Positions 1 to 64,000 of a stretch of DNA of 64,000 nucleotides are shown piece by piece; position 1 is the first letter of the stretch, and every line of letters starts with the position of its first letter. Where the stretch lies: the NCBI RefSeq assembly GCF_031127875.1, contig NZ_JARXIA010000002.1, positions 124,001 to 188,000 of the forward strand, written 5' to 3'. Source of the stretch: Pelagicoccus sp. SDUM812005 (GTDB lineage: Bacteria; Verrucomicrobiota; Verrucomicrobiia; Opitutales; Opitutaceae). The notes beneath the pieces are model-generated. The model was not told the origin of the DNA, searched no databases, and was given only the letters and a program-made list of their open reading frames with translations. Both the position numbers and the translations under genes were made by a program.

Positions 1-34
1 TCCACGGTCTCGAGCTAAAGCACCGCGCTAGGAA

Positions 35-1762
35 CTACCACAACTCCCGACTCACTTCCGCAAACCACTGCTTGCGCCAAGCCGCATCGCGCTTCCGGTC
101 CGTACGAATCTCCAGCACCCGCACCCCGTTCGGCGCCTCCTCCAGCTTCTCCTCCAGATCCGCCCAGCTTTCCACCAGCTCGTAGCCGATCCCATAGGTC
201 CTCGCCCAATTCGCGAAATCGACTTTCTGGTCCGTGCCGTAATGCTTTTCGAATACATCCTCGAACTGCGAAACCGGCAGCATCTCAAAAATCCCGCCGC
301 CCGCATTATTTACCAACAGAACCGTCAGGCTCCCCTTCAGGTCCTTGGCGATCAACGCCCCATTGCTGTCGTGCAGCAAAGCTAGGTCGCCGGTCAGTAA
401 AAACGTTTCCTCGCCCTCATGCGCCACGCCCATGGCCGTCGACAAGATCCCGTCGATCCCATTGGCGCCCCGCGAACTGAAGATGGAGATACCCAAATCG
501 TTTCGCCCGAAGTAGAACTCCATGTCGCGCGGCGGCATGCTATTGGACACACACAGCGAGCTCCCTTCCGGCAACGCCTTCGAAAGCGTCCACGCTAGCT
601 TCGCCTCGAAGAGCTCCTCCGTCCCGGAAAAACGCGCCTCGAAGGCCTCGTTCACCTGCCGGTCGAGAGCAAGCCAGCGCTCCGCATAGTCCGCCGCGTC
701 GCCCTTTTCGACGATCACTCCCGTAAACTCGAAATCTGCGTACACCTGGGTGGCCCGGGAATGCGTCGCATCCAAATTCACCGGACGATCGCTAAGGATC
801 GTAATCGGAACATCCGCCTCGCCGATCCACGAGCGCAGGGCCTTGCTCGTCGGAAAACCGCCCAGCAAAATCACATGCTCCGGCCGCAAGCCCTCCGCTA
901 GCTCCGCATTTCTCAGAACGCTTTCGTACCCACAAACCAATGACGTAAACGAGCTCGCGTTGGTACGGATCGGATTCAAGGCATCCGACAACACGGGCCA
1001 CCCCAATCCATTCGCCAGCGCCGCCACGTTTTCGCACCAGGCTTCCTCGTTCACCGGCGAAGCAGGACCAACCAAGATCAGCCCTTTCTGAACGCTGCGA
1101 ATCGCAGCCGGCAACATTGCCTGCAAAAGCGGCAAGGCATCCGAGGGCTCTAAATGCGAAAAATACGATGCAAAATCATCCGCGCCAAAAGGTGCGACGA
1201 AGTCGGCCTGCGCGACCGGAATCAATGGGTCGCGGAAAGGTATATTCAGGTGAACGGGACCACGATTCGAAGCAGTCGCAACATCCACGCTGTGAGCCAC
1301 CGTCTGCCGCACGTAGCGCAAGAGCTCCAGGCTCGCTTCCGGCACCGCGAGCTCTACTTGCTTCCGAACGTATCCACCAAACAACTTCACCTGGTCGATC
1401 GTCTGCCCGGCCGCGCAATCCCTCAATTCCGCAGGACGATCCGCGGTCAAAACGAGCAGCGGCACCCCGCTCTCGCTGGCTTCCACCACTGCCGGAAAGA
1501 AATTCGCCACCGCGGAACCGGAAGTGCAAACGATCGCGACCGGTTTCCCGGTCCGCTTGGCTAAGCCCAATGCGAAAAAGCCCGCCGAACGCTCGTCTAA
1601 GACGGGAATCGCCTCAATCGCCGCGTGACGCGCAAAGGCGAAAGTAAGCGGCGAACTTCGAGAACCGGGGCACGTAACCGCATAGGCGATTCCTTTGCGG
1701 TGCAGCGTCTCCGCGATGACATCCGCCCACAGTTCGTTCGCATTCGCCCAGTTCTTGGCCAT
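35..1762 (-). CDS. menD: MenD, SEPHCHC synthase
   Basis: 575 aa, normal length for MenD, the ThDP-dependent enzyme that condenses isochorismate with 2-oxoglutarate in menaquinone synthesis. Family motifs are clear: PGSRSSPL near residue 32, DERSAGFFALGLAK near 57, CTSGSA near 79 and a TADRPAELRDCAAGQTIDQ block near 105. The C-terminal ThDP/Mg motif begins GDLALLHDSNG and ends in LVNNAGGG. The start is ATG at 1762, one base after the menF stop at 1764, so the two are translationally coupled; no clear Shine-Dalgarno site is visible. It is the last gene of metG-menF-menD here; the 34 bases beyond its stop hold nothing I recognise. Identification is very secure. Confidence 0.97.
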   Translation of the reverse strand: MAKNWANANELWADVIAETLHRKGIAYAVTCPGSRSSPLTFAFARHAAIEAIPVLDERSAGFFALGLAKRTGKPVAIVCTSGSAVANFFPAVVEASESGVPLLVLTADRPAELRDCAAGQTIDQVKLFGGYVRKQVELAVPEASLELLRYVRQTVAHSVDVATASNRGPVHLNIPFRDPLIPVAQADFVAPFGADDFASYFSHLEPSDALPLLQAMLPAAIRSVQKGLILVGPASPVNEEAWCENVAALANGLGWPVLSDALNPIRTNASSFTSLVCGYESVLRNAELAEGLRPEHVILLGGFPTSKALRSWIGEADVPITILSDRPVNLDATHSRATQVYADFEFTGVIVEKGDAADYAERWLALDRQVNEAFEARFSGTEELFEAKLAWTLSKALPEGSSLCVSNSMPPRDMEFYFGRNDLGISIFSSRGANGIDGILSTAMGVAHEGEETFLLTGDLALLHDSNGALIAKDLKGSLTVLLVNNAGGGIFEMLPVSQFEDVFEKHYGTDQKVDFANWARTYGIGYELVESWADLEEKLEEAPNGVRVLEIRTDRKRDAAWRKQWFAEVSRELW

Positions 1763-1763
1763 A

Positions 1764-3188
1764 TCAAAGGAGGTTCTCTTTCAGCGCTTGGAATTTCAAA
1801 TTCGTCTCGAGGTGCTCGCGCTCGGGCACGGATCCCTCGACCACGCCGACCCCCGCATACAGCCGCGCCGTATCGCCGTCCACCAAAGCGGAGCGGATTC
1901 CCACTAGGAATTCCCCCTCGCCCTTGGCATTCAGCCAACCGATCGGCCCCGCGTACAAACCGCGGTCGAAGCTCTCGTGGTCCTTGATCCGCGGCACCGC
2001 CGCCTCTCGCGGCATGCCGCCCACCGCAGGCGTCGGGTGCAGCTCGGCAACCAGATCCAATAAATGGATACCAGCCGGCAATTCCGCCTCCACGTCCACG
2101 AACAGGTGCTGCACGTTCTGCAGCTTCTTCAAGACAGGATTGCACGCTCCTTCCGCCTGAAGCCCGAGCGACTGCAAACGACGGCAAACCGACTCGTGCA
2201 CGATCTTGTGCTCGCGGCGGTCCTTCTCGCTCTCGAGCAATCCCGCGCCGAAACGCGCGTCCTCAGAGGCCGTCTTGCCACGGGGAGCCGTGCCGGCTAA
2301 AACGTCTACGTTTACGCGTCCTTGCGAAACGGATACCAAACGCTCCGGACTGGCCCCGATGAAGCTTTGCCCCAACCCGTTAGCGATCGAGAACGCGTAA
2401 CAATCCTCGTAGCGCTCGCGCAAGGTGTTGAGAATCTCCAGCGGGTGGAAGGCTTGGTCGGCCTTCAGGTCAAGAGCTCGAGCCAAAACGATTTTCTGAA
2501 ACTCTCCGGCTTCGATCCGTTCCAAAGCGCGGCCCACGGATTCCTGGAAAGCGTTCTCCCCACCGCACTCGCGAGTCTCCAGCACCTTGAGCCGCTCGCC
2601 TTTGGAGCGAGCCTCCTCCTCGGTATAGTCAAAGGTGCGAAACTTCGTATTCGCGTTCCAAATACGTTTAGCGACAGCCTCAATGTCGTCGCCGGCAGCG
2701 ATGGTCGCATTCGCGATCGCCACGCAACGCCCCTTGCTCGAAACGACCTGCCAGCGCGGCACGAAGACGGAGGAGGCGGGAAACGGCGTCCCGTGCTCGA
2801 CCTCGTCGAAAAAGGTGAATCCGCAAAAGAAGTGCGGACCAAAAAACGGCAGGTTCGCATCGCCCACCGCAATCGCATTGTCCAAGGTCTCCGCGATCCA
2901 ATCCTTGACCGAGGCGAAGCGCTCCGAACCTGCGGGCGAATAGCTCACCGCCGCTTCCGCCCCGGCGATCGCCAAGTCGTCGCGTCGGCGCTCGATGTAG
3001 AAGTGCTGCTGACGTTCCTCGTAGATCGACTCCAGCACCGCCAGCGGATCGAGGATGGACGATTCCGCTGCGATACTCACCAGCTGGGCGTGACCCTTTT
3101 CCACTGCCTTGAACTGGCAGCCTTGCAAAAAAGCATGCAAGGCCTCGTAGCTCTTGGCTTTGCTGGGGTCTAGCTGGATTGTATCCAC
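1764..3188 (-). CDS. menF: Isochorismate synthase MenF
   Basis: 474 aa chorismate-binding enzyme that converts chorismate to isochorismate, the first committed step of menaquinone synthesis. The C-terminal half carries the family signatures KIVLARALDL (near 232), LAGTAPRG (near 300), GMPREAA, and ESFDRGLYAGPIGW followed by YAGVGVVEGS. The start codon is GTG at 3188, 15 bases after the metG stop, without an obvious ribosome site. Menaquinone rather than salicylate or siderophore use is inferred from the direct coupling to menD. The N-terminal 200 residues are weakly conserved, as is usual for MenF. Confidence 0.94.
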   Translation of the reverse strand: MDTIQLDPSKAKSYEALHAFLQGCQFKAVEKGHAQLVSIAAESSILDPLAVLESIYEERQQHFYIERRRDDLAIAGAEAAVSYSPAGSERFASVKDWIAETLDNAIAVGDANLPFFGPHFFCGFTFFDEVEHGTPFPASSVFVPRWQVVSSKGRCVAIANATIAAGDDIEAVAKRIWNANTKFRTFDYTEEEARSKGERLKVLETRECGGENAFQESVGRALERIEAGEFQKIVLARALDLKADQAFHPLEILNTLRERYEDCYAFSIANGLGQSFIGASPERLVSVSQGRVNVDVLAGTAPRGKTASEDARFGAGLLESEKDRREHKIVHESVCRRLQSLGLQAEGACNPVLKKLQNVQHLFVDVEAELPAGIHLLDLVAELHPTPAVGGMPREAAVPRIKDHESFDRGLYAGPIGWLNAKGEGEFLVGIRSALVDGDTARLYAGVGVVEGSVPEREHLETNLKFQALKENLL

Positions 3189-3203
3189 AAAGAGGAAACG
3201 AGC

Positions 3204-4742
3204 TTACTTCTTTTCCTGCTGCGGCTTGGGGAAAAGAATAACCTTCTCGCCTACCTTAGCTCCCGTCAACGCATCGGAGGGCTTGAGGCGCTCCAACCAT
3301 GGGGCATCGCTCTTGTACCCAAGAAGCTCGTACACGCGAACCGTCGTCTCGGGCATGACAGGTTCCAGCAGGCCCACCGCGCGACGCAGAGCCTCCGCCA
3401 TGAGCGAAAGCGCCGTGGCGCAAGTGTCCTTGTCCTTCTGGTCTTCGGACTTGGCAAGCTTCCAAGGGGAACGCTGCTCGGCGTAGCGGTTGATGGAACG
3501 GATGAAGGCAAAGGCTAACTCCAGCCCCTTGTGGAACTGGAACTCCTCGTAGAGCTCGACCACCTTGCCTTCCGTATTCGCCCAAGCTTCCTCCAGCTCC
3601 TTCTCCGGCTCCTCGCTTATGGTGCGAGCCGGAAAGGTCTCGCCGCAGTAGCGTGGCGTCATGGTGAGCACCCGGTTGAGCAGGTTGCCGAGGTCGTTCG
3701 CCAGGTCGCTGTTGTAGCGGTTGGTGAAAAGCTCGTCGGAAAAATCGCTGTCCTGCCCCACGCTCATCTCCCGGATGAGGAAGTAGCGTAAGGCGTCCAC
3801 GCTGTACTCCTTCACGAATTCGGACGGCTCGATGAAGTTACCGGTGCTCTTGGACATCTTGTCGCCATTGATCGACCACCAGCCGTGCACGAGGAGGCTG
3901 GAAGGGATCTCCACGCCGATCGCCTTGAGCATGATGGGCCAATAAACGGAGTGCGGCGGCAAGAGGATATCCTTTCCGATCACATGGTAGTTGACCGGCC
4001 AATACTTGTCGAAATCGGGCGTGCCGTAGCCGACGGCGCTGATGTAGTTCACCAAGGCGTCGAACCAAACGTAGGTCACGTAACCCTCGTCGAAGGGAAG
4101 CGGGATGCCCCACTCGAGACGTTCCTTAGGGCGCGAAATGCAGAGGTCGTTGATCGGCTCCTTCAGGAACTCCAGAACCTGCTTCGCCCGAAAACGGGGA
4201 AAGATGAAGTCCTCGTGCGTCTTGATATGCTCGACCAACCAATCCTGGTACTTGCTGAGCTTGAAGAAGTAGTTGCTCTCCGTGATCTCGGTCACCTCGC
4301 CGAAAATCTCCGGCCACTTGCCGTCGACCATGTCCTTCTCCTGAAGGAACTGCTCGGCCCGGGCGCTATAGAAACCCTTGTACTCGGCCTGGTAGATTTC
4401 ACCGCGGTCGAAAAGGTCCTGCAGGATGCTGCGCACGACGTCCTTGTGACGCGTTTCCGTGGTACGGATAAAGTCGTCGTTGGAGATGTTCAGGCTGGAG
4501 CAAAGCTCCTTGAACTGCCCCGCGGCCTCGTCGCAGAGCTCGATCGGCTCGATGCCGCGCTTGGCCGCCGACTGCTGGACCTTCTGCCCGTGCTCGTCGA
4601 TTCCGGTGAGGAAATAAACGTCGTCCCCCATCAGGCGGCGGAAGCGTGCGACCACATCGGTCAGCACCTTTTCGTAGGCATGCCCGAGGTGCGGGGAGCC
4701 GTTCGCGTAGTCAATAGCGGTGGTGATGTAAAAGGACTTCAT
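3204..4742 (-). CDS. metG: Methionyl-tRNA synthetase, short zinc-free form
   Basis: 512 aa class I aminoacyl-tRNA synthetase charging tRNA-Met. The N-terminus reads FYITTAIDYANGSPHLGHAYEK, with the HIGH-like motif PHLGH, and DKMSKSTGN is the KMSKS loop near residue 300. In the connective domain, where many MetRS have a CxxC zinc knuckle, the sequence is YKGFYSARAEQFLQEKD with no cysteines, so this is the zinc-free subtype. It also lacks the C-terminal tRNA-binding extension, ending shortly after the anticodon-binding helices. First gene of the metG-menF-menD operon. Confidence 0.96.
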   Translation of the reverse strand: MKSFYITTAIDYANGSPHLGHAYEKVLTDVVARFRRLMGDDVYFLTGIDEHGQKVQQSAAKRGIEPIELCDEAAGQFKELCSSLNISNDDFIRTTETRHKDVVRSILQDLFDRGEIYQAEYKGFYSARAEQFLQEKDMVDGKWPEIFGEVTEITESNYFFKLSKYQDWLVEHIKTHEDFIFPRFRAKQVLEFLKEPINDLCISRPKERLEWGIPLPFDEGYVTYVWFDALVNYISAVGYGTPDFDKYWPVNYHVIGKDILLPPHSVYWPIMLKAIGVEIPSSLLVHGWWSINGDKMSKSTGNFIEPSEFVKEYSVDALRYFLIREMSVGQDSDFSDELFTNRYNSDLANDLGNLLNRVLTMTPRYCGETFPARTISEEPEKELEEAWANTEGKVVELYEEFQFHKGLELAFAFIRSINRYAEQRSPWKLAKSEDQKDKDTCATALSLMAEALRRAVGLLEPVMPETTVRVYELLGYKSDAPWLERLKPSDALTGAKVGEKVILFPKPQQEKK

Positions 4743-4993
4743 CGATCAATAGAAAGCGGGAGTGCATAAGCTGCCACCCAAGTGGCCGCAACCCAAATAA
4801 GAGCGCAGCCCCCGTACGTGGGCAACCCGAACGACTACACAAGGGTGGCCAGTAATTTCCGCAGGCCCCTACTCAGAGCAAAGCGCCCTATCTCGGTTTT
4901 TCTCCGCTAGCAGTACCCACTCCAACTCGGGAAAAGCGGTTTTACTTACAAATACGCAAAAAGGCTTACCGCTTCGCCGATAGTACAGCGGTA
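4743..4993. other. Divergent intergenic region, metG / prepilin cassette
   Basis: A 251-base gap between two divergently transcribed genes, so it should hold promoters for both. I see no RNA gene, repeat or conserved small ORF. The stretch at 4936-4975 is the most AT-rich part and is a plausible promoter for the prepilin cassette, but no -35/-10 pair stands out enough to call. Confidence 0.4.
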
Positions 4994-5548
4994 ATGCGCT
5001 CTCACCCTCGAAAGTCCAAACGCCCCCGCTCCAAGGCCGGCTTCACGCTCATCGAGGCGATGATGGGCACTGTCATCTTCGCCATCGCCGGGGTCGGAGT
5101 GCTCACCGGACTCCTGCAGGCCCGCAAGATGACGGAAGGCTCCATCTACGTCGCCACCGCCACCACCGTCGCCCAAGGCTATATCGAACAGATCAAGAAT
5201 ATGGAGTTCAACCTCCTGGACGGCAGCTCCATTCCCGAACTGATCAGCCAAGGCCAGCCCGACTCCCTGCTCGTTTCTCCCCTCGCAGCCGACGTGGAAA
5301 GCGGCGACGCCAACACTGACCTCGTCAACACGCGCAGCATCGACATCAACAACACCCCCGACAACGCCGACGACGACCTCGCCATAAACTTCGTCGTCTA
5401 CGTGGAGGACATCACCGACGACGCCAACGGCGTGGGCGACGCCCGCCGCATCGTGCTGCGTTGGTACTACACCGACAATACCACCGGCAGCGACGTGCAC
5501 GTCGGCAACACCCTCTACGCCATCCGCTCGCGAATCCCCACCTACTAA
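4994..5548 (+). CDS. Prepilin-like protein, PilV-type
   Basis: 184 aa. A basic leader (MRSHPRKSKRPRSKAG) is followed by the type IV prepilin cleavage and methylation motif GFTLIEA and one hydrophobic helix to about residue 40, with Glu at +5 of the mature protein. The rest is a soluble domain rich in Asp, Asn and Thr. It is probably processed by prepilin peptidase and inserted as a minor pilin or pseudopilin. It leads a cassette of three genes with gaps of 4 and 5 bases. The closest general description is PilV/type II pseudopilin; the exact subfamily cannot be fixed by eye. Confidence 0.8.
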   Translation: MRSHPRKSKRPRSKAGFTLIEAMMGTVIFAIAGVGVLTGLLQARKMTEGSIYVATATTVAQGYIEQIKNMEFNLLDGSSIPELISQGQPDSLLVSPLAADVESGDANTDLVNTRSIDINNTPDNADDDLAINFVVYVEDITDDANGVGDARRIVLRWYYTDNTTGSDVHVGNTLYAIRSRIPTY

Positions 5549-5552
5549 CGAC

Positions 5553-6170
5553 ATGCGCAGCTCTGCACGAAATTTCAAAAAACGAGCCTTCACGCTCACC
5601 GAGGTCATGGTCACCACCGTGGTGGCCGGACTCATCCTTGGCACCGTGATGAGCTTCCTTGTATCCACCGCCAACTTCGCCGCCTACAACGAAGGCAAGC
5701 TGCTGGTGAACCACGACATCCGAAAGTTCACCAGCGAGCTCAGCGACAACGCCACCTACTCCAACTTCTTCGTCATCTACGAATCCTTCACCAATCGCAC
5801 CGTCGTTGACGACGGCGGATCGGGCGACTTCCTCGTGCTCGCCTTCGTGGACGACGACAATCCTTCCCTCTACACCGCCGTCATCGGCTTCTACCGGGCA
5901 GCCACCGCGGACAGCGAAGGCCCCGTCATGCGCTTCTCCACCCTCTTCGATTCTCCCCAGGCGGACAGCTTGGAAAACCTGCTTCCCGCTCCCAGCACTC
6001 TCGGCACCCACAACGAAATCATCGAACTCTCCAAAGGTCTCAGCGACGGCCAGCTCTTCTACAACTTCTTCAACCGTAGCATCACCGTTCAAGGCGAGAT
6101 TCTCCACCAAGGCAGCAATCTCAAACGGGCCACCAACACCTATAACTTCACGGTTTCGCCAAGAGGATAA
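5553..6170 (+). CDS. Prepilin-like protein, PilW-type
   Basis: 205 aa with a short basic leader and the prepilin motif AFTLTEVMV, then a hydrophobic helix (residues about 13-35) and a predicted soluble domain. The helix starts with the Glu expected at +5 after cleavage. It begins 4 bases after the previous stop and ends 5 bases before the next gene, so the three proteins are probably made together and form one minor-pilin or pseudopilin complex. I assign PilW-type from size, order and the following PilX-like gene. Confidence 0.78.
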   Translation: MRSSARNFKKRAFTLTEVMVTTVVAGLILGTVMSFLVSTANFAAYNEGKLLVNHDIRKFTSELSDNATYSNFFVIYESFTNRTVVDDGGSGDFLVLAFVDDDNPSLYTAVIGFYRAATADSEGPVMRFSTLFDSPQADSLENLLPAPSTLGTHNEIIELSKGLSDGQLFYNFFNRSITVQGEILHQGSNLKRATNTYNFTVSPRG

Positions 6171-6175
6171 AGCCA

Positions 6176-8566
6176 ATGAAAAACAAGAAATCAAGAATCA
6201 GCGAAAAACGCGGCAGCGTCGTAATGGCCGTATTCGTCATTACCACCGCCCTCGCCGTCGTGCTCGGAGCCATCCTCAGCCACTCCCTGACCGAGCGGAA
6301 GGTCAACTCCCGCCACGAACTCCGCCTGATCGCCAAGAACGCCTCCGAAGCCGTCGTCGAATACGGCTTCGCCCAGCTACGCCACAAGTTCGAAAACCAG
6401 ACCAACTTCAGCGCCTCCGCCCTCTCGCCCGGCTCCGCGGACGCCTTGCGGATGCCTTCCTCCGATCTCTTCGGCTCCAACGTCGACCACAGCAAGTCCG
6501 AAATCATCGGCGGCATCATCGACGATTACCCCTCCACCCTGACCTTCATCGACCCTACCAACCCCGCCAACGAGTTCGACCCCCTGCGAGGCCAAAACGT
6601 CTACGCCCGCCAAATCGCCCTCTACGCGAAAGCCACCGTCACCGACCCGCGCGGCGGCCCGGACATCACCAACTACGTTACCCAAAAGATGCAGGTCCGC
6701 GACGCCCCGCTCTTCGCCCACGCCATCTTCTACAACCTCGACCTCGAGGTCTCCCCCGGCCCTAAGATGGAAATCCACGGCCCCGTCCACACCAACGGCG
6801 ACCTCTACCTGCAAGCCATCAACGGCGTCGACTTCCACTATCCCGTCTCCACCGCCCAAGACATGTACTACGGCTGGGGCACTCCCGTCGGATCCGCCCA
6901 AGGATCCGGCTACGAATCCCTGCAAAACGGCCACGTCAAGTTCAAGAACCGGGCGGGCAACCTCGTCTCCATGAAGGACGGAAGCAACTACAAGGACTCG
7001 AACCTGAGCAACTGGCGCACCTACGCCGCCGATCGCTGGAACGGCAACCTCCTCACCCAGGAACACGGGGTCGAGACCTACCAGCCGGTCGCCTTCCCCG
7101 ACTACGAACCCGACAATCCCGCCACCTCCGCCTACGATCCGCTCAATTCGGGCCACAAGATGATCGAGCCGCCGCTCAGCGTCGCCCACTCGGACTACAA
7201 CAAGGAGGTCGAGGACCAAAAGCTCTCCACCAAGGCCGGGCTCTACTTCAGCTGGGACATCCAAACCGGCGAAGTCCGCGCCTACGACAAAGCCGGCATT
7301 CGCTACGACATCTCCCACCTCGAAGGCTCCGGCGAAGACTACCTCTACGAAATCAAGCCGGACGCCATGTACGACCACCGTCGCTACCAGTACATCGACA
7401 TCCTCGAGTTCAACGTCGGCAAGCTCAAGCAGCTCATCGAGAACCCCGACTACAACTCGAACAACAAGCACATCAAGCCCTACGACTCTTCCGGAACCGT
7501 ACCCGCCGACGGGAGCAGCGAATACGTCAGCAGCGCCTACTCCCCCGGCTCGGCGTGGAATGGCATCGTCTACATGGAATGCAAAACCAGCTCCTCCAAC
7601 TCAAACGACCGAGCCAGGCTCCACTACTCCGGCGTACGCCTCTGGGGCGGCGAGACCGACCGCTCCAAGCAAGGCATCCCGAGCCGCGGAGCCGACCCCG
7701 GAATGACCTTCGCCACCAACAACGCCCTCTACATCCGCGGCCACTTCAACGCGGACGGAACCCTCCACGACACCAGCACCAGCGAAAACAGCTCCATCGT
7801 GCCCGAAGTCGGAGAAGTGCCCGTCGCCGTCTACGGCGACAGCGTCACCATCCTCTCCAACAGCTGGAACGATTCGACCACCAGCAAGAAGCCTTCCGCT
7901 TCCTCCACCGAAGTCGCAGCCGCCATCGTCTCCGGACTCATTCCTTCCAACGCCGACAACAACGGCCGCAGCAGCGGCGGCGTGCACAACTTCCCTCGCT
8001 TCCTCGAAAGCTGGTCCGGCAAAGACCTCTATATTCGCGGCTCCCTCGTCTGCCTCTACGAGAGCGAAGTCGACAACAGCGCCTGGCGCATCGACTACTA
8101 CGGTCCGCCAGGCCGCAAGTGGGGATTCAGCCGCCTCTTCCTCAACGGTACCTTCCCTCCCGGCACTCCCCTTCTTAGAACCTACCGCAGAGTCAACTAC
8201 ACCAACCTCACAAAGGAAGAGTACGAAGACTACGTCGCCGCCCTCCCTTGGCAGAGCACCTCCTCCTCTTCATCATCCGAAGACGAAACAAGCGACCCTT
8301 ACGACTCCGGTTCCAGTGACGACTCCAGCTCGGACGACACCTCCAGCTCGGAAGACACCTCCAGCTCGGAAGACACCTCCAGCTCGGAAGACACCTCCAG
8401 CTCGGAAGACAGCAGCGGTTCGGAAGACAGTTCTGGTTCTGACTCCGGGACCGACGACGGATCCAGCTCCGACGACGGCTCCGACTCTGACAACGACTCC
8501 GGATCGGACGACGACGACCGGAAAGGCAAAAAGGAGAAGAAGGACAAATGGTGGTGGTGGAGCTGA
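6176..8566 (+). CDS. Large PilX-like protein with Asp/Ser repeat tail
   Basis: 796 aa. The N-terminus has a basic leader and one hydrophobic helix (residues about 13-38, RGSVVMAVFVITTALAVVLG), then HELRLIAKNASEAVVEYGFAQL, the layout of PilX N-termini, which lack the +5 Glu. The long middle region contains GPKMEIHGPVHTNGDLYLQA and many Tyr/Asp/Gly-rich segments and has no catalytic motif I recognise. From about residue 700 the chain is almost only Ser, Asp, Glu, Thr and Gly, with a hexapeptide SSSEDT repeat, then a Lys-rich patch, and it ends WWWWS. A ribosome site AGAGGA lies 8 bases before the ATG. It is likely exposed and may bind calcium or surfaces; that is inference. Confidence 0.72.
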   Translation: MKNKKSRISEKRGSVVMAVFVITTALAVVLGAILSHSLTERKVNSRHELRLIAKNASEAVVEYGFAQLRHKFENQTNFSASALSPGSADALRMPSSDLFGSNVDHSKSEIIGGIIDDYPSTLTFIDPTNPANEFDPLRGQNVYARQIALYAKATVTDPRGGPDITNYVTQKMQVRDAPLFAHAIFYNLDLEVSPGPKMEIHGPVHTNGDLYLQAINGVDFHYPVSTAQDMYYGWGTPVGSAQGSGYESLQNGHVKFKNRAGNLVSMKDGSNYKDSNLSNWRTYAADRWNGNLLTQEHGVETYQPVAFPDYEPDNPATSAYDPLNSGHKMIEPPLSVAHSDYNKEVEDQKLSTKAGLYFSWDIQTGEVRAYDKAGIRYDISHLEGSGEDYLYEIKPDAMYDHRRYQYIDILEFNVGKLKQLIENPDYNSNNKHIKPYDSSGTVPADGSSEYVSSAYSPGSAWNGIVYMECKTSSSNSNDRARLHYSGVRLWGGETDRSKQGIPSRGADPGMTFATNNALYIRGHFNADGTLHDTSTSENSSIVPEVGEVPVAVYGDSVTILSNSWNDSTTSKKPSASSTEVAAAIVSGLIPSNADNNGRSSGGVHNFPRFLESWSGKDLYIRGSLVCLYESEVDNSAWRIDYYGPPGRKWGFSRLFLNGTFPPGTPLLRTYRRVNYTNLTKEEYEDYVAALPWQSTSSSSSSEDETSDPYDSGSSDDSSSDDTSSSEDTSSSEDTSSSEDTSSSEDSSGSEDSSGSDSGTDDGSSSDDGSDSDNDSGSDDDDRKGKKEKKDKWWWWS
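8323..8412 (+). repeat. 18-bp tandem repeat, five copies
   Basis: Unit CTCCAGCTCGGAAGACAC starts at 8323, 8341, 8359, 8377 and 8395. The first copy has one change (GGACGAC) and the last ends in AG. Because 18 is a multiple of 3, copy number can change without breaking the frame; it codes for the SSSEDT hexapeptide in the tail of the PilX-like protein. Confidence 0.97.
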
Positions 8567-8613
8567 TCCGACCCACCGAAACGCTCAACACCGCACTCCT
8601 AATTCCCAGTATC

Positions 8614-9282
8614 ATGAAATTCACGACATCACTCCTGCTCGCCACCCTCGCGGTGGCGACACCCGCCGCTCTGCTAAGAGCTCAAGCCGTCCCGTCAACC
8701 ATTAGCCAAGCCGCCGGCTCCGAGCAAACGGTCGAGCCCATCTTCTGGCCCAAGGAGGGTCGGCCCAAGCTCAACGTTTCCAGCTTCTACACGGACTTCG
8801 ACGGGATCGACGTACCCATGATACAACTACAAGTCGATTCCCTCAACGTCCTCCTATCAAACCGAAAGACCTTGCGGGCCCGCGGATCCAATTCCTACCG
8901 CTACTCCGGAGAGCTGACGGATTCGCGCCTTCCCGGCGTATCCCTCGGCCTCTCCGTTTTCAAGGTGGACGAATTCCTTCCGGACCTCTCCGACCAAAGC
9001 TGGAACGCCTACAAAGCGGGACTCGCCGCCGAGCTGCCCAACGCGGAAATCGTTCTCGACAACTCCAACATCGGCCAAGCCATCACGCCCTACGTTTTCG
9101 GCGAACAGTTTCGACAAATCGTATACGAACAAGCCACTCCCAAAGCCATCGTCAAACGCCGCGAAATCTTCGCCTTCGTCAACTCCCGCCTGCTTGTCTT
9201 CACCGTAAGCGGCACCAAAGCCGCGGTGGACCAAAACTGGACCTCCATCGAACACTTGATCAGCGAAATGAGTCGTAGCTAA
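8614..9282 (+). CDS. Secreted protein of unknown function
   Basis: 222 aa from the ATG at 8614. A start at 8548 is possible, but it would overlap the previous gene by 19 bases and bury the signal peptide; MKFTTSLLLATLAVATPAALLRAQ is a good Sec signal with likely cleavage after LRAQA. The mature protein is mixed alpha/beta, without cysteines or motifs I know. It lies 47 bases behind the PilX-like gene on the same strand, so it may work with the pilin-like cassette in the periplasm. I do not recognise the family. Confidence 0.75.
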   Translation: MKFTTSLLLATLAVATPAALLRAQAVPSTISQAAGSEQTVEPIFWPKEGRPKLNVSSFYTDFDGIDVPMIQLQVDSLNVLLSNRKTLRARGSNSYRYSGELTDSRLPGVSLGLSVFKVDEFLPDLSDQSWNAYKAGLAAELPNAEIVLDNSNIGQAITPYVFGEQFRQIVYEQATPKAIVKRREIFAFVNSRLLVFTVSGTKAAVDQNWTSIEHLISEMSRS

Positions 9283-9390
9283 GGGATATCATTTACGATT
9301 CGCGCGAGCGTCAGGTTATTGGAAGCAGGGCCCTAGGGGATTGGATGAGGCGACGCTAAGCAAAGGCAGGGTTCACCTGATTGTCGCGCT

Positions 9391-9418
9391 CTAGGGGTTG
9401 TCTTCCCCCTCCCCCTAG
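9391..9418 (+). promoter_or_regulatory. Inverted repeat upstream of a small ORF
   Basis: CTAGGGG (9391-9397) and CCCCTAG (9412-9418) form a 7-bp perfect stem with a 14-base pyrimidine-rich loop, just before the GGAAAGG ribosome site of the following small gene. It could be an operator or an mRNA leader hairpin. It has no U-run, so it is not a terminator. The rest of the 170-base gap shows nothing. Confidence 0.35.
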
Positions 9419-9453
9419 TGTGTCGTGGAAAGGTCATCATATTGAAGCAACCA

Positions 9454-9684
9454 ATGAAACCAATCCTCACGACAACCGCTTGCATCATCGCCGCGACTGT
9501 CGTCTGTGCCCATATCTCTACCGACGATTTGGGACTTACCCCGGGTCAGCAAACACCCCTCGCGCAAGCCTCTGAATCTGGAGCTTCAATCAATCCAATC
9601 GGAGATTTTTCTCCCTCCCTATATGGAGTTATCGGTGCAGCCGCCATGTCGCTCGTGATCGCAGCACGGCGCCCGAGAGCGTAA
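9454..9684 (+). CDS. Small exported protein with C-terminal membrane tail
   Basis: 76 aa from the ATG at 9454. A TTG at 9442 is in frame and sits 8 bases after the ribosome site GGAAAGG, so the true start may be four codons earlier. It has a signal-like segment (KPILTTTACIIAATVVCAH), about 30 polar residues, then a hydrophobic helix (LYGVIGAAAMSLVIAA) and an Arg-rich end RRPRA. This order resembles the sorting tails of PEP-CTERM-type proteins, but the Pro-Glu-Pro motif is absent (NPIGDFSPS instead). It is followed 31 bases later by a strong terminator, which supports it being real. Function unknown. Confidence 0.55.
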   Translation: MKPILTTTACIIAATVVCAHISTDDLGLTPGQQTPLAQASESGASINPIGDFSPSLYGVIGAAAMSLVIAARRPRA

Positions 9685-9715
9685 CGAATACCCTTCGTTC
9701 ACTCCCGCATTTCGA

Positions 9716-9747
9716 GCCAATCGCCCTAATCGGCGATTGGCTTTTTT
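9716..9747 (+). terminator. Rho-independent terminator
   Basis: A perfect 10-bp stem GCCAATCGCC / GGCGATTGGC with a 6-base loop is followed by six T. It ends the plus-strand pilin-like and small-protein region, and lies just beyond the gatB stop on the other strand, for which it has no U-run. Confidence 0.93.
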
Positions 9748-9756
9748 GCGGAAAGA

Positions 9757-11205
9757 CTAGTCGATCAACTCGCGAATCAGCTTGTTGACCAGCTGCGGGT
9801 TGGCCTTGCCCTTGCTCTTCTTCATCACCGGTCCGAGCAAAGCGTTCAGCGCCTTCTCGTTCCCGTCCCGATAGTTCTGCACTGGCTTGGGATTCTCGTC
9901 GATCGCCTCCTGGCACCAGACCTTGACCTGGCCTTCGTCGAAGTCCGGCTTCAAGCCCTTGCGCTCGATCACCTGCTCCGCCGTTTCGCCCGACTTGAAC
10001 ATCTCAGGGAAAACGTCCTTGTTCGCCACGTTCTTCGGAATCACGCCCTTCTCCACCACTTGCACGAGTCCCAGCAATGTATCCGGAGTTATCTTACACT
10101 CCTCCAAAGCCATGTCCGCCTCGCTCAGTTCGCGCAGCAGGTCGTTGGCGACCAAATTCCCGAGGGCCTGGGCAAGCTTCGGAGCCTGCTTGACCGCCGC
10201 CTCGAACCAATCGCTCAAAACGCGATCCGGCACCAGCACCGCCGTGATGGAATACGGCAAGCCATACTCCTCCATGAAACGACGCTGCTTGTCCCAAGGC
10301 AGCTCCGGGATCTCCGCACGTAGCTTCGCCTTCCAATCCTCGTCGATGCGCACCGGCATCAAATCGGGATCCGGGAAGTAGCGGTAGTCGTGAGCGTCCT
10401 CCTTCTCGCGCATCATCTCGGTCTGGCCGAGGTCCGCGTTCCAACGCCACGTCGCCTGCTTGATCACGTTCCCTTTCTTCAACTCTCGCGTCTGGCGCTT
10501 GATCTCGTACTCGATCCCGTTCTTTACGCCCGTGATGCTGTTCAGGTTCTTCAGCTCGATCTTCTGACCCAACTCCTTCTGCCCGATCGGACGCACCGAA
10601 ATGTTCGCATCCGCGCGCATTTGCCCCTTCTCCATGTCGCAGTCGGAAATGCCGCAGTAGATCATGGTCTGGCGAATCGCGGTCAGAAACGCGAACGCCT
10701 CCTCGCCCGAATGCATGTCCGGCTCGCTCACGATCTCCATCAGCGAGGTGAAGGCGCGATTGTAGTCTACTAGGCTATCGTCGGCAAAGTGGTTCAGCTT
10801 CCCCACGTCGTTCTCCAAGTGGATACGGGTCAGCTTGATCTTCTTGTGCTCGCCCATCACCCCGCGCGTTTCGCCCGGAAGCTCGATCTCCACGAATCCG
10901 CCGTCGCAAATAGGCTGGTCGTACTGCGTGATCTGATAGTTGTTCGGACTATCGGGATAGAAATAGTTCTTCCGGTCCCACTTACAGGTTTCGGGTATCG
11001 TACAATTCAAGGCCAAACCTGCCTTGATGATCCCATCGAGCGCCGCCTTGTTCATGACCGGCAAAGCCCCTGGCAATCCCATGACAACCGGGTCTACCAA
11101 CTTGTTCGGCTCGTGCCCGTAGCCGGCCCGAACGCGGGAGAAAATCTTGGATTCGGCCTTAATCTGAACGTGAACTTCCAGGCCAATTACTGCTTCGTAT
11201 TCCAT
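9757..11205 (-). CDS. gatB: Asp/Glu-tRNA amidotransferase subunit B
   Basis: 482 aa from the ATG at 11205 (MEYEAVIGLEVHVQ, the standard GatB beginning); an 11-residue upstream extension is unlikely. GatB binds the mischarged tRNA and carries out the phosphorylation and amidation step that makes Gln-tRNA or Asn-tRNA together with GatA and GatC. Seen: GLEVHVQ, the metal-site region DRKNYFYPDSPNNYQITQYD, ADANISVRP, and a C-terminal tail domain ending NPQLVNKLIREL. It is the last gene of the gatC-gatA-gatB run, separated from gatA by a palindromic spacer. Confidence 0.97.
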   Translation of the reverse strand: MEYEAVIGLEVHVQIKAESKIFSRVRAGYGHEPNKLVDPVVMGLPGALPVMNKAALDGIIKAGLALNCTIPETCKWDRKNYFYPDSPNNYQITQYDQPICDGGFVEIELPGETRGVMGEHKKIKLTRIHLENDVGKLNHFADDSLVDYNRAFTSLMEIVSEPDMHSGEEAFAFLTAIRQTMIYCGISDCDMEKGQMRADANISVRPIGQKELGQKIELKNLNSITGVKNGIEYEIKRQTRELKKGNVIKQATWRWNADLGQTEMMREKEDAHDYRYFPDPDLMPVRIDEDWKAKLRAEIPELPWDKQRRFMEEYGLPYSITAVLVPDRVLSDWFEAAVKQAPKLAQALGNLVANDLLRELSEADMALEECKITPDTLLGLVQVVEKGVIPKNVANKDVFPEMFKSGETAEQVIERKGLKPDFDEGQVKVWCQEAIDENPKPVQNYRDGNEKALNALLGPVMKKSKGKANPQLVNKLIRELID

Positions 11206-11221
11206 TTGAAAAATCTTTCTT

Positions 11222-11299
11222 AACCACAGAAAGCACAAACCTCACAAAGGAGATCCTATCTCCTCAGCGCCTTTTGTGACTTCTGCGCATTTTGTGGTT
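11222..11299. repeat. Imperfect 78-bp palindrome of ACCACA-type repeat
   Basis: The two arms AACCACAGAAAGCACA... and its mirror ...GCGCATTTTGTGGTT face each other around the perfect centre GGAGAT-CCT-ATCTCC. Each arm is a degenerate ~9-base repeat (CACARAARG type). A related repeat occurs inside uvrA at 63164-63193. It fills the gatA-gatB gap and would form a long hairpin in the mRNA. Confidence 0.75.
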
Positions 11300-11312
11300 C
11301 AATCTAATTTCC

Positions 11313-12785
11313 TTACAGTTGCGGATGCTGGTCCTTGAAGTCGTGCCCCGCTTCGAATTCATAGGCGATCGAAAGCAGCTCGTCTTCCTTAAACGGCTTG
11401 CCGAGAATCTGCAGTCCAACCGGCAAGCCATCACTGTATCCACAAGGCAACGACATCCCAGGAATGCCAGCCAAGTTCGCCGAGATCGTATAGATATCGC
11501 TCAAGTACATCGAGAGCGGATCGCTCGCCTTCTCGCCCTTCTTGAAGGCGGGAGATGGCGACGTGGGCGTCAGCAAGGCATCCACTTCCTTGAAGGCGTT
11601 CTCGAAATCCTGGCGGATCAAAGTACGCGCCTTTTGCGCCTTCAAGTAATACGCATCGTAATAGCCGCTGCTCAAAACGTACGTACCCAAAATAATGCGA
11701 CGCTTCACTTCCTCGCCAAAGCCCTCCGCGCGGGACTGGCAATAAATGTCCACCGAATCCTTCGCATCGAAAGTCTCCGCTCGGTGCGTGTAGCGAATCC
11801 CGTCATAGCGAGCCAAGTTCGAGGAAGCCTCCGCCGTAGCGACAATATAGTAGGTCGCCACCGCGTAGTCCGTGTGCGGAAGCGATACTTCCTTAATCTC
11901 GCACCCCAAGCTTTTATAGTACTCGATAGCCTTGAGCACCGGTTCCATCGCAGGCGTATTCGCTGCGGTGGCAAAGTACTCCTTGGGCAAGCCGAGCGTC
12001 CACTTGTGGCCGCGCTGCTTCTCGATGGCGGCCACGAAGTCCGGCTCCGCAATCTTGTAAGAGGTGGAATCGCGCTCGTCGTGCCCCGAGATCGCCTGCA
12101 AGAGCAAGGCCGCATCCTTAACGCTACGGGTCAAGGGCCCCACTTGGTCGAGCGACGAAGCAAAGGCGGCCAAGCCGTAACGGGAGACGCGGCCGTAGGT
12201 CGGCTTCAAGCCCACGACACCGCAGTGCGAGGCCGGTTGACGGATGGAGCCGCCGGTGTCGCTGCCTAACGTCATTACCGCCTGCCCTGCCGCCGCAGCC
12301 GCAGCCGAACCACCGGAACTACCGCCCGGTATGCAGTCGAGATTCCAAGGGTTCGAAGTCGTCTTGAACGCGGAATTCTCAGTAGAAGACCCCATCGCGA
12401 ACTCGTCGAGATTGAGGCGTCCCCAAAGTACTGCGCCCTGCGTCTTCAACTTTTCAATACAAGTCGCATCATACGGAGAGACGAACTTTTCCAGCATCTT
12501 GCTCGAGCAGGTCAACGGCTGACCATTGACCGCGAGGTTGTCCTTGATACCGACAGGGATGCCGTCAAGCGGACCGAGCGAAGCGCTCGCCGCGCGGCGA
12601 GCGTCGGACGCTTCCGCCTGAGCAAGCGCGTCCGCTTCGTCGTAGGAGTTGAACGCTCCCACCTTATCCTCGACCGCCTTCGTGCGAGCGATGATCGCCT
12701 TGGTCAGATCGACCGACGACAATTCCTTTTTCTCCAGCAGCTCGGAGAGCTCGCTAGCCGACTTGTAATGCAATTCTTCAGACAC
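11313..12785 (-). CDS. gatA: Asp/Glu-tRNA amidotransferase subunit A
   Basis: 490 aa amidase-signature enzyme that releases ammonia from glutamine for the GatCAB complex. The catalytic Lys is in PVGIKDN (near residue 77), the glycine/serine-rich block is [15 protein letters not shown], and the Ser-cis-Ser nucleophile region is [12 protein letters not shown] (near 175). Length and order are typical. It begins with GTG at 12785, 43 bases after gatC. With tRNA-Asn and several synthetases nearby, the complex probably serves Asn and/or Gln decoding; which one cannot be told from this window. Confidence 0.97.
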
Positions 12786-12828
12786 CGTATTCTTCGTGTT
12801 ATCTTAGCGTTTTCCCGAGGCGGAACTC

Positions 12829-13119
12829 TTAATCAACCACCTTAGGAACCACGATCATGTTGTCGCGCTGAGCAGGCGCGTTCTTGAGAGCTTCCTCGAT
12901 CGAGAGCCCTTCCTGCACCTGGTCTTCTTGCCAAACATTGTAGACCGGATGCGGGTGCGCCGTCGGCTCAACCCCATCCGTATCGAGCTCCTCGAGCTTC
13001 TCGACGTATCCAATAATCGAATCCAATTGAGCAGAAAGCTTCTCCTTCTCCGCATCCGTTAAGTTGATACGGGCAAGCTTAGCCGTGTAGTCGATATCGA
13101 TGTGCTTTTCTTCTGACAT
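12829..13119 (-). CDS. gatC: Asp/Glu-tRNA amidotransferase subunit C
   Basis: 96 aa, normal for GatC, the small clamp that wraps around GatA and GatB. Seen: the N-terminal helix YTAKLARINLTDAEKEKL, DSIIGYVEKLEELDTDGVEPTAHP (the conserved centre), and a C-terminal strand ending NMIVVPKVVD. ATG start, 18 bases downstream of the pheT stop, so pheS-pheT-gatC-gatA-gatB reads as one transcript. Confidence 0.95.
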   Translation of the reverse strand: MSEEKHIDIDYTAKLARINLTDAEKEKLSAQLDSIIGYVEKLEELDTDGVEPTAHPHPVYNVWQEDQVQEGLSIEEALKNAPAQRDNMIVVPKVVD

Positions 13120-13137
13120 GATCGGTTGCCTCGAAAT

Positions 13138-15576
13138 TTAGTCGCGAATGCTGTAGGGCGAGTTCTCGCGAACTTGGTTCTGGATGGTCTCAAACGCCTT
13201 GTTGACTTCCTTGTCCTTAAGGGTGCGGTCCAAGGCGCGGAACGACATCGTCACCGCTACGCTCTTCTTCCCCTCCGGCACGCCCACGCCTTCGTAGACG
13301 TCGAAGACCGAAACCTTCTCCACCTCGAAGCCCTTGGTCGCCTTGGAAGCGATCTTGCTTACGGCGCGAACCACCTCTTCCGCTGGCTCGTTCTTGTCGA
13401 CCACCAATGCCAAATCGCGGCTGGAGGCGGGGAACAGGCTAAACGGCTTGAACTTGATGCGCTTCGGCTCGCGCAGGCGCTCCGGCAAGTAGCAGAAAAT
13501 GCCGCCAAAGACTTCGCCCTGGATATCCATTTCCTTTACCCGCGGCAGGCTCATCAAGCCGACCCGCGCGAAGAAGCCGGCTTTCGGCTCTTCGTAAGCG
13601 GCGCTGTGACCTTCCTGCCAAGCTCCCTCGTTTTCGCAAACTTCGCGGATCTTGAACTTGTCTAGGTCGATGCCCGCATATCCCGCGATGGTCTTGATGC
13701 GCTGCTTCGCCGCGTAAAAGTCGTCGAAGGTCCGATCCTTCCAGGACCGCTCCGTACCGCCGTTGCACTCGAGGAATGCCACTGCCACCATCTCCACGAC
13801 CTTGCCGTTGAGCTCGCGAAATACGCGACCGGTCTCAAAGAAGCGATTCGCCCCGGTCTTGCGGGATTGGTTCAGGTGCAAGACTTCGAGCATGCCCGGA
13901 AGCAAGCTATGGCGCAACTGGGTCTGGTCTTCGCTAATCGGGTTGAGCAAAGCCAACTCTTCGGCCGATACATGCCCTGCCCAGAGCTTTTGCTCGGCTG
14001 CCGAACGCAGCGTATAGGTCACGGTTTCCGCAAAGTTCTGGCCGATGAGGAAAGAAGCTGCCTTGCGATTGAATTGAGTGATCGGGCTGTCTCCCGCAGT
14101 GGTTGCGGTCGCGCGTACCTGCCCGCCTGGAATCTTGTCCGTACCATAGATACGCAGCACTTCCTCCAAGAGGTCCACCGGACGATAAAGGTCACCGCGG
14201 TAGCTTGGTATCGAAACCGTCCATACATTGTCACCGTCGACCGAGATGCTCATGTCGAGCAGCTCCAAGGCTTCGCGAATCTCCGCGTCGCCGATGTCGA
14301 AACCGCTTTTCTTGCGAATCCAATCCGGCGTGATCTCAACCTCCGTCTGCCACACGGGTTCATTGCCTACGGTGACGCCATTGGAGCAAAGCTGGCCGCC
14401 CGCCGTTTCAAGGATCAGGGAAATCGCGCGTTCGGTCGCGTAGCGTAGCGAGAGCGGATCCACTCCACGCTCGAAGCGATAGGAGCTATCCGTAGAGAGC
14501 GCCAACTTTTTGGATACCCAACGAATCGTGCTAGGCTTGAAGTAAGCGACTTCCAGGACGAGGTCCGTGGTATCCTCCTTCACTTCCGAATTCTGGCCGC
14601 CCATCACGCCAGCGACCGCAAGGGCCTTGGACTGGTCGGCGATCACCACCATGCGGCTCGAGAGCTTGCGCTCCTCGCCGTCGAGCGTATGCATCGCTTC
14701 CCCTTCGCCCGCATGGCGAACGACGATCTTGCCGCCATCGATGTCACGGGCATCGAAGGCATGCATCGGGTTGCCGCATTCGTGCATAACGAAGTTCGTC
14801 ACGTCCACCACATTGTTGATGGGGCGCAGCCCGATCGACGTCAGGGCTTCCTGCAGCCATTTCGGACTCGGGCCGACCTTCACGCCCTTGATCACGCTCG
14901 CGATGTAGAGCGGGCAATCCTCCTCTGCGTCGACGGAAACGCCCTTAAAGATCCCTTCACCATTGGCGCGATCCGCCTTGGCTGGAATGTCATTGACCTC
15001 TGGATACTTGACGTCGCGACGATACCAAGCGGCCAGTTCCCGAGCGATGCCTATATGCGACAAGCAGTCCGGACGATTCGGCGTTACCTCGAGGTTGAAA
15101 ATCGTGTCGCTATCGGTGAGCACTTGGTTGATCGGCGTTCCGAGCTCCGGCCGCCCATCGAGAATGAGCAAACCGGAATCGTCGCCCGAAGCCCCAATTT
15201 CGCTAGCGCCGCACATCATGCCCGCAGAAGGCACTCCGCGCAGCTTGGACTCCTTTATCTTAAAGCCGCCGGGCAGTTCCGCGCCAGGAAGCGCCACAGG
15301 GACGCGATCGCCCACCTTGTAGTTGCTGGCGCCGCACACGATCGACTTTTCGCCGATCTCAGGACCGCAGTCCACACGGCACACGCCCAACTTGTCCGCA
15401 TCGGGATGCGGATCGCGCTGCAGGACTTCGCCCACAACCACGTTTTCGAGAGGCGGCACTCCCGTCGTCTCCATGTCGTCCACTTCGAATCCGAGGAGAG
15501 TGAGAGAGGCGGCGAGCTCCTTAGGGGACTCGTCGAGGTCAACGTAACGCTTAAGCCACTTGAGAGATACTTTCAC
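13138..15576 (-). CDS. pheT: Phenylalanyl-tRNA synthetase beta subunit
   Basis: 812 aa, the full-length bacterial form. Order of domains: N-terminal MKVSLKWLKRYVDL, an EMAP/tRNA-binding domain (VVGEVLQRDPHPDADKLGVC, about 47-66), B3/B4 editing region (RPDCLSHIGIARELAAW), B5 region, pseudo-catalytic core, and the C-terminal anticodon-binding FDX-ACB domain (RDLALVVDKNEPAEEVV to the end). The start is GTG at 15576. It forms an alpha2-beta2 enzyme with pheS just upstream (38-base gap). Confidence 0.97.
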   Translation of the reverse strand: MKVSLKWLKRYVDLDESPKELAASLTLLGFEVDDMETTGVPPLENVVVGEVLQRDPHPDADKLGVCRVDCGPEIGEKSIVCGASNYKVGDRVPVALPGAELPGGFKIKESKLRGVPSAGMMCGASEIGASGDDSGLLILDGRPELGTPINQVLTDSDTIFNLEVTPNRPDCLSHIGIARELAAWYRRDVKYPEVNDIPAKADRANGEGIFKGVSVDAEEDCPLYIASVIKGVKVGPSPKWLQEALTSIGLRPINNVVDVTNFVMHECGNPMHAFDARDIDGGKIVVRHAGEGEAMHTLDGEERKLSSRMVVIADQSKALAVAGVMGGQNSEVKEDTTDLVLEVAYFKPSTIRWVSKKLALSTDSSYRFERGVDPLSLRYATERAISLILETAGGQLCSNGVTVGNEPVWQTEVEITPDWIRKKSGFDIGDAEIREALELLDMSISVDGDNVWTVSIPSYRGDLYRPVDLLEEVLRIYGTDKIPGGQVRATATTAGDSPITQFNRKAASFLIGQNFAETVTYTLRSAAEQKLWAGHVSAEELALLNPISEDQTQLRHSLLPGMLEVLHLNQSRKTGANRFFETGRVFRELNGKVVEMVAVAFLECNGGTERSWKDRTFDDFYAAKQRIKTIAGYAGIDLDKFKIREVCENEGAWQEGHSAAYEEPKAGFFARVGLMSLPRVKEMDIQGEVFGGIFCYLPERLREPKRIKFKPFSLFPASSRDLALVVDKNEPAEEVVRAVSKIASKATKGFEVEKVSVFDVYEGVGVPEGKKSVAVTMSFRALDRTLKDKEVNKAFETIQNQVRENSPYSIRD

Positions 15577-15614
15577 AGTACAAAAATGTTAGATATTCTG
15601 GATACAGGTTTTCC

Positions 15615-16655
15615 TTACGCGAACTGCGAGAGGAAGCGGGCGTCGTTCTGATAGAAATAGCGGATGTCATCGATTCCGTAGAGAATCATGGCGATTCGCT
15701 CGATCCCCATGCCGAAAGCGAAACCGGAGTACTTCTCCTGATCCACTCCAACCGAGTCCAAGACGGCAGGCTCGACCATGCCGCAACCCGCGATCTCCAC
15801 CCAATCGCTACCGAGCTTGGCAAGGTGGCTGGACGAAAAATCCACTTCGAAGCTGGGCTCCGTGTAAGGGAAGAAGTGAGGACGGAAACGCGTCTTGGTC
15901 CCCTTCCCGAGCAAGCGCTCGAAAAAGTAGTCGAGGATCGCCTTGAGGTCGCGAACGGTGACGTCCTCATCGATGTAGAGACCTTCGATCTGGTGGAAAT
16001 TGGCGCTATGGGTGGCGTCCACCGTATCGCGACGGAAGCAACGGCCCGGCGAAATGATACGCAACGGCGGCTTCTCCTTGAGCATGGTACGGATCTGCAC
16101 CGAAGAGGTGTGCGTGCGCAAGAGATAGCGCTCGTCGCCCTTCTTGGATACGTTCCCGAACTGGGCGTTGTTGGGCAGGTAGAAAGTGTCCTGCAAGTCG
16201 CGGGCAGGATGGTCGGCGGGCGTATTGAGCGCGTCGAAGCAGTAGTACTCGGTCTCCACTTCCGTGCCCTCCGTCACCGTGAATCCGATTTGCTTGAAAA
16301 TGCTGCAGATCTCCTCCCGCACCTTGGTGAGCGGATGCTGGCTGCCCAAGGCGTCGTTAGGCGACGGAAGCGAAGGGTCGATGGCCGGTCCGATGCGGGC
16401 GGCAAGCTCGGCTTGCTCGATGGCGCCGAGCGCCTCGTCGTAGAATCCTTGGATAGCGGACTTCGCTTGGTTGATCAGCTTGCCGAAGGTGGGGCGATCT
16501 TCCTTGGCGATCGAGCCCATGTTTTTCATCACCTTGGTGAGGGCTCCGTTAGGTCCTGTGATTTCCGCCTTGATGGTCTCGAAGCCGGCCCGGCTGGTGA
16601 CTGCGGCTACCTTTTGCTTGGCAGATTCTACGATATTCTTGAGTTCGTCTTCCAT
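15615..16655 (-). CDS. pheS: Phenylalanyl-tRNA synthetase alpha subunit
   Basis: 346 aa class II synthetase catalytic subunit. It has an N-terminal coiled coil (to about residue 85), then the catalytic core: GTEVETEYYCFDALNTPADHPAR, LLRTHTSSVQIRTM (motif 2 region), GRCFRRDTVDATHSANFHQIEG, and the C-terminal GMGIERIAMILYGIDDIR (motif 3). ATG at 16655. The 176 bases upstream hold a terminator-like hairpin that may regulate it. Confidence 0.97.
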   Translation of the reverse strand: MEDELKNIVESAKQKVAAVTSRAGFETIKAEITGPNGALTKVMKNMGSIAKEDRPTFGKLINQAKSAIQGFYDEALGAIEQAELAARIGPAIDPSLPSPNDALGSQHPLTKVREEICSIFKQIGFTVTEGTEVETEYYCFDALNTPADHPARDLQDTFYLPNNAQFGNVSKKGDERYLLRTHTSSVQIRTMLKEKPPLRIISPGRCFRRDTVDATHSANFHQIEGLYIDEDVTVRDLKAILDYFFERLLGKGTKTRFRPHFFPYTEPSFEVDFSSSHLAKLGSDWVEIAGCGMVEPAVLDSVGVDQEKYSGFAFGMGIERIAMILYGIDDIRYFYQNDARFLSQFA

Positions 16656-16726
16656 GAGAAGGGAGGGTTTCTAATGGTCATGCGGATCGAGCCTTGCGCT
16701 GCGAGAGCCGCGGGAAATTTGGCTAT

Positions 16727-16761
16727 AAAAAAAGGAGCCCGAGCAGATACTCGAACTCCTT
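16727..16761 (-). terminator. Terminator or attenuator between rplT and pheS
   Basis: On the minus strand AAGGAG...CTCCTT pairs over 12 positions (two mismatches inside, 6-base loop), followed by seven U. A second stem (CCGAAGCTC / GAGCTCGG, about 16781-16808) lies just upstream in the transcript. Readthrough would be needed for rpmI-rplT to be co-transcribed with pheST; an attenuator for the synthetase genes is possible. I see no T-box motif. Confidence 0.75.
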
Positions 16762-16831
16762 CTAGTGAAAGGAAAATTGTGATGTCCGAGCTCTTTTTGT
16801 GAGCTTCGGAAAAACGCTTTCGCTTCGGGCC

Positions 16832-17203
16832 TTACGCTGCAGCCTTCGCCTTCAGGGCTTCCTTGGCCTTTTCGACCAATCCCTTGAATGCGATAGGATC
16901 ATTGACAGCGATGTCGGCGAGGATCTTGCGATCGAGAACGATTTCCGCAGCCTTGAGGCCTTCGGTAAATCGGCTGTAGCTCATATCTTCAGCGCGGCAA
17001 GCGGCATTGATACGAACGATCCATAGGGCGCGCCAAGTGCGCTTCTTAGCGCGGCGGTCGCGGTAGGCGTAAGTCAGCGCGTGGGCGACTGATTCTTTAG
17101 CGTACTTGTACAAGCGTGACTTGTTACCGAAGTGGCCCTTGGCCTGCTTCAGCATCTTCTTGCGACGCCTTGTGTATGCGGGTGCGTTTGTTGCTCTAGG
17201 CAT
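16832..17203 (-). CDS. rplT: 50S ribosomal protein L20
   Basis: 123 aa, normal L20, a 23S rRNA assembly protein. Starts [16 protein letters not shown] and contains the conserved [35 protein letters not shown] and [14 protein letters not shown]. It ends in an Ala/Lys helix. It follows rpmI by 87 bases. The usual infC partner is not upstream here; two tRNA genes are. Confidence 0.97.
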
Positions 17204-17290
17204 GTTTTATTCTTTCTAGTATTGGATTTCGACAGGTCGCCTTGATTAGAATTTACCTAGCCGAAATAATTTTCGTCGTAACAGGGACTC

Positions 17291-17485
17291 TTAGAGACCG
17301 TGGGGCAAGCCGCGCATGAGGTCGGCCTGGCGTCCAGCGGAAACGGACTTGTCCTTGTTGAGGTTGCGCTTCTGCTTCGTGGTCTTCTGGTGAAGATGGT
17401 GACGTTGGCCAGGAGAACGACGACGGAGCTTACCGTTGCCAGTAAGCTTGAAGCGTTTTGCGATAGATTTCTTGGTCTTTTGCAT
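17291..17485 (-). CDS. rpmI: 50S ribosomal protein L35
   Basis: 64 aa, very basic, the usual size of L35. Conserved features: QKTKKSIAKRFKLTGNGKLRRR, then HHLHQKTTKQKRNL and the C-terminal LMRGLPHG. ATG at 17485. The promoter is probably in the 120 bases between this gene and the tRNA-Thr terminator. Confidence 0.96.
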   Translation of the reverse strand: MQKTKKSIAKRFKLTGNGKLRRRSPGQRHHLHQKTTKQKRNLNKDKSVSAGRQADLMRGLPHGL

Positions 17486-17604
17486 GACTTTGAAGGAATC
17501 GATGACAAAGATACAAAACCTCCCCAGTGTAAAGGGAAATAAAGCTATTTTCGCTTAGCCGCAGCGCCCCGAGACAAGCCGCGAATCCCCTTCCCTGCGG
17601 ACAC

Positions 17605-17634
17605 AAAAAAACCGCCGACCTGGAAGGCTGGCGG
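17605..17634 (-). terminator. Terminator after tRNA-Thr
   Basis: On the minus strand CCGCC/GGCGG with an inner CC-U/A-GG stem (one mismatch, 3-base loop) is followed by seven U. It closes the tRNA-Lys/tRNA-Thr transcript before rpmI. Confidence 0.87.
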
Positions 17635-17646
17635 ATCTTTTGAAAG

Positions 17647-17722
17647 TGGAGCCGGTGATGGGACTCGAACCCGCAACCTACTGATTACAAATCAGTTGCT
17701 CTACCAATTGAGCTACACCGGC
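17647..17722 (-). tRNA. tRNA-Thr (UGU)
   Basis: 76 bases with encoded CCA. Acceptor GCCGGTG pairs with CACCGGC; D-arm GCTCAATTGGTAGAGC; anticodon arm CTGATTTGTAATCAG with anticodon TGT; T-loop GGTTCGAGTCC. Complete cloverleaf by eye. Confidence 0.97.
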
Positions 17723-17768
17723 AAACTAAACTGTAAAACGGACAAGTACCGCTAAACTTAAAAGAAAG

Positions 17769-17844
<76 letters not shown>

Positions 17845-17932
17845 GTCATTTGGAAGGCCCCGAAAAAGCTATTTAAGAACCCATCTGTCAACCCCGTTTT
17901 GAGATTTTTTCGATTTCCCCTCTGAAGAAAGT

Positions 17933-19237
17933 TCAAAAGTCCTGCAAAGCCCCCTGGCCAAGCGGGCTTTCTTCGTAAAACCGGTCCCAAATTTCTCCGA
18001 TCAGATAGATCGATCCGCTCACCACCAGCGGTCGACCGGCCTCGAAATCGAGGGAGCACTCCCCTTTTCGGGGAAAAAGATCCGCCAGCTTCGCATCGGA
18101 AACTTCCCCTGCGAAATCCGCCGGCACGAAGGAACGCAGCTCCTCGAAGCTACAGGCCCTATCCTGCTCCGGCCGGACGAAGCAAAGGCTGTTCGCCCAC
18201 TTCGCCGCTACAGGCACCAAGGCGGAGGCCCGGTAGCCGCCCATGACCCCCATCACCACGTCCGGCCGCGCTCCGCCGCTTCGCTTCACCAAGTCCGCCA
18301 GGCTCTCGTCCAGCCAGCGAGCCCCTTCCGCGTTATGGGAAACGTCGAAAACGACCTTGCGGTGCCGCAGCTGGCGTTCCTCCCACCTTCCAGGCCAGGC
18401 AACAGCCTGCAGGCTTTTCTCGGCCTTCTCCCGATCCAGGCCGAAACGGCCTTGCACCCCCTCCACCACAGCAAGAGCGATCGCCGCGTTGATGCGCTGG
18501 TAGCTGCCGTAAAGATTCGTTTCCGGGTACCGCGACAGGTCCTTGCCGAAGCGGTCCGCCACGCAAACCAGCTCGCACCCCCGCTCTTCGCAAATCTCGC
18601 GAATCGCCTCCAAGGCCTCCGGCTCCAACAAGCCAACCACCACCGGCACGCCGGGCTTGATGATCCCGCCCTTCTCCCGGGCGATCGCCGCCAAGGAGTC
18701 GCCCAGGATCTCGCAATGGTCCAAGGCGATCGAAGTGATCACGCTCACCTCGGGAACCAACACGTTGGTCGCGTCCAAACGCCCCCCGAGCCCCACCTCG
18801 ACCACCGCAACATCGACCTCCTCGCGAGCGAAGTGCAGGAAAGCCATCGCCGTCATGAACTCGAAGAAGCTAGGATGCAGCTCCGAATCCTCAAGAGCCA
18901 CCCTTGCGGCGAAAGGCAGCAGCTCGCGCACGTAATCGAGAATCTGCGACTCCTCCAGGATCCGTCGATTCACCTGAATGCGCTCCCCTTGCCTCACCAG
19001 ATGGGGCGAGGTCGACAGGCCGGCTCGGAAGCCCTGGTCGCGGAAGATCCGCTCCAGCATGGCGCAGGTCGAGCCCTTGCCGTTGGTGCCGGCCACATGA
19101 ATGCAAGGGAAGCGACGCTGCGGATGGCCCAAGACCTCCGCAAAGCGCTCCATGCGGTCGATGCCGTACTTCGAGCCCCGATTCTTAAGCGAATACAGCC
19201 AATCGCGGGCAGCCTCGTAGGAAACTAGATCAGGCAT
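17933..19237 (-). CDS. folC: Folylpolyglutamate / dihydrofolate synthase
   Basis: 434 aa Mur-ligase-like ATPase that adds glutamate to folates and probably also makes dihydrofolate. The P-loop HVAGTNGKGSTCAML is near residue 47, SPHLVRQGERIQVN near 81, and TSIALDHCEILGDSLAAIAREKGGIIKPG near 165 (conserved His and Lys-containing loop). The C-terminal domain holds VVFDVSHNAEGARWL. ATG at 19237. No partner gene adjoins it; a REP-like repeat separates it from accD. Confidence 0.94.
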   Translation of the reverse strand: MPDLVSYEAARDWLYSLKNRGSKYGIDRMERFAEVLGHPQRRFPCIHVAGTNGKGSTCAMLERIFRDQGFRAGLSTSPHLVRQGERIQVNRRILEESQILDYVRELLPFAARVALEDSELHPSFFEFMTAMAFLHFAREEVDVAVVEVGLGGRLDATNVLVPEVSVITSIALDHCEILGDSLAAIAREKGGIIKPGVPVVVGLLEPEALEAIREICEERGCELVCVADRFGKDLSRYPETNLYGSYQRINAAIALAVVEGVQGRFGLDREKAEKSLQAVAWPGRWEERQLRHRKVVFDVSHNAEGARWLDESLADLVKRSGGARPDVVMGVMGGYRASALVPVAAKWANSLCFVRPEQDRACSFEELRSFVPADFAGEVSDAKLADLFPRKGECSLDFEAGRPLVVSGSIYLIGEIWDRFYEESPLGQGALQDF

Positions 19238-19254
19238 CAGAAAAATCCGCTCGC

Positions 19255-19317
19255 GGGAAGCGGCCGCCCGCCGCGACTGCCTAGCGAGGCAGGCACTACG
19301 CCCCGAGGTCGCTTCCC
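19255..19317 (-). repeat. Intergenic GTAG-type palindromic (REP-like) element
   Basis: Outer arms GGGAAGCG / CGCTTCCC (19255-19262 and 19310-19317) enclose a minus-strand GCGTAGTGCCT...AGGCA hairpin. The GTAG head followed by a GC-rich stem is the layout of REP elements tied to RAYT transposases in other bacteria. It lies between accD and folC and is the only clear intergenic relative of the uvrA-internal repeats in this window. Confidence 0.6.
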
Positions 19318-19333
19318 AACTAAATTTTCGGCT

Positions 19334-20194
19334 CTAAGCCTGGGTCGGCTCCTTCTTCACGTAGAGAGCCGCCAGCAGGTCACGCAGCCGATCCCGCATT
19401 TCCGTACGCGGAACCACTTGGTCGATCAAGCCGCGCTGGAAAAGAAATTCCGCCGACTGGAAGCCTTCCGGCAGTTCTTCGTTGGTCGTTTCCTTGATGA
19501 CTCGAGCTCCCGCGAAACAGATACGGGCGCCGGGCTCCGCGATGATGACATCGCCCAAGGTCGCAAAACTCGCCGTGACGCCGCCCGCGGTGGGGTCGGT
19601 CAAAACGGAAATGAACGGCAGCTTCGCCTCCGAAAGGCGTCCCAAGGCCGCGCTAGTCTTCGCCATCTGCATCAAGCTCAGGATCCCCTCCTGCATGCGA
19701 GCGCCGCCGGAAGCGGAAACCACGATGCAGGGAATCTTCTCCTTGATCGCCAACTCGATGGCGCGGGTGATCTTCTCCCCAGCAACCGAACCGAGCGAGC
19801 CGCCGGCAAACTGGAAATCGAAAACCGCGATCGAAACGGGAATGCCGTGGATCTTGCCCACGCCGCTTACGATGGAATCGTTCTCGCCCGTCTTCTTCTG
19901 GTAGGCCGCCAGGCGCTCAGGGTACGGCTTGGAATCCACGAACTCCAAGGGGTCGCCCGCGCACAGGTCCTTCTCCAGCTCGGTAAAGCTCCCCTCGTCC
20001 AGCAAATGGGAGATCCGCTTGCGAGCGGTGATGGGAAAATGGTAGCCGCTCTTGGGAACCACGTTCTGGTTTTGCTCCAGCTCCTTATTGTAGATGATGT
20101 CGCCGGAAACGGGACATTTCTTCCACATGCCGTGCGGAATGTCCTTCTTCTTAACGATTACGGTCGAGTACTTCGGTTTTTGGAAAAGCGCCAT
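19334..20194 (-). CDS. accD: Acetyl-CoA carboxylase carboxyltransferase beta, zinc finger lost
   Basis: 286 aa beta subunit of the carboxyltransferase that makes malonyl-CoA for fatty acid synthesis. Core motifs are intact: [53 protein letters not shown] and [20 protein letters not shown]. The N-terminal C4 zinc finger, which uses Cys27, 30, 46 and 49 in the E. coli protein as I recall it, here reads CPVSG and VVPKSG: Cys27 remains but positions 30, 46 and 49 are Ser, Val and Ser. Zinc binding should be lost. The alpha subunit is not in the window. ATG at 20194. Confidence 0.95.
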
Positions 20195-20242
20195 GGTGAT
20201 TGAGCAATGGGTTTGAAAATGAGGCGGGATCGCCGAAACGGG

Positions 20243-20980
20243 CTATCCGTGCCCTATGGTCAGGACGTCTATCGCCCGAGCTCCCGCGCGTCGCAGAGCT
20301 GCGGCGCACGCATTGACAGTGGAACCTGTGGTGAAGACGTCATCTACAATAATATAGCGTTGGGCCGGGTCTATGGCACGCTTTTGGCGCAATGAAAAGG
20401 CATTTTTGAGGTTCCGGATCCGCTGCTTCCGGTCGAACTGGGTCTGGGAAACCGTATCGACGCAACGCTCCAGCAAAGCCTCCAGACGGCAATCCGGCAG
20501 GATTTCCAGCAACTCGCGAGCGAGCAATTCGCTCTGGTTGTAGCCGCGCTCGCGCAGCTTGCGGGGATGCAAGGGCACCGGCACCAAGGTCGCCCCCGCC
20601 GCAAATCCAGTCAAGCCGGGAGCCCTCCGCCCCAGCTCGCGAATATCCCGCAAGGCCCACAGCCCTCCCTTGTACTTGAGCGCGTAGATCAATTCCCGCA
20701 CCGGCCCGCGAAACAACGCGATCGACCAGCCCTGGCCAAACGCGGGCTGCAAGTGCTCGCAGTGCATGCAATGCGTATGCGACTCGGTATCGCCGAAAAA
20801 CGGGAATCCGCAGGTCAGGCACTTGGGATCCTCGATCAGCTGCAGGCGCGGCACGCAAGCCCCGCACACTCCCGAAAAGCGCGAACCGACCACCGCCTCG
20901 CCGCATCCGGCGCATTGGCTGGGGAAGGCGGTTTCCAGCGCGGCGTCGAAGGAACGGCTGATCAATCGGGATAAACTCAC
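20243..20980 (-). CDS. comF: ComF family phosphoribosyltransferase-like protein
   Basis: 245 aa from the GTG at 20980; a TTG two codons upstream (20986) is the alternative, and neither has a clear ribosome site. It has an N-terminal double zinc-ribbon (CAGCGE, CGAC, CLTCGF, CMHC), ALKYKGG, VPVPLHPRKLRERGYNQ, and the PRPP loop IIVDDVFTTGST near residue 210. The family is linked to DNA uptake (ComFC) and DNA metabolism; the precise reaction is not known. It ends 48 bases before accD. Confidence 0.9.
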   Translation of the reverse strand: MSLSRLISRSFDAALETAFPSQCAGCGEAVVGSRFSGVCGACVPRLQLIEDPKCLTCGFPFFGDTESHTHCMHCEHLQPAFGQGWSIALFRGPVRELIYALKYKGGLWALRDIRELGRRAPGLTGFAAGATLVPVPLHPRKLRERGYNQSELLARELLEILPDCRLEALLERCVDTVSQTQFDRKQRIRNLKNAFSLRQKRAIDPAQRYIIVDDVFTTGSTVNACAAALRRAGARAIDVLTIGHG

Positions 20981-20998
20981 GGACAAAAAGGGGGATAC

Positions 20999-21037
20999 AA
21001 AAAAAGCGGGCTCCCTGTCTTAAACAGGAAGCCCGCT
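20999..21037 (-). terminator. Terminator of cysK
   Basis: The stem AGCGGGCT-C-CCTGT / ACAGG-A-AGCCCGCT (14 positions, one mismatch, 5-base loop) is followed on the minus strand by seven U. It separates cysK from comF. Confidence 0.92.
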
Positions 21038-21073
21038 GGAAAATCAATTAAACTGACGCGTAGAGCCCGAGCC

Positions 21074-22030
21074 TTAAACGGTCGCTGCTGCCGCTTCGGC
21101 ACGCGCCTTTTCACCCAAGGGAGTCGAAATGTAGCGTTCGCCAGCGCTGGCGGCGATGGTTACGATCATCTTGCCCTTCATTTCCGGGCGCTTGGCCAGC
21201 TGGATCGCCGCCCAAACGTTGGCTCCGGAAGAGATGCCGCAGCTGATGCCTTCCTTGAGGGCCATGTCCTGCGCCGTCTGGAACGCGTCTTCGTTCTCCA
21301 CGGTGATGACGTCGTCGATGATGTCCTTGTTGCAGTTCTTCGGAACGAAGCCCGCGCCGATGCCCTGGATCTTGTGAGGACCGGGCTGGCCGCCGGACAG
21401 AACCGGACTGTTGGTCGGCTCGACCGCAACCGTGTAAAGCTCCTTGCGACCCTTGATCACTTCGGAAACGCCGGTGATGGTGCCGCCGGTGCCGACGCCC
21501 GCCACGAAAGCGTCGATCTTGCCCTCGGTCGCTTCCCAGATCTCTTCCGCCGTAGTCTGGCGGTGCACCTCAGGATTAGCGGGATTTTCGAACTGCTGCG
21601 GCATGAACGCCTTTTCGCCGTACTCAGCGACCAACTCCGTAGCGCGAGCGATGGCGCCGGGCATCCCCTTCGGCCCTGGAGTCAAAACGAGTTCCGCGCC
21701 GAGCATCTTGAGAAGGATGCGTCGCTCCATGGACATGGTTTCCGGCATGGTAAGAATCAAACGATAGCCGCGGGCCGCCGCGATGAACGCGAGAGCGATC
21801 CCGGTGTTGCCCGATGTCGGCTCGATGATGATCGAACCTTCGCCCAGCTTGCCTTCCTTTTCGGCCGCCTCGATCATGGCCTTGCCGATACGGTCCTTAA
21901 CGCTGGAGAGCGGATTGAAAAACTCGCACTTGACGTAGACGTCAGCAACGCAGCCTTCGGTCAGGCGGTTGAGCTTTATGAGCGGGGTATTGCCGATCGC
22001 GGCAGTGATATCAGGGAATGCTTTTGCCAT
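21074..22030 (-). CDS. cysK: Cysteine synthase A
   Basis: 318 aa PLP enzyme making cysteine from O-acetylserine and sulfide. PLP lysine in [11 protein letters not shown] (near residue 45), the substrate loop [22 protein letters not shown], and [14 protein letters not shown] as phosphate-binding region. The pattern fits CysK rather than CysM or cystathionine beta-synthase. It is flanked by its own terminator, so it is probably monocistronic. ATG at 22030. Confidence 0.95.
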
Positions 22031-22098
22031 AATGCTTGGTTATATGGGTTTCTGACCTACCTTAGTCAACATTTGTCGATGCCGGAACGCCGCTTGGG

Positions 22099-23190
22099 CT
22101 ACACGCATTCCGCAAGCCCTAGCGCAGGCTCCCCCTCCCACTCCTCCTCGCATCCCATGCTGCCCGCTTCCGCGAACCAACGGGGCATCGCGCCGAGCAC
22201 GCTCAAGTTGATGCAGGTTCGCACCACCTTGCTTCGCCTCGCTTCCCCGTCCTCGACGTTTCGCAATTCGCTTTCGACGGAGTCACCCATGCGTATCACC
22301 AAATCGAATACCGTCTTCAGCCGAACGATCCGGTTGCGCATGTTCGTATCCGCAAGCGTCGCATTCTCTTCGCCCACTTCCCCAAGCAAGAGCAAACTTT
22401 GGTACACCACTTGGCTCAGCCACTCCCGCTCGCGCCGATACACCAGCAAGAAACTCTCCGCAGACTGGCGATAGGCAGCCATCAACTCGTTGATCAAGTC
22501 CATGCGAAGACGCCCAATAGAAAGGGCCAAGCCCAAAGCCGGCCCCTCCTCTTCGTCCACCTTCCGGCCCTCGAACGAGTCCGGATTCAAACCCTCGTAC
22601 GAACGCCAAGACTCGCTGGCCTCTTGAATCCGCTTTTCGATCTCCGACACGCCGACGTATCCCAAATCGCTCTCCCATGCAGCCCATTGCTCGCCGATCA
22701 CCCGACGCCACTCGTCGGCGCCCCCTTCGATTCCCATGTCCCGAGCAAGCTTGGACGCCTTCGCGATTTCCGTCGACACCTGGCCCAATGCGACCCGGCT
22801 GGATACCACCACTTCGCGAAGTTTAAGTGGCACTTCACCCAAGACTTTCTGGTAAAACTCGAACGCGTTCCCTTCCAAGCGCTCCCGTTCTTCCTTAAAC
22901 CGCAGCACTCGAGCCTCCACGTAGCGGAGCTTGTCGTCCTCCATTCGCCGAACATCCCCCTTCGAGAGACCGCTGCCTAGCGCCGCATTTCGGATTGCGA
23001 TAAAAACGGTCGCCCCCACCACGACGCAAAACGCCAAGAGGGCAATAACACCCGTCACGTTGGCGAAAAGTTCCGGCGCGACCATCTTCATGACGCCAAC
23101 CATCCCACCCGCAAAGCCTATCGCTACAGCGATCGCTCCTCCCGCTCCTCCCGACGGGTTCCCCGTCTCATCGCTTGATATCGTGCTCAT
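22099..23190 (-). CDS. Membrane protein of unknown function
   Basis: 363 aa from the ATG at 23190, which has GGGGAAG 8 bases upstream; a start 18 codons earlier is less likely. After a Gly-rich N-terminus come two adjacent hydrophobic segments (about residues 15-40 and 47-70, the second being GVIALLAFCVVVGATVFIAI), then about 290 charged, mostly helical residues with regular Glu/Lys/Arg spacing, suggesting a coiled-coil cytoplasmic domain. I find no catalytic motif. Neighbours (cysK, SDR fusion) give no hint. Unrecognised. Confidence 0.6.
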   Translation of the reverse strand: MSTISSDETGNPSGGAGGAIAVAIGFAGGMVGVMKMVAPELFANVTGVIALLAFCVVVGATVFIAIRNAALGSGLSKGDVRRMEDDKLRYVEARVLRFKEERERLEGNAFEFYQKVLGEVPLKLREVVVSSRVALGQVSTEIAKASKLARDMGIEGGADEWRRVIGEQWAAWESDLGYVGVSEIEKRIQEASESWRSYEGLNPDSFEGRKVDEEEGPALGLALSIGRLRMDLINELMAAYRQSAESFLLVYRREREWLSQVVYQSLLLLGEVGEENATLADTNMRNRIVRLKTVFDLVIRMGDSVESELRNVEDGEARRSKVVRTCINLSVLGAMPRWFAEAGSMGCEEEWEGEPALGLAECV

Positions 23191-23409
23191 CTCCCATGCT
23201 TCCCCAATACGCAGGCCCTTCCTGCAAAACTGGAATAATAACAAACTTCCCCTTTCAGTTTCAATCGAGTGTTGGACCTAGCCCGCCCCGCTTCCAGACA
23301 ACCAAATCAGCCCTAACACGCTCAAAAGCAGCTTAAGGCCAAAGGGGGCGTGGATGGCCAACTGGGGTGAATCAACCAAGACCCGCTCAATGCATTCCCG
23401 CGAATACGC
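23191..23409. other. Intergenic region without recognised features
   Basis: 219 bases upstream of the unknown membrane protein and downstream of the SDR fusion gene. I see no repeat, RNA gene or hairpin with a U-run. The promoter of the membrane protein gene should lie here. Confidence 0.4.
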
Positions 23410-24756
23410 TCAGAGCGCCCGAGAAAAGAGGGCCTCCAAGCTCGGAAGGGCAAAAGGATAGCCCGACGCCTCCAAAGCGTTCGGCTTCGCCCGGATACTC
23501 GCAAGCAATGCTTCCTCCGCCATCTCGCCCAGCGCAGCCTTCAGGGCGAACTCCGGGGCCGGCAAAATGGCAGGTCGCCCCAAGGCCTTGCCCAGGGCTC
23601 GGGCAAAATCTTTCTGCCGGACCATCTGGGGAGAAACCAGGTTCACCGCTCCCTTTGCCCGCTTCGAAAAAAGGAGCCAATTCACCGCCCCGATCCAATC
23701 CTCCAACGAGATCCAAGGAAACCACTGCTTCCCGCTTCCCAAGGGACCGCCTAAGCCCAGCTTGAACGCAGGCAACATCTTTTCGAGGGCGCCGCCGCGT
23801 GGATCGATCACCACTCCCGTGCGCAGCAGGCACACCCGCGTATCCAAAGATTCAGCGCGCATCGCTTCCGCTTCCCACGCCTCGCAGAGTTCCGCCAAGA
23901 ATCCTGAGCCCCGCGGCGCGTTCTCCGAAAATTCCGCATCCGCGTCGCTCCCATAAATTCCAATTCCGGATCCGCTTAGCAAAACCTTCGGGGGCGAGTC
24001 CAAGCGCTCGAGCGCCTCTACTAAAAATCGCGTCGTATCCACGCGGCTCGACCAGAGACGCTTCTTCCGAGCCTCGTTCCAGCGGCCGGACGTAAGGTTC
24101 TCCCCTGCCAGATGAACAACTGCATCCAAGCCTTCCAACCGTTCCAACTCGACCTCGCCCTTTGCAGGATTCCAGCGGATGTCGCCCTGCGAGCGCTTAC
24201 TTCGCGTGACCACGAAAACCTCGTGCCCCTGGGCTCCCAGCAGATACTTCAATTGCGTACCCAAAAAACCACTACCTCCCGTGATCGCGACTTTCAACTT
24301 ACGAAAATCCGGCAAGGCATTGCGCAAGTCCAAGTCTCGCCGCGTCACCCAATGCCGATAGGCAAACGACTTCTCCAGCTGCCGTCGCACGAAGGACTCC
24401 CCCAAGCCTCCCCACGGCAATTCATACTCGATCGCATCCACCAGGTCGCAGCTCGCATCTCCTGTGACCTCAAACGCATGCCGATGCGTCCAGACCTTGA
24501 AGGGCCCCTTCTCCTGCACGTCCGTGAAGCTCCGCCCCTCTTCGCACTGCGAATGCCGCGCCTTCCACAAGCGCTTGCCGATCGGGGTGCCCAACTTCAA
24601 CTCGACCCGCTTGCCTACGCCCAAGCCCGGATCCTCCCGCAAAACCTCCAGCGTTTGCCAAGGCGGGGCCAACCGTCCAAAGGCGCCCGGATGCCCATGC
24701 CACTCGAAGAGTTCCCCAGCTGACACCGGCATCGGACTGCGTTTTTCGAACTTCAT
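23410..24756 (-). CDS. SRPBCC domain fused to TIGR01777-type epimerase
   Basis: 448 aa from the ATG at 24756; a TTG three codons upstream would overlap the photolyase stop. Residues 1-150 look like a START/SRPBCC ligand-binding domain (SPMPVSAGELFEWHGHPGAFGRLAPPW...). Residues about 155-448 are an extended short-chain dehydrogenase of the YfcH/TIGR01777 type: VAITGGSGFLGTQL, DAVVHLAGENL, SGSGIGIYG, and WISLEDWIGAVNWLL. It probably reduces or epimerises a lipid-like or sugar substrate; the true reaction is unknown. It follows the photolyase by 5 bases, so the two are coupled. Confidence 0.85.
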   Translation of the reverse strand: MKFEKRSPMPVSAGELFEWHGHPGAFGRLAPPWQTLEVLREDPGLGVGKRVELKLGTPIGKRLWKARHSQCEEGRSFTDVQEKGPFKVWTHRHAFEVTGDASCDLVDAIEYELPWGGLGESFVRRQLEKSFAYRHWVTRRDLDLRNALPDFRKLKVAITGGSGFLGTQLKYLLGAQGHEVFVVTRSKRSQGDIRWNPAKGEVELERLEGLDAVVHLAGENLTSGRWNEARKKRLWSSRVDTTRFLVEALERLDSPPKVLLSGSGIGIYGSDADAEFSENAPRGSGFLAELCEAWEAEAMRAESLDTRVCLLRTGVVIDPRGGALEKMLPAFKLGLGGPLGSGKQWFPWISLEDWIGAVNWLLFSKRAKGAVNLVSPQMVRQKDFARALGKALGRPAILPAPEFALKAALGEMAEEALLASIRAKPNALEASGYPFALPSLEALFSRAL

Positions 24757-24761
24757 GGGTC

Positions 24762-26174
24762 TCAAGCTTTCATCGCTGCGTATGCATCCAAGGCCGCCTG
24801 CCTTGCCCTCGGGTGGTCAACGATCGGCTTGGGGTAGGTATTGCCCAAATCGATACCGGCCTTCTCCAAAACATTCGCAGGAGCTTCCCACGGCTTGAAC
24901 AAATACTTGTCCGGCAAGCCCGCGATCTCAGGCACCCACTTCCGCGTATAGTCCCCGCCTCCATCGAAGCGCTCTCCCTGCGTGATCGGATTAAAGATCC
25001 TAAAGTACGGAGCCGCATCCGCCCCGCAGCCAGCCACCCACTGCCAGCCCATGGTGTTGTTCGCGAGATCCGCGTCCACCAAGGTATCCCAAAACCACTG
25101 CGCTCCTGCCTGCCAGGGCTGCAGCAAGTGCTTCACCAGAAACGAGGACGCGATCATTCGCACCCGATTATGCATCCAGCCCGTTTTCCACAGCTCCCGC
25201 ATCCCCGCGTCCACGATCGGGTAGCCAGTCTGCCCCTTTTGCCAAGCTTCCAGCAAACGGCTGTCGGGCTTCCAGGGAAACGCCTCGAATTCAGGGCGAA
25301 GCGGCTTAGCAGGCGTATCCGTAAAATGGAACAAAAGATGATGGGCAAACTCTCGCCACGCGATCTGCCGCAAGTACGGTTCATGCTCCTGGCGATCCAT
25401 GGCGTACCAACCCTGATTGGGCGATAGCTCACCAAAATGCAGATGCGGCGAAAGCCGCGAAACGCCCCGCACGGCTGGCGTATCCCGCTGCTGCGAATAC
25501 TTCCCGACGTACCGTTCCCTGAAAACCGCAAGCGCCACTTGCCCGCCTCGCTCGCCCGGCGTCCACTCCTCGCCAAACGCATCCGCCCAATCGAGCTGCG
25601 GCAAAAGACCAAACGACTCCAAGGCCTCGCCTTTCGGCCACGACGCCGGAGCAGCCAAGGCCTGCGGCTTGCCCAGCGGTTCCCGCGTACCGAGATTTTG
25701 GATATGCTTCCAGAAAGGAGTAAAAACCTTGAACGGGGTTCCTGACTTGTTGGTCACGCTCAAAGGCGACTGCAGCAGCGATCCGTTGAAACTGCGAACC
25801 TGCACGCCCTGCTCCGCCAAGCGCTTCTTGAGCGCCGTATCCCGAGCCACGATCGACGGCTCGTAGCGCCGATTCCAAAACACGCCACTTGCGCCCGTCT
25901 CGCCGCAGAGCTTCGCGAGCGCCTCGTCCGCCGCCCCTTTCAGCAAGAGCAAGCGCGACCCCAGCTCCCGCAAGTCCTTGTCCAAAGCTGACAAGGAATG
26001 GTGCAGCCACCACTTGCTGGCAGCGCCCTCCGGCCAATCGCCTTCCCCCTCCTCGTCCAGCACGAAAACCGGAAGCACCGCCTGTCCGCCCTCGCAGGCT
26101 TGCTGGAGAGCTGGATTATCGGCGAGCCGTAAGTCACGGCGAAACCAAAGGATTACCGGCGGATGCTCAGACAT
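24762..26174 (-). CDS. phrB: Deoxyribodipyrimidine photolyase
   Basis: 470 aa from the ATG at 26174 (MSEHPPVILWFRRDLRLADN, the usual beginning). Light-driven repair of cyclobutane pyrimidine dimers. Seen: the N-terminal antenna-binding Rossmann half with NRRYEPSIVARD, the FAD-binding helical half with GVSRLSPHLHFGELSP, WREFAHHLLFHF, GYPIVDAGMRELWKTGWMHNRVRM, and DADLANNTMGWQWVAGCGADAAPYFRIFNP, with the tryptophans needed for electron transfer. A class I CPD photolyase fits better than a DASH cryptochrome. Light exposure of the organism is implied. Confidence 0.93.
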   Translation of the reverse strand: MSEHPPVILWFRRDLRLADNPALQQACEGGQAVLPVFVLDEEGEGDWPEGAASKWWLHHSLSALDKDLRELGSRLLLLKGAADEALAKLCGETGASGVFWNRRYEPSIVARDTALKKRLAEQGVQVRSFNGSLLQSPLSVTNKSGTPFKVFTPFWKHIQNLGTREPLGKPQALAAPASWPKGEALESFGLLPQLDWADAFGEEWTPGERGGQVALAVFRERYVGKYSQQRDTPAVRGVSRLSPHLHFGELSPNQGWYAMDRQEHEPYLRQIAWREFAHHLLFHFTDTPAKPLRPEFEAFPWKPDSRLLEAWQKGQTGYPIVDAGMRELWKTGWMHNRVRMIASSFLVKHLLQPWQAGAQWFWDTLVDADLANNTMGWQWVAGCGADAAPYFRIFNPITQGERFDGGGDYTRKWVPEIAGLPDKYLFKPWEAPANVLEKAGIDLGNTYPKPIVDHPRARQAALDAYAAMKA

Positions 26175-26258
26175 GAAACCATCATGCGACCGAGCAGGGG
26201 TGGAAAACAAGGCTTATCCGAATCGAAGGCCTTGTTTTTCAATAGCTTACGAATTAGT

Positions 26259-27698
26259 TCAAATACTGTCGAGGTAGAGCGACTCGTATTCCGTGGTCAC
26301 CCGCTTCCAAGAGAAGTCGCGCTTCATGGCCCGCTTGATGGCGTGCACGAAGTCCTTCTCGTTTCCGTAAAGCTCGAGCGAGGCATTCAAACCTTCCGCA
26401 AAACCTTCGCTGTTCGGCTCGAAAACGATGCCGGTACCATTCTCCGGATCGCTGACCAGGTCGATCACCGTATCCTTGAGGCCGCCCACGCCGGAAACGA
26501 GAGGCAAAGTCCCGTAGCGCTGGCTGTACATCTGGTTGAGGCCGCAGGGCTCGAAGATCGACGGCATGATGAAAAAGTCGGATCCCGCCTCCACGAAGTG
26601 CGACATCTCCTCGTCGAGCACGATGCAGATGGCTACGTGCTCCGGATTGCTCTTCGCGAAACGCTTGAGGGCCTTCTCGTACTCCGGATCGCCCTTGCCC
26701 AAAACCACTAGGCGGCAATCGTTCTTCACGAAGAACTTCAGCTGCTCGAGCAGCAGATCCAAGCCCTTCTGCTGGGTCAAGCGAGCGACCATGCCATAAA
26801 CTGGCCCCGCCCCCTTCTTTAACCCCACCTTTTGCAGCAAGGTTTCCTGGCAGTCCTGCTTCCCGGACAAGTCCGAGGCGCTGTAGTGATTGATCAGATA
26901 CGGGTCCTTCTGCGGATTCCAAACCTCCGTATCGATGCCGTTGGCGATGCCTACCAAATCCTCCTCGCGGACCTTCAAAGCTCCCTCCAAGCCGCAACCG
27001 AACTCCGGAGTCAAAATCTCGCGAGCGTAGTTCGGGCTGACCGTCATGATCTTGTCGGCGAAGAATATGCCGCCCTTGATCATGCTGATCTGCTCGTAGA
27101 ACTCCAGGCCATCGATGCCGTTGAACTCCTTCGGCAGGTTCGTGAATTTGAAGGACGAACGTGGATACAGCCCTTGGAACGCAAGGTTATGGATCGAAAA
27201 AAACGTCTTCAGCGCCAGCGACTTGCCCGTTTCCTGCTCCGTCATGCGCAGAAACAGCGGCAGCAAGCCAGTCTGCCAGTCATGGCAATGCAAGATATCG
27301 GCCTTTATCTCCAGCAAGCGCATCGCCTGCACCACCGCCTTGCTGAAGTAGATGAAGCGGCGATCGTTGTCGTCGTAGTCGCGCTCGCGAGTGCCGTACA
27401 GGTTCGAACGGTCGAAAAACTCGTCCCGGCGGACTATGTAAAGCGTCTGGCGACGGCCTAAACTCAAGGCCCACACCTCTCCCCTAAGAAATTGCTCGCC
27501 TAACTCGACTTGCAGCACCACTTTCAACTTAGCGCTCTCGAACTCCTTCGACTCGATGATCTTTCGATACCCTGGAAGGAAAAACGAAACTTCGTGCCCT
27601 ACACCGGCCAGCGACTTAAAGAGGGAACCGCAGACATCTGCCAAGCCCCCCGTTTTCACATAAGGGAACATCTCGCTTGCTGCATGAACGATTTTCAT
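26259..27698 (-). CDS. glgA: Glycogen synthase
   Basis: 479 aa from the ATG at 27698, which has AGAGGA four bases upstream; longer starts are unlikely. ADP-glucose-dependent GT5 enzyme of glycogen synthesis: MKIVHAASEMFPYVKTGGLADVCGSL (nucleotide-sugar KTGGL loop at about 15-19), FSIHNLAFQGLYP, VARLTQQKGLDLLLEQL, and the C-terminal PSIFEPCGLNQMYSQRYGTLPLV with the conserved Glu. No other glycogen gene is adjacent. It is divergent from rnr with an 85-base shared promoter region. Confidence 0.95.
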   Translation of the reverse strand: MKIVHAASEMFPYVKTGGLADVCGSLFKSLAGVGHEVSFFLPGYRKIIESKEFESAKLKVVLQVELGEQFLRGEVWALSLGRRQTLYIVRRDEFFDRSNLYGTRERDYDDNDRRFIYFSKAVVQAMRLLEIKADILHCHDWQTGLLPLFLRMTEQETGKSLALKTFFSIHNLAFQGLYPRSSFKFTNLPKEFNGIDGLEFYEQISMIKGGIFFADKIMTVSPNYAREILTPEFGCGLEGALKVREEDLVGIANGIDTEVWNPQKDPYLINHYSASDLSGKQDCQETLLQKVGLKKGAGPVYGMVARLTQQKGLDLLLEQLKFFVKNDCRLVVLGKGDPEYEKALKRFAKSNPEHVAICIVLDEEMSHFVEAGSDFFIMPSIFEPCGLNQMYSQRYGTLPLVSGVGGLKDTVIDLVSDPENGTGIVFEPNSEGFAEGLNASLELYGNEKDFVHAIKRAMKRDFSWKRVTTEYESLYLDSI

Positions 27699-27783
27699 AG
27701 ATTCCTCTGTCCTAGGGATTAGGGGCGCAAATCCAACAACAATCTGACCGCCCAAGGGCCAATATCGGCCAATTATACAATAA

Positions 27784-30408
27784 ATGAAACTAAGGGAACG
27801 AATCATCGCCCTCCTCCAACAAGCGGACTACGCTCCGCTCGACAAGTCTGGCATCGCCGCAGAACTTGGACTCGGCAAAAAGGAACGCCGCAATCTGGAC
27901 TACGAAGTCCGCCTCCTCCTGGCTACAGGAGACATCATTCGCATCAAAGGGGACCGCTTCGCCATCCCCAAGGACGTCGACCTCGTTACCGGAACCATCA
28001 AGTTCCGCCAGAAAGGCTCCGCCATCCTCATCCCGGACGCAAAGAAGTCCGACCCCAACCCCAAGGCCATCCAAATCAACGCCGAGGACACCAGCGTCGC
28101 CATGCACGACGACAAAGTCGTGGTCCGCATCGCCGACGCCCCGCCCAACCAACCCATCTGGAAAAACCGCAACAAGAAGCCCGGTCCGCAAAACGAAGGC
28201 CCCTTCGGTCGCGTCATCCGTATCCAGAAACGCGCCCGCGAAACCGTAGTCGGCACCCTCTGCAAAACCCGCTTCTTCCACTACGTCGCCCCGGACGATC
28301 CCCGCATCATCCACGACATCTACGTACCGCCCCCCGAAGAGTCCGGCCTCAAGCCCGTGCCCGTCGTCGGCGATAAGGTCGTCGCCAAGCTGCACGAATG
28401 GGAGCAACGCCACGTCAACCCCGAGGGCGAGCTCATCGCAAACCTCGGCAAGACCCACGAGCCGCAAGCCGAGCTCATGGCCGTGCTGCACAAGTACAAC
28501 CTCAATACCGAGTTTCCGCCGGAGGTTATGAAGGAAGCGGAAGCGGTACCGGACAAGGTCTCCAAAAACCAGCTCAAAGGACGCCGCGACCTGCGCAAGG
28601 CCTTCACCTTCACCATCGACCCGGACGACGCCAAGGACTTCGACGACGCCATCTCCCTCGAGTATCCAGACAACAAGCACACCCGCGTCGGCATCCATAT
28701 CGCCGACGTAGCCGCCTACGTTCGCGGCGGCACCCAGCTCGACAAAGAAGCCTTCGAACGCGGCAACTCGACCTACCTCGTCGGCATCGTCATCCCCATG
28801 CTGCCTCGCTCCCTCTCCAACGGGATCTGCAGCCTCGTGGAAGACGAAGACCGCCTCACCAAGTCCGTCTTCGTGACCTTCGACAAGAAGGGCGAGATCG
28901 TCGACGTGGACTACGCCAACACCGTCATCCGCAGCAACAAGCGCCTCACCTACAAGCAGGCCTACGCCTTGCTCAAGAACGACGACCTGCAAGTCGCCCG
29001 AGACCTAAAGCTCCCGCCATCCCACCAAACCGGATCCACCGGACGGGCTCTCAACACCCTCAGCGACGAGGAACTGGGCAAGCTGCAAAAGTCGATCCGC
29101 GAGCTCTGGCACTTCGCCTCCAAGCTCCGCGCCGCTCGCTTCAAGAAAGGCAGCCTCAACCTCGACATGGAAGAAACCAAGATCTTCGTCGACGAAAAGG
29201 GCTACGCCGACCGCCTCGAAAAGATCCACAACGACGAGAGCCACCAGCTCATCGAGGAATACATGCTGCTGGCCAACGAATGCGTCGCCCGGGAGATGAA
29301 GCGAAACCGCCTCCCCTGCATCTACCGCGTCCACGACGATCCAGATGAAGAGCGACTCAACGACCTGCGCGAATACATGGCCACCTGGGGTATCGAAACC
29401 AGCGACCTCAACAACCGCGCCGAGCTCGTCAAGCTGCTGGAAACGCTATCCGCCCACCCGCAAAGCCGTCTGCTCAGAACCCAAGTCCTGCGCTCCCTCA
29501 AGAAGGCCTGCTACAAGTCCACCCCGGACGGACACTACGGACTCTGCAAGAACGACTACCTGCACTTCACGTCTCCAATCCGTCGATACAGCGACTTGGT
29601 CACTCACCGCGTTTTCAACCACTTCCTCGACAAGGTCCGCGGCGAACCCGCCCTCGCCGAACCCGGCCCCCGCTACAACGCCTCCAAGGCCGCCAGCATC
29701 GCCGAGCACCTGAGCCATACCGAGGTCAATTCCGTGGAAGCGGAACGCGAGTCGGTCAAGGTCAAGCTGCTCGAGTTCTTCGAACGCGAGCTGGACAAGA
29801 AACCGCAGACCGCCTTCGACGCCATCATCACCGAAGTGCGCAATCACGGCATGTTCATCGAGCTCAAGGAGTCCAGCGCCTTCGGCATGGTACACATCTC
29901 CGCCCTGCGCGACGACCTCTACCGCCTCAACGCCAGCGGCACCGCCCTCATCGGCCGCAAAAAGAAGAACGCCTACTCGCTCGGACAAACCATCCAAGTC
30001 GAAGTCCACAAAGTCGATCGCTTCAAGCGCCAGGTCGACTTCCGTCTCTGCGCCAAGCAACGGGCCGACAACCCGAAGCCCAAGATCATGCCGATGGACA
30101 CCTCCGCTCCAGCCGGCAAGCCCAAGCCGCCAGAAACCAGAGGGAAACCTTCGAGACGGAAAGGCAACGATTCCGACGAAACGACGCAGCCAGGACCGAA
30201 GAAGTTCTACCGCAAGCAAAAGAAGTCCAAGAAGCCAAGCCGCTCCGCCTCCAGCGCCCGGCCGAAAAAGGCCGCCGCCAAACCCGCCCAGCCCGCTCCC
30301 AAAGCAGCCAAGCCTGCGAAGGCCGCCAAGCCAGCGAGACCAGCGAAAGCGACAAAGACGGCTCCGCCAGCCAAGACTGCAAAACCTGCCAGAAAGCGGA
30401 ACCGGTAG
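27784..30408 (+). CDS. rnr: Ribonuclease R with long basic tail
   Basis: 874 aa 3'-5' exoribonuclease that degrades structured RNA. N-terminal winged helix (LRERIIALLQQADYAPLDKSGIAAELGL), cold-shock-like OB domains, the RNB catalytic domain beginning FTIDPDDAKDFDDAISLE (Mg-binding aspartates near residue 280), and an S1 domain (FDAIITEVRNHGMFIEL...). From about residue 770 the chain is a low-complexity Lys/Pro/Ala/Arg tail with repeated AKPAK units, longer than in the E. coli enzyme. ATG at 27784. Confidence 0.95.
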   Translation: MKLRERIIALLQQADYAPLDKSGIAAELGLGKKERRNLDYEVRLLLATGDIIRIKGDRFAIPKDVDLVTGTIKFRQKGSAILIPDAKKSDPNPKAIQINAEDTSVAMHDDKVVVRIADAPPNQPIWKNRNKKPGPQNEGPFGRVIRIQKRARETVVGTLCKTRFFHYVAPDDPRIIHDIYVPPPEESGLKPVPVVGDKVVAKLHEWEQRHVNPEGELIANLGKTHEPQAELMAVLHKYNLNTEFPPEVMKEAEAVPDKVSKNQLKGRRDLRKAFTFTIDPDDAKDFDDAISLEYPDNKHTRVGIHIADVAAYVRGGTQLDKEAFERGNSTYLVGIVIPMLPRSLSNGICSLVEDEDRLTKSVFVTFDKKGEIVDVDYANTVIRSNKRLTYKQAYALLKNDDLQVARDLKLPPSHQTGSTGRALNTLSDEELGKLQKSIRELWHFASKLRAARFKKGSLNLDMEETKIFVDEKGYADRLEKIHNDESHQLIEEYMLLANECVAREMKRNRLPCIYRVHDDPDEERLNDLREYMATWGIETSDLNNRAELVKLLETLSAHPQSRLLRTQVLRSLKKACYKSTPDGHYGLCKNDYLHFTSPIRRYSDLVTHRVFNHFLDKVRGEPALAEPGPRYNASKAASIAEHLSHTEVNSVEAERESVKVKLLEFFERELDKKPQTAFDAIITEVRNHGMFIELKESSAFGMVHISALRDDLYRLNASGTALIGRKKKNAYSLGQTIQVEVHKVDRFKRQVDFRLCAKQRADNPKPKIMPMDTSAPAGKPKPPETRGKPSRRKGNDSDETTQPGPKKFYRKQKKSKKPSRSASSARPKKAAAKPAQPAPKAAKPAKAAKPARPAKATKTAPPAKTAKPARKRNR

Positions 30409-30465
30409 GCCCCCCGACCGACCTCGCCTGCGATCAGAACGGCTACTCCCTCGTATCTCTAGCCC

Positions 30466-30990
30466 ATGAAGCACTACAACTACCAAGACACCTTCAAGAA
30501 ACTCTACGACAAGTCAGTCGAGCTCTACCGCTCGGGCAACATCGACAAAAGCACGTGGTTCGACGCCGACGAGCTCGCCTTCATCGCAGCCAACGGCTGG
30601 CGCGTACAGGACTTCTTCGACTACGGAGAAGACCAGGTACAAGGAGGCGAGCCTTCCTACGAAATCGCCCAATCGATCGAGCAAGTTCGCCGCGACTACT
30701 TCCTGCACATCCAGAAAGGGGTCGCTTCAGATAATATCATCCAGGCCTCCAGCCTCACGCCGAAGCCGGAAGCGCTCGACGGCATTCCTTGGCTCCCCCG
30801 CATCATCGAAAAAGCCAAGGGCAAGCTTCAAGGCGAGCTCAGCGACGAGATCATGTATTGCTGCGGTGGAGACAGGAACTTCCTGCAAACCCACGACATC
30901 CACCCCGCCGAGTTCCTACGCCTCGTCTGGGCCAACATGGACGACACGCCAGCCATCGTTGAATTCGTAAAGAGCCGCAGCGCTTCATAA
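30466..30990 (+). CDS. DUF5069 domain protein
   Basis: 174 aa soluble acidic protein. The segment IPWLPRIIEKAKGKLQGELSDEIMYCCGGDRNFLQTHDI matches the DUF5069 pattern (LPR-x-I-x-KA-x-A-x-L...). Function unknown for the family. It follows rnr by 57 bases on the same strand and is closed by a bidirectional terminator, so co-transcription with rnr is likely. Confidence 0.75.
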   Translation: MKHYNYQDTFKKLYDKSVELYRSGNIDKSTWFDADELAFIAANGWRVQDFFDYGEDQVQGGEPSYEIAQSIEQVRRDYFLHIQKGVASDNIIQASSLTPKPEALDGIPWLPRIIEKAKGKLQGELSDEIMYCCGGDRNFLQTHDIHPAEFLRLVWANMDDTPAIVEFVKSRSAS

Positions 30991-31023
30991 GCTACGCTCC
31001 CGTAGCCACCCCCCTTAATTAAC

Positions 31024-31059
31024 AAAAAAGACGCAACCCTCACAGGTTGCGTCTTTTCT
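31024..31059. terminator. Bidirectional terminator
   Basis: The perfect 9-bp stem GACGCAACC / GGTTGCGTC with a 6-base loop has six A on the left and TTTT-C-TTTT on the right, so it ends both the DUF5069 gene (plus) and the protease gene (minus). Confidence 0.93.
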
Positions 31060-31081
31060 TTTCAAATACAGTTCCAGCGAA

Positions 31082-32521
31082 CTACTCCACCTCTACGCCT
31101 ACCCAACGGTTAACGCCTCGGAAAGCGACATGGAACATATTCTTACCCTCTCGCTTCAGCGCCTGAGCCGCTTCGTTCGGATTGCGCACCTCCTTGCCGT
31201 TGATGCTCTGGATCACCATCCCCACCGGCAACATACGAGCGTAAGGACTGCCCTCCTCCACCGCGGTGATCACAACTCCCTCCACGGCCTCGTCCACCTG
31301 ATACGCCTCACGAAGATCCTCGTTCAACGCGGCAATAGAAACGCCTTCCAGAAAGCGGGCACCTGAAAGCGGATTCGTCCCGGCGATCTGCCCGTCGCCT
31401 CCACGCTCCGCGAGCGTCACGTCGATCGCTTCGCGGGCCTTATCGCGTATCAAAACCAAGGATACAGTATCTCCAGGCTTTCGAGCTGCGATCCTGATTC
31501 TCAAATCGCTCGGAGAATCCACCGGAGCGCCATCCAGCTCCACGATCACATCCCCTGCCTTGATACCTGCCTCCGCCGCCGGCGTGTTCGGATTCACTTG
31601 ATTCACAAGAGCCCCGTTCAAGCTATCGACACCAAAAAACTCAGCCTTGTCCTCGTCCAGCCCCTCGATTCCCACACCCAGAAATCCGCGGGAAACAGCC
31701 CCCGTTTCCACGAGATCGCGCATCACCGAATAAGCTAGGTTAACCGGCACCGCGAATCCGATACCAATGTTCCCCGTCGAAGCTCCATCGGTCTGGATCA
31801 AGGTATTAATCCCAATCAAGCGTCCCTTGGCATCGACCAGGGCGCCTCCCGAGTTCCCCGAGTTGATCGGAGCATCGGTTTGGATGAAATTCTCAAAGCC
31901 GCCGTCGATCACCCCCATCTCTTGTCGTTTCGTAGCGGATACGATTCCCATCGTCACCGTCTTGCCTACGCCGAGTGGATTACCAATAGCAAAGACCACG
32001 TCACCGACCTCGATCTTATCGCTATCCGCCAACTTGATATAAGGCAAATCGATCGCGGTCTCTATCTTCAACACCGCGATATCCGTGCTTGGATCCGTTC
32101 CGACCAGAACCGCGTCGTAAATCCGCTGGCTATCGAGCTGCACCTTTATCTCGTCCGCCTTGCTGATCACGTGGTTATTCGTGATTATGTATCCATTTCC
32201 GGATACGATTACGCCCGATCCCAACCCAAACTGCGGAGCTTGCGGGCGACGCGGACGCACGCCAAAAAGTTGCTGCATGAGCAGCTCCTCGCGGCTGAGA
32301 GAGTTCCCCAACGACTTCGCGTAAACGCTGACCACCGCAGGACGAGCCTCCTTGAGCGATTCCGAGTAGCTAACCACCCGACCGCTCTGCGAGCGATCGA
32401 GAGCGGCGCTGTCGATCTCGACAAGCTCCGAAATAACTTCCCTCTCTTGGGCATGCAAGAGCGGCGCGGCCGCTAGCAGGGCGAGACTGATACAGGTGAA
32501 AGCGCGTTTAAGTTTGGGCAT
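31082..32521 (-). CDS. degP: Periplasmic serine protease, HtrA/DegP type
   Basis: 479 aa. Signal peptide (KRAFTCISLALLAAAPLLHAQ), a trypsin-like domain with catalytic His117 (NNHVIS), Asp147 (STDIAVLKI) and Ser224 (NSGNSGGAL), then two PDZ domains (about residues 275-365 and 385-475, first GFLGVGIEG). Protein quality control in the envelope, which fits its place downstream of bamA-skp-lpxD. The symbol degP is used in the family sense; DegQ or DegS-like roles cannot be excluded. Confidence 0.93.
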   Translation of the reverse strand: MPKLKRAFTCISLALLAAAPLLHAQEREVISELVEIDSAALDRSQSGRVVSYSESLKEARPAVVSVYAKSLGNSLSREELLMQQLFGVRPRRPQAPQFGLGSGVIVSGNGYIITNNHVISKADEIKVQLDSQRIYDAVLVGTDPSTDIAVLKIETAIDLPYIKLADSDKIEVGDVVFAIGNPLGVGKTVTMGIVSATKRQEMGVIDGGFENFIQTDAPINSGNSGGALVDAKGRLIGINTLIQTDGASTGNIGIGFAVPVNLAYSVMRDLVETGAVSRGFLGVGIEGLDEDKAEFFGVDSLNGALVNQVNPNTPAAEAGIKAGDVIVELDGAPVDSPSDLRIRIAARKPGDTVSLVLIRDKAREAIDVTLAERGGDGQIAGTNPLSGARFLEGVSIAALNEDLREAYQVDEAVEGVVITAVEEGSPYARMLPVGMVIQSINGKEVRNPNEAAQALKREGKNMFHVAFRGVNRWVGVEVE

Positions 32522-32543
32522 AGTGATTGGGGACAGAGGTGAC

Positions 32544-32587
32544 CTTGGAAAGTTGCAACTCTGGCACAGGAAAGCCCGCTTTCCAAG
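32544..32587 (-). promoter_or_regulatory. Inverted repeat between prs and the protease gene
   Basis: CTTGGAAAG (32544-32552) and CTTTCCAAG (32579-32587) are a perfect 9-bp pair, and a nested GGAAAG-CCCG-CTTTCC offers an alternative hairpin at the right arm. There is no U-run on either side. It could be an RNA-processing hairpin or an operator for the protease gene. Confidence 0.4.
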
Positions 32588-32595
32588 CCTACGCT

Positions 32596-33543
32596 TCAGA
32601 AGCCCTTCACCCTGAACAGGCTGGTAACCGACTCGTTATTGTTGATCCGCAAAATCGCCTCGCCCAGCAAAGGAGCCACGCTAAGCACCTTGATCGACAA
32701 GTCCTTCGGGTCGACCGGGATGGTATCGGTCACGATCAGCTCGTCGATCGGGCCGTCCTTCAAGCGCTCGTAGGCCATCTCCTGCAAGTTCGCATGGGTC
32801 ACGGCCGCCAAAATGCGGCGAGCGCCCTGCTTCTTGATCAAGCGAGCCGCCGCGCAAAGCGTTCCCGCCGTCTCCGTCATATCGTCGATCAGGAGAACGT
32901 CGCAATCCTTCACGTCGCCCACGATGCTAGTCGCCTCGACTTGCGTGGCGCTGTGCCGCTTCTTGGCGACGAAACCCAATCCGCACTTCAACATGCGAGC
33001 ATAAGCGTCGGCCATCTTCACGCCGCCGACGTCCGGAGACATAACCATCAAATTCCTCAGGTCCTTCTTGACGATGTATTCGTAGAGCACCGGAAAAGCG
33101 AGCAAGTGGTCCACTGGAATATCGAAAAAACCTTGGATCTGCCCCGCGTGCAAATCCACCGCCAGGACCCGATCCGCGCCGGCCGAGGTCAATAGGTTCG
33201 CCACCAGCTTGGCCGTAATCGGTACCCGTGGCTGGTCCTTTCGATCCTGCCGGGCGTATCCATAAAACGGGATCACCGCCGTTATTCGCGCCGCGGACGC
33301 CCGCCGTGCGGCATCGATCATGATCAGCAGCTCGATCAAGTTGTTGTTGACCGGCGGACAGCTTGACTGGACCAGAAACACGTCCTGTCCCCGCACGTTT
33401 TCGTTGATCTTAACGAAAGACTCCCCATCCGGAAAGCTCGTAACCGTGGTGTCCGTAAGCGGAACGCCAATGAAGTCGCAGATATCCTCAGCCAGTTGGC
33501 GGTTCGAGTTACCGGAAATGATCTTGAGGTTTCTGTCTCGCAT
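32596..33543 (-). CDS. prs: Ribose-phosphate pyrophosphokinase
   Basis: 315 aa PRPP synthase, supplying PRPP for nucleotides, His and Trp. Seen: the N-terminal KIISGNSNRQLAEDI, SFPDGESFVKINENVRGQDVF, PVNNNLIELLIMIDAARRASAARI, PYYGYARQDRK-type block (PFYGYARQDRK), and the PRPP-binding loop VLLIDDMTETAGT near residue 220. ATG at 33543, 47 bases after lpxD. Class I length. Confidence 0.97.
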   Translation of the reverse strand: MRDRNLKIISGNSNRQLAEDICDFIGVPLTDTTVTSFPDGESFVKINENVRGQDVFLVQSSCPPVNNNLIELLIMIDAARRASAARITAVIPFYGYARQDRKDQPRVPITAKLVANLLTSAGADRVLAVDLHAGQIQGFFDIPVDHLLAFPVLYEYIVKKDLRNLMVMSPDVGGVKMADAYARMLKCGLGFVAKKRHSATQVEATSIVGDVKDCDVLLIDDMTETAGTLCAAARLIKKQGARRILAAVTHANLQEMAYERLKDGPIDELIVTDTIPVDPKDLSIKVLSVAPLLGEAILRINNNESVTSLFRVKGF

Positions 33544-33590
33544 CAGAAACAGCTATCAAACCCCTCCAGATTGCACAGGCCTAAAATCCG

Positions 33591-34631
33591 CTAATCGCGC
33601 AGCAACTGCTTCTCTAGCTGCGTCAGGCGCTTGAAAAGCTCCGGCAACCGACGCGTGATCACCGTTATGCGCTGGTAGGCCACCAGCGGGATCGCCGGGG
33701 CGCCGCCGTACTTGGCTCCGCCTTCCAGATCCGAATAGGCAACGCACTGCCCCGCCAACTGGGCGCCTGGGCCGATCTCGATGTGGCCCGAGGCGCCGGC
33801 GCGACCTCCCATCACCACGTAATCGCCCAGCTTGGTGCTTCCGGCGATTCCGACCTGGGCGCAAAGTATGTTGTGCTTCCCTACCACCACATTGTGGCCG
33901 ATCTGCACCAAGTTATCGATCTTGCTGCCTTCGCCGATACGCGTCGGCCCGAAACGGCCGCGATCGACCGTCGTGTTGGCGCCGATTTCCACGTCGTCTC
34001 CCACCAACACCGAGCCCACCTGCGGCACCTTGCGGTGACGGCCGTCCTGAAACTCGTATCCAAATCCATCCGACCCAAGGACCGTTCCGGCGTGAATGCG
34101 TACTCGCTTTCCCACTACCGTATCGCGCTCGAGCGTCACGTTGGCCGAGAGCTGGCAATCCGCCCCTAGCTCGCATGCAGGACCGATAAAGCAACCCGAT
34201 GCGATCACGCAGCCCGGACCGATGCGAGCGCCCGCCGCGACTGTAACGAAAGCGTCGATACAAGCGCTCGCATCGATCTCCGCCGAAGGATCGATATTCG
34301 CCAACCGATGAATCCCGGGTTGAGGCTTCTCCCACATCTTCTGCGATATGAGCTCGCAAAGCTTGGCGATCTCGATGGATGGGTTCTCGACCCGCAGGAA
34401 CAACTGCCCCGACTTGGGCGTCGCCTCCAAATCCTTGCTGAGCACCACCAGCGAGGCTTCCGTCTTCGCAAGCTCCTCGAGGTACTTGGCCGAAGCCACA
34501 AAGGTCGCGTCGCCCCGCTGAGCGTCGCCGAGCGAAGCCACTCCCGTTATGCTACGAACTCCCAACTCTCCTTCGAAAGTGGAATAGTCGATGCGATCTA
34601 GCACTGCATTGAGGGAGAGGGTGATATCCAT
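33591..34631 (-). CDS. lpxD: LpxD, UDP-3-O-acylglucosamine N-acyltransferase
   Basis: 346 aa acyltransferase of lipid A synthesis. N-terminal uridine-binding domain to about residue 110, then a left-handed beta-helix of hexapeptide repeats ([31 protein letters not shown]...), with the catalytic-His region [12 protein letters not shown] and [15 protein letters not shown]-type end. Together with skp and bamA it shows an outer membrane with lipid A. It lies 150 bases after skp, with a terminator in between. Confidence 0.95.
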
Positions 34632-34719
34632 GGTCTGAAAGTTAATTACAAGAGGATGGCAAAATGGAAGCGAACGTTCGGGAAATCAACCCACGAGAAC
34701 CCCGCGATGCCCAAAACAG

Positions 34720-34750
34720 AAAAAAGCCCTGCCGCAATCGCGACAGGGCT
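34720..34750 (-). terminator. Terminator after skp
   Basis: The stem AGCCCTG-C-CGC / GCG-A-CAGGGCT (one mismatch, 4-base loop) is followed on the minus strand by six U. It partly uncouples bamA-skp from lpxD-prs. Confidence 0.9.
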
Positions 34751-34781
34751 CTAAAAGATCGGTTTTGGCGACTCGCGAAAA

Positions 34782-35375
34782 CTACTCGGCAGCTGGCTCC
34801 TGGCCTTGGGTGGCGTTGATACGCTCGATGACCAAAGGAGTGATGTCGTAGGAACCGTCCGTGTAGAGAACCGGAGCGCGGCCGTCGCCGGCGCGGGCAG
34901 TGATGTCGATTACGAGGGTAGCGTTGCGCTCCTTAGCGATCTCGGTAACGACTTCAGCGATCTCCTGGTAGTAGGCGTTGAGCTGCTGCTGGCGGATGGC
35001 CGCGAACTGCTGGCGCGTGTTGCCAACGAACTGACGCAGCTCCTGCTCCTTCTGCTGGATTTCCTGCATCTTCTTCTGTGCATCCTGAGTCGCTTCGAGC
35101 TTAGCCTCCTCCATGAGGATGTCGCTGTTCGCCTGTTCGCGCAGCTCTTGGAACTCTTCGACGAGCGCAGTGCCCTGAGCTTCGATTTCCGCAGCCTTGG
35201 CGCGAGCTTCCTCCTCGCTCTTTTCCATTTCGGCCATGAATTCCTGGACCTTGTAATAGCTGCCGAGAGCGTCGTCTACCATCACGGTGATGATGACGTC
35301 TTCGTTCGCGCGAAGGCTAGTTGCTGCCATGGCGATGGCGCTGAGGACTACGAGAAGGGATTTAAAACGTTTCAT
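34782..35375 (-). CDS. skp: OmpH/Skp-family periplasmic chaperone
   Basis: 197 aa with a signal peptide (KRFKSLLVVLSAIAMAATSLRA) and a long coiled-coil centre rich in Glu, Gln and Lys (about residues 45-135), then a short beta-rich end (ATLVIDITARAGDG...SYDITPLVIERINA). Holds unfolded outer-membrane proteins for the BAM machine. It sits 37 bases after bamA, the usual order. Confidence 0.9.
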   Translation of the reverse strand: MKRFKSLLVVLSAIAMAATSLRANEDVIITVMVDDALGSYYKVQEFMAEMEKSEEEARAKAAEIEAQGTALVEEFQELREQANSDILMEEAKLEATQDAQKKMQEIQQKEQELRQFVGNTRQQFAAIRQQQLNAYYQEIAEVVTEIAKERNATLVIDITARAGDGRAPVLYTDGSYDITPLVIERINATQGQEPAAE

Positions 35376-35412
35376 TGAGAATAGGAGTTAGTGTTGTGGG
35401 GGCAGAGAGAGA

Positions 35413-37854
35413 TTAGAATCTACCGCCAAAAGTAAAGTTGAATTGTCCGCCATTGTCATTACCGCCCAATTCATCGGAGGTGCCGTTGGTGGACATAGGA
35501 ATGGCGTAATCGAGACGCAGCGGCGTACCCATCATAGACATACGAATACCAAATCCATAGTTGTCGTTCCATCCGGAACGACGCTGGCCGGCGAAATACT
35601 CGCCGCCGCCGTATTCGTAGAAAATCTTTTCCACATCCATGCCGAAATCCCCGGCTTCCTTGTTGACGAAACCGCCATCGTAGAAAGCGGCGACACGGAA
35701 GTCTTCCGTTATGCCGAAGGAATACTCCAAGCCGAACATGCCGTAAGTCTTACCGCCGGCTTGGTAAGGCCGGCCCAAGTTGCTGAAGCCTCCTTCCAAA
35801 GGACTGACGTCGCGGAACTCGAAGCCGCGCAAGGTATTGGGACCACCGAGGAAGAAGCGCTCCTCCCAAGGCACCACCGGGCTGTCGCCCGTTTCCTGCA
35901 CCACACCGGCGCGAGCGAGCACCTCGACCGTCTGGCTCAAGCGCTCGGAAAGCGGAATATAGAAAGCATTGCGAGATTCGACCTTGTAGAAGTCGAAGTC
36001 GCCGCCGAGGAAGTCGCCCGCGTAGTTCAGGTCGAGCTCCAGGCGCATTCCGCGCAGGGAGTTGATCAGGCGGTCACGCGAATCGCGCAGCAAGAGCAGG
36101 TTCAGCTTGGACGCCGTACCGATACTGCTGGCGAGGCGCTGCTCTACCCCAGCGTCCTGGAACTGGTTGAAGTCCTGGTTAACCAAGGAATAGGAGATGC
36201 GGCCTTCGATGATTTCGATCAGGCGCTTTCTCAGCGAGATATCGAAGCCTTCCTGGATGGAATTGTAGAACTGGTTGTCGTAGTTGGTCTCCTGCTTGAA
36301 GATCTGCAGGCCGAATGCCAAGCGACGCTCGAACAGCCAAGGCTCCTCGAAGGCCAGAACGATGGACGAGGAATAACCGCCAAGCTGCGCCTTGAGGCGG
36401 AACTTTTGACCGTCGCCCTGGAAGGCTCCGCGCCAGTTGAAGATGTCGAAGTTGGACTGGGTGAGCTCGATGAAGAACACGCCCTTTTCGAGCGAACTGA
36501 ATCCGGCGCCGAAAGAGAAGTTGCCGGTACGACCTTCGCGGAAAGTGACGCGCAGGTCCTTGCGCCCGGGGACGTTGGTCGACTGCGGCGTGACGTTAGT
36601 ATCCTCGAAGTAACGCGTATTGTCCAAGCGCATACGGCTGGCTTCCATGCGCACGCTGTCGAAGGTGCTGCCCGGCGTGAGGGCCAGCTCGCGAAGCACC
36701 ACTACGCTCTTGGTCTTGGTGTTGCCCTCGATGTCGATGGACTCCACCTGGAATTTCTCGCTCTCGTAAACGACGTACTGGATATCGATGTCGCCCGTCT
36801 GCACGTTCGGCACGCGCTGCATGCGGATACGGGTCTCCATGTATCCGAACTGCCCATAGAAATCTTCCAGGCGCTCGACGTCTTCGTCGATCTTCTCCGG
36901 ACGGTAGACCGAGCCCGGAAGCACGCGCAGCATGAGGCGCAGGACGGAATCTTCGTAGGTCTCGTTTCCGACGAACTCGATCTTGCCCACGCGGTACTGC
37001 TTGCCCTCGCCTACGTTGATGTCGATACGCATGCGGGATTCGGAGGGATAGGAGAACTGGACCTTGGCGGGATCGATATCGATATCGAGATAACCTTCCT
37101 GACGGTAAACGTCCTTCAAGGTTTCCAAATCGTCGTCGAACTTGTCCCTGTCGAAGCGGCCGCTGCCGGTGAGGATCGAGAGGAAGCCCCACTTCTTGGT
37201 CTCCATCTTCTTCTTCAGCTTACGCTTCTTGATGTTCTCGTTGCCCGTAAAGTTGATGGAGCCGATCTTGAACTTGCGCCCTTCGCGGATCTGGAAGGTC
37301 ACGGTCGCGAAACCGGTCACCGGACTGCGGTCGATCTGGTAGTCGACGCGAGCCTGGGAGAAGCCTTTCTTGAGGTAGAGCTCCTGCAGGTCCTCCGCCG
37401 CGCCCTTCACGCGAGGCTCGTTGAGCACCTGATTCACCACGATCGACGTCTCCCGCTTCAGCTTGTTGTTGCTGAGCTTGTCGTTGCCCTCGAAAATGAT
37501 CGCGGAGATGCGGAACTTCGGACGGATGTCGAAGATCACGTCGATGGAATTTTCGCCGGCGGGAGCGATGCGAGCCTCGATGTACTCGAACAGGTTCGAG
37601 CGGTAGAGCGAACGGATGTCGCGATCGACGGCGACAGGGTCGTACTTCTCCCCTTCCCGAATCGACATGTTCGCTCGAGCGACCTCCTCGTTTACGTTCG
37701 AGAGGCCGGTAAAGTTGATGATGAGCTTATTGATCGTGGGCGGCTCCTGGTCCTTCGTTCCCTGGGCGGAAGCGGAGGCGAAACTAAGAGCTACAAGAAC
37801 AAAGGCGAGGGATATACGGGCCAGAAGGGACTGGCTATTCTGTGTAATCTTCAA
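35413..37854 (-). CDS. bamA: Outer-membrane assembly factor BamA
   Basis: 813 aa. Signal peptide (LARISLAFVLVALSFASASAQ), five POTRA domains (about residues 35-430; repeated motifs such as NFTGNENIKKRKL and IEFVGNETYEDSVL), and a C-terminal 16-strand barrel with FFLGGPNTLRGFEFRDVSP and the terminal aromatic GGRF. The start codon is TTG at 37854, inside the end of dnaB (20-base overlap), so translation is probably coupled to dnaB. Confidence 0.95.
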   Translation of the reverse strand: MKITQNSQSLLARISLAFVLVALSFASASAQGTKDQEPPTINKLIINFTGLSNVNEEVARANMSIREGEKYDPVAVDRDIRSLYRSNLFEYIEARIAPAGENSIDVIFDIRPKFRISAIIFEGNDKLSNNKLKRETSIVVNQVLNEPRVKGAAEDLQELYLKKGFSQARVDYQIDRSPVTGFATVTFQIREGRKFKIGSINFTGNENIKKRKLKKKMETKKWGFLSILTGSGRFDRDKFDDDLETLKDVYRQEGYLDIDIDPAKVQFSYPSESRMRIDINVGEGKQYRVGKIEFVGNETYEDSVLRLMLRVLPGSVYRPEKIDEDVERLEDFYGQFGYMETRIRMQRVPNVQTGDIDIQYVVYESEKFQVESIDIEGNTKTKSVVVLRELALTPGSTFDSVRMEASRMRLDNTRYFEDTNVTPQSTNVPGRKDLRVTFREGRTGNFSFGAGFSSLEKGVFFIELTQSNFDIFNWRGAFQGDGQKFRLKAQLGGYSSSIVLAFEEPWLFERRLAFGLQIFKQETNYDNQFYNSIQEGFDISLRKRLIEIIEGRISYSLVNQDFNQFQDAGVEQRLASSIGTASKLNLLLLRDSRDRLINSLRGMRLELDLNYAGDFLGGDFDFYKVESRNAFYIPLSERLSQTVEVLARAGVVQETGDSPVVPWEERFFLGGPNTLRGFEFRDVSPLEGGFSNLGRPYQAGGKTYGMFGLEYSFGITEDFRVAAFYDGGFVNKEAGDFGMDVEKIFYEYGGGEYFAGQRRSGWNDNYGFGIRMSMMGTPLRLDYAIPMSTNGTSDELGGNDNGGQFNFTFGGRF

Positions 37855-39244
37855 AACGGGTTATTTCTCTGATGAAGTTGAGCTTAATTTCGCCGACGGC
37901 GCCAGCACGTTGCTTGGCAACAATTAGATCAGCCTTGTCGGCTGCAACGGAAAAATCGTCACCTGCGTCTTTCGGTCGAGCCAAAAGCAAAACAACGTCC
38001 GCGTCCTGCTCGATCGAGCCTGATTCACGCAGGTCAGAAAGCTTGGGCTGACGTTTTTCCTTTTCCGAGTCACGATTAAGCTGACTGAGAACAATTACCG
38101 GAACCTTAAGTTCCTTGGCGAGGCCTTTAATTCCACGGGAAATTTCCGAGATCTGCTGCTCTCGAGGGGTGCGCGGATCCGAGCCGTTGATGAGCTGAAG
38201 GTAGTCGATCACGATCAAGCCCATGTTCTTGTTGCGGGCGAAAACGCGTCGCGACTTGGCTCGCAACTGGTTGATGGTCACCTGGGCGCCGTCGTCGATC
38301 CAGATGGGAGCGTCCTTGAGCTCGATAGCTGCAGCGGCGATCTTCTCCTGCTCCTCCTGGTTCACAATTCCGTCGCGCAAGCGAGACACGCTGATTTGGG
38401 CGCGACCGGTCAGCAGTCGCATGGCGAGCTGCTCAGCTCCCATTTCCAAACTGAAAACCAAAGTGCCGGCCTGAGCTGGCTTGCCGTTGTACGACATGGA
38501 TACGCGCTCGGCGATATTGAGGGCCAAACTGGTCTTACCCATGGAAGGACGAGCCGCCAAGACAATCATTTCCGTCGGCTTCAAGCCGGCCAGCATGTTG
38601 TCGATGCCGCGGAATCCGCTGGAGAGACCGACCAGCTCCCCCTTGTTCTCGATCATGCGCTTGACCAGGCTGACCGCCTCCACCACCGCTTCCTTGACCG
38701 GGAGGGTGGTATCCGCGACCTGGGCGTCCGAGATGGAGTAGATCTCCTTTTCGATCTCGTCGACCAGCATCTCGATGTCGTTGTTCTCTGCCGAAAAGCA
38801 GCGCTCGATGCTGGAGGTCGCCGTCTTGATCAAGCGGCGGCGAGTATAGTGCTCGCGAACCTTGTCCAGGAAGTAGTTCGCATGGGCCGTGGTCTCGATG
38901 TGCGAGGTCAGGTCGGCGACGTACATGAGGCCGCCCACTTCTTCCAGCTTGCCGCGACTGCGCAGCTCCTCCGCGAGGACCTGGGCGTCGAGCATCGACT
39001 TGTTTTCGAACAGGTCGACGCAGGTCTCGAAAACGATCTGGTGAGCCGGATGGTAGAAAGCCTCCGCGGGCAGCTTCTGGGCCAAGCAGCGAGAGATGAT
39101 CTCGGCTGGGTCCAGCAAGCATGCGGCGAGGAGGCCCTTCTCCGCCTCCAAACTGTGGGGCGGAGTGAGTCCGGCCAGCGAAAACGCGGTCGGACTCTTC
39201 TTTTTGTCGGGGAACTTATTCCCCGAGAACGGCTTGTTCGACAT
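37835..39244 (-). CDS. dnaB: Replicative DNA helicase DnaB
   Basis: 469 aa hexameric helicase. N-terminal domain (PPHSLEAEKGLLAACLLDPAEI) and a RecA-like motor: Walker A ARPSMGKTSLALNIA near residue 230, LVFSLEMGAEQLAMRL, GLIVIDYLQLI, and VIVLSQLNRDSEKEKRQPKLSDLRESGSIEQDADVV. No intein. It follows rplI by 24 bases and overlaps bamA, linking replication and envelope genes in one transcript. Confidence 0.97.
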   Translation of the reverse strand: MSNKPFSGNKFPDKKKSPTAFSLAGLTPPHSLEAEKGLLAACLLDPAEIISRCLAQKLPAEAFYHPAHQIVFETCVDLFENKSMLDAQVLAEELRSRGKLEEVGGLMYVADLTSHIETTAHANYFLDKVREHYTRRRLIKTATSSIERCFSAENNDIEMLVDEIEKEIYSISDAQVADTTLPVKEAVVEAVSLVKRMIENKGELVGLSSGFRGIDNMLAGLKPTEMIVLAARPSMGKTSLALNIAERVSMSYNGKPAQAGTLVFSLEMGAEQLAMRLLTGRAQISVSRLRDGIVNQEEQEKIAAAAIELKDAPIWIDDGAQVTINQLRAKSRRVFARNKNMGLIVIDYLQLINGSDPRTPREQQISEISRGIKGLAKELKVPVIVLSQLNRDSEKEKRQPKLSDLRESGSIEQDADVVLLLARPKDAGDDFSVAADKADLIVAKQRAGAVGEIKLNFIREITRFEDYTE

Positions 39245-39268
39245 GTGGGATCGTCAAGCCGTGGCTAA

Positions 39269-39787
39269 TTATTCCTTGTCAGAAGCCGCTTCCGCTTCGC
39301 CTTCCGCCTCTTCAGCTTCTGGCTCTACGATCGGGTTCTCAGAAACGACGTCGATCTTCATCTCGACTTCGACTTCTGGGTGCACCTTTACGATGAAGGT
39401 GTGCTGGCCGAGCTCCTTGATAGGCTGCTCGAGGTGGATCTTCTTGCGGTCGATCTCGTAGCCAGCTTCCACGAGCTTTTCGTGGATGTGGATGGAAGTG
39501 ACGGCGCCGAACATGCGACCTGCTTCGCCAGTCTTGACCGCGATACCGATCTGAGTCTCGCCTAGCTTAGCAGCCTGTGCTTGTGCGTCTTCGATCTCCT
39601 TGGCCTCGCGCTTGGCGCGGCGGTCCTTGAGAGCTTCGATCTGCTTGCGGTTGGAACGGTTTACCGGGATCGCCTTCTTAGTAGGAAGGAGGAAGTTGCG
39701 AGCGAAGCCCGCTTTAACTGTTACTTGATCGCCTTCGCCGCCGAGACCTTCAACAGCCTCGATGAGTAGTACTTCGCTAGTTGCCAT
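39269..39787 (-). CDS. rplI: 50S ribosomal protein L9
   Basis: 172 aa. The N-terminal domain contains EVLLIEAVEGLGGEGDQVTVKAGFARNFLLPTKKAI, the L9 signature. A connecting helix of Arg, Lys and Glu follows, and a C-terminal rRNA-binding domain. About 20 extra acidic residues (EPEAEEAEGEAEAASDKE) extend the usual end. In many bacteria rpsR lies between ssb and rplI; here it does not. Confidence 0.95.
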   Translation of the reverse strand: MATSEVLLIEAVEGLGGEGDQVTVKAGFARNFLLPTKKAIPVNRSNRKQIEALKDRRAKREAKEIEDAQAQAAKLGETQIGIAVKTGEAGRMFGAVTSIHIHEKLVEAGYEIDRKKIHLEQPIKELGQHTFIVKVHPEVEVEMKIDVVSENPIVEPEAEEAEGEAEAASDKE

Positions 39788-39847
39788 GATATGCGAGTGG
39801 TTAAGTGTATTTTAAAATTCGGATGTGTGTGATGACGGAACCGCTAA

Positions 39848-40303
39848 TCAAAAGGGAACGTCTTCTTCGATGTCGCCGCTGGAGGCGGGAGCTTGAGAGG
39901 AGGGAGCCGATGAGCCGCTTTCGCGCTGGGCCGGAGCGTAACCGCCGGAGCCTTGGCCGCCGCCGTTGTTGTCGCCGCGGCTGCCCATGAGCTGCATGTT
40001 TTCAACGATGACCTTCAGCTTGCTTCGCTTTTCGCCTTCCTTCGACTCCCAGGAGTCGAACTTCAGGCGGCCTTCGATGAAGAGCGGGTTACCCTTGCTA
40101 ACGTACTTGGAGATGATCTCCGCCTGCTTGCCCCATGCCTCAAGGTCAACGAAAGTCGTCTCCTCCTGCGTCTCGTCGCCGGAGCGATAGACCCGGTTGA
40201 CCGCCATGCCGAACTGACACACGGAAGTGCCCTTCGGCGTTGTGCGAAGTTCCGGGTCACGGGTAAGGTTACCGAGGAGAATTACTTTGTTGAAGTTGGC
40301 CAT
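39848..40303 (-). CDS. ssb: Single-stranded DNA-binding protein
   Basis: 151 aa. OB fold (MANFNKVILLGNLTRDPELR, VCQFGMAVNR, TTFVDLEAWGKQAEIISKYVSKGNPLFIEGRL), a Gly/Ser/Gln-rich linker (about 110-140) and the protein-binding acidic tip DIEEDVPF. ATG at 40303, 36 bases after rpsF. Confidence 0.96.
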   Translation of the reverse strand: MANFNKVILLGNLTRDPELRTTPKGTSVCQFGMAVNRVYRSGDETQEETTFVDLEAWGKQAEIISKYVSKGNPLFIEGRLKFDSWESKEGEKRSKLKVIVENMQLMGSRGDNNGGGQGSGGYAPAQRESGSSAPSSQAPASSGDIEEDVPF

Positions 40304-40339
40304 AGACGAAGCGGGCTGGGTGTTTCAAAAAGGCGAAAC

Positions 40340-40636
40340 TTACGCCTTCTGGATCATCTTGTGAGAAACGAGCTTGTTCAAGCGGAGCTTCTCGAGGATC
40401 GCAGCAGGCACTTCAGCGGTACCAGCGAAATCGTAGCGGACGTAAACGCCTGCGGTGTACTTGATGTCTGGAGTACGAACGAAGTCCTGGCGGCCGAGAT
40501 TCTCGACTTCGGATACTTCGGCGCCGACGGATGCGAGATCCGCCTTGAGGCCTTCGATGAGGTCATCGATAGACTCTTCGCGACCACGAGTGTCGAGAAT
40601 GAAGGTTGCTTTGTAGTTAGATGCTGTTGCTGTCAT
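40340..40636 (-). CDS. rpsF: 30S ribosomal protein S6
   Basis: 98 aa ferredoxin-like fold protein: YKATFILDTRGREESIDDLIEGLKADL, then DFVRTPDIKYTAGVYVRYDFAGTAEVPAAILEKLRLN. Slightly divergent from well-known S6 but length, strand pattern and place before ssb support it. Its ATG lies 20 bases inside the pth gene. Confidence 0.88.
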   Translation of the reverse strand: MTATASNYKATFILDTRGREESIDDLIEGLKADLASVGAEVSEVENLGRQDFVRTPDIKYTAGVYVRYDFAGTAEVPAAILEKLRLNKLVSHKMIQKA

Positions 40637-41222
40637 CGTTTTTTCGTTTTCGATTGATTTGGTTCATCGCCAAGTCCGGACCGAGAGCCACCAAGAGCTC
40701 GATGCTCTCGACGTAGCGATCCATACTAGCGGAGACGACGGATTCGTCGTCGCTGGAAAATTTGCCTAGAACGTAGTCTGCCAAGGGCATCTCCTTGTCC
40801 GGCTTGCCCCCGATCCCCACTCGAATGCGAGCGAAGCGAGGAGGCATGCGACTGAGGATGTCGGCCAAGCCATTGTGACCGCCCGCGCTGCCCGACATGC
40901 TGAGCTTCACCTCGCCGACATCCAAGTTGATCTCGTCGTACACCACTACCACCTCTTCCGGAGGTATCTTGTAGTAGCTGCAAAGCTTCTGCACGCACAC
41001 GCCACTCTCGTTCATGAAGGTCGTCGGCTTCACGAGGATCAGCTTCCCGAACTTCGAACCGCTCAGGAGAGCGACCTCGCCCTTTTGCTTGCGCTCCTTC
41101 TTCCAAGGCTCCGCCCCATGCTTCGCAGCAAAGGCGTCGACCACGCGGAATCCGATATTGTGGCGGGTATCGGCGTATTCGCTGCCAGGATTGCCGAGGC
41201 CGACTATCATCCGGAAGCTCAT
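40617..41222 (-). CDS. pth: Peptidyl-tRNA hydrolase
   Basis: 201 aa. Recycles tRNA from dropped-off peptidyl-tRNA. Motifs: IVGLGNPGSEYADTRHNIGFRVVDAFA (conserved Asn and catalytic His), LVKPTTFMNESG, VVVYDEINLDVGEVKL, and SAGGHNGLADILSRM. It overlaps rpsF by 20 bases and follows rplY (ctc) by 78 bases, a common rplY-pth order. Confidence 0.95.
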   Translation of the reverse strand: MSFRMIVGLGNPGSEYADTRHNIGFRVVDAFAAKHGAEPWKKERKQKGEVALLSGSKFGKLILVKPTTFMNESGVCVQKLCSYYKIPPEEVVVVYDEINLDVGEVKLSMSGSAGGHNGLADILSRMPPRFARIRVGIGGKPDKEMPLADYVLGKFSSDDESVVSASMDRYVESIELLVALGPDLAMNQINRKRKNDDSNSI

Positions 41223-41240
41223 GAGCCGTTCTAGATTTTT

Positions 41241-41281
41241 AAAAAGAACAAAAAGGTGAGCCCGCCCAAGGACTGGCCCAC
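41241..41281 (-). terminator. Terminator or attenuator between rplY and pth
   Basis: On the minus strand GTGGGCC / GGCTCAC (7 bp, one G-U, 12-base loop) is followed by CTTTTTGTTCTTTTT. Its position inside a gene run suggests partial termination. Confidence 0.65.
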
Positions 41282-41300
41282 CAGGGGAAAGTTAAGTCGC

Positions 41301-41855
41301 TTACTTGACGACTGCGAAGACCGGCTGATCCGGAGCGTCGAGGTACTGGACGCCTTCGATCTCGGGCAGCTGGCTGACGTGGAGGCTGTCGCCTACCTTC
41401 AAAGGACGAACGTCCGCGTCGATCGAAGAAGGGATGTCCTTCGGCAAGCAACGTACGCTGACCGTTTGCGATACGGTTTCAACCGTCGCGTTTTCGTTCT
41501 TCACGCCCCATGCCTCGCCCTTGGCGTGAACGGGAATCTCGAGAACGACGAGCTCGCCTTCCGCGATCTCCTGGAAGTCTACGTGAGTGTAGGTGTCCTT
41601 GATCGGGTGGCGCTGCACTTCCTTGATAATAGAAGTGACCGCTTCGCCTTCGCCAGCCTTGAGCTGAACGACGGGAGTGTTGTTACCGATCGCGCGGAGA
41701 AGCTGGCGAAGCTCGCTAGAGTCGATCGACAGATTTTCAGGCTTCTTGCTCTTGCCGTATACAACAGCTGGCACGCGGCCTTCGGCGCGGAGACGGCCGG
41801 ATGATGCAGATCCCGCTTGTTCGCGGGCGGAAGCGTTGATTGTGAGCGTATTCAT
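41301..41855 (-). CDS. rplY: 50S ribosomal protein L25, CTC family
   Basis: 184 aa, the long two-domain form. N-terminal 5S rRNA-binding L25 domain (LTINASAREQAGSASSGRLRAEGRVPAVVYGK), and a C-terminal TL5-type beta domain (HPIKDTYTHVDFQEI..., KVGDSLHVSQLPEIEGVQYLDAPDQPVFAVVK). ATG at 41855. Confidence 0.95.
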   Translation of the reverse strand: MNTLTINASAREQAGSASSGRLRAEGRVPAVVYGKSKKPENLSIDSSELRQLLRAIGNNTPVVQLKAGEGEAVTSIIKEVQRHPIKDTYTHVDFQEIAEGELVVLEIPVHAKGEAWGVKNENATVETVSQTVSVRCLPKDIPSSIDADVRPLKVGDSLHVSQLPEIEGVQYLDAPDQPVFAVVK

Positions 41856-42022
41856 GGTACGAAAATCGTTAGATGCGGAGCGAGACTCCGAGTGAAAGGG
41901 AGCGAACCGTAAGTCGCTTCAGGTGGAAATCAATCAAAACTTTCGCCGAAACACAGAAAAAAGCGGCAAAAGGAAAACGAGCCACAGTTGAGCCCCATTT
42001 GAAACAAGGGCTGCCTGAGCAC

Positions 42023-42044
42023 AAAAAAACCGCCAATCTGGCGG
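42023..42044 (-). terminator. Terminator after tRNA-Asn
   Basis: Perfect 6-bp stem CCGCCA / TGGCGG with a 3-base loop, followed on the minus strand by seven U, 14 bases beyond the tRNA-Asn end. Confidence 0.88.
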
Positions 42045-42057
42045 ACGGAAAATAAAA

Positions 42058-42132
<75 letters not shown>

Positions 42133-42294
42133 ATGAAGGATTCGGAAAAAGTAGTTTCGGCAGCCCCTTGTCAACTCTTTGATTCAAGAAAATCAAAAAA
42201 AGTGAAAACTCCCCTCGGGGCGTTTGACCCGCACCCAATCGACAAGCCATTATAGGCAACGAACTTTTCCAACCTAGACCGATCCAAGCTCACC

Positions 42295-43794
42295 ATGCGC
42301 CAAAGACTGCTTAGCATTTTCTGCCTCGTATCCACCTTAGCCCTACTCCTCGGAGGATGCGCCACGGAGCCAAACCTCTACACAGGACAGACCGGCTACT
42401 ACGCCTACACCTGGGAACAGGAGCTCCAGCTGGGCCGCCAGTCCGACGCCCAGATCGTCCAGCAAATGGGCCTCTACCAGGACGACGAACTGGCCGCCTA
42501 CATCCGCGACCTCGGCAACGAGCTCCTGCAGCACAGCGCCATCAAGCGTAGCGACGCTCCGGAGATCTACCAGGACACCGAATTCACCTTCCGCTTGCTC
42601 GACTCCGATGTGGTCAACGCGTTCGCCCTTCCAGGCGGTTTCGTGTACGTGACGCGCGGCTTGCTTTCCCACTTGCAGAACGAGGCTCAACTCGCGGTGG
42701 TGCTCGGCCACGAAATCGTCCACGTGGAAGCCCGCCACGCCTCCAAGCAAGCCCTCAAGCAACAGCTCGGACAAATCGGACTCGTCGCCGGCGCCGTAAT
42801 CGGCGAGCAAATCGCCGAAAACAAGGACTTCGCTCGCGAGATGGTTAACCTAGGGGGCGAGCTTTTCCAACTCGCTACGCTCAAGTACGGCCGCGACGCG
42901 GAACGCGAGTCCGATCTGCACGGCGTCGAGTACGCCGCCAAAGCGGGTTACGCAGCTGGAGAGGGCTCCGCCTTCTTCCGCTCCCTCGACCGCATCTCGG
43001 ACAAGAGCGGCCAGAGCATTCCCTCCTGGATGTCCTCCCACCCCGACCCGGGCGAACGCGAAAAGACCATCCAGGAGCTCGCCAGCCAATGGAACGCCAA
43101 AACCGGCCAGACCCCAATCGTAGGCGAAGAGCGCTTCCTGGCGAAAATCGACGGCCTTGTGGTCGGCCAGAATCCAAGAAACGGATACAGCGACGGCCAA
43201 CGCTTCTACCATCCCGACCTTCGCTTCCAGTTCGACAAGCCAGCGGGCTGGAGCCTCCAGAACGAAAGCGGCGCCGTCTACCTGAGCGACGCCAACCGCT
43301 CCGTCATGCTCGCCTTCACCATCGCCCCGGAAAAGACGCCCCTAGCAGCCGCCCAAGCCCTCGCCTCGAAGCTTTCCTTCGAACCTACCTACGCCCAGGA
43401 CACCCACGTCAACAGCATGCCCGCCTACGCGCTGGAAGGCAGCGTCACCACCCAGTCCGGCGTCATCATGCTCCACGCCACCTTCGTGCAAAAAGGCGAA
43501 AACGTATTCACATTCCTGGGATACGGAACCAGCGCCTCCTTCCCCGCCCAAGCTGGAACGATCCGCTCCATCGCCGGCTCCTTCGAGGAACTGACGAACC
43601 CAGACATCCTCAACATCCAACCCTACCGCATCGCGGTGACGCGAGCGGATCGCAACGCCGCCTTCCAAGACCTGCTGCCCGATCGACTCCCGCCCGGGAC
43701 CGACGCGCACGACTGGGCCATCATGAACCAAGTCGAACTCGACCAGCAAATAGAACGCGGACAGCTTCTGAAGCTGCCCGCGAGCACGCGATAA
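42295..43794 (+). CDS. M48 family metalloprotease lipoprotein
   Basis: 499 aa. Lipoprotein signal with lipobox LLGGC (Cys22). Zinc site: HEIVH at 139-143 and the third ligand Glu205 in ESDLHG, followed by SSHPDPGER. This is the BepA/YfgC-type Zn protease that acts in the periplasm on outer-membrane assembly. Residues about 300-499 form an additional domain without motifs I recognise. Single gene; divergent from tRNA-Asn and convergent with hemN. Confidence 0.9.
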   Translation: MRQRLLSIFCLVSTLALLLGGCATEPNLYTGQTGYYAYTWEQELQLGRQSDAQIVQQMGLYQDDELAAYIRDLGNELLQHSAIKRSDAPEIYQDTEFTFRLLDSDVVNAFALPGGFVYVTRGLLSHLQNEAQLAVVLGHEIVHVEARHASKQALKQQLGQIGLVAGAVIGEQIAENKDFAREMVNLGGELFQLATLKYGRDAERESDLHGVEYAAKAGYAAGEGSAFFRSLDRISDKSGQSIPSWMSSHPDPGEREKTIQELASQWNAKTGQTPIVGEERFLAKIDGLVVGQNPRNGYSDGQRFYHPDLRFQFDKPAGWSLQNESGAVYLSDANRSVMLAFTIAPEKTPLAAAQALASKLSFEPTYAQDTHVNSMPAYALEGSVTTQSGVIMLHATFVQKGENVFTFLGYGTSASFPAQAGTIRSIAGSFEELTNPDILNIQPYRIAVTRADRNAAFQDLLPDRLPPGTDAHDWAIMNQVELDQQIERGQLLKLPASTR

Positions 43795-43815
43795 CGAGAG
43801 ATCGAATAAAAAAGT

Positions 43816-45213
43816 CTAGATCGCCTTGGAGAACCCTTGGGAGGCATTGCCCAGGTAGGCGTCGAAACGACAGGCCACGTTGCGGATCAACAGTCGCCCT
43901 AGCGGCGTAACGCTCAACCCCTTTTCGGTGAAGCAAACTAGCCCATCGCTTTCCATGCCCTTCAGGCCTTCGATTTCCGATTCGAAGTAACTCGAAAAAT
44001 CGATCCCGTTCACCGCTCCGCGCTCCGCGAAGTCCAGCTCCAGGTCGCACATCAAGCGCATGATCACCTCGCGACGAACTTGGTCGTCCCGCGTCAAAAG
44101 GTAGCCCTTCTCCAACGGGATGTTCCCCTCGTCCAGCATCCGGTAATACGTATCCAAATCCTTGTAGTTTTGGCGGAACGCATTCTGCGACTGGCTAATG
44201 GCCGACATGCCAAACGCGCAGATGTCGACGTTCGCGTGCAAGCTGTAACCTTGGAAATTCCGCTGCAAGGTCTTGGCCCGCTGCGCCTTCACCAGCGGAT
44301 CCTCCAGCTTCGCAAAGTGGTCCATGCCCACGTGGGAGTAGCCGCAACCCGTCAGCTTCTCCACGGTTTGGATTAGGATCTCGATCTTCGAATCCGCATC
44401 CGGCAAAGGCGAGCGCTCGAGAATCTTCTGAGCTGGCTTGCTCCAAGGCACATGGGCGTAGGAAAAAACCGCGAGCCGATCCGGATCGTAGGAAAGCACT
44501 TCCTGCAGGGTCTCCTTGAAGCTCTCCTCAGTCTGATACGGCAAGCCATAGATCAAGTCCACGTTTATGGAATGGATCCCCGCGGCCCGCAGCCAGCTAA
44601 TAGTCTTGGCGTTCGTCTCCGTAGGCTGGATACGGTGAATTGCCTCCTGGACCTTGCGATTCACGTCCTGCACCCCGATCGAGGCGCGATTGACGCCCAA
44701 CTCCATAAAGGCCGCCACCTGGGCTTCCGAAAGCGTACGCGGATCCAGCTCCACGCTGATCTCCGCCGCATCGTCGAACTCGAAGGCGCCGCGCAAAATC
44801 CCCGAGAGCCTTCTGACCTGCTTCGGGGAAAGAAAGTTCGGCGAACCTCCTCCGAAGTGCAATTGCACCACCTTGCGTCCCTCTCGAATCAGACCCGCAT
44901 AGCGCCGCACCTCCATGTCCAAGTAGTCGAGGTACTTGTCCGCGAGCGAGGTGTCGGTGGAGATGACCTTCGCGCAGCCGCAAAACCAACACAGACTGCG
45001 GCAGTACGGCACGTGGACGTAGAGGGACAAAGGCCCCTCCGCGTCCTCCAAATCGGCCAACAGCGCCGAGCGGCCGCTACGGTCCTCCACCGCCTTGAAC
45101 TTCAAGGCAGTCGGATAGGAGGTGTAGCGCGGGGCCGGCTGGTTGTACTTCCGGATCAACGCGGGATTGAGCCCGAGCGAATCCCGCGAGAAGCTAAGTG
45201 GTGCAGTTGGCAT
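43816..45213 (-). CDS. hemN: Oxygen-independent coproporphyrinogen III oxidase
   Basis: 465 aa from the ATG at 45213; a TTG eight codons upstream is the alternative. Radical-SAM enzyme of haem synthesis. PRYTSYPTA near residue 28 and the 4Fe-4S motif YVHVPYCRSLCWFCGCAK (C-x3-C-x2-C plus a fourth Cys) mark true HemN rather than HemW. Further: HFGGGSPNFLSP, ELDPRTLSEAQ, GVNRASIGVQDVNRKVQ and INVDLIYGLPYQT. It is 54 bases behind hpf. Suggests haem synthesis under low oxygen. Confidence 0.93.
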   Translation of the reverse strand: MPTAPLSFSRDSLGLNPALIRKYNQPAPRYTSYPTALKFKAVEDRSGRSALLADLEDAEGPLSLYVHVPYCRSLCWFCGCAKVISTDTSLADKYLDYLDMEVRRYAGLIREGRKVVQLHFGGGSPNFLSPKQVRRLSGILRGAFEFDDAAEISVELDPRTLSEAQVAAFMELGVNRASIGVQDVNRKVQEAIHRIQPTETNAKTISWLRAAGIHSINVDLIYGLPYQTEESFKETLQEVLSYDPDRLAVFSYAHVPWSKPAQKILERSPLPDADSKIEILIQTVEKLTGCGYSHVGMDHFAKLEDPLVKAQRAKTLQRNFQGYSLHANVDICAFGMSAISQSQNAFRQNYKDLDTYYRMLDEGNIPLEKGYLLTRDDQVRREVIMRLMCDLELDFAERGAVNGIDFSSYFESEIEGLKGMESDGLVCFTEKGLSVTPLGRLLIRNVACRFDAYLGNASQGFSKAI

Positions 45214-45267
45214 AATCGTCGATTGTTCAGTATTCAAATAGTGGATAAATCCATCCTAGTAGCTTCC

Positions 45268-45636
45268 CTAGCCTACCTTCGGCAAGGCTGCCTCCAACTC
45301 GATCGCCGCCAAATGCCGACGCGCGGTGACCCGGCGACGGCTTCCCTTGCGAATCAGCCGGTCAAGTTTCTCGCCCAACACAGAAATCGCCCTGTAAAGA
45401 TCGTCCTTCTGAACCGTCACGTCGAAGCGCTTCCTGCGGTCATCGACACGTCCCTTGGCGATAAACTCGCCACGGTGAGTCTTCGAGTGACGCTCAAGCT
45501 CCAACTCCACCCGGATACGACTGATATCGGAATCGTGCTCGCAAAGCTTCGCAGCCAATTCGTTCACCTTGCCTTTGATCGACTCCGTCAACTCCAGGCG
45601 ACGGCCTACTATCTCAACTTCGTTGTTAGGGTTCAT
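45268..45636 (-). CDS. hpf: Ribosome hibernation factor, short HPF/YfiA
   Basis: 122 aa. The pattern EIVGRRLELTESIKGKVNELAAKL, then IRVELELERHSKTHRGEFIAKGRV and DDLYRAISVLGEKLDRLIRK, is that of the short S30AE-domain family. It blocks the decoding site of resting ribosomes. ATG at 45636, upstream of hemN on the same strand. Confidence 0.9.
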   Translation of the reverse strand: MNPNNEVEIVGRRLELTESIKGKVNELAAKLCEHDSDISRIRVELELERHSKTHRGEFIAKGRVDDRRKRFDVTVQKDDLYRAISVLGEKLDRLIRKGSRRRVTARRHLAAIELEAALPKVG

Positions 45637-45747
45637 GGCAGGACTATCGCAGATTTGCAGGAAGCCCCCTACTCGGATTCGGCCAAATCCTACGCAAATC
45701 CGGCTAAAAGCGAATTAATTACATTTGACTCTCTTATTGAAAGAGGG

Positions 45748-46692
45748 ATGAATGGACCCATGCCCAGGAAGAGAGCGAAACAAGCCGCGGCCAGCCTCGA
45801 GCTAGCCACGCCCGAAGAGAGCCGGGAGCTGACCAAGAGTATTGGCGCCACCCGCCTTTTCGCCAAATACGAGCGCTCCTTCACGGCCGCCTCCGGCCTG
45901 CCCCTGACCCTGCGCCCTATCGGCACTTTTCGCATGCCCGCCACCGGACACCGCAAGGAGAACCCGTTCTGCGCCCTCGTTTCCACCGCGCGCAAGGGCT
46001 GCCTAGCCTGCCTCATGGCCCAATCGGAACTCGAGAAAAACGCGTCGCGCAAGGCTTCCACCCTGCACTGCTTCGCAGGGCTGCACGACACCTTGGTCCC
46101 CATCCGCATGGGACACCGCATCATCGCCTACCTGCAAACCGGACAAGTCGCCCTCGAAGCGCTCGACAACTCCCACTACGATCGGGCCCATAGCGAAATG
46201 ATCCTACGCGGCATCGAGCTCGATTCGCAGGCTGCCCGCAAGGCCTACCGCCAAAGCGTCAGCCTCGATCGCGACGCCTACCAAGGCTTCGTCAAGATGC
46301 TGGAAATCTTCGCCGAAAGCCTCGGCGCCGCCGCCAACACCCTCCACCTCGCCAAAGCGGAAAAATCCGGCAACCCAGCCGCCCTGAAGGCCGTTCGCCA
46401 CATTCGCCAACACTCAGACCGGCCCATCTCCCTCAGCGAAATCGCAAGGATCGCCGGAGCAAGCGTTCGCCACTTCAGCAAGGTCTTCAAAGAGGAGACC
46501 GGGCTCACCTTCGTCGACTACCTGACCCGCGAGCGCGTCGAACGCGCCAAGGAACGCATCAGCCAGAGCAGCGACCGCATCAGCGATATCGCTTTCGCCA
46601 GCGGCTTCGACTCCATCGCCCAATTCAATCGGGCTTTCAAGAAAGTAGCCGGCGAATCCCCCAGCAGCTATCGCCTCAGCGCCAACGGCTGA
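45748..46692 (+). CDS. AraC-family regulator with PocR sensor domain
   Basis: 314 aa from the ATG at 45748, with another ATG at 45760; the GAGGG is directly before the first, which makes the second possible. The frame is open much further upstream, but that part is antisense to hpf and hemN. Residues about 30-190 match a PocR domain with conserved cysteines (PFCALVSTARKGCLACL, LHCFAGLHDTLVPIRMGHRIIAYLQTGQV), known to bind small ligands. Residues 210-310 are the double helix-turn-helix (ISLSEIARIAGASVRHFSKVFKEETGLTF ... DIAFASGFDSIAQFNRAFKK). Target unknown. Confidence 0.87.
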   Translation: MNGPMPRKRAKQAAASLELATPEESRELTKSIGATRLFAKYERSFTAASGLPLTLRPIGTFRMPATGHRKENPFCALVSTARKGCLACLMAQSELEKNASRKASTLHCFAGLHDTLVPIRMGHRIIAYLQTGQVALEALDNSHYDRAHSEMILRGIELDSQAARKAYRQSVSLDRDAYQGFVKMLEIFAESLGAAANTLHLAKAEKSGNPAALKAVRHIRQHSDRPISLSEIARIAGASVRHFSKVFKEETGLTFVDYLTRERVERAKERISQSSDRISDIAFASGFDSIAQFNRAFKKVAGESPSSYRLSANG

Positions 46693-46700
46693 CCCGCCTC

Positions 46701-47327
46701 CTAGGAGCGGGCCAAGTAAGACCAAGCCTTCTTTTCCGTATCGTACTGCTCGAGCTTCCCCTTCCCGATTTCGTAGTAGAACGAGTGAATGGAAAGGCGA
46801 CCCTCCGCTACCGCATCCGCGACGCAGGGGTACTCCAGCAAGTGCTCGGTCTGGGACACCACGTTCGCTCGCTCCAGGTCCTCCAGCGAGGATCCGTCGA
46901 AATCCTCCAAAGCCGGAATCGCGTACTCCACCCAAGAGGAAAGCATCGGATCGAAGCTCGCCTTGCCAAGCTGCGACAAAGCCTTCACCCCGCCGCAGTT
47001 CGAATGCCCGCACACGATGATGTGCTCCACCTTCAAGGCATCCACCGCGAACCAAATAGCGGAACCGACAGAGGCCTCGTCCGCAGCGAGCGGCGGGACG
47101 ATATTGGCCACGTTGCGGAGCACGAAAAGCTGGCCCAATCCGGCGCCGAGAATACGCTCCGCCGGGACCCGAGAATCCACGCAGCCGATCCACATCACCT
47201 TCGGCGACTGGCCGCTCGCCAAATCGGCGAACAGGGCCGGATTCTTGGCGTAATCACTCTCGAGGAACTTCTCATGCCCCTCCACGAAGGAAAGCGGCAG
47301 ACTTTTCGAACTGTTTTTCTCTGACAT
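46701..47327 (-). CDS. can: Beta-class carbonic anhydrase
   Basis: 208 aa from the ATG at 47327. Zinc ligands in GCVDSR (Cys, with the Asp-Arg dyad) and in CGHSNCGGVKAL (His and Cys). VLRNVANIVPP is also conserved. Hydrates CO2 to bicarbonate. It is convergent with the AraC gene with only 8 bases between, where a GC-rich hairpin spans both ends. Confidence 0.95.
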   Translation of the reverse strand: MSEKNSSKSLPLSFVEGHEKFLESDYAKNPALFADLASGQSPKVMWIGCVDSRVPAERILGAGLGQLFVLRNVANIVPPLAADEASVGSAIWFAVDALKVEHIIVCGHSNCGGVKALSQLGKASFDPMLSSWVEYAIPALEDFDGSSLEDLERANVVSQTEHLLEYPCVADAVAEGRLSIHSFYYEIGKGKLEQYDTEKKAWSYLARS

Positions 47328-47425
47328 CAAGGGCAGTCAGCTAGAACAAGTTCCCCCCATAGAGAAGCAAAATCTTTCACGAAATAAAATACAGGTATCG
47401 CTCGCGAGGCGAACCTCGGCGCCAC

Positions 47426-47809
47426 CTAGACCGGCATATCGCCCATCAAACCAAGAGGATTTCCCCAGGGGTCCTCGAAGAAGGCCAACCACGAGGACTT
47501 ATCCATGAAGTTCTCCACGATGCAGCTCGGGCCGCTCTTGAAACGCACCCCGTTCGCCTTGAGCTGGTCGGCCACTTCGTGCACCCGTCCATCCACCTTG
47601 AAATAGATCGGGCAGCCAATCGGACGATTGCTCGACTCCTGCACCATGATCGTAAGTTCCCCGCACTTCAGCATCATGGTCTGACCAAATACGGACTCCA
47701 CCTCGACCCCAAGGGTATCCCCGTAAAAAGCTCGAGCCTCTTCGATGTTTCCAACTCGAATTTCGAGCTGACCGATCGCTGTTAAAGTGGGTGCAGTGGT
47801 TTGAGCCAT
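47426..47809 (-). CDS. VOC (glyoxalase-like) family protein
   Basis: 127 aa from the ATG at 47809. Single vicinal-oxygen-chelate fold: QLEIRVGNIEEARAFYGDTLGVEV at the start and WLAFFEDPWGNPLGLMG at the end are typical of the glyoxalase/bleomycin-resistance superfamily. Substrate unknown. The 144 bases upstream contain no other feature. Confidence 0.85.
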   Translation of the reverse strand: MAQTTAPTLTAIGQLEIRVGNIEEARAFYGDTLGVEVESVFGQTMMLKCGELTIMVQESSNRPIGCPIYFKVDGRVHEVADQLKANGVRFKSGPSCIVENFMDKSSWLAFFEDPWGNPLGLMGDMPV

Positions 47810-47953
47810 AAAATCTGTATAGATAGGGGATTCGATCAAGGGGTGGGTACTTCACCCCTTTAACGGCATTAGGTAGCGTTTACTGAATCCCAATTCGGCG
47901 AAACGAGCGCAATTGCCCAGCTCCTCACTTCGCACAACCCCAGCGCCGCGCCC

Positions 47954-50461
47954 CTAGCCGCTCTGCGCCAGCGCCAGCAAGCTCTGCAGCGACTGCACCC
48001 CGCTGGCCAACAAGTCCGGCCCCGACTTCGAGCCGCTCACGATCGAATCGAACAAATCGCGCTTCTCCTTCTGCAAGAGCTGAATCTTCTCCTCGATCGT
48101 TCCCTGGGCGAACAAGCGGTAGACGAAGACACTCTTGGTTTGCCCGATGCGATGCACCCGGTCGATCGCCTGGCTCTCCACCGCCGGATTCCACCACGGA
48201 TCGAGCAAAAAGACGTAGTCCGCCGCATGCAGGGTGATCCCCACGCTGGCCGCCTTCAGGCTCACCAGCATCGCCGCCGTCTGATCCGTCCCTTGAAACT
48301 CCCTCACCGGCGCTTCGCGATCCGCCGTAGACCCAGTCAGCTCAAAAATGGGCAGTTCCGGAAACGCGTGCTCGATCATCTCGCGAGCCCGCACCAAAAA
48401 GCGCACGAACTGGCTGAATATCACCACCTTATGCCCTGTCCCCAAAACCTCGATCAGCTTTTCAAGCAAAACCATCAGCTTCCCGCTGTCCTCGATGCTC
48501 GCCTCCATCCAAGGCAGCAACTGCGGGTCGCAGCTCACCTGACGCAAGCGCGTCAACAAGCTCAAGGTCGCGAAGCGATTCGTACGCATCGCGCTGCCCA
48601 GGTCGTCGCCGAAGCGAGCCAAGCCCTCCTCGCAAATCCGCTGGTACTCGCGGGCCTGCACCGGCGTGACCGGACACTCCAGGTCCACGATGGTCTTTTC
48701 CGGCAGCTCCAAGGCGACCTCGCTCTTGGTGCGCCGCAGCATGAAGGGCTTTATCTGAGCCCTCAGCCGCGCCTTGAACGCCCCCGGATTCTCCGCGTAA
48801 AGCCGGTCGAACTGCTCGCGCGACCCCAGCATTCCGGGCATCAGGAACTGGAAGGCGGGCCAAATATCCAAGGGCTTGTTTTCGATCGGCGTGCCGGTGA
48901 GGGCGATGCGTCGCTTCGCCCGCAGGCGCCGACAGCTGCGTGAAACCTTGGAGTCCGGGTTCTTGATAAACTGGGCCTCGTCCACCACCGCGTAGTCGAA
49001 TTCCTCCGCCACCAAACGCTCGATGCGATTGCGCAGCAGGGCAAAACTCACCACCACCACGTCCAGCTTCGAGGCCGCCTTAGCCGTGCGGCCGCCATAC
49101 TTGCCCACCTTCACGTCGGGAGCGAACTTGGCGAACTCCGAAATCCAAACCGGAACCACGCTGGCCGGACAAACCACGATCACTCGCTCGCCCTCCTGCC
49201 GTTGGGCCAGGAGCAAGGCGATCACTTGCACCGTCTTGCCCAAGCCCATCTCGTCCGCAAGCAGGCAATGGCAATCGTGCCGCAGCAGGCGCGACATCCA
49301 CTCCACCCCCTGACGCTGGTACGGGCGCAAGCAGTCGAGCAGCTCCAGCTCCGCGTCGGGCTTGGGATTGAGCAAGCCCTCCCGCCATTGCGAAAGCTCG
49401 TCGGAAAGCTCCACCTCCTCCTCGCCCTCGCCGAAGAGCGAAAACAGCTGATAGAGCTGACCCGCGCCGCTCGCCTCCGCCTCCACTTCCTTCCAAGCGC
49501 TCAAGGCCTGCCGCGACTCCTCGGTCAGCTTGATCACGCCTAGCTCGGGCACCAGCATCGGCTCTTCGTTGCGGGCCAGCAGCTCGTCCGCCAAACCGCT
49601 GTCCAGCAGCTTGGCGCCCGCGTCGAAAACCCACTGGATATCCAAGCCCCCGGACTTGGCCCGGCTCGCCTGCGGCTTGAGCTTGATCTCGACGATCCCC
49701 TGCTGGATGTGCTTCACGTTCTCCCGCTCCTCCGTGGAAAAGCGAGCCTTCCAGCTCGGCCATACCGACTGGATGAAGAAAACGACCTCCCGCAAGTTCT
49801 CCAGCAAGTAGCCGCCAAACTCCGGGGAATAAACGAAATGCGACTTGCGGGCCCGCGCCGCCAGCATGATCAGCCGCCCGCGCTCCTCCGAATTGTTCGC
49901 CCGCGGCGCCCCGTCTTCCTTGCTCAAGGCCGATACGCGCGTCCCGTCCCCGCCCAGCCAATACGCCTCGCAGATCAAGCCCTTGAAATGCGTATCCAAA
50001 ACCAGGTGCAGCACGCGGGCCTCGCCCTCCTTGCTCATGGCGTTCTTCGAAAGGTCGATCGGCGCTTCCTCCTCCTTTTCCTCTTCCCTTTCGCCGTCCA
50101 AGCCCAAGCCTTCGCTCTCGATCAGCGAAAGCTCCTCGTCCGCCAAAAGCTCCTCGATCTCCAGCAGCCCCGCTACCGCGATCGCACCGCCCAGCACCTC
50201 GTCGGAAGTCGACGAACGCACCGAAATCTTGCCGGAGCTCCACTCCACCACCGAATAGCTCTCCGCCACCCCGATCTTGGAGTTCACGATCACATCCGAG
50301 TCGTTGAGCGAGATTTCCCGGATCTCCCCACGCTTGTAGATCGAGCGCCCGCGCCGCAATTCCGCTTCGCTGAACGCAGCTTCCCAGTCCCCGCCTAGAC
50401 GAGAACTCCAAAGCTCCAGCGACTGCCGCGAATAAAGGCGATTAGCTCCTTTCCAACTCAT
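47954..50461 (-). CDS. SNF2-family DNA helicase with degenerate SWIM domain
   Basis: 835 aa. Residues 28-100 align with the SWIM domain (LRRGRSIYKRGEIREI ... SYSVVEWSSGKISVRSS), but the zinc ligands expected in CxC...CxH are replaced by Ser, Gly and others. A 30-residue acidic stretch (about 101-135) follows. The motor has DEMGLGKT (403-410), DEAQ (494-497), TGTPIENKPLDIW and the C-terminal SVGITLHAADYVFLLDPWWNPAVESQAIDRVHRIGQ. Double-strand DNA translocase; bacterial role unsettled. Divergent from DUF502. Confidence 0.92.
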   Translation of the reverse strand: MSWKGANRLYSRQSLELWSSRLGGDWEAAFSEAELRRGRSIYKRGEIREISLNDSDVIVNSKIGVAESYSVVEWSSGKISVRSSTSDEVLGGAIAVAGLLEIEELLADEELSLIESEGLGLDGEREEEKEEEAPIDLSKNAMSKEGEARVLHLVLDTHFKGLICEAYWLGGDGTRVSALSKEDGAPRANNSEERGRLIMLAARARKSHFVYSPEFGGYLLENLREVVFFIQSVWPSWKARFSTEERENVKHIQQGIVEIKLKPQASRAKSGGLDIQWVFDAGAKLLDSGLADELLARNEEPMLVPELGVIKLTEESRQALSAWKEVEAEASGAGQLYQLFSLFGEGEEEVELSDELSQWREGLLNPKPDAELELLDCLRPYQRQGVEWMSRLLRHDCHCLLADEMGLGKTVQVIALLLAQRQEGERVIVVCPASVVPVWISEFAKFAPDVKVGKYGGRTAKAASKLDVVVVSFALLRNRIERLVAEEFDYAVVDEAQFIKNPDSKVSRSCRRLRAKRRIALTGTPIENKPLDIWPAFQFLMPGMLGSREQFDRLYAENPGAFKARLRAQIKPFMLRRTKSEVALELPEKTIVDLECPVTPVQAREYQRICEEGLARFGDDLGSAMRTNRFATLSLLTRLRQVSCDPQLLPWMEASIEDSGKLMVLLEKLIEVLGTGHKVVIFSQFVRFLVRAREMIEHAFPELPIFELTGSTADREAPVREFQGTDQTAAMLVSLKAASVGITLHAADYVFLLDPWWNPAVESQAIDRVHRIGQTKSVFVYRLFAQGTIEEKIQLLQKEKRDLFDSIVSGSKSGPDLLASGVQSLQSLLALAQSG

Positions 50462-50599
50462 AAACCGACCACCTTGAAAAATGCAGGAAGCCCACTCAAT
50501 GCTTTTCGAGCAAAGCCGCTAATACGAAACCTTCTCCCTTTTGGCGTGTACCTGTGTAAGCAATTCATCAACACTTCCGTTCGTAGCTCAATCGCCTCC

Positions 50600-51295
50600 A
50601 TGTTCACACGACTCCGCAAATCATTCTTCTCGGGACTTATCCTGCTCGCCCCCATCGGCATCACGTTCTTCGTGTTCAACTGGCTGGTCATCAAAGTGGG
50701 GGGCAACGTCAAGGAACCGATCCTCAAGCTGCTGCTCATCCCCGAAAACCTCGTTTCCAAGGAAAGCCTCACCCTCGTCTGGGACACCCTCGCCACCGTC
50801 ATCGTCCTGCTGGCCATCACCCTGCTCGGCTTCCTCTCCCGCTACTTCATCGCCAAGTACCTCTTCTCCATCGGCGAACGCTTCCTCAACAACGTGCCCA
50901 TCATCAACACCGTCTACACCTCGGTGAAGCAGATCGTCGACACCTTCAGCTCCCAAAACCGGGCCGTCTTCCAGAAGGTCGTCCTCGTGGAGTTTCCCAA
51001 GGAAGGCTGCTACGCGCTCGGCTTCCTGACCGGCGACGGAAAAGGCGAGATCCAGCATAAGACCGACGAGTTCCTGCAGAACGTCTTCGTGCCCACCACC
51101 CCGAACCCCACCAGCGGCTTCCTCGTCATGATGAAAAAGGAGGATATCCAAGTGCTCGACATGACCGTCGGCCAAGGCATGAAGCTCATCATCTCCGGCG
51201 GAGCCGTAGCCCCGCCCTACCCTCCCGTCGAGAAAAGCCTCAACTTCAAGAACGAGCAGCCACGCCCCGCCACTACGCCCCAGGATGCCAGCTGA
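50600..51295 (+). CDS. DUF502 membrane protein
   Basis: 231 aa from the ATG at 50600; a longer frame from 50474 would overlap the SNF2 promoter and add an unconserved stretch. Two membrane helices (SFFSGLILLAPIGITFFVFNWL, about 8-29; TLATVIVLLAITLLGFLSRYF) and the conserved NNVPIINTVYTSVKQIVDTF, LVEFPKEGCYALGFLTG, VPTTPNPTSGFLVMM. Family of unknown role in the inner membrane. Its end overlaps recO by 11 bases. Confidence 0.9.
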   Translation: MFTRLRKSFFSGLILLAPIGITFFVFNWLVIKVGGNVKEPILKLLLIPENLVSKESLTLVWDTLATVIVLLAITLLGFLSRYFIAKYLFSIGERFLNNVPIINTVYTSVKQIVDTFSSQNRAVFQKVVLVEFPKEGCYALGFLTGDGKGEIQHKTDEFLQNVFVPTTPNPTSGFLVMMKKEDIQVLDMTVGQGMKLIISGGAVAPPYPPVEKSLNFKNEQPRPATTPQDAS

Positions 51296-51914
51296 AAAGC
51301 TCATCGTCGCCAACGCGATCGTTCTCAAGCTCAGCCCCAGCGGCGAAAAGTTCACCCAAGTCCGCCTCCTCTCCGCCGAGCGAGGACTGCTGAGCGTGCT
51401 GCGCCGCAACCGCAGCAAGTCGAACCCCTTCTCCCTCGACCTCTTCGACGAAGGCGAAGCCCAAGTCGACCTCAAGCCGGGCGAAAGCGCCAACAACGGA
51501 TTCCTCACCGACTTCACCGTATCCAAGAAACGGATCGGGCTCGGCAAGAGCTACGCCGCCCTGCAAGCCGCTTCCTGGCTCTCGGGGCTCCTCCTCGCCA
51601 ATCCCATGCACGAGGACGAACTCGGCGAGGAAACCTATCGGCTCGCCCTGCGGGCCCTCGACTCGCTCAGCGACGGAGCCCCGCCCCACTCAGTCCTCCT
51701 GAAAACCCTCTACGTTTTCGCCCGCGACGAAGGCTACCCCGTGCTTGCCGACTGGGCCAGCAAGCTCCCTCTCGCCTTGTCGGAAAAGGTTACCCACATC
51801 CTCAACACCCCGCTCAAGGAAATCGAGCTGCACAAGGACGAGCAGCAAAACGCGTTCGCCTCCCTCGCTCGCTACGTAGAGCACAACACCCACATACGCC
51901 TGCCGCGAACCTAG
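51285..51914 (+). CDS. recO: DNA repair protein RecO
   Basis: 209 aa, somewhat shorter than most RecO. N-terminal OB fold (ANAIVLKLSPSGEKFTQVRLLSAERGLLSVLRRNRS) and a helical C-terminal half; there are no cysteines, so no zinc finger. It loads RecA by removing SSB, together with RecF/RecR. Overlaps DUF502, a coupling also seen elsewhere in PVC-like genomes as far as I recall. The assignment is good but based on the N-terminal domain. Confidence 0.78.
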   Translation: MPAEKLIVANAIVLKLSPSGEKFTQVRLLSAERGLLSVLRRNRSKSNPFSLDLFDEGEAQVDLKPGESANNGFLTDFTVSKKRIGLGKSYAALQAASWLSGLLLANPMHEDELGEETYRLALRALDSLSDGAPPHSVLLKTLYVFARDEGYPVLADWASKLPLALSEKVTHILNTPLKEIELHKDEQQNAFASLARYVEHNTHIRLPRT

Positions 51915-51930
51915 CCGCTCGGCTACTCGG

Positions 51931-53862
51931 CTACTCTGCCATCGTCGTATTCATGTAAGCCTCCAGCTGAGTCCGAAACTCGGCATAGGAGCCTTCCACC
52001 ATATTCTTCCAATGCTCCGCCTTCAGGGGTGAACGCCCGTCGCTCGCGATCAGCTCCAAGCCTTTGGCGAGATCCAAAATGTTTCGGGCTCCCAACAAGG
52101 CCAACGCCCCCTTGAGCGAGTGAGCCCGCATGCCAACATCCTTGCGATCTCCCTTGTCGATCGACTCGACCAAGCTCTTCACCTCCGCATCGACGATGGC
52201 GATCGCAGTATTCACGATTTCGCTGCGGCTCGTATCCGGAGTTTTCATACGGTCGATATAGGCTTCAAGGGTGCCTGCATCCATGCAGTCGCGACCGTTG
52301 GAAGACGGAACCTTTTCGAATCGAAGTTCGCCTTCAAGCTCCGGCGACGGCAACTGCACCTCATCGTCCGCAAAACGAGCCCCCTCCGACACGCCGGAGC
52401 CAGCCCCCTTTTCACCGAACAAGCGATTATCCAGCACCGCTCGGAGCTGCTTGAAGTCGACCGGCTTGTGCACCACCTCGACCATGCCCGCTTCGATGCA
52501 ACGCATCTGGTCGCGACGAAAAACCTTAGCCGTCACTCCCACGATCGGAACCGGAGGCTTCCGCTTGGCCCGAGCGAGAATCTTTTCCGTAGCCTCGTAG
52601 CCGTTCATCTCGGGCAGCATCACGTCCATCAAGATCAAATCGTATTTGCCATCCTGATACGCGTCTACCGCGGAACGACCGTTATCCACATGGTCGAAGG
52701 CTACGCCGTAGTCCTGCAGAAAATGTCCTAGGATATCCGCGTTTAACTGGTTGTCCTCGACGACGAGCACCCGCTTGTCCCCCCTTCGCGCCGTTTCCTT
52801 CGGAGCGAGCGCCTCCCGCTCCTTCCCGGATTCGAGGGCCTCCTCGGCTAGCTCCAAGCTATCGCTCAACGGCAGGCAAAACGCAAAGAGGCTACCCCCG
52901 TCTTGCGGATGCTCGAGACGCAAGGTACCACCCATCTTGTCGGCGAGCTCCTTGCTGATCGCTAGCCCCAGCCCCGTCCCCTCTGGAGCGTCCTCCTGAT
53001 CCTTCAGGCGGAAGAAAGGCTTAAAGATAGCTTCGCCATCCCCAGCATCGACCCCCGGGCCTGTATCCTGGACGCCAATACAAAGTTCCCCTTCCGAACA
53101 GGAAACCGAAACGCGCACCCACCCCTGGTCCGTAAACTTGATCGCGTTGGCGATCAGATTGCTCAGGATTTGCGTCACCCGCATGCGCGGCAAAATCGCT
53201 TTGATGCGAGCGCTGGAATCGATCTCCACGTTCAGGTCCAAGCCCTTCTTGCGGGCCCGCTCGCGAAAGAGACCCACCACCTCCGTGACGAATACGTCCA
53301 ATTCGACCGACTCGGTACGCAAATTGATCTTCGAGGTAGCGACCCGCGAGTACTCCAGGATGTCGTTGATCAAGCCCTTTAGCATGTGATTGCAGGACTG
53401 CAGCTTGTCCAAGATCGCATGCTGGTTCACGTCGAGAGTGGTTCCGCTCAAAACGTTGGCGAAGCCGATCACGCCATTCAAGGCCACGCGGAGCTCATGG
53501 CTGACCGTGGTCAGAAAATCCAAGGAATCCTTGTCAACCGGGTCAGACTCCACTCCTTGGGGCTGCGAGACCGCGATCTCCACGCAAACCAAGTCGGCAG
53601 GCCCATCCAGCAACTCGCAAGCGAAGGAAGCCTCCAGGATCTCGCCCGATTCGCATTTGAGGTAGCCCGTCCGCTGCAATTTCCCGTCCGACGCCTGCGG
53701 CAGGAAAGTCGCCGCGTCTTCCAGCACGATACGCTGCCAGCCGATGGCCTCCTCGGACTCCGGGTCCAAGCCCAGGAGCATCTTCAACTCCACCGGCAAG
53801 CGCAGCACGCGAAACTGCCGGTCGAAAATCACGGTGAATTTCATCTCAGCTCCGCTCGCCAT
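51931..53862 (-). CDS. Hybrid histidine kinase with REC and Hpt domains
   Basis: 643 aa, no membrane segment. N-terminal PAS-like region (8-100), HisKA with His122 in SHELRVALNGVIGF, HATPase (LIANAIKF, DTGPG, GTGLGLAI), a receiver with Asp413 (LILMDVMLPEMNGYEA) and a C-terminal Hpt with His581 (RAHSLKGALALLGA). It is a full phosphorelay in one chain. A second ATG at 53844 (MKFTVIF) also has a good ribosome site. It lies 12 bases after the response regulator gene, so the two form an operon. Confidence 0.93.
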   Translation of the reverse strand: MASGAEMKFTVIFDRQFRVLRLPVELKMLLGLDPESEEAIGWQRIVLEDAATFLPQASDGKLQRTGYLKCESGEILEASFACELLDGPADLVCVEIAVSQPQGVESDPVDKDSLDFLTTVSHELRVALNGVIGFANVLSGTTLDVNQHAILDKLQSCNHMLKGLINDILEYSRVATSKINLRTESVELDVFVTEVVGLFRERARKKGLDLNVEIDSSARIKAILPRMRVTQILSNLIANAIKFTDQGWVRVSVSCSEGELCIGVQDTGPGVDAGDGEAIFKPFFRLKDQEDAPEGTGLGLAISKELADKMGGTLRLEHPQDGGSLFAFCLPLSDSLELAEEALESGKEREALAPKETARRGDKRVLVVEDNQLNADILGHFLQDYGVAFDHVDNGRSAVDAYQDGKYDLILMDVMLPEMNGYEATEKILARAKRKPPVPIVGVTAKVFRRDQMRCIEAGMVEVVHKPVDFKQLRAVLDNRLFGEKGAGSGVSEGARFADDEVQLPSPELEGELRFEKVPSSNGRDCMDAGTLEAYIDRMKTPDTSRSEIVNTAIAIVDAEVKSLVESIDKGDRKDVGMRAHSLKGALALLGARNILDLAKGLELIASDGRSPLKAEHWKNMVEGSYAEFRTQLEAYMNTTMAE

Positions 53863-53874
53863 GTCGCCGGTCCC

Positions 53875-54519
53875 CTAGAGCGTTACCAATCCCGTCCGAA
53901 CCGCGAAGAGGGTGACTCCCGCAATATCGAAGATCTTCAGCTTCTTGGAAATATTGCTCCGGTGGGATTCCACCGTCTTGATGCTGAGCCCCAGGTTCTG
54001 GGCGATTTCCTTGTTGGTCATCCCCGAGGCCACGAACACCACGATCTGCTTCTCGCGATCGCTCAAGGTCTCGAGCAGTTCCTTCTGGTCCAGCACGTCC
54101 GGCGAATCAACCTGCGTCTGAGCCGACGCCTTTACGAAGATGTTGCCGTTCGCCACCGCTTCGATCGCCTGCTCGAAAACGGAAAATTCCTCCTTCTTGT
54201 TCAGGAATCCCGTCACCCCCATCTGCAGCAGCGAACCAATCCGCTTCGGGTCCTCCACCGAGGAAATGATGAGGATGCGCGCCTCCGGCTGCTCGCTGAT
54301 CAATCGCTCCGCCAACTCCTGGCCCGTGATGCCGGGCAGGCGCAAGTCCAGGATGACCAAGTCCGGCCGATGCTCCTCGCAAAGCTTGTAGGCCTCTTCC
54401 CCCGTCGCGACTTCGCCGATGATCTCGAAACCAAATCGCTGCCGGATGATCCGGCAAAGAAAGTCGCGAAACAGCGTTTCATCTTCGGCAACTACTACTT
54501 TCAAAATAGGTTTAGACAT
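53875..54519 (-). CDS. LuxR/NarL-type response regulator
   Basis: 214 aa. Receiver domain (VVVAEDETLFRDFLCRI, phospho-Asp in LVILDLRLPGITG near residue 57, conserved Lys in FLNKKEE) and a C-terminal helix-turn-helix (LSDREKQIVVFVASGMTNKEIAQNLGLSIKTVESHRSNI). Probably the output partner of the hybrid kinase downstream. ATG at 54519. Confidence 0.93.
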   Translation of the reverse strand: MSKPILKVVVAEDETLFRDFLCRIIRQRFGFEIIGEVATGEEAYKLCEEHRPDLVILDLRLPGITGQELAERLISEQPEARILIISSVEDPKRIGSLLQMGVTGFLNKKEEFSVFEQAIEAVANGNIFVKASAQTQVDSPDVLDQKELLETLSDREKQIVVFVASGMTNKEIAQNLGLSIKTVESHRSNISKKLKIFDIAGVTLFAVRTGLVTL

Positions 54520-54744
54520 GTTTCTGGAACTGGCCGTTCGAGGGGTCGAGATGAGCTCGAACGACGGCTTGGAAGGGCTCTACAACTTGCGGAATGGGGA
54601 CAATTCGCTGCCCGAACGACCTGATAGGCAGTTCAAAGCAGCATTAGAACTAGGAAGGTCTCACAAGCGGCGCAAGTTAAGTCTTCGACCAATAATCGCG
54701 CCCTTCGCTCCACAATTCCACCTACGGCGGTCCCCGCGCTCTGT
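54520..54744. other. Intergenic region with inverted repeat
   Basis: 225 bases upstream of the response regulator. CGTTCGAG (54535-54542) and CTCGAACG (54556-54563) form an 8-bp perfect pair with a 13-base spacer, close to the regulator start; it could be an operator or leader hairpin. Nothing else recognised. Confidence 0.35.
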
Positions 54745-55983
54745 TCAGGAACCGCGACGGATTTCCGAGCCCTTGAAACGGATCTGGATACGCCAAACCT
54801 TCTTCAGGCGACAGCGAATCTGGCCGGTCTGCAGGTCGAACTCCTCCGGAATCTCGATCTTGTGCAAATCTACCGACGCGTGGTAGCCGCGCTCCGAAAA
54901 GATGTCGATGAGCATCGCCATGGAATGCGGGTCGTCCAAGGTCGGGTCCTCGGAGTTGATATGCGCCGAGCCCGTGATCGCATGGTGCTTCACGATCGGC
55001 ATGATCTTCTCCTCGATGAAATCGATCACCCGATGGAACTGGTCCGGGTTCTCCATCTCGTACTGGTCCAGGCGACGCACCAGCTGCTGGCGAGCGTGCT
55101 CCACGATCTTCTTCGCGATGGGAAGGCGATGGAGCGAGTCGAAGGTACGCGGGTCCAGCTCCAAGGAGCTCTGGTACTGCAGCTCCTTGATGATGTTTTG
55201 CCGCACCTCCGCCAGCGTTCCCTGGGCATTGATGAAGTGGTAGTGGAAGACCTCCCGCAGCGATTGCAGGGCGTCGTAAGTGGCCTCCTTGAAAACGCGG
55301 TAGCGGCGCTGGGCCGCCTTCGGGTCCGAGTCCGTGGCACGGTACTCCTTCGGCTCGCCAATCCCCGTACGCTCGACCTCCTCGTTGTGTTCGATGATCT
55401 CGCGGCCGCGCTTGAGCTGCCGCGCCACGCTCTCCTTCTCGTCGATGAAGAGCATCATGATGTGGATCAAGGGCTGGCGGAAGCTCGAGCGGTACTCGGT
55501 GTTGAAGAACTCCGCCCGCAGCTGGAGCATCTTGTGGTAGAGCATCTTCATACACTCGACCTGCACGAACGTGCGCGGAAAGCCGTCCAAAATCGCTCCA
55601 TCCTTGTAGTCCGGCGAAAGCAGGCGCTCGAACAGGATGCTGATAACCTCCGTATCGCCTACCATGCCACCCGCGTCCTTGATGGCCCGCATCTCCGGCG
55701 TGTCGAGCAGGGAGCTGACCACGATCGGCTCCGCCGTCAGGCCGCGAACCTCCTGGATGAAGGGCGTATTCGTGCCCTTGCCCGCGCCCGGAGCGCCACC
55801 CAGCAAGATGAGCTCCTGGGGAAAATGCAAACGGGTGCGCCCGTACTTCTCCTCTAGCTTAGTCCAAACCGTGTTGAAGATAATCTGAGCATCCTTGACC
55901 TCGAGGTCCTGGTGCTTAGCGGCAACTCCATTGGCTTCTGTCTTTTGTGGCTGTTCGCTTGGTGGCAGCGTTTCTTCGCTCAT
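54745..55983 (-). CDS. Adenylate-kinase-like NMP kinase, extended
   Basis: 412 aa. P-loop GGAPGAGKGT at 62-71 and the NMP-kinase motif DGFPRT at 133-138 show an adenylate-kinase-like core, but true Adk is about 215 aa. Here there is a 50-residue N-terminal extension and about 180 extra C-terminal residues (STLYDPRTFDSLHRLPIAKKI-like region; IKHHAITGSAHINSEDPTLDD). The LID zinc/Tyr region is not obvious. Substrate is therefore uncertain. It follows the ACT-domain gene by 37 bases. Confidence 0.82.
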   Translation of the reverse strand: MSEETLPPSEQPQKTEANGVAAKHQDLEVKDAQIIFNTVWTKLEEKYGRTRLHFPQELILLGGAPGAGKGTNTPFIQEVRGLTAEPIVVSSLLDTPEMRAIKDAGGMVGDTEVISILFERLLSPDYKDGAILDGFPRTFVQVECMKMLYHKMLQLRAEFFNTEYRSSFRQPLIHIMMLFIDEKESVARQLKRGREIIEHNEEVERTGIGEPKEYRATDSDPKAAQRRYRVFKEATYDALQSLREVFHYHFINAQGTLAEVRQNIIKELQYQSSLELDPRTFDSLHRLPIAKKIVEHARQQLVRRLDQYEMENPDQFHRVIDFIEEKIMPIVKHHAITGSAHINSEDPTLDDPHSMAMLIDIFSERGYHASVDLHKIEIPEEFDLQTGQIRCRLKKVWRIQIRFKGSEIRRGS

Positions 55984-56020
55984 GTGTGGGCAATGTGGAT
56001 AGGAGGATCGGCGGGAAAGA

Positions 56021-56485
56021 CTAGCGAGAAATGTCCCTTTGGCTCAAAACGCGAATATTATGGGTATTCAGGATGTGCACCGCGAGGTCCGTATCCTCGA
56101 TGCTGATGACCAAAGCCGAGCGGCCATGCGGCCTGCTCACGAAAGCGTAGATGTAGTGGATGTTGATTTCGGTCTGCAGCAAGGAAGCCAAGACACGGTT
56201 CATGTCGTGCTCGCCCGCGATCTCCACCGCCAGCACCTCGCTCTCGCTGAAGGTCACGTCATGCTCCCAAAGCAGCTCCTTCGCCTTCTGCGGATCGTCC
56301 ACCACTACCCGCGTGATCGCGCAGTCCGTCGTGTCCAGAGTGGTCAAGGCCATCACGTGGATGCCGCTGTCTTCAAAAAGCCGGAAGATGTCGGAAAGGC
56401 GGCCCACCTTGTTTTCCATGAAGATGGAGAGCTGCTTAACGGGATCCGGTACGGCGGTTTCGGTTTCGATCGAAGGATTGTCCAT
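56021..56485 (-). CDS. Tandem ACT-domain protein
   Basis: 154 aa made of two ACT domains (about 17-85 and 86-150): KQLSIFMENKVGRLSDIFRLFEDSGIHVMAL, and the repeat starting VLAVEIAGEHDMNRVLASLLQ. Small-molecule (often amino acid) sensor with no enzyme attached. It resembles the regulatory subunit of acetolactate synthase in the first domain but there is no ilvB nearby. Precedes the NMP-kinase-like gene. Confidence 0.85.
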   Translation of the reverse strand: MDNPSIETETAVPDPVKQLSIFMENKVGRLSDIFRLFEDSGIHVMALTTLDTTDCAITRVVVDDPQKAKELLWEHDVTFSESEVLAVEIAGEHDMNRVLASLLQTEINIHYIYAFVSRPHGRSALVISIEDTDLAVHILNTHNIRVLSQRDISR

Positions 56486-56690
56486 CTACATGAGGATTCT
56501 AGATGCAGAATACGGGGGAAGACGCTATTACTTAAGTGCCTAGATACATTTAGCAAGGATTCGCGCCGTTTCCGAAACAACTCGCAGCATCCTTCCCAGA
56601 TAGCAAAAAAGGCAGCTTCGCGAACCGCCTCAAGACACGCCAACCCTCAACAGGCCGACTCACCATCCCCCTCCGCTCGCAAGCGGCGAA

Positions 56691-56765
56691 TGGTACTCCC
56701 GGCGGGAATCGAACCCACATCTTCGGCTTCGGAGACCAATGTTCTATCCATTGAACTACGGGAGC
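56691..56765 (-). tRNA. tRNA-Arg (CCG)
   Basis: 75 bases with encoded CCA. Acceptor GCTCCCG / CGGGAGT (one G-U at the end), anticodon loop CTCCGAA with anticodon CCG, T-arm TGGG-TTCGATT-CCCG. The anticodon stem has two G-U wobbles. Confidence 0.95.
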
Positions 56766-56897
56766 AGCAAAAATTGACTCGGAGACGTTTTCAAACTCCG
56801 CCCCCGAAAGTCGAGGGCAAAGGTGAAAGAATATCAAAGGTGGGGCGGTTTCTCCGAAAAGCGACTCGTCGCCCGCCCACCTCGCGTCGATTAAATC

Positions 56898-58289
56898 CTA
56901 GATGTGGATCGCTTCGTCGTGCGTCGCAGCAGCGGCTTCGGCCAAGGCCTCGCTCAAAGTCGGGTGAGCGTGGATAGTGCCGTGGATCTCGTCGATCGTG
57001 CCCTCCATCTCCATCGCCAAGCAGTACTCGGTGATGAGCTCCGTCGCGTCGCGGCCAATGATGTGGGCGCCGAGGATCTCGCCAGTCTTAGCATCGCTGA
57101 TCAGCTTCACGAAACCTTCGGAGTGAGCGCCCGCGACCGCCTTGCCGGAAGCCACGAAGGGGAACTTGCCGACCTTGTAGTCAAGCTTCAGCTCCTTGGC
57201 CTTCTTCTCGGTCACGCCCGTGCTCGCAATCTGAGGGTTGCAGTAGGTCGCGCCTGGGAAGTTCTTCACGCGACGTGGCTTGGCCGCGCCAAACATCCCG
57301 TTGACCGCCTGCACCGCCTCGAAAGTCGCCACGTGGGCCAACCAAGGCGGACCGATTATGTCGCCCGCCGCGTAGATGCCGGCCACGTTGGTCATGTACT
57401 TGTCGTCGACCACCAAGTAGTCGCGATCGGTCTTGAGGTTGAGGGAAGGGTTCACCGCGCCGTCGAGGAACGCGACCACGCCGACCGCTTGGATCACCGC
57501 GTCGACCTTCAGCTCCACGTCCTTGCCCTTCTTTTCGTAGACGAGCTTGATCCCGTCCTTCTCAGCTGTCGCAGCCTTCACCTGCACGCCGAGCTCGGAC
57601 TTGATGCCCTGCTTCTTGAACTCGCGGCCCAAGGTCTTGGCAATCTCCTCGTCCTCGACCGGAACCAGCTGGTCCATCACTTCGAGAATCGTTACCTCCG
57701 TGCCAAAGGCATTGAGGAAATAGGCAAACTCCACGCCGATCGCGCCGGAACCGATGATGGCGATGGACTTGGGCTGCTTCTTCATGACCAACGCTTCGCG
57801 GGAAGTCATGATTCGCTCGTCGTCCGGGAGGAACGGCAAGCGGCGAGCGCGGCAACCGGTCGAAATCAGGACGTTCGAAGTGCTCAGCTTCTTGCCCTTG
57901 GACTTGCCTTCCACGATCGAAACCGTCTTGGCGTCGTCCACGTGCGCCTTGCCCACGATGTAGTCGACCTTGTTCTTCTTGAAGAGAAACTCGATCCCCT
58001 TGGCCATCTGGTCCGCCACGCCGCGGGAGCGCTGGATGATCTTGGAAAAATCGTAGTCGACGGAACCGACCGAAATGCCGAACTCTTCCGCCTTCTTGAT
58101 CGAGTGAATCAGCTCCGCGCTCTTAAGCAGAGCCTTGCTCGGGATACAACCCCAATTCAAGCAGGTACCGCCGGCGCGATCCATCTCCACGCAAGCAACC
58201 TTCTTGCCGAGTTGCCCGGCGCGAATTGCGGCCGCATAGCCTGCGGGGCCACCTCCTACTACTACCAAATCGTATTTAACGTCAGCCAT
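56898..58289 (-). CDS. lpd: Dihydrolipoyl dehydrogenase
   Basis: 463 aa from the ATG at 58289 (MADVKYDLVVVGGGPAGYAAAI). FAD-binding GGGPAGY, the redox disulfide GGTCLNWGCIPSKALL (near residue 40), NAD-binding IIGSGAIGVEFA, and the C-terminal HAHPTLSEAL with catalytic His-Glu. E3 of pyruvate, 2-oxoglutarate or glycine-cleavage complexes; none of their other subunits are in the window. Confidence 0.95.
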   Translation of the reverse strand: MADVKYDLVVVGGGPAGYAAAIRAGQLGKKVACVEMDRAGGTCLNWGCIPSKALLKSAELIHSIKKAEEFGISVGSVDYDFSKIIQRSRGVADQMAKGIEFLFKKNKVDYIVGKAHVDDAKTVSIVEGKSKGKKLSTSNVLISTGCRARRLPFLPDDERIMTSREALVMKKQPKSIAIIGSGAIGVEFAYFLNAFGTEVTILEVMDQLVPVEDEEIAKTLGREFKKQGIKSELGVQVKAATAEKDGIKLVYEKKGKDVELKVDAVIQAVGVVAFLDGAVNPSLNLKTDRDYLVVDDKYMTNVAGIYAAGDIIGPPWLAHVATFEAVQAVNGMFGAAKPRRVKNFPGATYCNPQIASTGVTEKKAKELKLDYKVGKFPFVASGKAVAGAHSEGFVKLISDAKTGEILGAHIIGRDATELITEYCLAMEMEGTIDEIHGTIHAHPTLSEALAEAAAATHDEAIHI

Positions 58290-58394
58290 AATGAATCGGG
58301 TTTTGAAAAGCCTAGCGGGATAGCTCCCCCCGCCCAAAGTGTCTAGCGCAATCGCCCGAAAAGCGACGCGGAAGCCAGACTCAAGGCGGAGCGC

Positions 58395-58862
58395 CTAGAT
58401 GTCGATCACGTCGTCCTTGGCCTTTACCTTCCGGGTCGGACGCTTCGCCCTCCCGCCTCCACCGCCGCTCGCGCGGACCGTGAAAGAGCTCCGCCCGCCG
58501 CCACCGATCCAGCTCCCGAACAAGATATTAAGGAAGGTCACCCACAGCGCCCCCCAAAACGCCGCCCCGAAGCCCACGACCTCGAAGCCCGGGACCAGCT
58601 CTCCCACCAGCAAGTACAGCAACGCGTTGATAAAAAGGATGCCCAAGCCCAATGTCAGCACCACGAAAGGCAGCGCCAGCAAAACCAAGATCGGCTTCAA
58701 CACCGCGCTGAACAAGCCCAGCAGCAAGACCACGATCAACAGCGTCGAATTCGCCTCGTAGTGGATCCCCTCCACGAAGTAGCTGCCCAGCCAAACGCCC
58801 AGGCCGCTCACGACCCAACGCTTCAAAATAGAAGAAAACCCTTCCGATCCGTCACGACTCAT
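58395..58862 (-). CDS. YvlD-like (phage holin family 4) membrane protein
   Basis: 155 aa with four hydrophobic segments (VVSGLGVWLGSYFV, STLLIVVLLLGLFSAV, PILVLLALPFVVLTLGLGILFINALLYLLV, FWGALWVTFLNILFGSWI) and a Gly/Lys/Arg-rich tail. It matches the YvlD/phage-holin-4-2 family, which in chromosomes is not phage-derived and has no settled role. ATG at 58862, next to the plus-strand glycosyltransferase region. Confidence 0.85.
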   Translation of the reverse strand: MSRDGSEGFSSILKRWVVSGLGVWLGSYFVEGIHYEANSTLLIVVLLLGLFSAVLKPILVLLALPFVVLTLGLGILFINALLYLLVGELVPGFEVVGFGAAFWGALWVTFLNILFGSWIGGGGRSSFTVRASGGGGGRAKRPTRKVKAKDDVIDI

Positions 58863-58938
58863 AACTGCTTAAACACTCGCCTAGCTCATCGGTTGCACGC
58901 GAGCGCAAAATCCCCGCACAAATCCTTGCCCAGCTCCT

Positions 58939-58948
58939 CCCCCCCCCC
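58939..58948 (+). repeat. 10-C homopolymer at the glycosyltransferase start
   Basis: Ten consecutive C. Upstream there is no ATG or GTG; the only TTG codons (58893, 58926) are in a different frame from the glycosyltransferase and would be in frame with 11 or 8 C. This is the layout of a slipped-strand (phase-variable) tract, but a sequencing error in the homopolymer would look the same. Confidence 0.9.
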
Positions 58949-58978
58949 AAATCTCCCCACCCTATCGAAACCGCGCCG

Positions 58979-60091
58979 CTCAACATCGTCCTCCTCCAAG
59001 ACCACCTCCGCAACGGTGGCACCGAACAACAGACCCTCGCCATCGCCCAGGGCCTCGCCCAACGCGGCCACCCCGTGCACCTCGTCGTCTTCCGCCGCGG
59101 CGGCGCCCTCGACCCTCAGGTAGCAGCGATGTCCCCCTCCGGCCAATCCCCAGCCCCCGAGGTTCACTACTTGCGCCAAGGCTTCCTAAAAACCGACTGG
59201 TTCGCCCCCGGCCTCAGACGCCTTCTCGAGGGCCTCTCCCCCGACGTCGTCATCCCCATGGGCCGCATGGCCAACTGCCACGCCGGCCTCCTCGCCACCC
59301 GCCCCCGCTCCTACAAGCTGCTCTCCACCTTCCGCACCGGACGCTCCATCCCCTTCCTCTACCGCCGGGCCCTCACGCGCAGCGACTACATCGTCGCCAA
59401 CTCCCACGAAGCCCTCCGACGCCTCGCATCCGACTACCGTATCCACCGTCCCGATACCTCCAGCGTCATCTACAACGGCTGCATCCGCGACTTCGAAACC
59501 ACCATCCCCCTAGGCAACCTCGCCACGCGGCCAGAACCCAGAACCCACAACCCAGAACCCACTCTCCACCTCGTTTCAGTCTCCATGTTCCGTCCGCAGA
59601 AAAAGCAGATCCGCCTCATCCGCATCTGCTCGCAGCTTCCCGACAACATCAACTGGAAGCTCACCCTCGCCGGCGAAGGCCCTACCCGGACCGCCTGCCA
59701 AGCCGAAGCCCATCGCCTCGGCCTCGCCGACCGTATCCATTTTCCCGGACTCCTCAAAGATCCACGCTCCCTCTACTGCGACGCCGACATCGCCGTCCAC
59801 ACCTCCGACCAGGAATCCCTGCCCAACTTTCTCGTCGAAGCCCAGATGTCCGGCCTGCCCGTCGTCGCCTACGACGTCAACGGGGTCGGCGAAACCTTCC
59901 TCCATGAAAAATCCGGCTACCTCATCCCCCACCGCGACGGAGCCGCATTCCTCTCCGCGCTGCAAACGCTAGCCACCAACCCGCCCCAAAGGCTCCAGTT
60001 CGGCGAAGCCGCCCGCGACCACGCCCGAAAGAAATTTTCCCTAAAAGCCCAGACCTCCGCGTACATCCGCCTCCTCAGTTCGTTGGCATAA
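58979..60091 (+). CDS. GT-B (GT4-type) glycosyltransferase, start uncertain
   Basis: About 370 aa. Coordinates begin where coding similarity begins (LNIVLLQDHLRNGGTEQQTLAIA, the normal first strand and helix of a GT-B enzyme); no standard start codon is in frame there. GTG at 59075 is the first normal start but would remove this conserved N-terminus. The C-terminal half has VSVSMFRPQKKQIRLIRIC, LTLAGEGPTR, and the EX7E region SDQESLPNFLVEAQMSGLPVVAYDVNGVGE. Acceptor unknown; likely surface polysaccharide or lipid glycosylation. It contains a 7-bp tandem repeat and follows a C10 tract. Confidence 0.8.
   Translation, partial: LNIVLLQDHLRNGGTEQQTLAIAQGLAQRGHPVHLVVFRRGGALDPQVAAMSPSGQSPAPEVHYLRQGFLKTDWFAPGLRRLLEGLSPDVVIPMGRMANCHAGLLATRPRSYKLLSTFRTGRSIPFLYRRALTRSDYIVANSHEALRRLASDYRIHRPDTSSVIYNGCIRDFETTIPLGNLATRPEPRTHNPEPTLHLVSVSMFRPQKKQIRLIRICSQLPDNINWKLTLAGEGPTRTACQAEAHRLGLADRIHFPGLLKDPRSLYCDADIAVHTSDQESLPNFLVEAQMSGLPVVAYDVNGVGETFLHEKSGYLIPHRDGAAFLSALQTLATNPPQRLQFGEAARDHARKKFSLKAQTSAYIRLLSSLA
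59534..59561 (+). repeat. Heptanucleotide tandem repeat inside a CDS
   Basis: Four 7-mers: GAACCCA at 59534, 59541 and 59555, CAACCCA at 59548. In frame it codes RPEPRTHNPEP, lying in a loop between the two GT-B halves. Loss or gain of one unit would shift the frame. Confidence 0.93.
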
Positions 60092-60153
60092 AGCCTGCAA
60101 GAATCGCCCCCCGCCAATTCACCGATCCCGTCTCCACAAACACGCTTTCCACC

Positions 60154-63100
60154 ATGCTAGACTCCATCCGCCTCCGCGGCGTTCGCCAGAACAACCTCAA
60201 GAACATCGACGTCGATATCCCCCTCGGCAAGTTCATCGCCGTCACCGGCCTCAGCGGAGCCGGCAAGTCCTCCCTCGTCTTCGACACCCTGCACGCCGAA
60301 GGCCAACGCCGCTACGTCGAAACCTTCTCCGCCTACACGCGCCAGTTCCTCGACCTGCTCGAAAAGCCCGACCTCGACTCCGCCGAGAACGTGCGCCCCT
60401 CCATCGCCATCGAGCAGAAGAACACCATCAAGACCTCCCGCTCCACGGTAGGCACCATGACCGAGCTCACCGACTTCTTCAAAGTCTGGTTCTCCCACGT
60501 CGCCGCCCTCTACGATCCCGCCACCGGCGCCCCCATCCACGACGACAACCCCCAATCCATTTGGCAAAACGCCAAGGAGCGCTTTGCAAATCGCTCCCTC
60601 ATCGTCGCCTTCGAAGTCAAAAAGCCCGAAAAGCTCAGCTGGCAGGAAATACTCAAAAACATCAAAGCCCAAGGCTACTCCCGCTTCTTCGCCCAAGAAT
60701 CCCCCTCCTCACCGCCACAGCTCCACCGCCTCGAAGACCCTTCAGCCTTCAAGCCACAAGCCTCCGCCTCCCTGCACGTAGTGCAGGACCGTATCCAAAT
60801 TGCCGACACCCACCGGTCCCGCTTTCTCGAAGCCGCCGAAACCGCCCTCGAGTTCGGCCAAGGCCAGCTGCTGCTCCTCGAAAAAGACGGTTCCATCCTC
60901 GCCCGACACTCCCGCGGCCTGCACTCCACCGCCACCGGCAAGACCTACCGCCCCGCCAGCCCGCCCCTCTTCTCTTTCAACTCTCCCATCGGCGCCTGCC
61001 CCAAATGCCGCGGCTTCGGACGCGTCATCGAGATCGACTACCGCCTTGCCATCCCCGACACCAGCAAGTCCATCGAAGACGGCCTCATCAAACCCTTCGA
61101 AGGACAAGTCTACGGCGAATCCAAAAACGACCTCGTCCGCGCCTGCAAACGTCTCAAAATTTCCACTACAAAGCCCTTCAACAAGCTCACCCAACGCCAG
61201 CAGGACATCGTCATCCTCGGCGAACCCGCCTACCAAAAGCTCCCCGAAGGCAGCGACTCCGGCGGACTCTGGTACGGGGTCAAAGGCTTCTTCGACTGGC
61301 TCGAGCGCAACACCTACAAGATGCACGTGCGCATCTTCCTCTCCCGCTACCGATCCTACGTCAAATGCCCCGACTGCCAAGGCACCCGCCTCCAGCCCGA
61401 ATCCCTCTGCTGGAAGTGGAACGACTACCGCCTCCCCGACCTCTACGAAATCCCCATCTCCGACCTGCTCCCCCTCATCGAAATCCAAGGTAGGGCTCGA
61501 CGGCCCGGCGAGCCGCAACAACCCGATCACAACCAAGTCGACATAGCCAGCGCCTCCATCCTCTCCCGCCTCCGCTACCTCAACCACGTCGGCCTCGGCT
61601 ACCTCACCCTCAACCGCCCCGCCCGCACCCTCTCCGGCGGCGAAGTCGAACGCGTCAACCTCACCTCCTGCCTCGGAGCCTCCCTCGTCGACACCCTCTT
61701 CGTGCTCGACGAACCCTCCGTCGGCCTGCACGCCCGCGACATCGACCGCCTCATCCAAATCGTCCGCACCCTCACCGACTCCGGCAACACCGTCGTCCTC
61801 GTCGAACACGACGACGCCATGATTCGCGCCGCCGACCACGTCATCGAGATCGGCCCCGAGCCCGGAGCCCACGGCGGACACCTCGTCTTCCAAGGCAGCC
61901 AAAAAGAGCTCCTGAAATCCAAAAAATCCATCACCGGCCAATACCTTTCCGGCCAACAACAAATCCCTGTCCCCACCAAAACCCGCCCTGTAAGTGCGAC
62001 CTCGGTCGCGGACCCACAACCTTCGAGCAAAGCGAGAACCCGCCCTAGCTCGCAGAGCGAAGGATGGCTCCACATCACCGCTGCATCCAAACACAACATC
62101 CAAGACCTCAGCCTCTCCATCCCCCTCCAACGCTTCGTCTGCCTCTCCGGCGTCTCCGGCTCCGGCAAGTCCACTCTGCTCAACGCCGTCCTCTACCAAA
62201 ACCTCATCGCCCAGCGCGGCCTGCTCGCCGAGGACCCGGCAGCCCTTTCCAGCCTCACCTCCGACCTGGACTTCGACGAAATCACCCTCGTCGACCAATC
62301 CCCCGTCAGTCGCACCCCGCGCTCCAACCCCATCGTCTTCGTCGAGGCCTGGGACGAAATCCGTAAGCTCTACGGCAAGCTCCCAGCGTCCATAGAAAAC
62401 GGATACACCGCATCCAGCTTCTCCTTCAACGCCGGCGACGGACGCTGCGAACCCTGCAAAGGCCTCGGCTACGAAAAGATCGAGATGCAGTTCCTCTCCG
62501 ACGTCTACGTCCCCTGCCCCCACTGCAACGGCAAGCGCTTCAAAGACGAGCTCCTCGAAATCAAGCACGATGGCCACTCCATCTCCGACCTCCTCGAGCT
62601 CACCATAGCCGAAGTCATGGAGGTCTTCAAAGAGTACCCAAAAATCCACGACAAACTCGCCGCCCTCGATCAAGTCGGCCTCGGCTACCTAAAATCCGGC
62701 CAACCCCTCAACACCCTCTCCGGCGGCGAATCCCAACGCCTCAAACTCGTCAAGTATCTCCAAGGTAGGGCGGGACGGCCCGGCACGCCGCAACAACCCG
62801 ATCAAGCAGGATCCCTCATCCTCCTCGACGAACCCACCACCGGCCTGCACAAGCACGACGTTCGCCGACTGCTCGAAGTGCTCCAGCGGATCGTCGACTC
62901 CGGGCATAGCCTCATCGTCATCGAGCACAACATCGACGTCCTCAAGTCCGCCGACTGGATCATCGAGATGGGCCCCGAAGCCGGGGCCAAAGGCGGCCAA
63001 GTCGTCTTCCAAGGCACCCCCGAAGCCTGCTCAAAAACCACCACCGAAACCGCCCGCTACCTCGCTCCCGAGTTCGATGGTAGGGCTGCCGCTCGCGGCA

Positions 63101-64000
63101 CGCCGCAACAACCCGATCAACTCCTCGCCGCCGAAGCCCCCACCCCCTACAACACTCCCACCCTTAGTGACGCTTCGTGCCCTTCGTGGGCCAAAAACAA
63201 CACAACCCGATCCACCACCGCACTCACCGTCACCGGCGCCCGCGAACACAACCTGCGCAACATCTCCGTATCCATTCCCCACTACGAATTCACCGTAGTC
63301 ACCGGAGCCTCCGGATCCGGCAAGTCCACCCTCGCCTTCGACATCGTCTTCGGCGAAGGCCAACGCCGCTTCATGGAATCCATGTCGCCCTACGCCCGCC
63401 AATTCGTCGAGCAGCTCCCCCGCCCCGACCTCGACCAACTCACCGGCATCCAGCCCACCGTCGCCATCGAGCAACGCGTCACCCGCGGTTCCCGCAAGTC
63501 CACCGTCGCCACCATCACCGAAGTCGCGCAATACCTACGCCTACTCTACTCGCGCCTCGGCATCCCTCACAACCCCGACTCCGGCAACCCACTCATCGCC
63601 CAGACCGAAAGCGAACTCCAAAAGCGTCTCCAAAAAATAATTACGACGCCCGAGGCCACCAAAGCCAAGCACCTCTACCTGCTCGCCCCCCTCATCCGCA
63701 ATCGCAAAGGCCACCACCAACCCATCGCCAATTGGATCGCCGACCACGGCTACGAGATGATGCGCGTCGACGGGAAGCTCATCTTCACCGACGACTTCAA
63801 GAAGCTCGACCGCTATAAGGAGCACAACATCGAAGTCGTCATCGCCGACCTCGCGCCGATCGCCCACCTCAAATCCCAGCTCAACCATCACCTCAAAGAA
63901 GCCCTCAAACGCGGCAAAGGCACCGCCCTGGTTATCGCTCAAGGAGGAGCGGTCTCGCCGAGATCGTCGCAAAAAGCCGATATCCACTACCTCTCCACCA
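60154..64000 (+). CDS. uvrA: Tandem-duplicated UvrA excinuclease subunit (partial, 3' end outside)
   Basis: Open frame from ATG at 60154 to the window end (1282 codons, no stop). Module 1 is a whole UvrA: Walker A GLSGAGKSS (from residue 32), LSGGE (493), inter-half linker (about 613-645), second Walker A GVSGSGKST (666), Cys-rich CEPCKGLGY...CPHCNGKR, LSGGE (855) and LDEPTTGL. Module 2 begins near residue 1028 (TVTGAREHNLRNI) with Walker A GASGSGKST (1051) and the start of a UvrB-binding region. Such double UvrA are known from Chlamydiae. Damage recognition in nucleotide excision repair. Repeats are embedded in frame at residues 446, 613, 871, 976 and 1264. Most of the first zinc-site cysteines are missing in module 1 (HSTATGKTYRPASPP). 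Confidence 0.95.
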   Translation, partial: MLDSIRLRGVRQNNLKNIDVDIPLGKFIAVTGLSGAGKSSLVFDTLHAEGQRRYVETFSAYTRQFLDLLEKPDLDSAENVRPSIAIEQKNTIKTSRSTVGTMTELTDFFKVWFSHVAALYDPATGAPIHDDNPQSIWQNAKERFANRSLIVAFEVKKPEKLSWQEILKNIKAQGYSRFFAQESPSSPPQLHRLEDPSAFKPQASASLHVVQDRIQIADTHRSRFLEAAETALEFGQGQLLLLEKDGSILARHSRGLHSTATGKTYRPASPPLFSFNSPIGACPKCRGFGRVIEIDYRLAIPDTSKSIEDGLIKPFEGQVYGESKNDLVRACKRLKISTTKPFNKLTQRQQDIVILGEPAYQKLPEGSDSGGLWYGVKGFFDWLERNTYKMHVRIFLSRYRSYVKCPDCQGTRLQPESLCWKWNDYRLPDLYEIPISDLLPLIEIQGRARRPGEPQQPDHNQVDIASASILSRLRYLNHVGLGYLTLNRPARTLSGGEVERVNLTSCLGASLVDTLFVLDEPSVGLHARDIDRLIQIVRTLTDSGNTVVLVEHDDAMIRAADHVIEIGPEPGAHGGHLVFQGSQKELLKSKKSITGQYLSGQQQIPVPTKTRPVSATSVADPQPSSKARTRPSSQSEGWLHITAASKHNIQDLSLSIPLQRFVCLSGVSGSGKSTLLNAVLYQNLIAQRGLLAEDPAALSSLTSDLDFDEITLVDQSPVSRTPRSNPIVFVEAWDEIRKLYGKLPASIENGYTASSFSFNAGDGRCEPCKGLGYEKIEMQFLSDVYVPCPHCNGKRFKDELLEIKHDGHSISDLLELTIAEVMEVFKEYPKIHDKLAALDQVGLGYLKSGQPLNTLSGGESQRLKLVKYLQGRAGRPGTPQQPDQAGSLILLDEPTTGLHKHDVRRLLEVLQRIVDSGHSLIVIEHNIDVLKSADWIIEMGPEAGAKGGQVVFQGTPEACSKTTTETARYLAPEFDGRAAARGTPQQPDQLLAAEAPTPYNTPTLSDASCPSWAKNNTTRSTTALTVTGAREHNLRNISVSIPHYEFTVVTGASGSGKSTLAFDIVFGEGQRRFMESMSPYARQFVEQLPRPDLDQLTGIQPTVAIEQRVTRGSRKSTVATITEVAQYLRLLYSRLGIPHNPDSGNPLIAQTESELQKRLQKIITTPEATKAKHLYLLAPLIRNRKGHHQPIANWIADHGYEMMRVDGKLIFTDDFKKLDRYKEHNIEVVIADLAPIAHLKSQLNHHLKEALKRGKGTALVIAQGGAVSPRSSQKADIHYLST
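60739..60766 (+). repeat. Degenerate 7-mer repeat in uvrA
   Basis: CCTTCAG, CCTTCAA, GCCACAA, GCCTCCG in a row with period 7 but imperfect. It codes part of a low-complexity insertion (PSAFKPQASAS) in the module 1 UvrB-binding region. Weak; may be chance. Confidence 0.4.
61489..61529 (+). repeat. In-frame 41-bp palindromic element, copy 1
   Basis: Starts GGTAGGGCTCGACGGCCC and ends CCGCAACAACCCGATCA. The inner stem is GGCTCG / CGAGCC (61494-61499 with 61509-61514). In frame it codes GRARRPGEPQQPDH. It lies in the loop after LLPLIEIQ and before the helix leading to the LSGGE signature, a variable loop in UvrA. Confidence 0.95.
61990..62013 (+). repeat. In-frame GTA-headed palindrome, different phase
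   Basis: GTAAGT followed by a perfect stem GCGACC-TC-GGTCGC (61996-62001 with 62004-62009). Codes VSATSVAD in the linker between the two ABC halves of module 1. Same general layout as the 41-bp element but another subfamily and codon phase. The following 50 bases contain further short palindromes. Confidence 0.7.
62764..62804 (+). repeat. In-frame 41-bp palindromic element, copy 2
   Basis: Same length and tail as copy 1 (GCCGCAACAACCCGATCA); stem GGCG / CGCC at 62769 and 62786. Codes GRAGRPGTPQQPDQ. Placed between the signature helix (RLKLVKYLQ) and the Walker B strand (SLILLDEPTTG), where E. coli UvrA has a short loop. Confidence 0.95.
63079..63119 (+). repeat. In-frame 41-bp palindromic element, copy 3
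   Basis: Same head and tail, with a different core forming a perfect stem TGCCGC-TC-GCGGCA (63087-63092 with 63095-63100). Codes GRAAARGTPQQPDQ. Lies at the join between UvrA module 1 (ends RYLAPEF) and the linker to module 2. Confidence 0.95.
63164..63193 (+). repeat. 9-mer CTTCGTGCC repeat in uvrA linker
   Basis: TTAGTGACGCTTCGTGCCCTTCGTGGGCCA: three degenerate units with spacing about 9. On the other strand it reads CCACGAAGGGCACGAAG, close to the arms of the gatA-gatB palindrome. Codes SDASCPSWAK between the two UvrA modules. Confidence 0.65.
63943..63983 (+). repeat. In-frame 41-bp palindromic element, copy 4 (divergent)
   Basis: Same 41-base length and codon phase as copies 1-3, with more changes: GGAGGAGCGGTCTCGCCGAG... 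ending CGCAAAAAGCCGATAT. Core stem GGTCTC-GCC-GAGATC (one G-U). Codes GGAVSPRSSQKAD in the UvrB-binding region of module 2. Aligned to copy 1 it keeps G, A, P, Q and D at equivalent positions. Confidence 0.75.

Follow-up and report, generated by a model that had tools for sequence, protein, structure and literature searches.

The window studied here, a 64,000 nt stretch of a contig of Pelagicoccus sp. SDUM812005, carries an accD gene, coding for the beta subunit of acetyl-CoA carboxylase carboxyltransferase, in which three of the four cysteines of the zinc finger are gone. This raises the question of whether the ribbon can persist without zinc in an enzyme that still works and, if so, what has taken the place of the metal. 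A review states that the finger of the E. coli protein is required for catalysis, and also describes mRNA binding by E. coli AccD (PMC3896788); for plastid accD, another publication relates that deletion of the motif abolished activity (PMC2488346). Since the finger is reported to be needed in E. coli and in plastids, an active zinc-free AccD is not a given, and would be informative.

The encoded protein scored 386.4 bits against TIGR00515 (AccD), over the curated cut-off of 317.45, and its nearest solved relatives were the AccD proteins of E. coli (E about 3e-89) and S. aureus. The alignment with E. coli AccD showed no gaps through the finger and placed C27, S30, V46 and S49 at the four ligand positions; the same residues and the same ungapped alignment had been described in an earlier, sequence-only reading of this DNA, and both the codons (Table 1) and the alignment bear that description out. 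The C-x2-C ... C-x2-C pattern of the PF17848 family (Zn_ribbon_ACC) was absent, and the score for this family was 14.2 bits, below the cut-off of 24.5. From their translations, the neighbouring genes are presumably related to folC (17933-19237) and comF (20243-20986). Three matches to PF01039 were found in the genome, the window AccD being the sole AccD-type protein among them; the locus at C53:45254-45982 aligned with positions 229-477 of the PF01039 profile, its AccA-like part, and was assigned by us to AccA. With a single AccD-type match in a genome that is 99.5% complete, and with the gene retained in 57 of the 63 Opitutales genomes sampled, the window AccD is expected to be active.

Table 1. 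Position of accD, its zinc-ribbon region and the codons of interest in the window.
Feature	Coordinates	Strand	Basis
accD, acetyl-CoA carboxylase carboxyltransferase beta subunit, 286 aa	19334..20194	-	ORF, TIGR00515, E. coli alignment
Zinc-ribbon region, residues 23-57, three of four cysteines gone	20024..20128	-	Codons, alignment, pLDDT
Residue 27, codon TGT (Cys), ligand position 1 kept	20114..20116	-	DNA reading
Residue 30, codon TCC (Ser), ligand position 2 lost	20105..20107	-	DNA reading
Residue 46, codon GTT (Val), ligand position 3 lost	20057..20059	-	DNA reading
Residue 49, codon AGC (Ser), ligand position 4 lost	20048..20050	-	DNA reading
First putative turn replacing a zinc knuckle, residues 28-31, P-V-S-G	20102..20113	-	Inferred turn role
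Second putative turn replacing a zinc knuckle, residues 47-50, P-K-S-G	20045..20056	-	Inferred turn role

A protein search for AccD over 387 Verrucomicrobiota genomes gave a match in 383. Within the sample of 63 Opitutales genomes, AccD was read in 57 (the window's own plus 29 and 27), and all 57 proteins lacked three or four of the cysteines. Aligning the AccDs of its group was the check proposed in the sequence-only reading, which had also named a frameshift or a sequencing error as what could overturn it. Such an artefact, or a pseudogene, has next to no chance of being the explanation: the frame is open, the product exceeds the curated TIGR00515 cut-off, and the cysteine-poor state recurs throughout the order in 57 separate genomes. 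C30 was replaced by Ser or Thr in nearly all the Opitutales AccDs, C27 by Asp in some, and the second knuckle (residues 46/49) was gone in every one read. It was also missing in all 25 AccDs from additional Opitutales genomes chosen by their PF17848 score, a choice biased towards intact fingers. Two of these 25 proteins (L212 from G627 and L229 from G575) read C-C-V-S, retaining the first knuckle only, and are possible intermediates, or reversals.

Outside Opitutales, 324 Verrucomicrobiota genomes were searched and 53 AccDs were read, hand-picked from the approximately 160 best-scoring among the matches listed, so that low-scoring ones fall outside the sample. The first 33 (13 from the same class and 20 from the same phylum) all had the four cysteines, as did 19 of a further 20; the total was 52 proteins with four cysteines and one with three. 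This exception (L386, C-T-C-C) came from a genome of the same phylum (G300, family f30) in which only the first knuckle was broken, and carried P-G-T-G there. Among 80 named loci, the nearest 13 (L004-L016) were cysteine-poor; four cysteines were present in 66 of the 67 that remained, the exception being that of Fulvivirga (L040). The loss is order-wide as far as AccDs were read, and either knuckle can go alone.

Several side observations were made in these searches. C27, the one cysteine otherwise remaining, was replaced by Asp in 17 of the 93 distinct Opitutales AccDs, including L095, L097, L098, L100, L101, L107 and others of family f1, and in the six named a Tyr also replaced Trp24. The AccD of one Opitutales genome (G146) was cut by a contig end, while five others (G080, G149, G175, G304 and G342) gave weak matches only. 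Genus g38 of family f10, in the same class, behaved alike, its 23 genomes in the sample giving weak matches and none at the AccD level. The five Opitutales genomes and those of g38 are near-complete, and the best E values of their weak matches were 9e-21 to 7e-15, so that a different carboxylase may supply malonyl-CoA there.

The PF17848 score was also considered as a measure of zinc binding, and was rejected. The curated cut-off was exceeded in 148 of 273 Opitutales genomes (among the matches listed, the alignment ends at profile position 22/26), and many of these genomes pass although the AccDs read there lack the ligands. As ribbons without ligands pass the cut-off, assignment to this family does not indicate that zinc is bound, and the name Zn_ribbon_ACC is an annotation trap.

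Cysteine-poor AccDs were also found in two other phyla. In Bacteroidota, 148 genomes were searched, and the best-scoring 30 AccDs were read together with an even sample of 40 out of the remaining 118. The best-scoring 30 all had four cysteines; in the lower-scoring draw, 14 of 40 (among L240-L279) were cysteine-poor and fell into three replacement types, namely V-T-D-S or V-T-C-S (eight), S/T-gap-S-D (five; residue 30 is missing and an Asp occupies position 49) and D-T-S-S (one). For Pseudomonadota, 150 genomes were searched and the best 30 AccDs were read, plus 20 obtained by taking every fifth of the next 100 or so listed. Again, the best-scoring 30 had all four cysteines, as did 17 of the next 20. 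The remaining three were C-S-I-S (L332) and C-S-V-S (L335 and the nearly identical L336), the latter pattern being identical to that of the window. In the tree, L332 and L335 clustered with 100/100 support with two alphaproteobacterial AccDs, that of Shinella (L287), which is C-T-I-S, and that of Ruegeria (L286), which has four cysteines; Shinella and three relatives are the Alphaproteobacteria in which a cysteine-poor AccD was found. The sequence-only reading had held that a loss common to many phyla would count against it. This holds in part, the loss being present in three (Verrucomicrobiota, Bacteroidota and Pseudomonadota): it is not peculiar to the Opitutales lineage and, being order-wide there and repeated elsewhere, makes the single case less surprising than it first seemed.

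The number of origins was addressed with AccD trees built on 227 columns, from which the finger (residues 20-56) was excluded. The approximately unbiased (AU) test rejected a single clade of all cysteine-poor sequences (p 1.3e-78), a clade joining Opitutales and Alphaproteobacteria (p 3.6e-5), and a single clade for the ten Bacteroidota losses (p 0.0013). On these trees without the finger, the idea that a single cysteine-poor gene reached all the lineages by spreading is therefore rejected, and the state has had several origins. One clade was not rejected for the three alphaproteobacterial sequences (p 0.49), nor for the Opitutales AccDs (p 0.23), yet the careful free tree splits the latter. 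Opitutales probably lost the cysteines once, at its base. The careful tree required nine changes between states, some of them on weak branches.

The 330 aligned AccDs gave 313 distinct core sequences, 201 with four cysteines and 112 cysteine-poor (the 20 AccDs read later are excluded from these counts). The combination P28, G31, P47 and G50 was found in 95 of the 112 distinct cysteine-poor sequences and in none of the 201 with four cysteines; it was also absent from the 19 later-read four-cysteine AccDs from outside Opitutales. By group, it occurred in 78/93 Opitutales sequences and in 8/8, 5/6, 1/1 and 3/4 of the other cysteine-poor groups. Of the 17 cysteine-poor exceptions, 15 had three of the turn residues and two had two. 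Taken singly, P28 was present in 93, G31 in 87, P47 in 89 and G50 in 86 of the 93 Opitutales sequences; the corresponding figures for the 32 four-cysteine sequences of Verrucomicrobiota were 19, 11, 24 and 15. The second ligand of each knuckle was replaced by Ser/Thr30 and Ser49 in nearly all sequences, except in the type without residue 30: S/T30 was seen in 91/93 and S49 in 90/93 Opitutales sequences, and each was seen in 8/8 sequences of one Bacteroidota type and in 4/4 from Alphaproteobacteria. Two of the proteins that lost a single knuckle carried the turn residues in it, P28, T30 and G31 being confined to the lost first knuckle of L386, and P47, S49 and G50 being present in the lost second knuckle of L212. 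A test on independent pairs had four or five supported pairs, none of them contrary, although in some pairings one or two of them showed no difference; with correction for kinship, its p value cannot fall below 0.05. The cysteine-poor loops have converged on P-x-(S/T)-G ... P-x-S-G, which provides a sequence-based way of separating zinc-free from zinc-bound AccD.

A metal might still be held by other ligands: C27 or D27, S/T30, S49, H52, some acidic residues, or ligands contributed by AccA. In Opitutales, C27 was kept in 76 of the 93 distinct AccDs, the remaining 17 having Asp, and H52 was invariant (93/93). H52 was, however, equally kept in the four-cysteine AccDs (200/201), and is therefore no new ligand, and in the types found in Bacteroidota position 27 is occupied by V, S, T or D. 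The window AccD has eight Cys or His residues in all, of which H52 and C27 alone are widely kept; the others are not conserved in the finger, C156 (51/93 Opitutales AccDs) lying outside it. No conserved set of substitute ligands was thus found among the other Cys and His residues over the 93 distinct Opitutales AccDs, which makes binding through other ligands quite improbable and a zinc-free carboxyltransferase the best reading. The latter was what the sequence-only reading had proposed, and it is likely; the interpretation given there is, taken as a whole, partly supported.

The finger could also be decaying after losing its regulatory role in mRNA binding, in an enzyme that works without it. 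The loss of ligands in several lineages would fit with this, as would the mean net charge of the finger region in one Bacteroidota type (-2.0). In Opitutales, however, this region had a positive mean net charge (+1.6, compared with +0.8 in the four-cysteine Verrucomicrobiota) and retained H52. A loss of positive charge, which would have hinted that the finger had ceased to bind nucleic acids, was not seen there; a loss of such binding is not supported, and net charge would not argue against mRNA binding by the cysteine-poor finger. Further, with the ligand columns omitted, the ratio of the entropy of the finger to that of the rest of the protein was 1.08 for the 93 Opitutales sequences and 1.54 for the 32 four-cysteine Verrucomicrobiota, the four-cysteine Bacteroidota (56) and Pseudomonadota (47) giving 1.49 and 1.44. 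Measured against the rest of the protein, the Opitutales loop is therefore more tightly constrained than its four-cysteine counterparts, which indicates no decay. Together with the confident modelling of the loop described below, this renders decay an improbable account, though slightly less so than binding through other ligands.

An AlphaFold2 model of the window AccD, made with 38 relatives, had a mean pLDDT of 88.4, and the blocks covering residues 21-60 had means of 84, 91, 93 and 95; these values come from a method that leaves out the metal and is inclined to return the fold typical of a family, and from a run without a four-cysteine control. In VIA-align comparisons, the model matched S. 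aureus 2f9i_B (Z 38.8, rmsd 1.4, 260 residues), E. coli 8uz2_H (Z 38.4, rmsd 1.4, 260 residues) and E. coli 2f9y_B (Z 37.2, rmsd 1.6, 254 residues). The aligned ranges on 2f9i, 8uz2 and 2f9y, reported by their first and last residues only, begin at residue 20 or 23. The model is consistent with the ribbon fold of residues 23-57 having been kept.

The reading that best accounts for these results, and which we consider probable, is that the window AccD is a working carboxyltransferase subunit, its ribbon having kept fold and position without zinc and its knuckles having given way to Pro-x-Ser/Thr-Gly turns. The ancestral Cys-x-x-Cys knuckles would be short turns pinned by zinc; both would have been replaced by turns able to hold themselves, which would fix the loops mechanically. 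Pro and Gly would set the backbone of the turn, and Ser or Thr would cap it. Carboxyltransferase activity is predicted to be retained with the zinc-less ribbon. The window protein is then likely to be a known enzyme in zinc-free form, the interesting part being the convergent exchange of zinc for turns. No published report of the loss of the zinc ligands of AccD was recognized in the literature searched, whose coverage left out most subscription journals; entries for such AccDs in protein databases may already note the lack of zinc.

The cause of the change might lie in a lineage-wide economy of zinc, a proposal compatible with the zinc-free ribbon held by turns. Ribosomal proteins L31, L33 and L36 exist in zinc-free (C-minus) forms, and the genome's L31 (G000:C24:56666-56899), L33 (G000:C31:115185-115337) and L36 (G000:C24:56934-57056), each the sole match in the genome, all lacked the zinc-binding cysteine pairs (CxxC). 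With this L36 as the query, and with the matches judged by score only, E values were 4.5e-16 or lower in all 63 Opitutales genomes, with values of 3.2e-10 or weaker, or no match, in the remaining Verrucomicrobiota genomes other than those of family f10. The latter family scored like Opitutales (E ≤3.6e-14), yet the one AccD read from it (L153, from G243) has four cysteines. The two traits are therefore not strictly linked; zinc economy is weakened as a strict explanation and serves as a lead, rather doubtful as it stands. In a broader proposal, a little less doubtful, the finger of acetyl-CoA carboxylase may have a second, zinc-independent stable state, reached repeatedly by swapping zinc for turns knuckle by knuckle, and fixed in Opitutales alongside zinc-free ribosomal proteins as one aspect of a reduced need for zinc or of a resistance to cadmium and other thiol-reactive metals. 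A study of S. pneumoniae reports AccD in a peak enriched in cadmium and interprets this as an indication of mismetallation (PMC7678824). An AccD with few cysteines should be less prone to it. The lineages without ligands offer natural tests of which role of the finger needs zinc.

Compared with the four-cysteine AccDs of known structure (E. coli 2f9y and 8uz2, S. aureus 2f9i and Chloroflexus 9m70), the window AccD is the orthologous enzyme, similar in length and fold (53-54% identity and Z 37-38 with that of E. coli), and differs in that three of the four zinc ligands are replaced and P28, G31, P47 and G50 occur together. The cysteine-poor AccDs of Bacteroidota and Alphaproteobacteria (14 among L240-L279, plus L040, L287, L332, L335 and L336) have lost the same ligand positions, and most share the P-x-S/T-G and P-x-S-G turns with Opitutales. 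They differ in their independent origin, as indicated by the AU tests for both groups, and those of Bacteroidota also differ from the window protein in the residues at positions 27 and 46. The loss of zinc ligands has been described for treble-clef domains (PMC4999995). In these domains and in the C-minus ribosomal proteins L31, L33 and L36, although they are different proteins, a fold formerly stabilized by zinc persists after the ligands have gone, as would be the case in the AccD studied here. Unlike these ribosomal proteins and the treble-clef cases, AccD is a core metabolic enzyme.
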